From Nitrospirota bacterium (GTDB lineage Bacteria; Nitrospirota; Thermodesulfovibrionia; UBA6902): 35,525 nucleotides of DNA. Under the pieces are notes generated by a model, which was not told the origin of the DNA, did not search any database, and saw only the letters and a program-made list of their open reading frames with translations. The stretch is from NCBI GenBank assembly GCA_016213945.1, contig JACQZF010000067.1:1-35525 (forward strand). The letters run 5' to 3'. Both the position numbers and the translations under genes were made by a program. Positions 1 through 35,525 of this stretch are shown one piece after another. Position 1 is the stretch's first letter; every line of letters begins with the position of its first letter.

Positions 1-59
1 TCAAGCGCTACCTTCGCCTTGAACTCCCCTGAATATCGATTCCTTTTCGTCTTGCTCAT
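1..59 (-). CDS. IS3-family transposase OrfA, N-terminal fragment
   Basis: Minus-strand ATG at 59-57, preceded by a GGAGG Shine-Dalgarno. The visible 19 residues start MSKTKRNRYSGEFKAKVAL, the typical N-terminus of IS3-family OrfA proteins (the helix-turn-helix subunit that works with OrfB, a DDE transposase, after frameshifting). The gene is cut by the window edge, so intactness cannot be judged. It is part of the element ending at 128. Confidence 0.75.
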   Translation of the reverse strand, partial: MSKTKRNRYSGEFKAKVAL

Positions 60-128
60 CTCGGTCTGACCTCCTTCGTCTTTCGTGTCGTTTTACACTT
101 TACACGATTGTCCGATTTTTGGGGTCCA
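1..128 (-). mobile_element. Terminal part of an IS3-family insertion sequence
   Basis: Read on the minus strand, this begins at 128 with a terminal sequence TGGACCCCAAAAATCGGACA, of the kind found at the ends of IS3-family elements. A short leader with a GGAGG ribosome site follows, then the start of a transposase OrfA at 59. The element runs off the window at base 1. The ATPase homology next to it starts immediately after 128, so 128/129 is taken as the insertion or truncation junction. No target duplication can be checked because the other end is missing. Confidence 0.75.
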
Positions 129-1460
129 CCTCAATATCCCGGGTGAAAAGGTCCCGCTTGACGGGGTTGTGATCAGCGGCGAGTCTGAAGTTGATGAGTC
201 TCTTATTACCGGTGAATCAAGGCCTGTTATGAAGACCTCCGGCTCCAGGATTATCGGAGGGAGCATGAATCTCTACGGCACACTGATATTTGAAGTTACC
301 GCTACAGGAAAAGAGACCGTGTTGTCCGGCATTATAAAGGCTGTTGAAGACGCGCAGAACAAGAAACCGCATATACAGAGACTGGCAGACAGGATTGTCG
401 GCGTCTTTGTTCCCGCTGTTCTCATAATATCCGCCTTGACAGTCGCGTTTTATCTATTGAACGGCGCGCCCGTGCAGCGCGCATTGATGACAGGCATCTC
501 AGTGCTTGTTATTGCATGCCCGTGCAGTCTGGGGCTTGCAACTCCGTTGTCTGTTCTGATGTTTACAACCATGGCGTCATCAAAAGGGGTTTTGATCAAA
601 GGCGGCGACGTGATCGAGAATGCAAGCAGGTTGACCGGCGTGATATTTGACAAGACTGGCACCATAACTATCGGCAGACCCGTGCTGAAGGAGGTTGTCG
701 TTTTAGATAATAATATAAATAAAGAACACGTCATATCGCTTGCAGCCTCCATTGAAAGACTGTCGGAGCACAGCATAGGACACGCAATAACAGAAGCTGC
801 AAAGGGACTTGAACTATTTAACGTTTCAGAATTCAGGGCGACAACAGGGAAAGGCGTTGAGGGGACATTAGACGGTAAAAGGATATTTATCGGCAACAGG
901 ATTTTTATGAATGAGAATAATTCAGGGGTGACGTCTCTAAATGAGGATATATTGCAATTTGAGAGAAACGGCGATACAGTTGTTTATATGGCATGGGACA
1001 AAACAGTGCGGGCGGTATTTATAATCTCCGACATTATCAGAAGTGAGGCATTGGAGGCGGTAGATAAACTTAAGGGGATGGATCTTGAGACATTTATTAT
1101 CAGCGGTGACAATAAAACTACCACTGATTCGATAGCATTGGCAGTTGGAATTAACAACGCAATATCAGAGGCATTGCCCGTGAACAAGAAAGAGGTAATT
1201 GAAGATATCCAGAATAGAGGCGGTAATGTTTTAATGGCGGGCGACGGCATCAATGACGCGCCTGCTCTGACAGAGGCGTCGGTAGGCATGGCAATGGGAC
1301 GCGGAACGGATATCGCGATGGAAAGCGCTGACGCAGTGCTGGTCAGAAACGACCTGAAGTCCTTGGAGTTCTTCATCCAATTGTCGCCGCAGGGGCAATG
1401 GCAGCAAGCTCTCTCTTTGTAGTAGGAAACTCTCTTCGGATAATGAGGATAGCGGCATAA
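129..1460 (+). pseudogene. ccoI: Broken copper-transporting P1B-type ATPase (CcoI/FixI-like)
   Basis: The remaining sequence has the core of a heavy-metal P1B ATPase: the actuator TGES loop, the CPC membrane metal site (ACPCSLGLATP), the phosphorylation motif DKTGT, the SEHS/GH nucleotide-binding motif and GDGINDAPAL. The N-terminus (metal-binding domain and first membrane helices) is missing because an IS end abuts it. Near 1380 the reading frame jumps: FFIQLS in one frame is joined to VAAGAMAASSLFVVGNSLRI in another frame, which ends at 1460. The segment between these blocks in homologues, about 30 residues including a C-terminal membrane helix, is absent. An ATG inside the IS at 85 gives an open frame, but its first 14 residues are IS sequence. 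The ccoS gene just downstream suggests this was CcoI, the copper pump for cbb3 oxidase assembly. It should be non-functional. Confidence 0.85.
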
Positions 1461-1513
1461 TGGAGACGGATGTAGTGTCTTTACCCTTTGCTCTATGCCC
1501 TATGCACTGAATT

Positions 1514-1663
1514 ATGTGGACGATATATTTTTTAATAGTGCTTTCAATAATCCTCGGCATCGGGGCATGGCTGTTCTTTTTGTGGTCGGTGAAAAGCGGC
1601 CAGTATGATGACGCGGAGAGGCCAAAGCACAGGATGATGGATGATGATACAAAAACAGACTGA
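1514..1663 (+). CDS. ccoS: cbb3-type cytochrome oxidase assembly protein CcoS
   Basis: A 49-residue protein with one N-terminal membrane helix (MWTIYFLIVLSIILGIGAWL) followed by FFLWSVKSGQYDDAERPKHRM. The helix followed by W-x-[VL]-K-[SN]-GQ[YF]D-D is the hallmark of CcoS (FixS), a small membrane protein needed to insert cofactors into the cbb3 oxidase. It sits directly after the broken ccoI-like ATPase, the normal gene order. No good Shine-Dalgarno is visible. The preceding 30 bases hold a short-period repeat (1484-1508). No structural oxidase genes are in the window, so its present use is unknown. Confidence 0.85.
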   Translation: MWTIYFLIVLSIILGIGAWLFFLWSVKSGQYDDAERPKHRMMDDDTKTD

Positions 1664-1684
1664 TATGTTGTATCATTAAAAATT

Positions 1685-2452
1685 ATGGCATTCGTAATAG
1701 CATTAGCAGGCAAAGGCGGCACGGGCAAGACGACCATTGCGGCGCTGACAGTCCGTTACCTTGTTGAAAAAAAACGCAAGGCGGTCCTCGCGGTCGACGC
1801 CGACAGCAACTCGTGTCTGAATGAAGCGCTCGGCGTGCCGGTGCACGCAACGATCGGCGGCTTGCGTGAAGAGTCTCTTGCCAAGGTGCGAAGCGGCGCC
1901 GAACGCCCCGGCGGGATGAGCATGGAACAGCTCTTTGACTACCAGGTTCAGCAGTCCGTGATTGAGGCAAAAGGGTTCGACCTCATGGTAATGGGCAGGC
2001 CCGAAGGCCCCGGCTGCTACTGCGCCGCAAATAATATAATCAGGAAATATACTGACAAGCTTTCCGAGAAATATCCTTATGTCGTTATCGACAATGAAGC
2101 CGGAATGGAACATTTGAGCAGGCGCACTACTCATAAAGTCGACCTCCTGCTTGTGATCAGCGACCCTACACAGAAGGGACTTCAGACCGCAAAGAGGATA
2201 AACAATCTCGTTGACGAGCTGGCCTTAGACATAAACAGACGCGAGTTGATTGTAAATAGAATATCGTCTGAGAACTTTGACAGGCTCAAAAATGTTTCAG
2301 GAGGATTACCTTTTGAAAAAGCCTTTAACATCCCTGAAGATGAAAACATTTTCAACCTCGACCTTGAAGGCAAACCTGTCTTCGCCCTGCCCTCCGATTC
2401 TGTCGCGGTTAAGACGGTGTTTGAATTATTGGACTCCTGCAATATCCCTTAA
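1685..2452 (+). CDS. cooC: CooC/AcsF-type nickel-insertion ATPase for CODH/ACS
   Basis: 255 residues of the SIMIBI P-loop class. The deviant Walker A GKGGTGKTT is at residues 9-17, the switch region DADSN at about 38, a C-x-C pair in GPGCYCAANN at about 117-119, and DNEAGMEH at about 137. The CxC motif is the inter-subunit metal site of CooC and AcsF, which use ATP hydrolysis to load nickel into CO dehydrogenase and acetyl-CoA synthase. It precedes acsE and the rest of the CODH/ACS genes. The ATG at 1685 has no clear ribosome site; a TATCAT box lies at 1671-1676, so a leaderless or very short leader is possible. CooC versus AcsF cannot be separated by eye. Confidence 0.9.
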   Translation: MAFVIALAGKGGTGKTTIAALTVRYLVEKKRKAVLAVDADSNSCLNEALGVPVHATIGGLREESLAKVRSGAERPGGMSMEQLFDYQVQQSVIEAKGFDLMVMGRPEGPGCYCAANNIIRKYTDKLSEKYPYVVIDNEAGMEHLSRRTTHKVDLLLVISDPTQKGLQTAKRINNLVDELALDINRRELIVNRISSENFDRLKNVSGGLPFEKAFNIPEDENIFNLDLEGKPVFALPSDSVAVKTVFELLDSCNIP

Positions 2453-2557
2453 GATACTACTTATAATTATCATGCTCGTTATTAAGTCCAACCCTTAAGG
2501 ACCCTTCTATTTATTTTTTTTATTATCAAATAATGATGCATTTTTCTATTTTCCATA

Positions 2558-2566
2558 TGTTATAAT
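2558..2566 (+). promoter_or_regulatory. Extended -10 promoter candidate for acsE
   Basis: The 178 bases between cooC and acsE are AT-rich and contain TGTTATAAT, a perfect extended -10 (TGn-TATAAT). No convincing -35 is seen, as is common for extended -10 promoters. Transcription would start near 2573, giving a leader of about 58 nt before the acsE ATG, which has its own AAAGGAG ribosome site. Nothing else is seen in this gap. Confidence 0.5.
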
Positions 2567-2630
2567 TTTAGACTTTGCTTCTAAGCAGTTATGTGATCAC
2601 TGCAAGAAAAACCTAAAAGGAGAAACAAGC

Positions 2631-3419
2631 ATGATTATCATTGGCGAAAAAATAAGCGTTATTGCCAAGAAAGTTAGAGAGGCCATGAACGCCCGTGACC
2701 CAAAGCCGATCCAGGAGCTTGCAAATGCGCAGTGGAAAGCCGGAGCTCATTTCATAGATGTTAATACCGGCCCTGCCGAGGAAAAAGGCGAGGAATTGAT
2801 GACATGGATGGTGCAAAGCATTCAGGCTGAAGTCCACGCGCCGCTCTGTCTGGACACCACCAATGCTTCCGCGCTTGAAGCCGGCCTCAAGGCCCACAAT
2901 AACCAGTGGGGAAGACCTCTCATTAATTCAACATCGAACGATCCTGAAAGGTTTGGAATGCTTGAGCTTGCGGCAAAGTACAACGCCCAGATAGTAGCGC
3001 TGACCGTTGGCAAAGGCGGTTTGCCTGCTGATGCCGAAGAGAGATGCGGGATCGCAGCGGAGATCATGGCCAGGGCGGCAGAGTTTGGAGTGCCGCTTGA
3101 AGACATCTTCCTTGATCCCCTCATTCTCCAGGTTTGCACAACACAAGATCAGGCGATGCATTCCATTAAGGCTATCAAGATGTTTCAGGAATTGAATGAT
3201 CCTCCCATGAAAACAGTCGTGGGGCTCAGCAATATTTCAAACGGCGTCCCAAAAAATATGAGGGGCCTCATAGACAGGGTCTATCTGACATTATTAATGT
3301 ATGAAGGCCTGACGGCGGCTATCATGAACCCTCTTGATAAAGAACTTATGGACACGTTAAAAACAACAGATGTCTTTTTGGGTAAAACGCTTTACGCGCA
3401 TTCGTATCTGGAAATGTAA
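2631..3419 (+). CDS. acsE: Methyltetrahydrofolate:corrinoid/iron-sulfur protein methyltransferase
   Basis: 262 residues, the usual length for AcsE (MeTr). It moves the methyl group from CH3-tetrahydrofolate to the cobalt of the corrinoid/iron-sulfur protein AcsCD. The sequence is a pterin-binding TIM barrel: GEKIS at the N-terminus, AGAHFIDVNTGP at about 38-49, LDTTN at about 74, INSTSND at about 98, LDPL at about 162 and GLSNISNG at about 198. The start is supported by AAAAGGAG 8-9 bases upstream. It is the first of three carbonyl-branch genes in a row (acsE, acsD, acsC). Confidence 0.95.
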   Translation: MIIIGEKISVIAKKVREAMNARDPKPIQELANAQWKAGAHFIDVNTGPAEEKGEELMTWMVQSIQAEVHAPLCLDTTNASALEAGLKAHNNQWGRPLINSTSNDPERFGMLELAAKYNAQIVALTVGKGGLPADAEERCGIAAEIMARAAEFGVPLEDIFLDPLILQVCTTQDQAMHSIKAIKMFQELNDPPMKTVVGLSNISNGVPKNMRGLIDRVYLTLLMYEGLTAAIMNPLDKELMDTLKTTDVFLGKTLYAHSYLEM

Positions 3420-3420
3420 A

Positions 3421-3500
3421 AACAGCTATCAGAAATCAGCATTCAGCAGTCAGCCAAGAAAATTCTTAAGCTGATCGCTGAGAGCTGAAAGCTGATTGCC
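3421..3500. repeat. Imperfect hairpin of short CAGC/CTGA repeats (acsE-acsD gap)
   Basis: The left arm is rich in ATCAGC/TTCAGC units at 7-8 base spacing; the right arm (about 3469-3498) carries AGCTGA/GCTGAT units that are complementary to it, with an AT-rich loop around 3458-3468. The arrangement would fold in RNA just upstream of the acsD ribosome site. The same style recurs at 8809-8891. Confidence 0.7.
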
Positions 3501-3519
3501 TAAAATTTTGGAGGTTGAT

Positions 3520-4461
3520 ATGGCATACGTTGTTCCGAAAGAATCCTGCAGCGGCAAAGTCTTAAATGTTGATTTCGGGAAAGGCAATAAGGCCCTTAAT
3601 ATCGGCGGAGAAAATTGTCTTCCTTTTTTATCATTTGAAGGCGAGCTGCCAAACCGTCCTGTTATCGCATACGAGATCCAGGACATCCCGCCGGTGGACT
3701 GGCCTGACACCGTACAAAACGCGTACAAAGACGTCAGCGGCGATCCTGTCACATGGGCGAAATACTGCCAGAATGAATTAAAGGCAAAAGCCATTGCGCT
3801 CAGGCTGGTAAGCACACATCCCGACAGGGACAACCACTCTGCCGAAGACGCGGCAATAACGATAAAGGACGTCCTGTCAGCCATTGAAGTACCGCTTATC
3901 ATACTTGGCTCCAATCATATAGAAAAAGACGCAACCGTACTTGTTGCCGCTGCCGAGGCCGCAAGCGGATACAATTGCATAATCGGAAAGGCCCAGGAAG
4001 GGAACTACAAGACAATAGTAGCAGCCGCCCTCGCCCACAACCATAAATTAATAGCCATGTCCGAGCTTGATATAAACCTTGCCAAGCAGCTAAACATCCT
4101 CATCACCCAGATGGGTTTTGATAAAGAGAAACTGATCACGGACCCCATGTGTTCAGCACTCGGCTACGGTCTTGAATATACCTATTCGGTCATGGAGAGG
4201 ATCAGGCTTGCCGGTCTTATGCAGAACGACGCAACCATGCAGCCGCCTATACTGGGCGACGTCGGGATGTATGTATGGAAAGTTAAAGAAACAGTCGCGT
4301 CTGAATCCGACGTCCCTGAATGGGGCACACTCGCAGAAAGAGGGGTCGCATGGGAAGCAATGACGGCAACAGGCATGATCATTGCCGGCACAAACCTTCT
4401 GATCATGAGACATCCGAAGGCGATTGAGACGGTTGAAAAAACGATAGCAGAGCTTATATAG
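3520..4461 (+). CDS. acsD: Corrinoid/iron-sulfur protein small subunit AcsD
   Basis: 313 residues from the ATG at 3520, which has GGAGG at 3510-3514; an upstream TTG at 3496 would add eight residues that overlap this ribosome site, so it was not chosen. The protein is the delta (CdhD-like) subunit of the corrinoid/iron-sulfur protein. It pairs with AcsC to hold the B12 cofactor that carries methyl groups from AcsE to AcsB. Family features include ALRLVSTHPD at about 88-97, PLIILGSNHIEKD, the LITDPMCSALGYGLEY stretch near 205 and GDVGMYVWKVKE. It is a TIM-barrel subunit with no cysteine cluster of its own, as expected. Confidence 0.95.
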   Translation: MAYVVPKESCSGKVLNVDFGKGNKALNIGGENCLPFLSFEGELPNRPVIAYEIQDIPPVDWPDTVQNAYKDVSGDPVTWAKYCQNELKAKAIALRLVSTHPDRDNHSAEDAAITIKDVLSAIEVPLIILGSNHIEKDATVLVAAAEAASGYNCIIGKAQEGNYKTIVAAALAHNHKLIAMSELDINLAKQLNILITQMGFDKEKLITDPMCSALGYGLEYTYSVMERIRLAGLMQNDATMQPPILGDVGMYVWKVKETVASESDVPEWGTLAERGVAWEAMTATGMIIAGTNLLIMRHPKAIETVEKTIAELI

Positions 4462-4479
4462 ATGCAGAGATATCAGTCT

Positions 4480-4552
4480 GTCATTCCCGCTTGCCGGGAA
4501 TCCTTCTTAACAGTTTCTTTTAAAGAATGATTCCGAACAAGTCGGAATGACC
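4480..4552. repeat. REP-like palindrome (GTCATTCCC...GGAATGAC)
   Basis: Bounded by GTCATTCCCGC on the left and GTCGGAATGAC on the right, with inner sub-hairpins CCCGCTTGCCGGG and TTCCGAACAAGTCGGAA. It fills most of the acsD-acsC gap. Relatives lie at 5964-6030, 14397-14458, 20551-20630 and, as a half unit, 28701-28727. Confidence 0.85.
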
Positions 4553-4594
4553 TGAACAGTAATTCTGAAGATTTAACAAATATGGAGGATTAAG

Positions 4595-5938
4595 ATGGCA
4601 TTAACCGGTGTTCAGATATTTAAATTTCTCCCCAAGACAAACTGCAAAAAATGCGGTTTCCCCACATGCCTTGCGTTTGCAATGGCGCTCGCTCAGGGCA
4701 AGATATCGCTTGAAAAATGTCCCGATGTCTCAGAGGAAGCAAAGAAGACCCTCGGCGAAGCCTCTGCCCCGCCGATAAGGACCTTTGCTCTCGGCGCCGG
4801 AGACAATGCGGTAAAGCTTGGCGGAGAGACCGTACTTTTCAGGCATGACAAAAAATTCTTCAATCCATGCGCGTTGGCAATTAATATAAAAGACAGCCTC
4901 GGCGATGATGAACTTGTTGAAAATGCAACCTGGGTTGCGACCTCTGAACTAAACCGCGTAGGACAGAAGCTCAGAGTTGACGCCATCTCAGTTGAATATG
5001 CATCAAACAATAGCGCACAATATGAAAAGGCCGTGAAACTTGTAGCTGAAAAGGCGCCTGATGCAGCGATCATACTGAACTGCAAAGATGCTGTCGCTGC
5101 AGAAGCTGCGGTCAAGGCGATTGCAGCGCGCAAGCCCCTGATCTACGCTGCTACTAATGAGAACGCTGACGCAATGGCAAATATCGCCAAGACACACGGT
5201 GTCCCGCTCTGCGCCAGCGCGCAGGGTCTTGAGGCTTTGAGCGCGCTCACAGAAAAATTACAGGGGCTGGGGGTAAATGATATTGTGCTTGACTCTGGAG
5301 CAAAAACAGCAAAAGAGATCATCGAGCACAACACACAAATAAGGCGGTCAGCTCTTAAGAAGGGTTTTAAACCGCTCGGATTCCCTGTTCTTAACTGCGT
5401 GATACGAGAGGATTCCATTCTCGAAGCGACCATTGCATCAGTGGCGATAGCAAAGTATGCATCAATTGTTATTCTCAGCAGCATCGAGAAGTGGAAGAAC
5501 CTTGTGCTCTTCACATTGAGGCAGAACATATATACTGACCCGCAGGTGCCGATGCAGGTTGAGCAGAAGATTTACAATATCGGCGAACCGACCGCCGAGT
5601 CGCCTCTGATGATCACTACAAATTTCTCATTGACATACTTTATAGTTTCAGGCGAAATAGAAAACAGCAAGGTACCAAGCCGTCTTGCCGTTATGGACTC
5701 CGAGGGACTTTCAGTTCTCACCGCATGGGCGGCGGGTAAATTCACCGCTGCAAAGATCGCGCAGTTCATAAAAGACAGCGGAATTGAAGGCCAGATAAAG
5801 CACAAGGAACTTATTATCCCCGGACAGGTCGCCATCCTCAGCGGCGCGCTTGAAGACAAACTTGAGGGATGGAAGATCACGGTAGGACCGAGAGAGGCAA
5901 ACGCCATTCCGACGTTCCTGAAAGGCAGAGTTGCATGA
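4595..5938 (+). CDS. acsC: Corrinoid/iron-sulfur protein large subunit AcsC
   Basis: 447 residues, the normal size for the gamma (CdhE-like) subunit. The N-terminal 4Fe-4S domain has CKKCGFPTC at about 17-25 and a fourth cysteine at about 42 (LEKCPD), the pattern that binds the low-potential cluster used to re-reduce Co(II). The middle is a TIM barrel, and the C-terminal third (about 310-447, with TNFSLTYFIVSGEI) is the B12-binding part. Together with AcsD it forms the methyl carrier between AcsE and AcsB. The start has ATGGAGGATTAAG upstream. A REP-like repeat separates it from acsD. Confidence 0.95.
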   Translation: MALTGVQIFKFLPKTNCKKCGFPTCLAFAMALAQGKISLEKCPDVSEEAKKTLGEASAPPIRTFALGAGDNAVKLGGETVLFRHDKKFFNPCALAINIKDSLGDDELVENATWVATSELNRVGQKLRVDAISVEYASNNSAQYEKAVKLVAEKAPDAAIILNCKDAVAAEAAVKAIAARKPLIYAATNENADAMANIAKTHGVPLCASAQGLEALSALTEKLQGLGVNDIVLDSGAKTAKEIIEHNTQIRRSALKKGFKPLGFPVLNCVIREDSILEATIASVAIAKYASIVILSSIEKWKNLVLFTLRQNIYTDPQVPMQVEQKIYNIGEPTAESPLMITTNFSLTYFIVSGEIENSKVPSRLAVMDSEGLSVLTAWAAGKFTAAKIAQFIKDSGIEGQIKHKELIIPGQVAILSGALEDKLEGWKITVGPREANAIPTFLKGRVA

Positions 5939-5950
5939 CTGCTTTTAAAG

Positions 5951-6052
5951 AGTTGATAAATTTGTCATTCCCGCAAGCGAAGCGCGTCGGGAATCCTTCC
6001 GAAGAAAGATTCCGGACAAGCCGGAATGACAGTCGAATAAACTTTATCAACT
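5951..6052. repeat. REP-like palindrome with perfect outer arms
   Basis: The core GTCATTCCCGC...CCGGAATGAC (5964-6030) is flanked by a perfect 10-base inverted repeat, AGTTGATAAA at 5951-5960 and TTTATCAACT at 6043-6052. The whole structure sits directly after acsC and before the fur promoter, where it could act as a transcript end or stabiliser. The core contains GCGAAGCGCGTC and a second small hairpin TTCCGGACAAGCCGGAA. Confidence 0.8.
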
Positions 6053-6073
6053 TGCATTACAGATTGAGTTATT

Positions 6074-6107
6074 TTAGAATTATTCTCAGTTGATAATATG
6101 GTATAAT
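6074..6107 (+). promoter_or_regulatory. fur/perR promoter with PerR-like 7-1-7 box
   Basis: TTAGAAT-T-ATTCTCA at 6074-6088 is a 7-1-7 inverted repeat with 6 of 7 paired positions, in the style of PerR boxes (TTAnAATnATTnTAA). It ends ten bases before an extended -10, TGGTATAAT (6099-6107), so a bound repressor would cover the -35 region. The family regulator is encoded directly downstream, which suggests autoregulation. The -10 box is only five bases from the GTG start. Confidence 0.6.
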
Positions 6108-6112
6108 TTATT

Positions 6113-6523
6113 GTGCCGATGCAAAGATACAGACAGCTTCAAATTAAATTAACGCCGCAGCGGCTTGCGATATTGAGTTATCTCAACGGTAACAAGACGC
6201 ACCCGTCGGCTGAAGACATATATAAGGCAGTCAAGAAGCAGTTTCCGACAATGTCTTTCGCAACGGTCTATAACACTCTTGAGGCGTTAAAAAACCGGGG
6301 CGGTGTCATGGAGCTCAAAATTGACGACAAGAGAAAGCGATATGATCCTGACAGCACGAAACACCACCATTTCATTTGCACAAAATGCAGGAGCATTGTC
6401 GATATATTTAAAGATTATAAACTCAGCCTGCCGGACGAATTAAAAAAAGGATTCGACGTAACAGGCAACAGCATAGAATTTTACGGCACATGCAGGAAGT
6501 GCAAGAAAGGCAGTGAACAGTGA
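6113..6523 (+). CDS. Fur-family transcriptional regulator (PerR-like)
   Basis: 136 residues. The winged helix is at about 10-80 (LTPQRLAILSYL, HPSAEDIYKAV, SFATVYNTLEAL). The dimerisation/metal part contains KHHHFICTKCRSIVDI at about 83-98 and a second pair CRKCKK near 128-131, giving the CxxC...CxxC structural zinc site common in PerR and many Fur proteins. GTG at 6113 or ATG at 6119 may be the start; the -10 box at 6102-6107 makes the GTG the likely 5' end of a leaderless mRNA. The last codons (about KGSEQ) come from a short-period repeat. Its position between acsC and acsB suggests metal or peroxide control of the CODH/ACS genes, but this is inference. Confidence 0.88.
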   Translation: MPMQRYRQLQIKLTPQRLAILSYLNGNKTHPSAEDIYKAVKKQFPTMSFATVYNTLEALKNRGGVMELKIDDKRKRYDPDSTKHHHFICTKCRSIVDIFKDYKLSLPDELKKGFDVTGNSIEFYGTCRKCKKGSEQ

Positions 6524-6572
6524 AAAGATGAAAGCACAACAGACTTTCTTACTATTCACTAACTGCTTTCAC
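6510..6572. repeat. Short-period hairpin repeat (GTGAA/TTCAC), fur-acsB gap
   Basis: The left arm GCAGTGAACAGTGAAAAG...GAAAG (6510-6534) and the right arm CTTTC...TATTCAC...CTGCTTTCAC (6544-6572) are roughly complementary. The left arm runs into the fur coding region and supplies its last four codons and stop. The right arm ends about 20 bases before the acsB start. Confidence 0.6.
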
Positions 6573-6592
6573 TAAATATACAGGAGGTTGAA

Positions 6593-8806
6593 ATGTCAAA
6601 GATAATAGCCTCTGCCGCCATCAAGGCTGCACACGTGCTCGTTAATAGAGCAGAGGATATGCTTGAAAAAGCTATTGCAGAAAAAGGCAAAGATTTTTTA
6701 TTTGAGTTCCCAGACACCGCATTTTATCTTCCAATGATATACGCGATGACGGCATTCCCGGTCAAAACGCTTGCGGATATGAAGGTTGCCCTAAGCATGA
6801 CTAAAGAAATGCTTCACGATGAACCTGAGGAAAAACTCTGGAAACCATATTTGGGAGAGGCGCTTGACTCCGGAATGGCAACTCTTTTCGCTGAGGAAAT
6901 TATTCTCGCTTTGAGATACATTAACGGCATGGAGCCGTGCACGGACCCGGAGACCGGTTATGTCTACAACGGCTTCATCACGGACACCATTCAGCGAAAC
7001 CTCGGCATCCAGCTTGTTGACGGCAGAATGCCGGGATTCGCCGCAATCATCGGAGCGGCCCCTGACGAAGATACGGCAGTGAAGATCGTGAGGGAATTGC
7101 AGGAAAAAAACATCCTGATATTCCTTTCAGGTCAGGCAAAGGATAAAAACGGACAGTTGACCAGCGTAACGCGTCAGCTTCTGAAACAGAATGTCGCGCT
7201 GGGCTGGGAGACATACATCGTCCCGCTCGGCCCCGATACGGAACATACACTGTATGCGCTTGACTGGGCAATAAGGGCGTCACTAATATTCGGCGGCAAG
7301 AAACCAGGCGACTATAAAGAACATCTTAAATACCAGAAAGACAGGGTATTTGCATTCGCGCTTGTACTTGGAGAACTTGACGATATCAAGTGGTCTACCG
7401 GGGCAGGCGCCATAAACATGGGGTTCCCTGCCGTGTGTGATACGGACGTTCCTGTAATTCATCCTACAGGCGTATGCACCTATGAGCATGTGGACAAAGA
7501 ATTTGACCACAGCAAGATCGTTCAGAAGGTAATTGAGGTGCGAGGACTCAAGGTTACGGTTGAAAAACCGCCGATACCAGTCTCATACGGTCCCGCGTTT
7601 GAGGGAGAGCGAATCAGGAAAGAGGACATGTTCATCGAGTTCGGCGGACAGCGCTCACCGGCCTTTGAATGGGTCAGGACCAAAGAACTGCACGAGATCG
7701 AAGACAACAAGGTAATCATTGTCGGCACGGATGTAGAGGAACGGTACAAAAAAGGCGGCCTGATGCCTATGGCCGTGGTAATAGATGTCGCCGGACGAAA
7801 GATGCAGAAAGACTTCGAGGCGATTATCGAGCGGAAACTCCATCACAACATTAATGAGGCGCAGGGACTCTGGCACATGGGACAGCGCGATATTGTCTGG
7901 ATGAGGATCAGCAACCAGGCCTATAAAGACGGCATCACTCTTGAGCACCTTGGAGTGATCCATAACGTAATGACGCATAACAGGTTCAAGTCAATCGTGG
8001 ACAAAGTCCAGGTCACGATCTATGTGGATGAAAAAGATGTGCTTGCATTACAGGATGAAGCGCGGAAGGTCTACAAGGAAAGAGACCACAGGCTTGCAGG
8101 CTTAACTGACGAATCAGTAGACACCTTTTATTCATGCCTGCTCTGCCAGTCCTTTGCTCCATCACACGTTTGCGTTATCAGCCCTGAACGTCTCGGACTG
8201 TGCGGCGCATACAACTGGCTTGATACAAAGGCGGCGTTTGAAATTGATCCTACCGGCGGCAACCAGCCGATCATAAAAGGCGAGGCCCTGGATGCAACAA
8301 GAGGCAGATGGGCCGGCGTTGATAATTATTTAAAAAGCAATTCAGCGGGCGCGGTAGATTCCCTGAACCTCTACACGATCATGGACAACCCGATGACATC
8401 CTGCGGCTGCTTTGAGTGTATCGTCGCGATAATACCCGAGGCAAACGGCATCATGCTGGTGCAGAGAGGCCATACGGGAATGACCCCCGCGGGAATGAAG
8501 TTCTCCACGCTTGCAGGAACTGTCGGCGGCGGCACGCAGAACCCCGGCTTTATGGGGATCGGCGTGAACTTTATTACAAGCAAAAAATTCCTCTATGCCG
8601 ACGGCGGCCTCAGGAGGATCGTTTGGATGACAAAGAACCTGAAAGAAAGGCTCGGCGAAGATTTCAAGAAACGGGCAGCAGAAGAAGGAGTGCCCGACTT
8701 GCTTGATAAAATAGCGGACGAATCCGTTGCTGAAGATTCGGAAAAGTTAATGGAATTCCTTGCGAGTGTGGAACACCCCGCGCTTGCGATGGACCCGATG
8801 TTCTAA
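6593..8806 (+). CDS. acsB: Acetyl-CoA synthase (CODH/ACS alpha subunit) AcsB
   Basis: 737 residues, close to the full length of bacterial ACS, so all three domains are present. The enzyme joins a methyl group from AcsCD, CO from the CODH subunit and CoA at the nickel-containing A-cluster. The A-cluster cysteines are visible: SCLLC at about 515-519, the HVC and LGLCG cysteines at about 527 and 537, and the CGCFEC motif at about 603-608, whose C-G-C holds the distal nickel. The N-terminal domain binds CODH and carries the CO channel. The start has CAGGAGG upstream. The gene is separated from acsC by a Fur-type regulator and followed by acsA. Confidence 0.96.
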   Translation: MSKIIASAAIKAAHVLVNRAEDMLEKAIAEKGKDFLFEFPDTAFYLPMIYAMTAFPVKTLADMKVALSMTKEMLHDEPEEKLWKPYLGEALDSGMATLFAEEIILALRYINGMEPCTDPETGYVYNGFITDTIQRNLGIQLVDGRMPGFAAIIGAAPDEDTAVKIVRELQEKNILIFLSGQAKDKNGQLTSVTRQLLKQNVALGWETYIVPLGPDTEHTLYALDWAIRASLIFGGKKPGDYKEHLKYQKDRVFAFALVLGELDDIKWSTGAGAINMGFPAVCDTDVPVIHPTGVCTYEHVDKEFDHSKIVQKVIEVRGLKVTVEKPPIPVSYGPAFEGERIRKEDMFIEFGGQRSPAFEWVRTKELHEIEDNKVIIVGTDVEERYKKGGLMPMAVVIDVAGRKMQKDFEAIIERKLHHNINEAQGLWHMGQRDIVWMRISNQAYKDGITLEHLGVIHNVMTHNRFKSIVDKVQVTIYVDEKDVLALQDEARKVYKERDHRLAGLTDESVDTFYSCLLCQSFAPSHVCVISPERLGLCGAYNWLDTKAAFEIDPTGGNQPIIKGEALDATRGRWAGVDNYLKSNSAGAVDSLNLYTIMDNPMTSCGCFECIVAIIPEANGIMLVQRGHTGMTPAGMKFSTLAGTVGGGTQNPGFMGIGVNFITSKKFLYADGGLRRIVWMTKNLKERLGEDFKKRAAEEGVPDLLDKIADESVAEDSEKLMEFLASVEHPALAMDPMF

Positions 8807-8808
8807 AT

Positions 8809-8891
8809 AGCAATAAGCAATTAGCTATCAGCCATCAGCTATAAGAAATTGAACTAAAGCTGACCGCTAAAAGCTGAGAGCTAACAGCTTT
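8809..8891. repeat. Imperfect hairpin of short CAGC/CTGA repeats (acsB-acsA gap)
   Basis: The left arm is built from AGCAATTAGCTATCAGC-like units and the right arm from AGCTGACCGCTAAAAGC-like units that are complementary. It is the same family as 3421-3500 and, as there, stops a few bases before the Shine-Dalgarno of the next gene (AAGGAGG at 8893-8899). Confidence 0.7.
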
Positions 8892-8904
8892 CTAAGGAGG
8901 TTAT

Positions 8905-10914
8905 ATGGATAAGACAATAAAGAGCGCTGATATATCAGCGGAAAAAATAATCGAATGGGGCGAAGAGCGTAAGATAGAAACATGTTTTGAACGCGCTGAA
9001 CAACTCAAGCCCTGCCCTATCGGCGAATCAGGCGCCTGCTGCAAGGTGTGCCACATGGGCCCGTGCAGGCTTGTCGGCAAAAACGCAGAAGAAGACGCAC
9101 GCGGAGTTTGCGGGGCACAGCTTCCTACTATCGCTGCAAGAAATATGGTGAGAATGATTGCCGCAGGAACTTCAGCCCATTCAGACCATGCAAGAGACAT
9201 GGCGATGACCCTGCTTGCAGCGGCAACCGGTGAAGCAAAAGATTTTAAGATCACTGACGTAAAAAAACTCTACAGGGTCGCCGATATTATCGGGATCGAA
9301 TTTGAAGGAAGGCCCGTTAATGATGTTGCAAAAGACGTGGCGCTTAAATTCATAGAAGACTTCGGGCGGCAGAACGGCGAAATCAATTACGCTAAGAGGG
9401 CACCCAAGAAGACACAGGAGAGATGGAGAAAATGGGGCATCGTTCCACGAGGCATTGACAGGGAAGTTGTTGAGGCAATGCACAGGACAAATATCGGCGT
9501 AGATCACGACCCTGACCACCTTCTGACTCATGGGTTAAAGGTCGCGTTGGCTGACGGCTGGGGCGGATGCATGGTCTCAACCGATATCACCGACATTCTC
9601 TTCGGAACCCCGAGACCGGTCAAGGCTGAGGCGAGCTTCGGCATCTTCAAGGAAGACGAGGTCAACCTCATTGTGCACGGACACGAGCCGACACTCGCTG
9701 AGATAATCGTTGATGTCGCATCCACTTCCGAGATGATTGAATATGCGAAGACCAAAGGCGCAAAAGGAATAAACCTCGGGGGTATGTGCTGTACCGCAAA
9801 TGAAGTCCTGATGAGGCACGGCATTCCGACAGCCGGAGGTTTTACAAACCAGGAACTCGGCGTAATGACAGGGCTCATTGATGCCTTAACAGTTGATGTG
9901 CAATGCATCATGCCGGCGATCGCTGAGCTATCGAAAAAATTCCATACCAAGATTATAACGACGAGCAGAAAGGCGATGATACCGGGCGCTGTGCACGTTG
10001 AATACGACGAGCACCACGCGCGTGAGACCGCCGAGAAGATCGTGAGGATGGCCATAGACAATTATCCGAACAGGACCAAACAGGGAAGCCATATCACCGA
10101 CAAATTCCCGGTCGTCGCTGGCTTCTCTCATGAATACATCGAATACATGCAGGGCGGAAGATGGCGCGGGTCTTTCAGACCGTTAAATGACGCGATCATG
10201 GCCGGAAGAATACGCGGCGTTGTCGGCCTTGCGGGATGTGATAATCCACGGGTGCCGTCACAGGGACTTCACAGGTACCTTGCAACAGAACTGATAAAGA
10301 ATGACATCCTGATTGTCTCCACAGGCTGCGGCTCTGCGGCATGTGGTACGGCGGGCTATCTGACTCCTGAGATGGCGCTGGAACACGCGGGTCCCGGATT
10401 GAGGGAGGTATGCGAGGCTATTGGAATACCGCCTATCCTTCATCTCGGCGCGTGCGTTGACAATTCGAGAATACTCACCATTGCAACTGCGATGGCCGCA
10501 GAGGGCGGGCTTTCAGACGAGATCGGCGGCATGCCCGCAGTAGGTATCGCTCCGGAATGGATGTCTGAAAAGGCCATCGCCATCGGCTGCTACTTTGCGG
10601 CTTCGGGATTTCCTGTAATCTTCGGCGGTGAATCTCCTGTCGGGGCGAGCAAGGAAGTCACAAGGATCATGACCGAAGTATGGTTTGAGAGATTTATGGG
10701 AGCGCTGCATTTTGAGCCGGATCCGGAAAAAATGCTCGAGATGACCCTTAATTACATTGACAAGGCAAGAGAAACTCTGAAGCTGAGAAAGTACGAGCCC
10801 GGCAAATTCGGGGCCGAGAGGGTCCTCATGGATATGGCGGCAAGAAGAGAAATCGAAAGGGCTGCGGCAGCGCCTCACGCTGGTGTTGGAGGTATCAATG
10901 AGTCTGAAAACTGA
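8905..10914 (+). CDS. acsA: Carbon monoxide dehydrogenase catalytic subunit
   Basis: 669 residues, as in AcsA/CooS. It interconverts CO2 and CO at the Ni-Fe-S C-cluster and feeds CO to AcsB. The N-terminal cysteines CPIGESGACCKVCHMGPCR (about 33-51) supply the D- and B-clusters. C-cluster ligands are recognisable: HGHEPT (His, about 254), GGMCCT (about 292-297), DVQC (about 331-334), STGCGSAACG (about 472-481) and LGACVDNS (about 514-521). The ribosome site is AAGGAGG. The start of the next gene overlaps its end by 17 bases, which ties the NuoE-like protein to the CODH operon. Confidence 0.96.
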   Translation: MDKTIKSADISAEKIIEWGEERKIETCFERAEQLKPCPIGESGACCKVCHMGPCRLVGKNAEEDARGVCGAQLPTIAARNMVRMIAAGTSAHSDHARDMAMTLLAAATGEAKDFKITDVKKLYRVADIIGIEFEGRPVNDVAKDVALKFIEDFGRQNGEINYAKRAPKKTQERWRKWGIVPRGIDREVVEAMHRTNIGVDHDPDHLLTHGLKVALADGWGGCMVSTDITDILFGTPRPVKAEASFGIFKEDEVNLIVHGHEPTLAEIIVDVASTSEMIEYAKTKGAKGINLGGMCCTANEVLMRHGIPTAGGFTNQELGVMTGLIDALTVDVQCIMPAIAELSKKFHTKIITTSRKAMIPGAVHVEYDEHHARETAEKIVRMAIDNYPNRTKQGSHITDKFPVVAGFSHEYIEYMQGGRWRGSFRPLNDAIMAGRIRGVVGLAGCDNPRVPSQGLHRYLATELIKNDILIVSTGCGSAACGTAGYLTPEMALEHAGPGLREVCEAIGIPPILHLGACVDNSRILTIATAMAAEGGLSDEIGGMPAVGIAPEWMSEKAIAIGCYFAASGFPVIFGGESPVGASKEVTRIMTEVWFERFMGALHFEPDPEKMLEMTLNYIDKARETLKLRKYEPGKFGAERVLMDMAARREIERAAAAPHAGVGGINESEN

Positions 10915-11371
10915 TGAGGTCATCGGACACGTTGGCAGTGTATTAACGGAGGGCCAGAAGAAACGGGGGATTTTGATCCACGCCTTTCAGAAGATCCAGG
11001 AGGAGCACAATTTTCTCCCTGAAGAAGAACTGAGAAGGCTGTCGAAATACCTTGATATTCCCATGTCTGATGTTTACAGCACCGCCACTTTCTACAAGCA
11101 GTTCTATTTTTCACCGCGCGGAAAGAAGATAGTGCGGGTTTGCACCGGCACCGCGTGTCATGTCAGAGGCGCGGACAAGGTGCTCAAAAAAATAAAAAAT
11201 GAGTTCGGCATCGAGGAAGGCGAAACCACTGCCGACCTCACCCTTACGCTTGAGACAGTGGGATGTATCGGATGCTGCGGTCTTGCGCCGGTCGCAACAA
11301 TAAACGAAGACGTTGTCGGCGAGATAGACATGAAGAAGGTTGAAGGAGTAATTGAAGAGATAAAAAAATAA
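10898..11371 (+). CDS. NuoE/HydC-like thioredoxin-fold [2Fe-2S] subunit
   Basis: 157 residues from the ATG at 10898, chosen because TTGGAGG lies 4-10 bases upstream; a TTG at 10883 is part of that region. The protein has an N-terminal helical bundle (about 20-75) and a thioredoxin-like ferredoxin fold with CTGTACHV (about 82-89) and CIGCCGLAP (about 123-131), the four-cysteine site of NuoE. In NADH dehydrogenases and HydABC-type complexes this subunit pairs with the FMN subunit encoded next. It overlaps acsA by 17 bases, so translation is coupled to CODH. Confidence 0.92.
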   Translation: MSLKTDEVIGHVGSVLTEGQKKRGILIHAFQKIQEEHNFLPEEELRRLSKYLDIPMSDVYSTATFYKQFYFSPRGKKIVRVCTGTACHVRGADKVLKKIKNEFGIEEGETTADLTLTLETVGCIGCCGLAPVATINEDVVGEIDMKKVEGVIEEIKK

Positions 11372-11384
11372 AACCCCTCTGTGT

Positions 11385-11418
11385 CCCCCCTTAGTAAGGG
11401 GGGAATTTAAGGGGGGTC
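11385..11418. repeat. CCCCCCTTAGTAAGGGGGG hairpin repeat
   Basis: A perfect 8-3-8 palindrome at 11385-11403 followed by AATTTAAGGGGGG, which can pair alternatively with the C-run. A related C/G-run pair lies at 23062-23113. It fills the NuoE-NuoF gap and lacks a U-tract, so it is called a repeat, not a terminator. Confidence 0.75.
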
Positions 11419-11446
11419 ATTTTTCAGCATTATAAAAAGGTGAACT

Positions 11447-13789
11447 ATGGCAAAACTGAACAACGCAAATGAATTAAAGGAACTGAGGCAGAAGCTGGCG
11501 CAGGAAACCTTCAAACCCAATACGCTAAGGACAAGGGTTTGCTGCGGCACCGCATGCACTGCTACAGGCGCTTACAAGGTCATTGATGAATTTAAAAAAG
11601 AAGCTGCCAATTCAGGCATTGACCTTGAGATTGTAAAGACAGGCTGCCAGGGGATCTGCCAGAAAGGCCCTGTGTTAAAAGTGGAGCCGATGGATATTTT
11701 TTACCAGAGGACCAAGCCTGAAAACGTATCCTGGATCATGAGCTATTCAATTCTCGGCAACATGCCTTACAGGCAGGGACTTTACAGAGACAGCTTCCTC
11801 AGCGAGCCGGTGCCGGTAATGACGGATGTCCCTTTTTACAAAAAGCAGAAAAGAATAGCGCTGAGAAATAACGGGAATATAGACCCGTGCAATATTAACC
11901 ATTATCTTGCGGTCGGCGGTTATGCCGGGCTTGAAAAAGCCTTATCTGCAATGAGCCCTGATGAGGTCCTTGCTGAAGTGGACAGAGCAAACCTTAGAGG
12001 AAGGGGCGGCGCGGGATTTCCTGCCGGCAAAAAATGGAAGCATTCCAAATCCGCACCGGGCCATATTAAATTTGTAATAGCAAACGGCGATGAAGGCGAC
12101 CCCGGCGCGTTTATGGACAGGTCGATCATGGAAGGCGATCCGCACAGCCTGCTTGAAGGAATGGCTCTCTGTGCGTACGCGATAGGAGCACAGTACGGAA
12201 TTATTTATGTGAGACATGAGTATCCCCTTGCAGTTAAAAATCTCTGGATCGCCATAAAACAGGCGGAAGAGCTGGGGCTGCTTGGCAAAAACATACTCGG
12301 TTCTGATTTCAGTTTTACTATGGACATAAGAGAAGGCGCGGGCGCGTTTGTGTGCGGTGAGTCCACAGCTCTTGTTGCCTCAATAGAAGGCGAGAGAGGT
12401 TTTCCAAGGCCGAGGCCTCCGAGGCTTTCCGAGCCGGGCGGCGGTGCGTGGGGTTATCCGAGCAATCTTAATAATATTGAAACATACGCCTGCGTCCCCG
12501 TTATCATTGAGCAGGGATCAGACTATTTCCTTTCGATTGGAACAAAGACATCTCCCGGCACCAAGGTGTTCGCACTTACGGGGAAGGTCAAAAACACTGG
12601 ACTCGTTGAAGTCCCGATGGGCATTACCTTGAAAGAAATTATCTTTGACATCGGAGGCGGGATACTCGGAGACAAGAAGTTCAAGGCAGTCCAGACAGGC
12701 GGCCCCTCTGGAGGCTGTATACCGGCTTCATATCTCGACCTGCCTGTTGATTTTGACTCACTGTCCTCTGTCGGTTCCATGATGGGGTCCGGCGGGATGG
12801 TTGTTCTGGACGAAGATACCTGTATGGTTGACGTGGCGAAGTTTTTCCTCTCATTCACGCAGTCCGAGTCCTGCGGCAAATGTCCGCCGTGCAGAATAGG
12901 AACATCGCAGATGCTTCAGATACTTCAGAGAATAACATCTGGTAAAGGCGAGCTTGGCGATATACAGAGACTGGTTGATCTTGGCAAGAATATTCAGAAG
13001 ACCTCTCTCTGCGGTCTCGGACAGAGCGCTCCGAATCCCGTTCTCAGCACCATTAAATATTTCAGAGAAGAGTATGAAGAACACATTTATGACAAATACT
13101 GTAAGTCCAATGTCTGTACTGGAATGGGAGTTTTCATAATAGATCAGGATGAATGCTTCAGATGCGGACTGTGCAAGCAGGCGTGCGCGTTTAATGCCGT
13201 CATTGAAACGAGAGAGAGATTCCTTATTGACCGCACCGCATGCACTCAGTGCAAGGCATGTTTTACGGCATGTCCAATCAAGGCTGTCAAAATAAGAAAG
13301 CAGAGACATGTACTGCTTGAGGAAATTTTCAAGATACCTATTGAAAAAATAGAGGTAATAGACAGGAGGGCAAAAATGACGCTTGGCGACATTATGAAAA
13401 CAAAGGCATCGTATGAGCTTTTCGCCATGACCCCTAACCACAGGGTCGCGGACGCGATAAAGCTTATGAACGATAGAAATATCAGCGCGGTAATGGTTGT
13501 TGACGAAAGCCAGAACTTAAAGGGAATGATCACCGAGAGGGACATAGTCCGCGGCCTGTCCAAGGGCGGGACGTTCTTAAACGAGATAATACAGAACATC
13601 ATGACCCGCGAGGTGATAACGTTTACTCCGTCCACTGAAGTCAGCGCGGCCATATCGGTTGTCGCAAATAAAAAAGTAAGACATCTGCCGGTTGTTGAGG
13701 GAGACAGGATAGTCGGAATGATCACCTACCGTGACCTTGTTTCATATGTCCTGCCCGAAATAATCTATATGGCTGAAGATATGTATTAG
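11447..13789 (+). CDS. NuoF/HydB-like FMN-NADH subunit with ferredoxin and CBS-pair domains
   Basis: 780 residues, far longer than NuoF (about 430-450). Domains in order: N-terminal thioredoxin-like [2Fe-2S] domain (C33, C37, C67, C71); FMN/NADH Rossmann-like domain with NLRGRGGAGFPAGKKWK at about 183-198 and GAGAFVCGESTALVASIEG at about 298-316; SLBB-like region; NuoF 4Fe-4S site ESCGKCPPCRIG at about 473-484 plus the later CGLG cysteine at about 523; two 4Fe-4S ferredoxin motifs (CFRCGLCKQAC and CTQCKACFTAC, about 570-610); and a CBS pair at about 645-770 (ITERDIVRGL, MTREVITFTP, ITYRDLVSYV). The first five elements match HydB of bifurcating complexes. The CBS tail would normally bind adenosine nucleotides and could gate electron flow. 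It forms a unit with its NuoE- and NuoG-like neighbours. Confidence 0.92.
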   Translation: MAKLNNANELKELRQKLAQETFKPNTLRTRVCCGTACTATGAYKVIDEFKKEAANSGIDLEIVKTGCQGICQKGPVLKVEPMDIFYQRTKPENVSWIMSYSILGNMPYRQGLYRDSFLSEPVPVMTDVPFYKKQKRIALRNNGNIDPCNINHYLAVGGYAGLEKALSAMSPDEVLAEVDRANLRGRGGAGFPAGKKWKHSKSAPGHIKFVIANGDEGDPGAFMDRSIMEGDPHSLLEGMALCAYAIGAQYGIIYVRHEYPLAVKNLWIAIKQAEELGLLGKNILGSDFSFTMDIREGAGAFVCGESTALVASIEGERGFPRPRPPRLSEPGGGAWGYPSNLNNIETYACVPVIIEQGSDYFLSIGTKTSPGTKVFALTGKVKNTGLVEVPMGITLKEIIFDIGGGILGDKKFKAVQTGGPSGGCIPASYLDLPVDFDSLSSVGSMMGSGGMVVLDEDTCMVDVAKFFLSFTQSESCGKCPPCRIGTSQMLQILQRITSGKGELGDIQRLVDLGKNIQKTSLCGLGQSAPNPVLSTIKYFREEYEEHIYDKYCKSNVCTGMGVFIIDQDECFRCGLCKQACAFNAVIETRERFLIDRTACTQCKACFTACPIKAVKIRKQRHVLLEEIFKIPIEKIEVIDRRAKMTLGDIMKTKASYELFAMTPNHRVADAIKLMNDRNISAVMVVDESQNLKGMITERDIVRGLSKGGTFLNEIIQNIMTREVITFTPSTEVSAAISVVANKKVRHLPVVEGDRIVGMITYRDLVSYVLPEIIYMAEDMY

Positions 13790-13798
13790 AGGTAAAGA

Positions 13799-14386
13799 AT
13801 GAATGAACAGAAAGAACTGAAAGTCGAAGACATCAAGAAAACCGCAGATGAAAAAAGCTGCGCCGTGGAAAAAGCGCTCTACTATGTAACTGAATTTTTG
13901 TCCGGCCCCATGTGCGGCAAATGTTTCCCCTGCTCCCTCGGCTCTTATGAGGCAAAGGTCAGGCTGCAGCATATCGCGGACGGCAGCGGCAAAGACGATG
14001 ATCTGGCCGCTGTCAGGAGGATCGCTGGAAACATGCTCGAAGCGTCCATGTGCAAGAAAGGCAAGGACACCGCGAAATTCATGCTGGAATGGACCGATTC
14101 TGATGTGTTTAAAAAGCATCTTGAAGGCATATGCCCTGATAGAACATGCGTGGCATTTATCGAGTACAGGATCATCCCGGAAAAATGCACCATGTGCGGA
14201 TTGTGCAAAGACGTCTGCATTTATAATGCGGTCCACGGCGAAAAGAAAAAACCTTTTCAGAGCGGGTTTCGTCCGTTTGAGATAAGACAGCAAAAATGCC
14301 AGAAATGCGGCGACTGCATAAAGGTCTGCCCGACAGGCGCGATCATACTCGTTGACTCAAAGGTGAAGGAACCGGTAGGAGTTTAG
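13799..14386 (+). CDS. Iron-sulfur protein resembling the C-terminal half of NuoF plus ferredoxin
   Basis: 195 residues starting 10 bases after the NuoF-like gene, with AGAGGTAAAG as ribosome site. The first part (about 20-115) matches the NuoF iron-sulfur region: GPMCGKCFPCSLGSYEAK at about 36-53 mirrors ESCGKCPPCRIGTSQM of the gene before it, with a further cysteine in ASMCKKG. The second part has two ferredoxin motifs, CTMCGLCKDVC and CQKCGDCIKVCP (about 126-180). The flavin/NADH and SLBB domains are absent. It looks like a partial duplicate of the upstream protein turned into an electron carrier or linker. The exact role is not known. Confidence 0.8.
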   Translation: MNEQKELKVEDIKKTADEKSCAVEKALYYVTEFLSGPMCGKCFPCSLGSYEAKVRLQHIADGSGKDDDLAAVRRIAGNMLEASMCKKGKDTAKFMLEWTDSDVFKKHLEGICPDRTCVAFIEYRIIPEKCTMCGLCKDVCIYNAVHGEKKKPFQSGFRPFEIRQQKCQKCGDCIKVCPTGAIILVDSKVKEPVGV

Positions 14387-14396
14387 CGTTTTATTT

Positions 14397-14458
14397 GTCA
14401 TTCCGGGCTTGACCCGGAATCCAGAAAAGAACTGGATTCCCGCCTTCGCGGGAATGAC
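14397..14458. repeat. REP-like palindrome
   Basis: GTCATTCCGGGCTTGACCCGGAATCCAG is followed by CTGGATTCCCGCCTTCGCGGGAATGAC, so two hairpins are nested in a larger inverted repeat. It lies in the gap before the NuoG-like gene, whose own ribosome site (GGAGG) follows. Confidence 0.85.
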
Positions 14459-14498
14459 GATTGATTGAAATAAATATCATTTTACACGGAGGTCATAC

Positions 14499-16520
14499 AT
14501 GTCAAAGACAGTTTCTTTAAAAATAGATGGAAAGGCCGTCAAGGTCCCTGAAGGGACCAATCTCATTGACGCCGCTGAATCAGCGGGAATTCATATCCCG
14601 AACCTCTGCTATCTCAAAGGCATGAGAGGCATCGGCGCATGCAGGATGTGCCTTGTCGAGGTAGAAGGCATGAAGTCGTCTGTTGTCGGCTGTATCACGA
14701 GGGTCAAGGAAGGCATGAGCGTAAAAACGACCACGCCCCAGATTGAGGAGATGAGAAAGTTTGTGCTCGACCTTGTCCTCTCTATGCATCCCCTTGACTG
14801 TATGACCTGCACAAAGGCGGGTGTGTGCACACTCCAGAAATATTCATATGATTATGGGATAAAAGAATCGAATTTCACGAGAAAGAAATTCGGCTATCCG
14901 ATAGATGCCGCCAACCCGTTTATAAAGAGAGACCCTGACTACTGCGTCCTCTGCGCAAGATGCGTGAGGGTCTGCAAGGAGCAGGGCACAAACGTCCTTG
15001 ATTTTATGGGAAGAGGCGTAGGCGCAAAGGTCGTCACTGCCATGGACAAACCCCTCCAGGAGTCAGGATGCACATTCTGCGGAAGCTGCGTAGACGCATG
15101 TCCCGTGAACGCATTACTTGAAGCGGACAGGTGGAGAAAAGGCAGGGAGTGGGACTATACAAAAACAAAATCCGTGTGCCTTTCATGCGGCAACGGCTGC
15201 GATATAGTGGTCAGCACAAAAGACGGCAGCCTTGCAAAGATAAACTCCGGCGGGGCTGAAGGCTCCGTTGAGAAATATATCTGCGCCACAGGCAGGTACG
15301 GTTTTGATGCCTTATCATCGGATGCACGGGTAACAACCCCAATGATCAGGGTGAACGGAGAATTGAAAGAGGCTTCATGGAAGGACGCGCTTGCAGCGGT
15401 TGCGGAAAAATTAAAGTCGGCAGGCGGCAAAACCGGGATCATAAGCACCGCAGGGATACTAAACCAGGACGCCTTCGTGCTTTCACAATTTGCATCAAAC
15501 GCCGTGAGGACCAAGAACATCGATACAACCGTAAGCCTCTATGCCGACACTGACTCGATGAAATTTTCCGATTCAGCAGACATTGATTCTGCTGACGTGA
15601 TCGTGCTTGCCGGGTTGGCCCCCTCACAATGGGAAAGGGTCCTGCCCGCGCTTGACGCCGCGATAAGAAGAAGAATTGCAAGAGGAGCAAAGCTCGTTGT
15701 GATAAATCATGAAGAGACAAGGGCCGCGTCTGCTGCGGCAGTGAATGTTAAAGCCGATGAGGCTTCATCGCTTGCGCAGGTCGCAAAGGCGCTCATTGCG
15801 AAAAGTAAAAAGGCCGACAAGGCTCTTGAAACCGCTGTCTCAGGAACAGCCGTATCGGAAGATGCGGGTAAAGCTGCGGACTTATTGGCTGAAGCAAAGT
15901 CGCCTGTAATATTCTGCGCCCCTTCCCTCTTTAACGCCTCAAGGAACCTTTCCCTGCTGATGGACATCAAAGTCATCGCTGTGCCGTATGAGGCCAATGC
16001 CAGAGGCGTGGTTGCTTTGGGACTCACTACAGAAGGAAAGACTTATAAAGAAATGACCAGCGGAGGAGTAGACGTTCTTTACGCAGTCGGCGAGGTGCCT
16101 GTTGTTAAGAGGCCGAATGTAAATTTCCTGATTGTCCAGTCCTCATATATGACCGAACTCGCAAAACAGGCCGATGTTGTCCTTCCTGCCGCTGCATATC
16201 TCGAATCGGAAGGCACAATGATCAATTATCTCGGCAAGGTAAAAGACGCCGTGAAAATAATTGAGCCTGCGGGCGATTCCAAACAGCACAAGAACATTCT
16301 TATTGAACTTTCAAAAGTCATGGGCGTTCCGATAAAAGAATCCGCTGCAAAAATGAAGAGCGCATTTCAGGTGAAAGATAAACCGAAGTTCAACCCGTTC
16401 GAGAAGAAAAAGGGTCTAGATGTGAATCATGCAGAGTTAAACGATGCGATCAACAAGTCTGTTATCTACTCATCAAGACTTGTATGGCTGAAGGAAGTAG
16501 CAGAAAAAGTAGTGGTGTAG
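14499..16520 (+). CDS. NuoG-like iron-sulfur subunit with a short, probably inactive molybdopterin-type domain
   Basis: 673 residues. It starts with a plant-type [2Fe-2S] domain (CYLKGMRGIGACRMC, then GC at about 67), the NuoG His-Cys cluster (HPLDCMTCTKAGVC, about 92-106), two 4Fe-4S motifs (CVLCARCVRVC and CTFCGSCVDACP, about 149-204), then a Mo/W-bis-PGD-type 4Fe-4S motif (CLSCGNGC, CATGR, about 227-268). The rest is a molybdopterin-oxidoreductase fold. I see no cysteine or selenocysteine at the formate dehydrogenase active site, and the C-terminal dinucleotide-binding domain is missing, as in NuoG. It probably carries electrons between the NuoEF-like pair and a partner, perhaps ferredoxin or CODH. 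It is the last gene of the cluster. Confidence 0.88.
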   Translation: MSKTVSLKIDGKAVKVPEGTNLIDAAESAGIHIPNLCYLKGMRGIGACRMCLVEVEGMKSSVVGCITRVKEGMSVKTTTPQIEEMRKFVLDLVLSMHPLDCMTCTKAGVCTLQKYSYDYGIKESNFTRKKFGYPIDAANPFIKRDPDYCVLCARCVRVCKEQGTNVLDFMGRGVGAKVVTAMDKPLQESGCTFCGSCVDACPVNALLEADRWRKGREWDYTKTKSVCLSCGNGCDIVVSTKDGSLAKINSGGAEGSVEKYICATGRYGFDALSSDARVTTPMIRVNGELKEASWKDALAAVAEKLKSAGGKTGIISTAGILNQDAFVLSQFASNAVRTKNIDTTVSLYADTDSMKFSDSADIDSADVIVLAGLAPSQWERVLPALDAAIRRRIARGAKLVVINHEETRAASAAAVNVKADEASSLAQVAKALIAKSKKADKALETAVSGTAVSEDAGKAADLLAEAKSPVIFCAPSLFNASRNLSLLMDIKVIAVPYEANARGVVALGLTTEGKTYKEMTSGGVDVLYAVGEVPVVKRPNVNFLIVQSSYMTELAKQADVVLPAAAYLESEGTMINYLGKVKDAVKIIEPAGDSKQHKNILIELSKVMGVPIKESAAKMKSAFQVKDKPKFNPFEKKKGLDVNHAELNDAINKSVIYSSRLVWLKEVAEKVVV

Positions 16521-16524
16521 TAGG

Positions 16525-16545
16525 GGCGGGTTTAAAACCCGCCCT
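16525..16545. repeat. Perfect palindrome GGGCGGGTTT-A-AAACCCGCCC
   Basis: A 10-1-10 inverted repeat flanked by GTAG and CTTAC, starting five bases after the NuoG-like stop codon. It belongs to a repeat type with conserved short flanks and is followed by a second hairpin at 16560. Confidence 0.85.
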
Positions 16546-16559
16546 TACAATTCTTTCAG

Positions 16560-16589
16560 GGGCAGCCCTTGCGGCTGCCCTTATTATTT
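16560..16589 (+). terminator. Probable transcription terminator of the CODH/ACS-Nuo operon
   Basis: GGGCAGCC-CTTGC-GGCTGCCC forms an 8-base-pair stem with a five-base loop, followed by TTATTATTT. The T-tract is imperfect, but the strong GC stem and its place between two units support a terminator. It may also be a repeat unit doing this job. Confidence 0.55.
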
Positions 16590-16599
16590 CTTCCTGATG

Positions 16600-16605
16600 T
16601 ATAAT
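16600..16605 (+). promoter_or_regulatory. -10 box of the NYN gene, probably leaderless
   Basis: A perfect TATAAT lies five bases before the ATG at 16611, so transcription would start at or next to the start codon. No -35 and no Shine-Dalgarno are visible, in line with a leaderless transcript. The same spacing is seen before the fur-like gene and nearly so before iscR. Confidence 0.5.
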
Positions 16606-16610
16606 ACCTC

Positions 16611-17120
16611 ATGTCCCACATCCTAATCGACGGTTATAACCTCATCGGCATCGCCCACTGGAATCTTGAAAAGGCGCGCAACGTCCTCGTTCAAAAACTC
16701 TATGAGTATGCGCAAATAAAAGGCCACACCCTCACCATTGTCTTTGACGGGTGGAAAGACGGCAAGTTAACGGAAACGAAAACAAAGATCGGCAAGGTGA
16801 CAGTTATCTTTTCAAAGCTCGGTGAAAAAGCGGACCATGTTATCAGGTTATTAATATCCGCCGCCGCAACACCGTGGATTGTCGTGAGTTCGGACAGGGA
16901 GATCTACGACTTTGCGGAGAAGAAGGATTTCGTGGCCCTCACTGCGGACGAATTTGAGGAGAAGCTTCATGCGGCCCTTGACGCAAGTAAAAATAACGAA
17001 GCAGAATGGACCCAGGGGGCAGATGAAGACATTGACGCAATACATTCAAGGCAAAAAGGCAATCCAAAGAAGCTGTCTAAAAAAGAAAAGAAAAAGATCG
17101 AGACTCTGAAGAAGCTGTAA
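16611..17120 (+). CDS. NYN/PIN-domain RNase (YacP-like)
   Basis: 169 residues. The N-terminal MSHILIDGYNLIG carries the first acidic residue of the NYN fold (D7), followed by VFDGW at about 45 and SSDREIYDFAEKK at about 86-98, which hold further acidic catalytic residues. The C-terminus from about 130 is a lysine-rich tail (KKLSKKEKKKIETLKKL). YacP/Rae1 proteins are ribosome-linked endoribonucleases in Firmicutes; the role elsewhere is less clear. It is a single gene between the CODH operon and convergent radical SAM genes. Confidence 0.8.
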   Translation: MSHILIDGYNLIGIAHWNLEKARNVLVQKLYEYAQIKGHTLTIVFDGWKDGKLTETKTKIGKVTVIFSKLGEKADHVIRLLISAAATPWIVVSSDREIYDFAEKKDFVALTADEFEEKLHAALDASKNNEAEWTQGADEDIDAIHSRQKGNPKKLSKKEKKKIETLKKL

Positions 17121-17163
17121 CTGTACGGTCTAAACACGCAGGGTCTTTGCTAAAAAGCCCTTT

Positions 17164-17182
17164 GCCTCTAAGGCTGTTTTTT
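17164..17182 (+). terminator. Weak terminator after the NYN gene
   Basis: A small GCCT-CTA-AGGC stem (possibly extended by AAGCCC...GGCTGTT pairing) is followed by seven T residues. It lies between two convergent genes. The stem is short, so confidence is low. Confidence 0.4.
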
Positions 17183-17197
17183 TAAGGGATAATCTAA

Positions 17198-18781
17198 TTA
17201 ATTCTCAAACAGTGCCGGCATGTTTTTCCTGGCCCATTCCATCTTCTGATCATATTTAAGATCGCCTTTGCCTAAGAAATTGAAGATGACACGTGATATA
17301 GCCGATCTCCAGCCGCCGCGGACCGTCCTTATGGTCCAGCTTATGTTGTAATCCAAGGCCCGTGTGGTAATGAAAAAATATACAGCAGGTTCAATGGTCC
17401 TCTTTATAACGGGAACTAAACTGTTCAGCAATACTTGATGAGTTATTCTTCTTGATGCTTCCGGTTTATTGAGGAACTTTACAAGCGTCTTTGGAATGTA
17501 TGGAGTGATATCAAGCAGCTTATTTAAATATGTCTTGTCGATTTTGACTATGTACCTGTACAAATAAGCATCCGGGGAGACGATATTGTCTTTCACTGCC
17601 CTTTCCGCAAGAGGGGTGCCCGGAAAGAAAGTCAGATGGGCCAGCGAGGCAGTGTAAGGTCTCTTTAATTGTGAAACAGCGGTAATGGTCTCCCTTTTTT
17701 CATCCTCCGTCTCGTATGGATTATCTACAATCAGCTCATAGAACGGCGCCGCACTTGTCTCTGCAATTATACCTGCCGCCTTTTCAACGGAAGTGAAACG
17801 GATCTTTCTGTTGTAGACTTCAAAATTGACCCTGTCGCTGCCGCTCTGAATCCCCATGACGATCCAGCTTAGCCCCGCGCCTCTAAGCATGAACAATTTT
17901 TCCCTGTCCATCATCGTGGGTATCACTCGCACGAGAAACGGCAGGTTTATATGCTTTTTGTATTCCCTGCAGAATTCTTTGATCCATTCACGGTTGTGCG
18001 CGAAGAAGCAGTCGTCCTGAATATTTATATAAAGCACATAAGGATTTTTCTTTACTTCTTTCAGCTCCGCGATAACATTTGCAACAGACCTCTCCCTGAC
18101 ATTCTTGCCGTAAATGGACATGAAGGCGGAGTTCCCGCAATACGCGCATTTAAAAGGACACCCTCTGGTTGTCAGCATCATGTGGCATGTGCCGCCGTAT
18201 AACGCATATTTGCGGAAGAGGCGCTGATTCTGCGCGAAATTATATATCCCCTCTTTATGAAACCCGTAGAAGTAGTCCGGCAGATATTCCTGGAAAGGAA
18301 GCGAGTCGAGGTCCTTCTCCGGCAGAGCAATAGGTTGTTTTGATATTTGCCCGTTTATCCTGGTCCACACATTGGGAATTTCCGGGGCAATATCCCGTCC
18401 TTTTGTCCTTAAATGTTCAAGCAAAGAAACAACGGCCCTCTCACCATCGGCGCAGCATGTGTAGTCTGCATACTTCAAACATTCCTCAGGGTTCAAGATT
18501 ACATGCACCCCGCCCCATATCACCGGGATGTTAAACTTCTCTTTCAAGAGACGGGTAAGATTTTTTGCGGGATAAAATTCAATTGACATCAGTCCAACGC
18601 CGATCAGATCGGGACTGTAATCTAAAATAAAATCCTCAATTGCGGGACTTAGTTTGTTTTCCAGATATCCGGGAAGAAGCAATAAACGTACATTATGCCC
18701 GTGGGCGCGCGCATTTGCAGCAATGTATTTCAGCCCGGTAATATACGCGTTAGACTGTAATGAAATAAGCAGTAATCTCAT
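17198..18781 (-). CDS. Cobalamin-binding-type radical SAM protein, paralogue B
   Basis: 527 residues. The first ~170 form a B12-binding-like Rossmann domain (MRLLLISLQSNAY, SPDLIGVGLMSIEFYPA, VIWGGVHVILNPEE). The radical SAM core follows with RGCPFKCAYCG at about 211-220, the CxxxCxxC site for the catalytic 4Fe-4S cluster. Residues about 360-527 hold a C-terminal region with LAHLTFFPGTPL and basic helices. Such class B enzymes methylate or rearrange unactivated carbons; the substrate cannot be told from sequence. It lies 91 bases downstream of a closely similar paralogue, probably in one transcript. No biosynthetic partner genes are adjacent. Confidence 0.88.
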   Translation of the reverse strand: MRLLLISLQSNAYITGLKYIAANARAHGHNVRLLLLPGYLENKLSPAIEDFILDYSPDLIGVGLMSIEFYPAKNLTRLLKEKFNIPVIWGGVHVILNPEECLKYADYTCCADGERAVVSLLEHLRTKGRDIAPEIPNVWTRINGQISKQPIALPEKDLDSLPFQEYLPDYFYGFHKEGIYNFAQNQRLFRKYALYGGTCHMMLTTRGCPFKCAYCGNSAFMSIYGKNVRERSVANVIAELKEVKKNPYVLYINIQDDCFFAHNREWIKEFCREYKKHINLPFLVRVIPTMMDREKLFMLRGAGLSWIVMGIQSGSDRVNFEVYNRKIRFTSVEKAAGIIAETSAAPFYELIVDNPYETEDEKRETITAVSQLKRPYTASLAHLTFFPGTPLAERAVKDNIVSPDAYLYRYIVKIDKTYLNKLLDITPYIPKTLVKFLNKPEASRRITHQVLLNSLVPVIKRTIEPAVYFFITTRALDYNISWTIRTVRGGWRSAISRVIFNFLGKGDLKYDQKMEWARKNMPALFEN

Positions 18782-18872
18782 TGGCGTTCTATATTATCTT
18801 TTTATCACAAAAGCTTCAATCAATAAAGAGAATATTAGAGTTTTTAATATCAGCAGTATGACATTTATCAAC

Positions 18873-20453
18873 CTATTTCTCAAAAAGTCCCGGCATTTCT
18901 TTTCTTGCCAGCTCCAGTCTCTTGTCGAACTCCATATCGCTCTTGCCCAGAAAGTTAAACAGGAGCTTCGCTAATGCAGACTTCCAATTGCCTAAAACCG
19001 TCCGCGCCGTCCAGTTAAAGTTATACTTTAAGCCTCTTGTCAGGACAAAGAAGAACACTGCCGGCTCTATGGTCCTTTTCGCAACAAAGAAAAGGCAATT
19101 TGTAAGTAAACGATGAATGAAATTCCTTGAGGCTTCTGGTTTGTTTAAGAAGTTGATAAAAAAACGCGGGATATACGGGGCCATGTAAAGTAATTTATTA
19201 AAATATGTCTTGTCGATCTTGACCATGTACCTTGTGAGATATGCATCGGGGTCAACAATCTTTTCCTTGACCGCCCTCTCAGTTAATAGTGTTCCGGGAA
19301 AGAAGGTCAGATGTGCAAGAGAGATCGTGTATGGTCTTTTCAGTTTAGCCATCGAGTCAATGCAGTCCATCTGGTCTTTTTCCGTCTCATACGGATTGTC
19401 CACGATCATCTCATAATACGGAGCGACCTTGCTTTCAGAAATTAATTCCGCAGCCTTAATTACCGATGAAAACCGGACCTTCCTGTTATATATCTCAAAA
19501 TTGACGCGGTCACTGCCGGTCTGTACCCCCATTATAACGAGACTCAATCCCGCGTCTTTCAGCATGAATAACTTTTCCCGGTCAAGTACACCGGGAAATA
19601 CCCGGACCATAAACGGCAGGTTGATGTGTTTCTTATATTCCCCGCAAAACCTTTTCATCCACTCTCGGTCATGGGAGAAAAACCAGTCGTCTTCAAAATT
19701 GATATAGATAACATAGGGGTCTTCTTTGACCAGCTTCAATTCCTCTATGCAATTCTCAACCGATCTCTTTCTGATCTTTTTGCCGAATACCGTCATCGTG
19801 TAAGCATTAGCGCAGTACCCGCAGTAAAAAGGACATCCGCGCGTCGTGATCATCATATGACAGGTGCCACCGTAAAGAGAATAACTGCGGAACAGTTTCG
19901 GGTGCTCAGAAAAATTAATTATCTGTCCGTTATGAAAGACATAATAATAATCCGGCAGGTATTCAATTATCGGCAGCCTGTCGAGGTCCACTTCCGGCGC
20001 TGCTTCTTTTTTGATTATACTGCCGTTATCATTCACCCAGATATTTGAAATATCAGGGACAACATTCCTCCCTTTGTCTCTGAGATACTCCAACAATGCA
20101 ACAACAGCATTCTCCCCTTCCCCGCCGCAAACATAATCCGCGTATTTGATACATTCATCAGGTTTCAAAATCACATGAAGCCCTCCCCAGATCACAGGGA
20201 TGTCAAATCTCTCTTTCAAAAGACGGGTAAGGTTCTTTGCAGGATAAAACTCGATAGACATCAACCCCATTCCGATCAGATCAGGATTGTAATTCCGGAC
20301 AAATTTCTCGATCTCGGAATGCAGCGTGCTTTCCAGATAACCGGGCAGCAGCAAGATCCTGACCTCGTGCCCGTGTGAACGGACATTGGCGGCTATGTAT
20401 TTAATGCCCACCAGAGAGGCGTTTGACTGTAAGGAAATGAGAAGTAATTTCAT
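18873..20453 (-). CDS. Cobalamin-binding-type radical SAM protein, paralogue A
   Basis: 526 residues from the ATG at 20453, chosen because it matches the N-terminus of the neighbouring paralogue (MKLLLISLQSNAS versus MRLLLISLQSNAY) and lies just after a strong promoter; the frame stays open upstream to 20555 but that part overlaps the promoter. B12-like domain at about 1-170, then RGCPFYCGYCAN (CxxxCxxC) at about 211-220. Long identical blocks with the next gene (SIEFYPAKNLTRLLKE, HLTFFPGT, KIDKTYFNKLL) show a tandem duplication. The differing residues in the core suggest the copies have separate substrates or steps. The function is unknown. Confidence 0.88.
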   Translation of the reverse strand: MKLLLISLQSNASLVGIKYIAANVRSHGHEVRILLLPGYLESTLHSEIEKFVRNYNPDLIGMGLMSIEFYPAKNLTRLLKERFDIPVIWGGLHVILKPDECIKYADYVCGGEGENAVVALLEYLRDKGRNVVPDISNIWVNDNGSIIKKEAAPEVDLDRLPIIEYLPDYYYVFHNGQIINFSEHPKLFRSYSLYGGTCHMMITTRGCPFYCGYCANAYTMTVFGKKIRKRSVENCIEELKLVKEDPYVIYINFEDDWFFSHDREWMKRFCGEYKKHINLPFMVRVFPGVLDREKLFMLKDAGLSLVIMGVQTGSDRVNFEIYNRKVRFSSVIKAAELISESKVAPYYEMIVDNPYETEKDQMDCIDSMAKLKRPYTISLAHLTFFPGTLLTERAVKEKIVDPDAYLTRYMVKIDKTYFNKLLYMAPYIPRFFINFLNKPEASRNFIHRLLTNCLFFVAKRTIEPAVFFFVLTRGLKYNFNWTARTVLGNWKSALAKLLFNFLGKSDMEFDKRLELARKEMPGLFEK

Positions 20454-20466
20454 ATGTTGCGAATCT

Positions 20467-20495
20467 ATTATAAAGAAGCCCGACAAAGCAGTCAA
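20467..20495 (-). promoter_or_regulatory. Sigma70-type promoter for the radical SAM pair
   Basis: On the minus strand TTGACT (20495-20490) and TATAAT (20472-20467) are separated by exactly 17 bases. The start codon is 13 bases after the -10 box, so the leader would be only about six bases. This is the best-matching housekeeping promoter in the window. Confidence 0.75.
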
Positions 20496-20550
20496 AAAAA
20501 CAATTGTATTGTTAATTAGTGTCTGTCCATAAATTGTTATTTTTACTGTT

Positions 20551-20630
20551 GTCATGCCCGAAGTTTTTAATCGGGCATCCAGAACTTATTTAAAAAACTG
20601 GATTCCCGCTCAACAGACTACGGGAATGAC
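20551..20630. repeat. REP-like palindrome between divergent genes
   Basis: GTCATGCCCGA...TCGGGCATCCAG and CTGGATTCCCG...CGGGAATGAC form two hairpins inside a larger inverted repeat. It lies between the radical SAM promoter and the iscR promoter. Confidence 0.85.
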
Positions 20631-20703
20631 GATCCAATGTTCAAGTTAAAGACGGATTCTAATTTATTTTGAAGGATTTCCACATGTCTATTTGCCGAAA
20701 ATA

Positions 20704-20736
20704 ATACTTGACAAGTTTAGTCGGCTATTATATTCT
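20704..20736 (+). promoter_or_regulatory. iscR promoter overlapped by a type 1 IscR site
   Basis: -35 TTGACA (20708-20713), a 17-base spacer and -10 TATTCT (20731-20736). The 25 bases 20704-20728 (ATACTTGAC...TAGTCGGCTAT) match the type 1 IscR consensus ATASYYGACTRWWWYAGTCRRSTAT at 23 of 25 positions. The box covers the -35 and spacer, as expected for repression by [2Fe-2S]-IscR. The ATG at 20743 is six bases after the -10 box, so the mRNA is probably leaderless. Confidence 0.85.
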
Positions 20737-20742
20737 ATTCTC

Positions 20743-21168
20743 ATGCTTAGACTATCTACAAAATCGCAATACGGGGTAAGGGCCATGTTTGAATTAGCCA
20801 AAAATTATGATAATGGCCCATTGACAATTAAGGAGATTGCCGAAAAACAGGACGTTTCAGTTGCATATCTTGAACAACTATTGAATAAGCTGCGCAGGTC
20901 TAAGCTTATTAAAAGCCAGAAAGGGCCGGGCGGCGGTTATTCAATAAGCAAAAAACCTGAAGAGATAAGCATCAACCTGATCCTGAACGCCCTTGAAGGG
21001 CCCGTCACCATCACACAGTGCCTTGGCCCCTCTGCCAAAGGCTGTAATCGCATTGAGAAGTGTGTGACGCGACTGCTCTGGAAATCTCTTGGCGAGAAAA
21101 TAGAAGACTTTCTTGAGACGATAAGCCTTAATGACTTGCTGAAAGAAGAGGCAAAAAAGACGAGGTGA
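20743..21168 (+). CDS. iscR: Rrf2-family Fe-S regulator IscR
   Basis: 141 residues from the ATG at 20743 (MLRLSTKSQYGVRAMFELA); an upstream TTG at 20692 is rejected because it precedes the promoter. Winged helix at about 1-80 with the recognition region VSVAYLEQLLNKLR and GPGGGY; E44 corresponds to the residue that limits apo-IscR from type 1 sites. Three cysteines, C93, C101 and C107, match the [2Fe-2S] ligands, but the fourth ligand, a histidine three residues after the last cysteine in E. coli, is arginine here (R110). It heads the operon with tusA-like, iscS-like and iscU genes and likely represses it when Fe-S supply is ample. Confidence 0.9.
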   Translation: MLRLSTKSQYGVRAMFELAKNYDNGPLTIKEIAEKQDVSVAYLEQLLNKLRRSKLIKSQKGPGGGYSISKKPEEISINLILNALEGPVTITQCLGPSAKGCNRIEKCVTRLLWKSLGEKIEDFLETISLNDLLKEEAKKTR

Positions 21169-21171
21169 ACA

Positions 21172-21477
21172 TTGGGACTTACGGAGGCGATTTTTAAATT
21201 GGAAGAAAACATCAATCTCAAATTTCTTGATGAGCCGATAATCGCTGATGCCACAACCGATATCATTTACATGATGTGCCCGATGCATCTGCTTACTATC
21301 GAAGAAAAGATAAAAGAAATAACATCCGGGCAGGTGCTGTCAATACTGACAGACTATGACGGGGCCCTTGAAGATATTCCCGATTGGTGCAATAAAACAG
21401 GGAACGAATTCATAGGGATCTATGAAGATACGGACCATTACAAGTTTTATATCAGGAAGCTAAAGGAGTCAAAATGA
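21172..21477 (+). CDS. TusA-family sulfur-carrier-like protein
   Basis: 101 residues with a TTG start supported by CGAGG six bases upstream. The C-terminal ~75 residues match TusA: C36 in MMCPMHLL stands where TusA has CPxP, followed by EKIKEITSGQVLSILTD, a DIPDWCNKTGNEF block and a final YKFYIRK strand. The second proline of CPxP is histidine. TusA proteins carry persulfide on this cysteine. The stop codon overlaps the next start (ATGA), so it is co-translated with the IscS-like protein and may hand it sulfur. This is inference. Confidence 0.8.
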   Translation: MGLTEAIFKLEENINLKFLDEPIIADATTDIIYMMCPMHLLTIEEKIKEITSGQVLSILTDYDGALEDIPDWCNKTGNEFIGIYEDTDHYKFYIRKLKESK

Positions 21478-22670
21478 AAACAATATATCTCGACCATGTA
21501 GCAACCAATCCGTTGCATCCCGAAGTCCTTGACGCGATGCTCCCTTATTTCAAAGAACATTATGGAAACCCGTTAAGCGTATACGAGTCCGGCGTGAAGG
21601 CGCGTGAGGCCATTGAAGATGCAAGAGAACGCACAGCTTCACTGGTTAATGCCAAGGCAAAGGAGATAATTTTTACTGCAAGCGGAGCCGAGGCCAATAA
21701 TTTCGCGTTGAAAGGCATTGCCTATGCCAGCCAGAGCAAAGGTAAGCACATCATTATTTCCAAGATCGAGCATCATTCGATTTTAAACACCGCGCGTTTC
21801 CTTGAGAAATCGGGGTTTGCCGTAACATATCTTCCGGTAGACAAGAATGGGATTGTAAATCCGGCGGACGTTGAAAAGGCTATTATAAAAGAGACCATAC
21901 TGATTTCCATCATTCACGCAAGCCCGGAGATCGGCACGATACAGCCTATTGCCGAAATCGCCAGGATCGCAAAACAGAAGGGCGTAATTTTTCATACGGA
22001 TGCAGTTGCATCTGTCGGCAATATACCTGTTGACGTTCAGTCTCTCGGGGTAGACATGCTAACATTTGCGGCCCACCAGTTTTACGGGCCTAAAGGAGCA
22101 GCCGCCCTTTATGTGAAAGAAGGCATCCGGATAGTGCCTTTGATCTACGGAGGAATACAGGAAGGCGGACGCAGGGCAGGCACTGAAAATGTCCCCGCAA
22201 TAGTCGGGATGGGCAAGGCAGCGGAACTTACAAAAAGTGACCTGCAAAAAAGAATCGACCACGTGAAACCCCTTCGGGATAAATTGATTGAAAATACACT
22301 CAAGATAGATAAAGTAATACTCACGGGACACCCTGAAAACCGCCTGCCTAACCATGCAAGTTTTGTGGTGGAATATATTGAAGGCGAAGCCATGATGCTG
22401 CTCCTGGCGGCTAAAGGCATTTACGCGGCAAGCGGCTCCGCCTGCAGTTCAAAAGCCTTAAAGGCCTCGCCGGTCATAATTTCAATCGGCATCCCGGCGC
22501 ATCTTGCCCAGGGGTCTGTTGTATTTACACTTGGGGAAGAAACCACGGACGACGACATAAATTATTTCAACGAAACATTCCCTCAAGTCATAAAACGGTT
22601 AAGAGAAATTTCCCCCTTTGCCAAGGGATGGGAAGGATTGGAGGATTCTACATGTACAGCGCGAAAGTAA
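21474..22670 (+). CDS. IscS/NifS-like protein lacking the PLP-site residues (predicted pseudoenzyme)
   Basis: 398 residues, full length and collinear with class I cysteine desulfurases. The overall fold signatures remain (FTASGAEANNFALKG, KIEHHSILN, HTDAVASVGN, AAHQFYGPKGAAALY, GGIQEGGRRAGTENV, ASGSACSSKAL). The Schiff-base lysine is Q202 (HQ instead of HK). Other PLP contacts are also changed: the T76 equivalent is A72, N155 is P151, Q183 is A179. The arginines expected near VLRALG and SIRFSLG are I336 and V. The mobile-loop cysteine C324 and H201 are kept. It should not bind PLP as an internal aldimine or desulfurate cysteine. It may be a scaffold or persulfide acceptor for IscU. Archaeoglobus fulgidus IscS, which lacks the lysine too, is a precedent known to me from the literature. 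Confidence 0.88.
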   Translation: MKTIYLDHVATNPLHPEVLDAMLPYFKEHYGNPLSVYESGVKAREAIEDARERTASLVNAKAKEIIFTASGAEANNFALKGIAYASQSKGKHIIISKIEHHSILNTARFLEKSGFAVTYLPVDKNGIVNPADVEKAIIKETILISIIHASPEIGTIQPIAEIARIAKQKGVIFHTDAVASVGNIPVDVQSLGVDMLTFAAHQFYGPKGAAALYVKEGIRIVPLIYGGIQEGGRRAGTENVPAIVGMGKAAELTKSDLQKRIDHVKPLRDKLIENTLKIDKVILTGHPENRLPNHASFVVEYIEGEAMMLLLAAKGIYAASGSACSSKALKASPVIISIGIPAHLAQGSVVFTLGEETTDDDINYFNETFPQVIKRLREISPFAKGWEGLEDSTCTARK

Positions 22671-23023
22671 TGGACCACTTTACAAACCCAAGGAACGTCG
22701 GTGAAATGTCCGACGCTGACGGCATCGGAACAGAGGGCAATCCTGTCTGCGGCGACGTGATGAAGATATACATCAAGGTGAAAGACGATAAAATAGTTGA
22801 CGCTAAATTTCAGACCTTCGGCTGCGGCGCAGCCATTGCCGTATCAAGCATGGTGACTGAAATGACAAAGGGAATGACCCTTGACGAGGCCCTGAAAATT
22901 ACTAAGGCCTCTCTTGCGGAAGCTTTGGATGGCCTGCCGCCCCAGAAAATGCATTGTTCAAACCTCGGCGCGGACGCATTGCACAAAGCGATTGAGGATT
23001 ATAAAAACAAACAGCAGAAATAG
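22652..23023 (+). CDS. iscU: Iron-sulfur cluster scaffold IscU
   Basis: 123 residues from the ATG at 22652 with TTGGAGG upstream; an ATG at 22628 would add eight non-family residues. It starts MYSAKVMDHFTNPRNVG, typical of IscU. Cluster ligands are complete: the cysteine and aspartate in GNPVCGDVM (about 35-37), the second cysteine in TFGCGAAIA (about 62) and the third in MHCSNLGADAL (about 104). It overlaps the iscS-like gene by 19 bases and is last in the operon. It assembles [2Fe-2S]/[4Fe-4S] clusters. Intact ligands contrast with the broken PLP site of its partner. Confidence 0.93.
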   Translation: MYSAKVMDHFTNPRNVGEMSDADGIGTEGNPVCGDVMKIYIKVKDDKIVDAKFQTFGCGAAIAVSSMVTEMTKGMTLDEALKITKASLAEALDGLPPQKMHCSNLGADALHKAIEDYKNKQQK

Positions 23024-23061
23024 AATTGATTCACAAACTTATTATGAAAATCCCCCTGCAT

Positions 23062-23087
23062 CCCCCTTTTTCAAAGGGGGACTTTTT
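23062..23087 (+). terminator. Probable terminator of the isc operon
   Basis: CCCCCTTT-TTC-AAAGGGGG stem-loop followed by ACTTTTTT, about 40 bases after the iscU stop. The sequence also belongs to a common C-run/G-run repeat type, so it may be a repeat working as a terminator. Confidence 0.6.
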
Positions 23088-23092
23088 TGATT

Positions 23093-23113
23093 CCCCTCTT
23101 TGGCAAAGAGGGG
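23093..23113. repeat. Palindrome CCCCTCTTT-GGC-AAAGAGGGG
   Basis: A perfect 9-3-9 inverted repeat directly after the putative isc terminator, with GCCAGGGGAGATTT following. It is related in style to the element at 11385-11418. Confidence 0.8.
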
Positions 23114-23159
23114 CCAGGGGAGATTTAATAAAAATAAACTCTACCTTCGGAGTAAATAG

Positions 23160-23996
23160 ATGAAACCACTTTCACTCGGATACTCCCCCTGCCCTAACGA
23201 CACCTTTATCTTCTATGCCTTGATTCACGGCAGGATTAATACGAATGATCTCAAATTCAAAGAGGTCCTCCTCGACGTTGAGACCCTGAATCGAAAGGCG
23301 CTGAATGCTGAACTCGATCTGACCAAGGTCTCCTACCACGCGTTCGGTCACCTGAGAGATAAATATCGTCTGCTGAGAGCTGGAGGCGCGCTTGGAAGAG
23401 GCTGCGGGCCGCTTGTCGTGGTGAAACATGATTACACAATGAAAGAACTGCGCGGCAAAAATATCGCCATCCCCGGAAGGATGACCACCGCCTTTTTGCT
23501 GCTGCAACTTTATGATCCCGCTTTTTTTTCATCTTCTGCCCTCTGCCCTCTGCCCTCTGCCTTTGTCGAAATGCCTTTTCACAAAATCATGGAGGCGGTT
23601 GCAAATGAAGAAGTTGACGCGGGCTTGATAATCCATGAAAGCAGGTTCACGTATCCTTCTTTTGGATTAAAGCAGGTTATCGATCTCGGCGAATGGTGGG
23701 AGAGAGAGACAGGCCTGCCCATTCCCCTTGGAGGCATTCTTGCGAAAAGGTCCCTTGGTGACATGGTCAATGAAAAGCTCAATTCGTTAATTAAAAAAAG
23801 CGTTGAATACGCCTTTGGCAATCGCAGCGAGCCGATGGAGTATATAAAAAAACATTCCCAGGAACTTTCCGATGATGTCATCAATCAGCACATTGATCTT
23901 TACGTAAATGATTACTCTCTTGATATTGGCGCTGAAGGTGAAAAAGCTGTAACAGAACTCCTCTCAAGGGCGGAAGAGGCAGGCATCTTCTCGTGA
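23160..23996 (+). CDS. mqnD: 1,4-dihydroxy-6-naphthoate synthase (futalosine menaquinone pathway)
   Basis: 278 residues of the periplasmic-binding-protein-like MqnA/MqnD family. SPCPNDTFIFYALIHG at about 9-24 and GLIIHESRFTYPSFGL at about 159-174 are MqnD signatures; MqnD converts cyclic de-hypoxanthine futalosine into the naphthoate ring precursor. Residues about 124-137 (SSSALCPLPSA) are encoded by a CTGCCCTC repeat and look like an insertion between PGRMTTAFLLLQL and the VEMPFHKIM strand. It may be tolerated as a surface loop. The gene ends in GTGA shared with the start of ppx. Confidence 0.9.
   Translation: MKPLSLGYSPCPNDTFIFYALIHGRINTNDLKFKEVLLDVETLNRKALNAELDLTKVSYHAFGHLRDKYRLLRAGGALGRGCGPLVVVKHDYTMKELRGKNIAIPGRMTTAFLLLQLYDPAFFSSSALCPLPSAFVEMPFHKIMEAVANEEVDAGLIIHESRFTYPSFGLKQVIDLGEWWERETGLPIPLGGILAKRSLGDMVNEKLNSLIKKSVEYAFGNRSEPMEYIKKHSQELSDDVINQHIDLYVNDYSLDIGAEGEKAVTELLSRAEEAGIFS
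23536..23566. repeat. CTGCCCTC tandem repeat inside mqnD
   Basis: About four tandem units of GCCCTCT (7 bases), translated as ALCPLPSA in the mqnD frame. The unit resembles one arm of the self-complementary repeat at 25892-25995 and the repeat at 1484-1508. Confidence 0.7.
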
Positions 23997-24961
23997 AAAA
24001 CAAACCCCTTGCTGCCATCGACATAGGGACCAATACTTGCAGGCTTTTGATCGCAAATGTTCACTTCGATCCAAAAAAGAAAACCTACTGCATAAAAGAA
24101 CTTTTCTCCGACAGGATAATTGCGAGGCTCGGAGAAGGCCTTCACAAAAACAAGCGCCTTAATAAACAGGCAATGACGAGAGGGCTGAAGGCCCTCAGAA
24201 AATTCAGCGATACCTTATCAGAATACAATGTCACTGAAATCTCAGCGGTTGCGACAAGCGCGCTTAGAGAGGCAAAGAACAGGAATGATTTTTTAGCAAA
24301 AGTCAAAGAGGCCAGCGGGCTTGATATAAAGATAATCAGCGGGGAAGAAGAAGCAAGAATAACCGCCTTAGGGATGCTTACGGACTTTGCAATACCAAAG
24401 GCCGCCCTCCTCGTTGACATCGGAGGCGGAAGCACTGAGCTGATATTCGCGAAAAACGGGAAACATTTGTCTGTGCACAGCCTCAACCTCGGTGTTGTTA
24501 ACCTGGCTGGCAGGTACATGAAGGACGACCCTCCTTCCCAGGAAGATCTGATCAAGATGGACAGCCATATTTCCAGGAAGATCAGATCGAACGTGAATAC
24601 ATATTTGAAGCTCATCGATCATCACTCAAAACTCAAAACCGCATTTATCGGTACGGCAGGGACGATAACAGCGCTCGCTGCAATCACTAAAAAAGTAAAA
24701 AAATTTGAGCACAAGAAAATTCACGGCACAAGGATTACAAGGGAAAAGGTGAAAAATATTTTCAACAATATCTCCGCTGTCACCTCTAAAGAGAGAGCAA
24801 AATATCTGCCGTTTGAACCTTCGAGGCTTGACATTATAGTGCCGGGAACACTTATACTGTTGAAGCTGATGGAAACCTTTGACTTCAGGGAGATCACAGT
24901 CAGTAATCACGGTTTAAAAGAAGGAATCCTTATTGAACTTTACAAGAAAATAAATGAGTAA
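23993..24961 (+). CDS. Ppx/GppA-family phosphatase (exopolyphosphatase or pppGpp hydrolase)
   Basis: 322 residues, the short two-domain form of the family. ASKHA-fold signatures: AAIDIGTNTCRLLI at about 7-20 (phosphate 1), ATSALREAKN at about 84-93, SGEEEARI at about 112-119 with the catalytic glutamate, and LLVDIGGGSTELI at about 137-149. It removes terminal phosphates from polyphosphate or pppGpp; the two cannot be told apart by eye. The GTG start overlaps the mqnD stop (GTGA). Confidence 0.88.
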   Translation: MKNKPLAAIDIGTNTCRLLIANVHFDPKKKTYCIKELFSDRIIARLGEGLHKNKRLNKQAMTRGLKALRKFSDTLSEYNVTEISAVATSALREAKNRNDFLAKVKEASGLDIKIISGEEEARITALGMLTDFAIPKAALLVDIGGGSTELIFAKNGKHLSVHSLNLGVVNLAGRYMKDDPPSQEDLIKMDSHISRKIRSNVNTYLKLIDHHSKLKTAFIGTAGTITALAAITKKVKKFEHKKIHGTRITREKVKNIFNNISAVTSKERAKYLPFEPSRLDIIVPGTLILLKLMETFDFREITVSNHGLKEGILIELYKKINE

Positions 24962-25433
24962 AACAACTTCGATCACATACCAGTTCAGGAAAGCCACCAT
25001 CAAAGACGTCAAGGCAATACATGTCCTTGTGAACCAATTCGCAAGGAAGGAAGAAATGCTCCCTCGCTCCCTGAATGAGATTTACGAGAACATACGCGAT
25101 TTCTTCATCTGTCTTGATGACGAAAAGATCGTCGGGGCCGCCGCGCTTCACATCCTTTGGGAAGACCTTGCCGAGGTGAGATCAGTTGCCGTGGCAAGCA
25201 CTTATCAGCGCAAAGGCATAGGCGGGAAGCTGGTAAAAAAATGCCTGAAAGACGCTGAAGCCCTCGGCGTGGAAAAAGTATTTGCCCTCACCTATCATCC
25301 GGGGTTCTTCAAAGAATTGGGATTCCATGACGTTGACAAAGACGCCCTCCCGCAGAAGATCTGGGGCGAATGTCTCAAATGCCACAAGTTTCCAGAGTGC
25401 AACGAGCTGGCAGTGATAAAGGAATTAGGGTAG
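24954..25433 (+). CDS. GNAT N-acetyltransferase, ArgA-like (possible N-acetylglutamate synthase)
   Basis: 159 residues. GNAT core: FRKATIKDVKAIHVLV at the start, VGAAALHI at about 62-69, EVRSVAVASTYQRKGIGGKLV at about 77-97 with the acetyl-CoA loop Q/RxxGxG, and HPGFFKELGFHDV at about 114-126. The tail KIWGECLKCHKFPECNE has three cysteines, typical of the stand-alone ArgA-like group that acetylates glutamate in arginine synthesis. The function is likely but unproven. It overlaps ppx by eight bases and ends nine bases into the convergent surA-like gene. Confidence 0.8.
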   Translation: MSKTTSITYQFRKATIKDVKAIHVLVNQFARKEEMLPRSLNEIYENIRDFFICLDDEKIVGAAALHILWEDLAEVRSVAVASTYQRKGIGGKLVKKCLKDAEALGVEKVFALTYHPGFFKELGFHDVDKDALPQKIWGECLKCHKFPECNELAVIKELG

Positions 25434-26012
25434 ATCAGGTCCGGCGGAAAGCCTTACCCTTATATAAGCGTTATCTCTCAGCTCTTTTATATGCTCAAGC
25501 AGTTTTAATCTCAATTTCCCGACAACGAGAATGTCCTCTATCTCATCCTTGACTTCGAGAAATTCTTTACCGCTGAAGCGTTCCGTATTATTTGTATAAA
25601 AAGCCTCTATCTCTTCTATCGGGACATGTATCGAGGATTTTATTCTCTTCTCTATGTATTCTTTTACAAGGGCATCATCGTCAGCCGCTTTATTAGAGGA
25701 ATTTCCCGGCCTCAATCTCTTCGCCTGTTCAAGAAGCAGGATCCTGTTTATCATCTCATCCAGGACCCTGGCCTCTGATATATTCACGTCCGATTTTCTT
25801 GCCGTGTTAAGGGCCTTCTGATATTCACTCTGCAGGACGACTTCCTTATTTACTATCGCCACTATCCGGTCGAGGACGTCAGCATGACTGTCAGAGCAAA
25901 GCGCAAAGTGCAAAGTGCATAGAGCATAGAGTGTAAGAAAAAATACCCGGCGCAAGAAATTATCTTTGCCCTTCGCCCTTTGCCCTATGCTCTGCTTTTT
26001 TTTAGAACGCAT
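25425..26012 (-). CDS. SurA N-terminal-domain periplasmic chaperone
   Basis: 195 residues from the ATG at 26012, which overlaps the bamA stop; a start at 26051 would sit further inside bamA and add 13 residues. After a signal peptide (basic residues 3-24, hydrophobic 25-40, likely cleavage after SHA at about 44) comes DVLDRIVAIVNKEVVLQSEYQKAL, the SurA_N signature, and LDEMINRILLLEQAKR. There is no parvulin (PPIase) domain, so only the chaperone core is present. It would help deliver outer-membrane proteins to the adjacent BamA. The signal peptide is encoded by a self-complementary repeat. Confidence 0.82.
   Translation of the reverse strand: MRSKKKQSIGQRAKGKDNFLRRVFFLTLYALCTLHFALCSDSHADVLDRIVAIVNKEVVLQSEYQKALNTARKSDVNISEARVLDEMINRILLLEQAKRLRPGNSSNKAADDDALVKEYIEKRIKSSIHVPIEEIEAFYTNNTERFSGKEFLEVKDEIEDILVVGKLRLKLLEHIKELRDNAYIRVRLSAGPDLP
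25892..25995. repeat. Inverted repeat of GCAAAGT/CTTTGCC units that encodes a signal peptide
   Basis: The left arm (25892-25933) has AGCAAAGCGCAAAGTGCAAAG-type units and CATAGAG units; the right arm (25964-25995) has CTTTGCCCTTCGCCC and CCTATGCTCTGC, its complement. The loop is about 30 bases. It lies wholly in the surA-like coding region. Confidence 0.8.
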
Positions 26013-28773
26013 GTCCAAAGCTGAAGTGGAGTTCTCCTGAGGTTTCTCCACGGTCCCTGTTCATTTTATGCCCGTAGTCTAAGCTGATCGGGCCGATAGG
26101 TGTTTTATATCTCAGGCCCGCGCCGGAGGTATATTTTAATTTCATGCGCACATCCTGAAGCAGCTGCCACACGTTGCCCGCATCCATAAATGTCACAAGC
26201 CCGAACCCTTTTCCGAGCGCTATTCTGAATTCGAGGTTTCCAAGGGCGAAAATGTTGCCGCCTGTCGGCGAATCGTCAGCGCCTTTCGGCCCGAGGGTGT
26301 CATTGCTGTATCCCCTGACCGTTGTCCTTCCGCCAAGAAAAAATCTTTCAACAAGGGGCAGCTCCTGAATGGTGTCATAACTGTAAGCGGCGCCGCCCCT
26401 TAGTGAAAACGCAAACACGACCCTCTTTATTACCGGGAAAAACCATGAGCTTTGGACTGTGCCCTTTATAAATTCGGTCTCCGAGAGCAGGGCCTTTGAG
26501 GCAAACTTGACGACAATGCCGTGTAATGAGCCCCTGGTCGGATCAAAAGGGTCGTCCCGCGTGTCATAGAATAATGAAGGTGTGGCGCTGCCTATGCCGA
26601 TTGTCCCGGAATCTTCACGGCTCAATATTACGCCGGGCTCAACGTCCTTGGTGTCGACAAAAGAGTACTCATAGTTCAGGGTCGCCCTCCATTCTTTTTT
26701 TATCACTTTTTCGATGCCTAAAAGCATGCCCGTCCTGTCGATCTTGTACAGCACGTCTCTTGTATCAAGGTTGACGGACCGCGTCTTCTCTTTAATCAAT
26801 AAAGCCGTAAACAGCAGGTCCCGCTGGTTAAAAAGCCACGGCTCTTTGAAACTGAATGTATATCTTTCCTTGACCGCGCTGAAATCGCCCTTGAGCCCTA
26901 CCTGCCTGTGATATCCGCCGAGGTTATTGTAGTTGATGCCGAGCGAGCTGCGAAACCTTTCGTAATCACCGTAACCGAGACTGATCTCCACGGAACCCGG
27001 GTTGCCTTCTTTCAGAGAGACGAGCATGTCCCTTACAAGTTTACCGTCCTCTGTCTTCTCGGTTTCGAGAACGCTTACCGATACTTCATTGAAAATGCCG
27101 AGCTTGTAAAGCCGCTGTTTGGTCGTCAGGATATCTTCATAATTATAGGTATCGCCTTCAGTTACTGTAAATTCCCGCTCTATGATCTTCGCCTTAGTCT
27201 GGCGGTTTCCGCTGATGATGATCTTCCCTATGACGGAGGGCCTGTTTTCAGTGACCTTGAAAGTTATAAAAGCCTTGTCCTCCTCGACCCTGCTTTCTAC
27301 CTCAACGCGCGCGTCCATATAGCCTTTACTGTTGTACAGGGAAATGATCCTGTATCTCGCATCTCCTATGTCGACTAAATTGTAGGGGGACCCTTTCTTA
27401 AGCTGCAACGCGTTCTCTATCTCAGAGGAACCGATGTCCCTGTTGCCTTCAAACTGAATACCTTCGATCTTTGTCTGGGGCCCTTCCGCGATAATAAATT
27501 TCAGCAGCAATTGACTGCCGTCTTCCTGGAAATCTTTTTCTATTTCTTTTATGTCCGTCTTGATGTACCCAAGCGCGTTGTAAAATCTCAGGACCGAATC
27601 CCTGCTTGCCGCTAAAAGGTTATCATTGTATGGCTTCCCTCCGGTAAGGGGAATTATGCTCTTAACAGCCTCGGAAGAGATGCTGGTCCCTTCAAATTCT
27701 ATCTTCTTCAGAAAAACCTTTTTGCCTTCAAAGATAATAAAATCAAGCTTTATGACTTCATCCTCTGTCCGCTTTCCCGCGGCGACCTGCGCGTAGTAAT
27801 ACCCTTCTCCCAGGTAGACGCTTTTCATCCGGTCAAGCGCCTCCTGCACCGCTTCGTCAGTAACTTCCCCGTCTTCAAAAAAAGGGACCTCTTTTTTGAG
27901 GTCTTTCGCGCTCACCGCGTAATTGCCTATAAAAGACATTTCGAGTCTCTGCCCTTTGTTGACCGGCACGACGAGGACGCCGTCCCTGAATTCATACGGG
28001 CCGGCAACTGGGTTGAAATAATTTTCGGATTTTAAATATTCCTTCAGATTTTTTATTTGCAGGTCCACTGCGTCCTTATCAAATATGTCCCCCTCCGATA
28101 CCTTAAAGTACCACCTCAGATCAGCGGCGATGTCAACAGTATTTATTATCAGGGGCGGCCCCTCGTTTATTTGTATGTTCAGGTGGACTTCAGCCGGCTT
28201 GTCTGTTTGTTCAGCGGAGATCGTGACTTCGGCGGAAGGGAACCCCTTTCTCCCGTAATGGTTGAGCAGGTCCGTTTTCGCCTTATTGAGATATTCTTCC
28301 CTGAAATCATCTCCTTCTTTATACGGAATTACTTTCTTGATATCCCTGACAGAGACTTTTTTATTTCCGTCCATAACAATTTTTTTAATGAGCGGTATCT
28401 CTTTAACAACATACTTTAATTTGGTCCCGCCGTCATAAGGCCCGGACACCGCCTGTATGTCATAGAAAATTCCTTTTCTGAAGGCCCTTTTTATGCCTAT
28501 GGCCAGTTCATCTTCATCGAATATTCTCCCCACCCTTAGATCGATAAGTTCTATCAATTCCTTCTTATCGATCCTGTGAAGCCCCTCAACCTCAATCGCC
28601 CTGATGACTTTGTCTGAATCTGAGGCATATGTATAAATAGGAAGTAAGAAGTAGGAAGTAAGAAGTAAAATAAAGGCAAGAATTTTACCCCTATATTTTT
28701 CTGGATTCCCGCTTTCACGGGAATGACGCCATTTGCTGTGATTAATGTCGCAATATATATTTATCATTTTCAC
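26002..28773 (-). CDS. bamA: Outer-membrane assembly factor BamA/Omp85 with seven POTRA domains
   Basis: 923 residues. Following a signal segment (about 33-50) come seven POTRA-like repeats, each opening with an I-x-x-I-x-[FVI]-x-G strand: IRAIEVEG, IKKIVMDG, INTVDIAA, LEMSFIGN, LKKIEFEG, IEGIQFEG and IGKIIISG, covering about 57-600. The Omp85 beta-barrel follows, with the VRGY lid motif (RTTVRGYSND) at about 818-827 and a C-terminal phenylalanine (SFGHAF). E. coli BamA has five POTRAs. It inserts beta-barrel proteins into the outer membrane. It may also act as TamA-like partner of the TamB encoded upstream. GTG 28773 or ATG 28767 may start it; the first ~30 residues come from repeats (see 28637-28800). 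Confidence 0.93.
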   Translation of the reverse strand: MKMINIYCDINHSKWRHSRESGNPEKYRGKILAFILLLTSYFLLPIYTYASDSDKVIRAIEVEGLHRIDKKELIELIDLRVGRIFDEDELAIGIKRAFRKGIFYDIQAVSGPYDGGTKLKYVVKEIPLIKKIVMDGNKKVSVRDIKKVIPYKEGDDFREEYLNKAKTDLLNHYGRKGFPSAEVTISAEQTDKPAEVHLNIQINEGPPLIINTVDIAADLRWYFKVSEGDIFDKDAVDLQIKNLKEYLKSENYFNPVAGPYEFRDGVLVVPVNKGQRLEMSFIGNYAVSAKDLKKEVPFFEDGEVTDEAVQEALDRMKSVYLGEGYYYAQVAAGKRTEDEVIKLDFIIFEGKKVFLKKIEFEGTSISSEAVKSIIPLTGGKPYNDNLLAASRDSVLRFYNALGYIKTDIKEIEKDFQEDGSQLLLKFIIAEGPQTKIEGIQFEGNRDIGSSEIENALQLKKGSPYNLVDIGDARYRIISLYNSKGYMDARVEVESRVEEDKAFITFKVTENRPSVIGKIIISGNRQTKAKIIEREFTVTEGDTYNYEDILTTKQRLYKLGIFNEVSVSVLETEKTEDGKLVRDMLVSLKEGNPGSVEISLGYGDYERFRSSLGINYNNLGGYHRQVGLKGDFSAVKERYTFSFKEPWLFNQRDLLFTALLIKEKTRSVNLDTRDVLYKIDRTGMLLGIEKVIKKEWRATLNYEYSFVDTKDVEPGVILSREDSGTIGIGSATPSLFYDTRDDPFDPTRGSLHGIVVKFASKALLSETEFIKGTVQSSWFFPVIKRVVFAFSLRGGAAYSYDTIQELPLVERFFLGGRTTVRGYSNDTLGPKGADDSPTGGNIFALGNLEFRIALGKGFGLVTFMDAGNVWQLLQDVRMKLKYTSGAGLRYKTPIGPISLDYGHKMNRDRGETSGELHFSFGHAF

Positions 28774-28800
28774 TTCTCACTTCTTACTTTTTACTTCTCA
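28637..28800. repeat. Composite repeat at the bamA 5' end (GAAGTAA hairpin plus half REP)
   Basis: Left arm: GGAAGTAAGAAG units at 28638-28670. Right arm: complementary CTTCTCACTTCTTAC units at 28770-28800. Between them lies a half REP unit, CTGGATTCCCG...CGGGAATGAC (28701-28727). On the minus strand the left arm encodes LLLTSYFLLP of the BamA signal segment and the REP encodes HSRESGNPE. Confidence 0.8.
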
Positions 28801-28801
28801 C

Positions 28802-31800
28802 TTATTTAAACTCAAACCTGAATTTTACGTCTCCGCCGACACTGCCTATCTCGTCCCTTGATCCGACAAGGGAAACACCTTTATCAAGTTTGTATTCAAG
28901 CTTGATAACGCTTTCCTCGGTCGTGCCTATGGAGGAGGAATACGTCACAAAGAGTTTGTCCTCAAGAAGCCTCTTGCCTATGGTGACCTTGGGGCTCAGC
29001 GAGCCTGTAGCCGTTGTATAAGGCTCAACATAAAACCTCTCGATGCCGGTGATGCTCTTGAATTTTTCACCTACTACGTCCTGCAGGCCTTCGGTAAGTA
29101 TTGCCGCTGCCTCGCCCGCGGCAATGCCGCTCTCAAACCCTTTTGTCTCTTTCCTGAGCTGGCCTGCGGTAAGCAGGGTGAGTATCTCCATTTCATTCAG
29201 AGGAGGATCTGAAAAGAGCGACAGGGTAAATTTATCAACCGTCCCGTCCAGATTAAGCTTAACGTAGTATTCTCCAACATAGGTGTCGGCCATAATGTGA
29301 AACACCGGGACTATGCGGTTGGAGTCCACAAAGTCGACCATGCTGCCCTCAAGGAGTTTGAATTCATTGCTCCTGAAATATATGGTCCCTTCATTGGCCT
29401 CGATCCTTCCGATAAGTCCGTAATTAGTGACGTTCCCGGTCAGATTGACTGATATCTTTATGGGGGTCTTTGCGATGTTATTGTCTATGACGATATTGTC
29501 AGCGCCGGAGACATGCACGTTAAGCTCAAGGCCCTTCAGAAAAGACGGATAATTCACAGGCCCGCTGACTTCCTTGAGGCCAATGAGCCACTTGTTCCAT
29601 TCAATGTTTTTCTCATACCTGGCTTTTATTATATCTATGTTGCCGGAAAGCGTGGAGCCTTTTTGGGACATCTCATAAAAGAGTCTTCCATTCACTGTGG
29701 CGCTTACCTTTTCAACGGGCCTGATATTGATCCCTGAAAGCTGCGACGACACGTATATCCTCTTCACCGATAATTCCTGAACGTATACAACTCCTGACAG
29801 GACTGCCGAGCCCCCGCCGAAGCCGGCCTTCACTGAATCAAAAGTGGCCCTGTCTCTTTTCAGGAAAAGGGTCCCGTTCACAGGGCCGACCTTATAAGGA
29901 TACTCCTTCAGTGACGCGATAGCGTCGTTAATATTCACATCGCCTGTTATCTCAGGTTTTTCCCAGAAGCCTGAGATATCAAGGTCTAAAGCCCCCTGCC
30001 CCCGCAGAGAAACAAGCTTGTCTGAAAATGCCTTTAAGGGGGCCAGATTCAAATTGCCTTTGACTTTTACGTTGAATTGCCTGCCCGGACTCAGATCGCC
30101 TTCAGCCGACAACTCGCCGTTGTCTCCTGTCAGAGAGAGAGATTTTATCAAAAGCATATTGTCGGCAAAATTCAGGACAACGTCTTTGCTGTTTCTGAAA
30201 TCATATCCGTAGAGCGTGAGATTAAAAAAGTTAAACTTTGACGATAATGAATAATTCTTTCCTTCCCCGTTTATTTTCGCATTGCCCCCGAGTGAAAGCG
30301 CGAGGTCTTTCGGCACGTTTTTAAAAAAGCCTGCCAGCAGAAAATCATATCTGCCTCTATGGACGTCAACGTCAACGTCCCATGTTATATTTTTGGAAAG
30401 AGAGACCCTTGCGTCGGCGGACACAGTCCCGTTTAAAAGTACTCCCCTAACTGTGATGTTCTTTTCTTTCATTTCGCCGGTCACTTCGCCCAGTCCGGTA
30501 TGAACGCCTCTGAACATGCTGTCAATGATCCTCATGGAAAACTTCATGTCAGGGTTTTCAATGGCGCCTGAGCCTTTAATGTCCATGCTGAAGGTCGCGT
30601 CAACAGGATAATCCTTAAACATATTGATATCGTATAAATGCATTTTGTCCGATGAGGCTGAGAGGCTGAATTTTTTATCAAAGGACAGCGTTCCTTTTGC
30701 GGAAAGCGCGGAGTCGCCGTTTTGCGCTGTAACGGAGTTGAAGTCGATGCCCTTTGGGTCCAGCGAGGCGTTAACAGCGACCCTCGTAAACTGCTGGCCG
30801 TACACTTTGCTTTCAGCAGCCACTAAATCTCCTTTGGCAATGTAATTCTCAGCATCGCCCTCAAATTCAAGTGAGCCGCTTGCGGAGCCCGTGACCGGGA
30901 TGTCTTTATACAGGGCTGAAATAAACGGCTTTATGTCGATACCTTTGACCGAGGCCTTTGCCTTGTACGAAGGGGCCTTAAAAGAGAAGAGTTCTTTGGC
31001 ACCTCTGAATTCGATCGTGCCTGACGCGGCACAGGATGCTTTGCCGTGAGTAATGTTCAGGTTGTTTACCGCGAGAGAAAGGATTCTGTATTTCAGGTCA
31101 GCGGACGCCTTTGTAAACGCTATCCCGTGGACACTGCCTCCCGCTGAATCGAGCCTGCCGGATATCTCAGGGTCTTTAAGAGGCCCTTTTGCCGCGCCCG
31201 CAAACCTGACAGGCGCTGAGAGTTTTGAATAATATGGGGCGGTCAGGTCGGAGGCGTCTCTGCTTTCGAGCAGAAGATCGAGCCACATTGTGTTGTTGTC
31301 GAATTCTAAAATTCCATCTAAAGAAAGATTTGAAGCCGCCGTTGAAAAAACAGCATTGCTTATCTCAAGGACATTCTCCTTCAGATCAAGGTCCCCTTTT
31401 ATACTTTGCAGCCTGTTAAGCACGTCTCCTTCAGCTTTGGTGGTATTGAGGTAATTCACATTCGCGGTGACCGCGATGTCTTCCCCCTGGACCTGTGTCA
31501 GTTTGAAATGCCCGCCGATCTGCCCCCTGGGAAATGGAGGCTCCCACCCTATGTATTTAAAAAATTCCGGGCTGCTGATCCCGGAGATATCGGCTGCAAC
31601 TGAATAATCTCCCTCCGGTATCGATATCGACGCGTCTCCTTTTCTCAGCTCTCCTCCATAGGCGCGCGCGGTGAAATTATTAATGGAGAATTTCTTGTTC
31701 TCGTATTTTATTTCCCCTTCCGCACTGTCAATTGGAAGTGTTTCGAGCATGACCTTCTCAAGGTCCCCCGCACCCTCTCCGGTCAGCTCAGGGAAAGTGC

Positions 31801-32767
31801 CTTTTATTTTTCCCTTCACTGAAACCCTGCCGGTGATGTTGTCCTTTACTTGCAGTATCTCCATTAATGTTTCAAGGTAAAACCTGCTGTCCGTCTTCAG
31901 ATCAACGGTGAAAACCGGCATGACGGCATCATCCTTAGCGGCCACGTCAACCTTGCCTTCGAAAGCCAGCATCCCCTCTTTTTCGGTTTTCAGATTTAAA
32001 AATTTTCGGATGGTCTCTTCATGAATTTCAGCGCTCCCTGTGAAGCTTCCGTCTTTTATATTCAATTCCGGGGCAAGACGTATCCAGCCCTTCGCGTTCA
32101 GGTTTGACTTGGAAGACTGAGCTTTTATCTCCGCTACTTCGATCCGGTCTTTTTCTATTTTAAACTTTCCGAGCAAGCCGCCTTTTATTTCCGCGATGTC
32201 CGGGGAGTTCAATGTTATTTCATCTAACAGAATTTGAGCCGTAACCGTTTTTTTCGTGGCCATCTCAAAAGACAAGCCTCTACCGGAAACAGTCAGGCCT
32301 TTTGCGTTTTTAAAACTGAATTTGCCGTCTGACAACTCGATATTTTTCAGGCTGACTTTATATTTTTGTTCCTGGCCGGGAGTTACCTTAGCGCTTTCCA
32401 TTATCCTTTTCAGTTCTTTCTCATCCACAGTCAGGTCCGGCTCTTTGATGGTCAATTTTCGTATCTTGATATCCCCTGTAAGCAGCCCCAATAAATCTAT
32501 ATATGCGCGGGCCCTTGTGACCCGGAGAAGGCGGTTGCCGTCCTTGTCGAACATCTTCAAACCCTTTGCCTGAATGTAGAATGGGAAAACATTGACTACG
32601 GCATTATCGATAATTATTCTCTCCTGTGTAGCGTTCTCAAGAACAGGGATAATAATCCTTTTTGCCGAGTTGGAAAGATATGGCCCTCTGAAAATAAAAT
32701 AAAGGAAAACGCCTGCAAAGATTACAGCAAAAACTATAATTAACCTCTTTACTAAGTTGCCTCGCAA
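28802..32767 (-). CDS. tamB: TamB-family (DUF490) translocation/lipid-transport protein
   Basis: 1321 residues with a TTG start and AAGGGAG upstream. One N-terminal membrane anchor (LIIVFAVIFAGVFLYFIF, about 9-26) is followed by a long run of AsmA/TamB-like beta repeats (for example LKNIELSDGKFSF and repeated LS-x-G strands). The C-terminal ~350 residues are the TamB domain, with NEMEILTLLTAGQL and the final YKLDKGVSLVGSRDEIGSVGGDVKFRFEF. TamB spans the periplasm and works with an Omp85 protein in outer-membrane assembly or phospholipid transport. It is first in a tamB-bamA-surA-like operon, which supports a direct partnership. Confidence 0.92.
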   Translation of the reverse strand: MRGNLVKRLIIVFAVIFAGVFLYFIFRGPYLSNSAKRIIIPVLENATQERIIIDNAVVNVFPFYIQAKGLKMFDKDGNRLLRVTRARAYIDLLGLLTGDIKIRKLTIKEPDLTVDEKELKRIMESAKVTPGQEQKYKVSLKNIELSDGKFSFKNAKGLTVSGRGLSFEMATKKTVTAQILLDEITLNSPDIAEIKGGLLGKFKIEKDRIEVAEIKAQSSKSNLNAKGWIRLAPELNIKDGSFTGSAEIHEETIRKFLNLKTEKEGMLAFEGKVDVAAKDDAVMPVFTVDLKTDSRFYLETLMEILQVKDNITGRVSVKGKIKGTFPELTGEGAGDLEKVMLETLPIDSAEGEIKYENKKFSINNFTARAYGGELRKGDASISIPEGDYSVAADISGISSPEFFKYIGWEPPFPRGQIGGHFKLTQVQGEDIAVTANVNYLNTTKAEGDVLNRLQSIKGDLDLKENVLEISNAVFSTAASNLSLDGILEFDNNTMWLDLLLESRDASDLTAPYYSKLSAPVRFAGAAKGPLKDPEISGRLDSAGGSVHGIAFTKASADLKYRILSLAVNNLNITHGKASCAASGTIEFRGAKELFSFKAPSYKAKASVKGIDIKPFISALYKDIPVTGSASGSLEFEGDAENYIAKGDLVAAESKVYGQQFTRVAVNASLDPKGIDFNSVTAQNGDSALSAKGTLSFDKKFSLSASSDKMHLYDINMFKDYPVDATFSMDIKGSGAIENPDMKFSMRIIDSMFRGVHTGLGEVTGEMKEKNITVRGVLLNGTVSADARVSLSKNITWDVDVDVHRGRYDFLLAGFFKNVPKDLALSLGGNAKINGEGKNYSLSSKFNFFNLTLYGYDFRNSKDVVLNFADNMLLIKSLSLTGDNGELSAEGDLSPGRQFNVKVKGNLNLAPLKAFSDKLVSLRGQGALDLDISGFWEKPEITGDVNINDAIASLKEYPYKVGPVNGTLFLKRDRATFDSVKAGFGGGSAVLSGVVYVQELSVKRIYVSSQLSGINIRPVEKVSATVNGRLFYEMSQKGSTLSGNIDIIKARYEKNIEWNKWLIGLKEVSGPVNYPSFLKGLELNVHVSGADNIVIDNNIAKTPIKISVNLTGNVTNYGLIGRIEANEGTIYFRSNEFKLLEGSMVDFVDSNRIVPVFHIMADTYVGEYYVKLNLDGTVDKFTLSLFSDPPLNEMEILTLLTAGQLRKETKGFESGIAAGEAAAILTEGLQDVVGEKFKSITGIERFYVEPYTTATGSLSPKVTIGKRLLEDKLFVTYSSSIGTTEESVIKLEYKLDKGVSLVGSRDEIGSVGGDVKFRFEFK

Positions 32768-33081
32768 ATCAGACGCTCCCTTAATTGAATGAACTGCTTC
32801 GTATTATTCGTATTAAATGCCATGCCCGACACCCGATTACAACTTTCGAGAGAAGGCTTGACCAGGCAATCCAGAGATCGATCCTTCACGCTTTATTCTG
32901 AAATAAGTTACAGTGACCCTCTTAATTTATTCAAGAGTTTTATAGTATATTACCTTAGTCATTGTGAAGGGTCAATGAAGATGCTGAACAGTGATTAGTA
33001 GTCGGTAGCCAGTAGTCAGTAGTCAGTTCAAAGTTCTCAGTTTTTTTTATTACTGACAACTGATCACCATTCACTGCAATC
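32768..33081. other. Intergenic region with a short-period hairpin repeat
   Basis: 314 bases between the divergent tamB and tRNA-Ala. I see no gene. From about 32990 to 33079 there is a self-complementary repeat: CAGTGATTAGTAGTCGGTAG and AGTCAGTAGTCAGTT units on the left, ACTGACAACTGATCACC...CACTG on the right, with a T-rich loop. TATAGTATATTACC near 32941-32954 is AT-rich and could be part of a promoter, but no -35 supports it. Confidence 0.6.
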
Positions 33082-33154
33082 GGGGGTGTAGCTCAGCTGG
33101 GAGAGCGTCTCGTTCGCAACGAGAAGGCCGACGGTTCGATCCCGTTCACCTCCA
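33082..33154 (+). tRNA. tRNA-Ala (anticodon CGC)
   Basis: 73 bases that fold as a full cloverleaf: acceptor GGGGGTG/CACCTCC (one G-T pair), D stem GCTC/GAGC, anticodon stem TCTCG/CGAGA around loop TTCGCAA (anticodon CGC, reading GCG), and T stem GACGG/CCGTT with TTCGATC. Discriminator A at 33154; CCA is not encoded. A gene remnant and a defence operon follow, so it may be an integration site. Confidence 0.95.
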
Positions 33155-33194
33155 TTTTCTTTTGGCAGTAAACTTAGCTGAATTTTCGGGATGA

Positions 33195-33446
33195 AATAAA
33201 GAAAGGCCTTATCCTGTTTATCTTTTCGGAGTAAAAGATTCTGCCAAGGCACGTCTTGCCACAATCTGCTGCCTGGAGTTTCAGAGGGCAAAGCTGAAGT
33301 TCAAGGGTTTTGTTGTTCATGAAGACTTCGATAACCTGAGCAAGAAAGACCGCAACAGGATCACCAGCGCAACGGACAAACAATTTATCTCTCTGGATGA
33401 TTTCAGGAATAATGCGAAGCAGGTTTTTGAAAGAGAAGTTGCGTGA
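33195..33446 (+). pseudogene. Start-less gene remnant of unknown family
   Basis: An open frame of 83 codons that ends with TGA at 33444 and has no ATG, GTG or TTG codon anywhere; a stop lies just upstream (33192-33194). Its residues look protein-like (GVKDSAKARLATICCLEFQ, NLSKKDRNRIT, FISLDDFRNNAKQVFEREVA). I do not recognise the family. It is probably the 3' part of a gene cut off when DNA was inserted next to the tRNA, or the product of a deletion. There is no other candidate gene in 33155-33615. Confidence 0.5.
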
Positions 33447-33615
33447 TGTTTGAAACTTCGCCGAACTGTTGCTCATTAATTTTCCCCTAAATCTTCCTTG
33501 CTGTTTATTAAGCGTTTGATTAAAATTATACGTAAATATTAAAAGGGGAAATGGGAGAAAGATTTTGAGATCAATAACCAGGAGTTATATTGTTGAATGA
33601 TATAGAGGTTATCAA
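33447..33615. other. AT-rich region upstream of the ABC-3C operon
   Basis: 169 bases. A spaced inverted repeat, TTTTCCCCTAAAT near 33480-33492 and AAAAGGGGAAAT near 33540-33551, flanks an AT-rich stretch. This could be an operator or hairpin leader. Promoter elements are not clear. Confidence 0.3.
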
Positions 33616-34779
33616 ATGAGTGCTGATAAACTCGCTCAAGACGCAACCGCCTCTTCGAAGGGTACGATTTACCAGCTTTGTGTAGCGGTACAAAAATGCT
33701 ACGAAATGATGTCTGGTCAGAAGGTACTTATTGAGAGCATGGGTGACGTCACCATTCCTGACATCCAGCAGGTTGAAATAAAACATTATACGAGTGCATT
33801 GACCGACAATCACCCCAACTTCTGGAATACTCTCCACAATTGGATGCAAGATGGGTTTAACCCAGCACCTTATACATCACTTATTCTTTACACCACTCAG
33901 CAGTTTGGAGAACGAGCCACGATCAACGAATGGAATCAAGCCACTTCCGATAACCGCATCAAAATTCTTGAAGCAATAAATCAATCAGCCGAAGAGCGGG
34001 AAGCCGAACGTCAGAAAAAAGCAGTCAAAAATAAAGCAAAAATATCAGATGTGCTTTTACATATGCGTTACGTTCTTGATTTATCACACCGAACTAAGTT
34101 ACTTCAAGTTATTGAAAGATTCATCATCGAGGCTTGCTCTCCTACATTGCCAAAGCTCCACAAATTAATTAAAGAAAAACACATTAAGGGGATATTAGAA
34201 GGTAAGCAGGATGATTTTCTTTATGCTTTGATCGGGTTTATTACTCAGCCTCAGGCGGTGAAAGCACAGAGGTGGGAGATTACATATGATCAGTTCAGTA
34301 GGAAAGTTGGCGATCTTAATACCCTGTATTGTCGGGAAACCAGAGTTTTCCCCAGAAAATATTTTGATACTGCTCAGTTGCCAAATGCGCACCAGTTAGA
34401 TGCACATCGTGATCACTCCTTTGTTCAAAAGATACGTGATATCGAGCACGAAACTGTTATACCAAAAGCAGTGAGAGACTATCTGGATACCGTTCGAACA
34501 GTTAATGAGGAGTTTAAGAATTATTCAGTGCCCCCATGCCGTACAAAAAACTATGCAGATGAGTTGATCGAGGTATTCGAATCACGCTATCGGATAGCGT
34601 CTAACAAATGCGCAGATATTATTACAGATTCGCAAAATTTTTTCGATACGATCACATCTGAAGAACCTCGCGAGTTTGAAGGGTTTGACAAACCTCCGAT
34701 GGCATTCCGTAATGGTTTGCTTCACACGCAGATGGATGATGCTGCCAAGAAGCTGTACTGGAGATTAAAAAATGAGTGA
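33616..34779 (+). CDS. ABC-3C defence system effector (REase-like N-terminus with ABC-3C C-terminal domain)
   Basis: 387 residues. The N-terminal part has GTIYQLCVAVQKCYEMM and ESMGDVTIP...QVEIKHYTSALTDNHPNFWNTLHNWM (about 15-77). The D...E-x-K pattern (GDV, VEIK) fits a PD-(D/E)xK restriction-endonuclease-like fold of the DUF4297/Cap4 type. The C-terminal part (about 270-387), with RKYFDTAQLPN, HRDHSFVQKIRDIEH and FDKPPMAFRNGLLHTQMD, resembles the C-terminal domain of ABC-three-component effectors. It overlaps the next gene by eight bases. It probably acts as the nuclease arm of an anti-phage system; this rests on remembered family patterns. Confidence 0.72.
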   Translation: MSADKLAQDATASSKGTIYQLCVAVQKCYEMMSGQKVLIESMGDVTIPDIQQVEIKHYTSALTDNHPNFWNTLHNWMQDGFNPAPYTSLILYTTQQFGERATINEWNQATSDNRIKILEAINQSAEEREAERQKKAVKNKAKISDVLLHMRYVLDLSHRTKLLQVIERFIIEACSPTLPKLHKLIKEKHIKGILEGKQDDFLYALIGFITQPQAVKAQRWEITYDQFSRKVGDLNTLYCRETRVFPRKYFDTAQLPNAHQLDAHRDHSFVQKIRDIEHETVIPKAVRDYLDTVRTVNEEFKNYSVPPCRTKNYADELIEVFESRYRIASNKCADIITDSQNFFDTITSEEPREFEGFDKPPMAFRNGLLHTQMDDAAKKLYWRLKNE

Positions 34780-35242
34780 TGCCATTCAGAGCTTCTCGGT
34801 ACTTTATAACAACCCTTTTATTTTCGGCCCATTGTTTCCATCATTCTATTCCTCGCTCGGTGAAAAACCAAAAAGTATTCTACTGTCTTACCTCATTTTG
34901 CCCCTGGTGCTCTACCCTGACTCACGGAAATTTTTAGTGAATGCCACCTCAAGGAGTTCGGTGATGACTATGGTTGGTAGACCTGGCAAAAGGGACAGGC
35001 TTTATGGGCTCGATGAGCGCATTGCTGAGTACCGTGACCTAACGAATGCATCTTTCCAGCACGAAATCGATATCGGCACGCTTCTTGTCAGTGAAAACCT
35101 TTCGGTTGATGTGGCTTCCAAGTGGCCTTCCGATCCTCCGTGTTCGTCCGACTATCACAAGGCCTCAAGGCGTTTAGGCCTTTTGTTTGCACCATTCGAT
35201 GTTCCAACCGTTTATCGTATGATAGGAGTTAAAAGACTATGA
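34772..35242 (+). CDS. ABC-3C middle component
   Basis: 156 residues: [19 protein letters not shown], then [19 protein letters not shown], and near the end [24 protein letters not shown]. The pattern of a short helical protein with 'LPL.L....R..L' and 'R.GRLF' type segments between the effector and the ABC ATPase matches the middle component (MC) of three-component ABC systems. Both junctions overlap (8 bases upstream, ATGA downstream), showing a tight operon. The biochemical role is unknown. Confidence 0.72.
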
Positions 35243-35391
35243 AAGCTTTCATCCGCCATATTGGAATTACGGATCACGATGATAATGTCCATGCAGTAAC
35301 GTTCGGACCCGGTGTTAATGTTGTGACTGGGAAGTCCTCCACAGGCAAGAGTGCTTTGATCGAGATTTTTGACTTCTGCTTTGGTATATAG
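35239..35391 (+). pseudogene. ABC-3C ATPase, truncated by an insertion sequence
   Basis: Only 50 residues remain: [47 protein letters not shown], then a stop at 35389 in what appears to be insertion-sequence [12 protein letters not shown] is the Walker A motif and 'IEIFDFCFG' is typical of the SMC/Rad50-like DUF3732-type ATPases of ABC-3C systems. Full proteins have several hundred residues, with Walker B and signature motifs in the missing part. Without it, the operon should be inactive. Confidence 0.75.
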
Positions 35392-35525
35392 CATTGCATA
35401 AATAAAGCTACATAAAGCATAATGACACTATCCTTTAAAAAGGAGGTGTCATGAAATCTGTAAAGATATATGGGACAGTCAAGAAGATACAAAAACTGGT
35501 TCAACTCAGCAAACAAGCCCTCCGG
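35386..35525 (+). mobile_element. Left end of an insertion sequence
   Basis: Starts somewhere at about 35384-35395, where ABC ATPase homology stops. An AT-rich leader is followed by AAAAAGGAGGTGTC and the start of a transposase-like gene. The exact terminus and target duplication cannot be set without the other end or a reference copy. It runs off the window. Confidence 0.55.
35451..35525 (+). CDS. Transposase N-terminal fragment (IS481-like rve family likely)
   Basis: 25 residues, MKSVKIYGTVKKIQKLVQLS then KQALR, before the window ends. A strong AAGGAGG lies six bases upstream. The basic, leucine-rich start resembles transposases with an N-terminal HTH followed by an integrase core. The family call is from memory and weak because so little is visible. 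Confidence 0.5.
   Translation, partial: MKSVKIYGTVKKIQKLVQLSKQALR

Follow-up and report, generated by a model that had tools for sequence, protein, structure and literature searches.

How whole signal peptides arise or are replaced is an open question, and the 5′ end of a SurA-like gene in this genome of an uncultured Nitrospirota bacterium (G000) raises it directly: can a palindromic repeat supply the export signal of a protein? The gene lies in the window, by which we mean the whole 35,525-nucleotide stretch of DNA that was analyzed. The first-pass annotation had described an inverted repeat at the start of this gene, and an inverted-repeat search of the window confirmed it. Two arms of 32 nt each (25892–25923 and 25963–25994) are 81% complementary and are separated by a 39-nt loop. 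The inverted-repeat score was 17, compared with 7.5 in the adjoining mature part, and all 100 Markov shuffles made of the 170-nt region scored lower. The features of the locus are listed here.

25425–26012, minus strand: SurA-like periplasmic protein gene (ORF); ATG 26012 is the preferred start, with GTG 26051 and TTG 25955 possible
26002–26012, minus strand: start of the SurA-like gene overlapping the bamA stop codon (26004–26002), ATGCGTTCTAA
25963–25994, minus strand: 5′ arm, a purine-rich GCAAAGG heptamer array, coding for the basic n-region KQSIGQRAKGKD if the start is ATG 26012
25924–25962, minus strand: loop between the arms, containing the alternative in-frame start TTG 25955–25953
25892–25923, minus strand: 3′ arm, a pyrimidine-rich heptamer array coding for the hydrophobic core LYALCTLHFALC, mean hydropathy 1.78
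25881–25891, minus strand: c-region up to the presumed cleavage site between SHA and D; the mature part runs from 25880, and homology with relatives begins at DVLDR/EVLDR

The ORF has 208 codons and directly follows bamA on the minus strand. A profile search matched it to PF09312 (SurA_N) at 22.6 bits, below the curated cut-off of 30.8, and a Pfam domain search of the protein found no PPIase domain; we therefore use the name SurA-like only. Orthologues were present in 58 of 61 genomes, and the roughly 150 mature residues (window 25425–25880) belong to a conserved chaperone-like family adjoining bamA. On the minus strand the ORF reads M(26012), RSKKKQSIGQRAKGKDNFLRRVFFLTLYALCTLHFALCSDSHA and then, after the presumed cleavage site, DVLDR. 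This has the predicted layout of a Sec signal peptide, with a basic n-region (RSKKKQ..RR), an uncharged hydrophobic core (VFFLTLYALCTLHFALC) and the motif S-H-A, which places small residues at −3 and −1.

Whether both arms are translated depends on the start codon. ATG 26012 overlaps the bamA stop codon (GGACATGCGTTCTAA), an arrangement shared by G001, G004, G041, G044 and G052. In G004, G041 and G052 no ATG, GTG or TTG other than the overlapping ATG lies near the signal, any further ones being upstream inside bamA, so translation of the n-region in those genomes has to cross the 5′ side of the module. For this reason ATG 26012 is the favored start in G000 as well, judging from the sequence. 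A start at the in-frame TTG 25955–25953, which would leave the 5′ arm untranslated and still yield a good signal peptide (MRRVFFLTLYALC...SHA), is a less favored alternative in G000. Derivation of the hydrophobic core from one arm, as first proposed, thus holds for the 3′ arm, while derivation of the basic n-region from the other arm holds only if translation begins at ATG 26012.

Absent from that proposal was the internal structure of the arms. Both are tandem arrays of one unit of exactly 7 nt, GCAAAGN (p7 0.76–0.80), with the units GCATAGG, GCAAAGG, GCGAAGG and GCAAAGA, and GCAAAGC, GCAAAGT, GCAAAGT and GCATAGA. The period-7 score of the signal region was 20, compared with 3 in the mature part, and was matched by none of 200 shuffles. 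Since 7 leaves a remainder of 1 when divided by 3, three units pass through all three reading frames, and the same heptapeptide results in any frame (ACTTCTT gives LLLTSYF; ACTTTGC, TLHFALC; CTGTCTT, LSSVFCL; ACTGTTC, TVHCSLF). The 7-nt period would explain function in any frame, and strand composition explains which arm is basic and which hydrophobic. One arm gives Lys, Arg, Gln and Glu and the other Leu, Phe, Cys, Ser and Val: the pyrimidine-rich strand yields hydrophobic residues and the purine-rich strand peptides such as EVRSQKS, EDRRQKT or GKGQRAK.

We compared the locus with that of a sister species, G004. The 315 nt ending at the bamA stop codon are 97.5% identical between the two genomes in alignment, and the first 150 nt of the mature part of the gene are 90% identical. 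Between these flanks lie unrelated palindromes, 121 nt of the GCAAAGN family in G000 and 112 nt of the ACAGAAG family in G004, and the G004 palindrome codes for a predicted signal peptide unrelated to that of G000. No second copy of the G000 module was found in the whole genome, where the only hits besides itself were two partial ones, about 30 nt long and 90% identical. Nor did we find a clean empty site or a target duplication for it, the sister species carrying another module in its place. Exchange of families was also seen in an intergenic gap (window 11364–11450 compared with L129), where a CCCCTTA/TAAGGGG palindrome in G000 occupies the site that holds a GTAGTTA-type palindrome in G004.

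These observations are best accounted for if the DNA between bamA and the mature part of the SurA-like gene, formerly leader and signal-peptide codons, was replaced by a palindromic module of two opposed 7-nt arrays, and we hold this explanation, taken as a whole, to be probable. The pyrimidine-rich 3′ arm would be read as the hydrophobic core, and the purine-rich 5′ arm as the basic n-region or, where that arm has stop codons, as an untranslated leader. Because the heptapeptide is identical in all frames, a module landing at this position would yield a usable Sec core regardless of frame, and selection would need to preserve only the charge at the start and small residues at the cleavage site. 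Such modules would also sit in gaps and, as hydrophilic linkers, within soluble proteins, the hydrophobic reading being kept by selection only at exported N-termini. We infer that the replacement occurred in one step, that its product serves as a cleaved signal, and that arrays spread by recombination or by copying within the genome.

At other genes the two sister species share a module. For TolB, EnvC and BamA it is common to both and differs by unit changes; in EnvC the net difference is 21 nt, that is, three units or seven codons, and the frame is kept. A 27-nt array insertion at L036 is likewise in frame. Such gains and losses of units would be expected if an array had grown by slippage within an existing signal peptide, its second arm then being copied by template switching (quasi-palindrome correction). 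The TolB loops, conserved between G000 and G004 while the arms differ, also fit that account, as does the fact that recognizable arm pairs are usually of one family. We nevertheless think it unlikely, because the same small set of heptamers recurs across unrelated genes, gaps and genomes, and at surA the arms and loop all changed together between close relatives. Repeat tracts with a unit that is not a multiple of three act as phase-variable switches in known pathogens, which suggests a contingency locus in which gain or loss of a 7-nt unit frameshifts the gene off. That reading is scarcely credible for degenerate units in genes such as bamA, tolB and lolA, and the coding differences observed (27 and 21 nt) keep the frame.

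Arrays recur in the signal regions of relatives. Counting an array signal at a period-7 p ≤ 0.05 over 48 SurA-like loci, we found one in 10 of 10 loci of the genus, 5 of 25 in the rest of the family, 7 of 7 in other families of the order and 4 of 6 in the rest of the class. The signal region carried an array in 22 of 30 TolB and 11 of 29 BamA orthologues, while the first 170 nt of the mature part of the same orthologues carried none (Fisher p = 8e-10 and 3e-4, respectively). An assembly artifact was considered and is ruled out by recurrence of the arrays in independent MAGs and in single-contig genomes (surA in G052; TolB in G033 and G022). The units seen include ACTTCTT, ACTTTGC, ACTTGTC, ACTGTTC, ACTATTC, ACTCATC, CTGTGTT, CTGTCTT and ACTTTTC, among others, and nearly all give stop-free heptapeptides of Leu, Phe, Val, Cys, Ser, Thr, Tyr and His. 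Families vary even within the genus, where 18 of 21 TolB pairs differ at two or more of the seven positions. The g2 genomes (G010, G024, G030) have ordinary signals without arrays, e.g., MIKGRTVFIILLAAVYLFSAGTASA. The comparison of orthologues suggested in the first-pass annotation supports its proposal through the array signals found throughout the genus and the unrelated family in G004, whereas the low count in the rest of the family (5 of 25) and the ordinary signals of the g2 genomes speak against it. Its statement that both arms make the signal peptide stands for the 3′ arm; the 5′ arm is dispensable, since many orthologues retain the h-region array alone, and 5′ arms of the GTAAGAA type hold in-frame stops and act as leader.

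This pattern bears on the rival view that what matters is a hairpin in the RNA, spanning the start region and regulating how envelope genes are translated, with the signal-peptide reading as a by-product. Where both arms persist the predicted hairpins are strong. The surA repeat of G000 folds at −46 kcal/mol (z −3.4), with z-scores of −5.1, −5.8 and −2.9 at surA in G004, G007 and G008, and of −7.3 for bamA, −5.3 for TolB and −7.4 for EnvC; moreover, the genes concerned belong to compact operons in which stop and start codons overlap. However, the h-region array is kept without a hairpin in G009 (z 0.13), G005 (0.05) and G038 (1.56), arm pairing in surA is not significant in G001, G002, G003, G005 or G009, and the same palindromes occur in many gaps between genes that have no common function. 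Array-free relatives have no hairpin at surA. What is retained among relatives is the peptide rather than the hairpin, and we judge control by RNA structure to be a distinctly improbable explanation.

The neighboring bamA gene has the same two-arm design as surA, built from a different heptamer.

28768–28805, minus strand: bamA 5′ arm, an array of GTAAGAAGTGAGAAG heptamers within the leader that overlaps the end of the tamB-like gene upstream
28702–28727, minus strand: REP-like palindrome GTCATTCCCGTGAAAGCGGGAATCC in the loop of the bamA module, coding for HSRESGNP ahead of the signal core; also present in bamA of G004
28633–28670, minus strand: bamA 3′ arm, a TTACTTC heptamer array coding for the signal-peptide core LLLTSYFLLP

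For a wider census we sampled 708 kb of the G000 genome and 440 kb of G004. The window itself held six period-7 segments against 0.2 expected, and none at other periods except 14, which overlapped the same arrays. The 708 kb contained 58 period-7 arrays, compared with 0–17 at the other periods between 5 and 11; arrays of the GGGGATT type are present elsewhere in the genome. Two opposed arrays lie close together in 20 palindromic heptamer modules in the 708 kb, most of them in short intergenic gaps. Other genes whose 5′ ends lie in such repeats, which the first-pass annotation had proposed to look for, do exist: five of the 20 modules overlap the 5′ ends of genes for exported proteins (TolB, EnvC/M23, CbiN-like, SurA-like and BamA), and another is internal to a P-type ATPase-like ORF. 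The ATP synthase operon has gaps filled by palindromic heptamer modules (L040 5020–5101 and 7489–7556). A second class of palindrome, built on an 8-nt-like unit (ACCACAGAGRCACAGAGRCACGGAG ... CTCCGTGTCTCTGTGGT), occurs about as often in the genome as the heptamer modules (L052 9764–9925, L108 151–282, L042 13051–13168 and others).

N-terminal arrays were found in TolB, EnvC/M23, LolA, a secretin lipoprotein, a YbgF-like lipoprotein, an M16 peptidase, a multihaem cytochrome, ATP synthase b, and CbiM and CbiN-like proteins; in some of these genes the array codes for the n-region only. Within the 708 kb, 13 of 118 signal-like genes (about 11%) and 6 of 488 other genes (1.2%) had one (p = 3e-6), by a signal-like criterion that is crude, is partly circular in that arrays help make the core, and counts the CbiD-like L098, which is probably not exported. 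Several of the proteins were identified by Pfam, and these identities are independent support for the link between arrays and exported proteins. Arrays with a hydropathy above 1 made up 11 of 33 N-terminal and 0 of 43 internal arrays (p = 3e-5), a Kyte–Doolittle cut that was set after the data were seen, although internal values reach at most 0.99 and those of the cores start at 1.13, leaving little overlap between the groups. Internal arrays read as hydrophilic or neutral peptide. Purine/pyrimidine strand bias was also tried as a discriminator of internal from N-terminal arrays and failed (Fisher p = 0.81), whereas hydropathy separates them. Genes within one genome showed no significant sharing of unit families (p = 0.19), so we make no claim of a recent common donor or a local copy source.

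These distributions could also mean that heptamer palindromes spread as junk and simply persist at loosely constrained sites such as gaps, linkers and signal peptides. Arrays numbered 296 per Mb in gaps and 229 per Mb over the first 150 nt of ORFs, compared with 65 per Mb in ORF interiors, and arrays do form hydrophilic linkers inside apparently soluble ORFs. In-frame examples are at L041 9073–9105, L047 12345–12376, L052 2397–2470, L098 4734–5930 and window 23535–23561; by eye the hosts are ArgS-, YbeY-, PriA- and CbiD-like, and the linkers read SEVRSQK, PNPQSP or TRHPSPV. We take such neutral tolerance to be plausible, if a little short of persuasive, and it overlaps our preferred explanation as to how arrays arrive, so that belief in one does not exclude the other. 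Against tolerance as the full account, the array codes for most of the hydrophobic core in proteins that must be exported (BamA, TolB, LolA) and so has to work there, and hydrophobic readings are restricted to N-termini.

The first-pass annotation had viewed hairpin insertion as a one-step route to new or replaced signals. Replacement by a heptamer-palindrome module is strongly supported by the swap between sister species, by the common design of TolB, BamA, EnvC and LolA, and by the absence of arrays from mature parts. The replacements seen are in proteins already exported rather than new signals on formerly cytosolic ones, and insertion in a single step is our reading of a surA locus for which no intermediate or empty site was found. 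More generally, we lean towards the view that heptamer palindromes are a standing supply of frame-independent Sec signals, used by roughly one in ten exported proteins, some of them essential, and that exchange of whole signals between species may outpace change in the mature proteins. Palindromic heptamer repeats would then be a way to swap an entire export signal with the rest of the protein unchanged. Here the donor sequence is visible, and signal-peptide birth becomes testable by simple reporter fusions. Treating the repeats as noncoding may lead to wrongly annotated gene starts and signal peptides in genomes of this kind.

In the literature searched, which covered few subscription journals, we found no precedent for a recurrent supply of signal peptides to core envelope proteins with exchange between sister species. 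Several known systems share parts of the pattern. Heptanucleotide elements occur within and between genes in Geobacter (PMC2700814). The GGGAATC heptameric repeats of Xanthomonas are degenerate, tandem, genome-wide and 89–93% intergenic (Rehm et al. 2015, PMC4692102), and X. campestris pv. campestris has 70 cases of two opposite-strand arrays close together (PMC4692102). Tandem 7-nt units and nearby opposed arrays are thus common to both, but the Xanthomonas repeats are one G-rich unit, studied for G-quadruplexes and with no signal-peptide coding role, in arrays reported at conserved locations, whereas here GCAAAGN lies within coding sequence and unit families are exchanged between sister species. 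In Beggiatoaceae, TAACTGA direct repeats upstream of starts are proposed regulator binding sites (MacGregor 2015, PMC4679880); these heptamer arrays are also close to start codons, but they are direct (with one inverted case), of one unit and non-coding, whereas ours are inverted and coding.

A survey of Enterobacterales found insertions and deletions of full signal peptides between orthologues and sought transposable elements as the cause, finding none (PMC5952966); the gain and loss of whole signals is similar, and a repeat origin is visible only in the present case. Rickettsia palindromic elements, as a review recounts the work of Ogata et al. (PMC10969869), are conserved, about 150 bp long and in frame in protein genes, where they code for a conserved peptide. 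The surA module is likewise a palindrome in frame inside a protein gene, but, compared with the elements as that review describes them, it lacks a conserved sequence and peptide: our modules have in common only the 7-nt unit, itself variable, and differ in length and loop. In Yersinia, a MITE forms part of one predicted signal peptide (PMC2759123; reviewed in PMC2229807). There, too, a palindromic repeat contributes to a predicted signal and the signals of relatives are unrelated. MITEs, including RU-2/YAPL, are multiple copies of one conserved element, which the surA module, with its two partial matches of about 30 nt, is not. The Yersinia case is that of a single fixed element of 168 bp in a single gene of unknown function, whereas here short-unit arrays serve many core envelope genes in many genomes.
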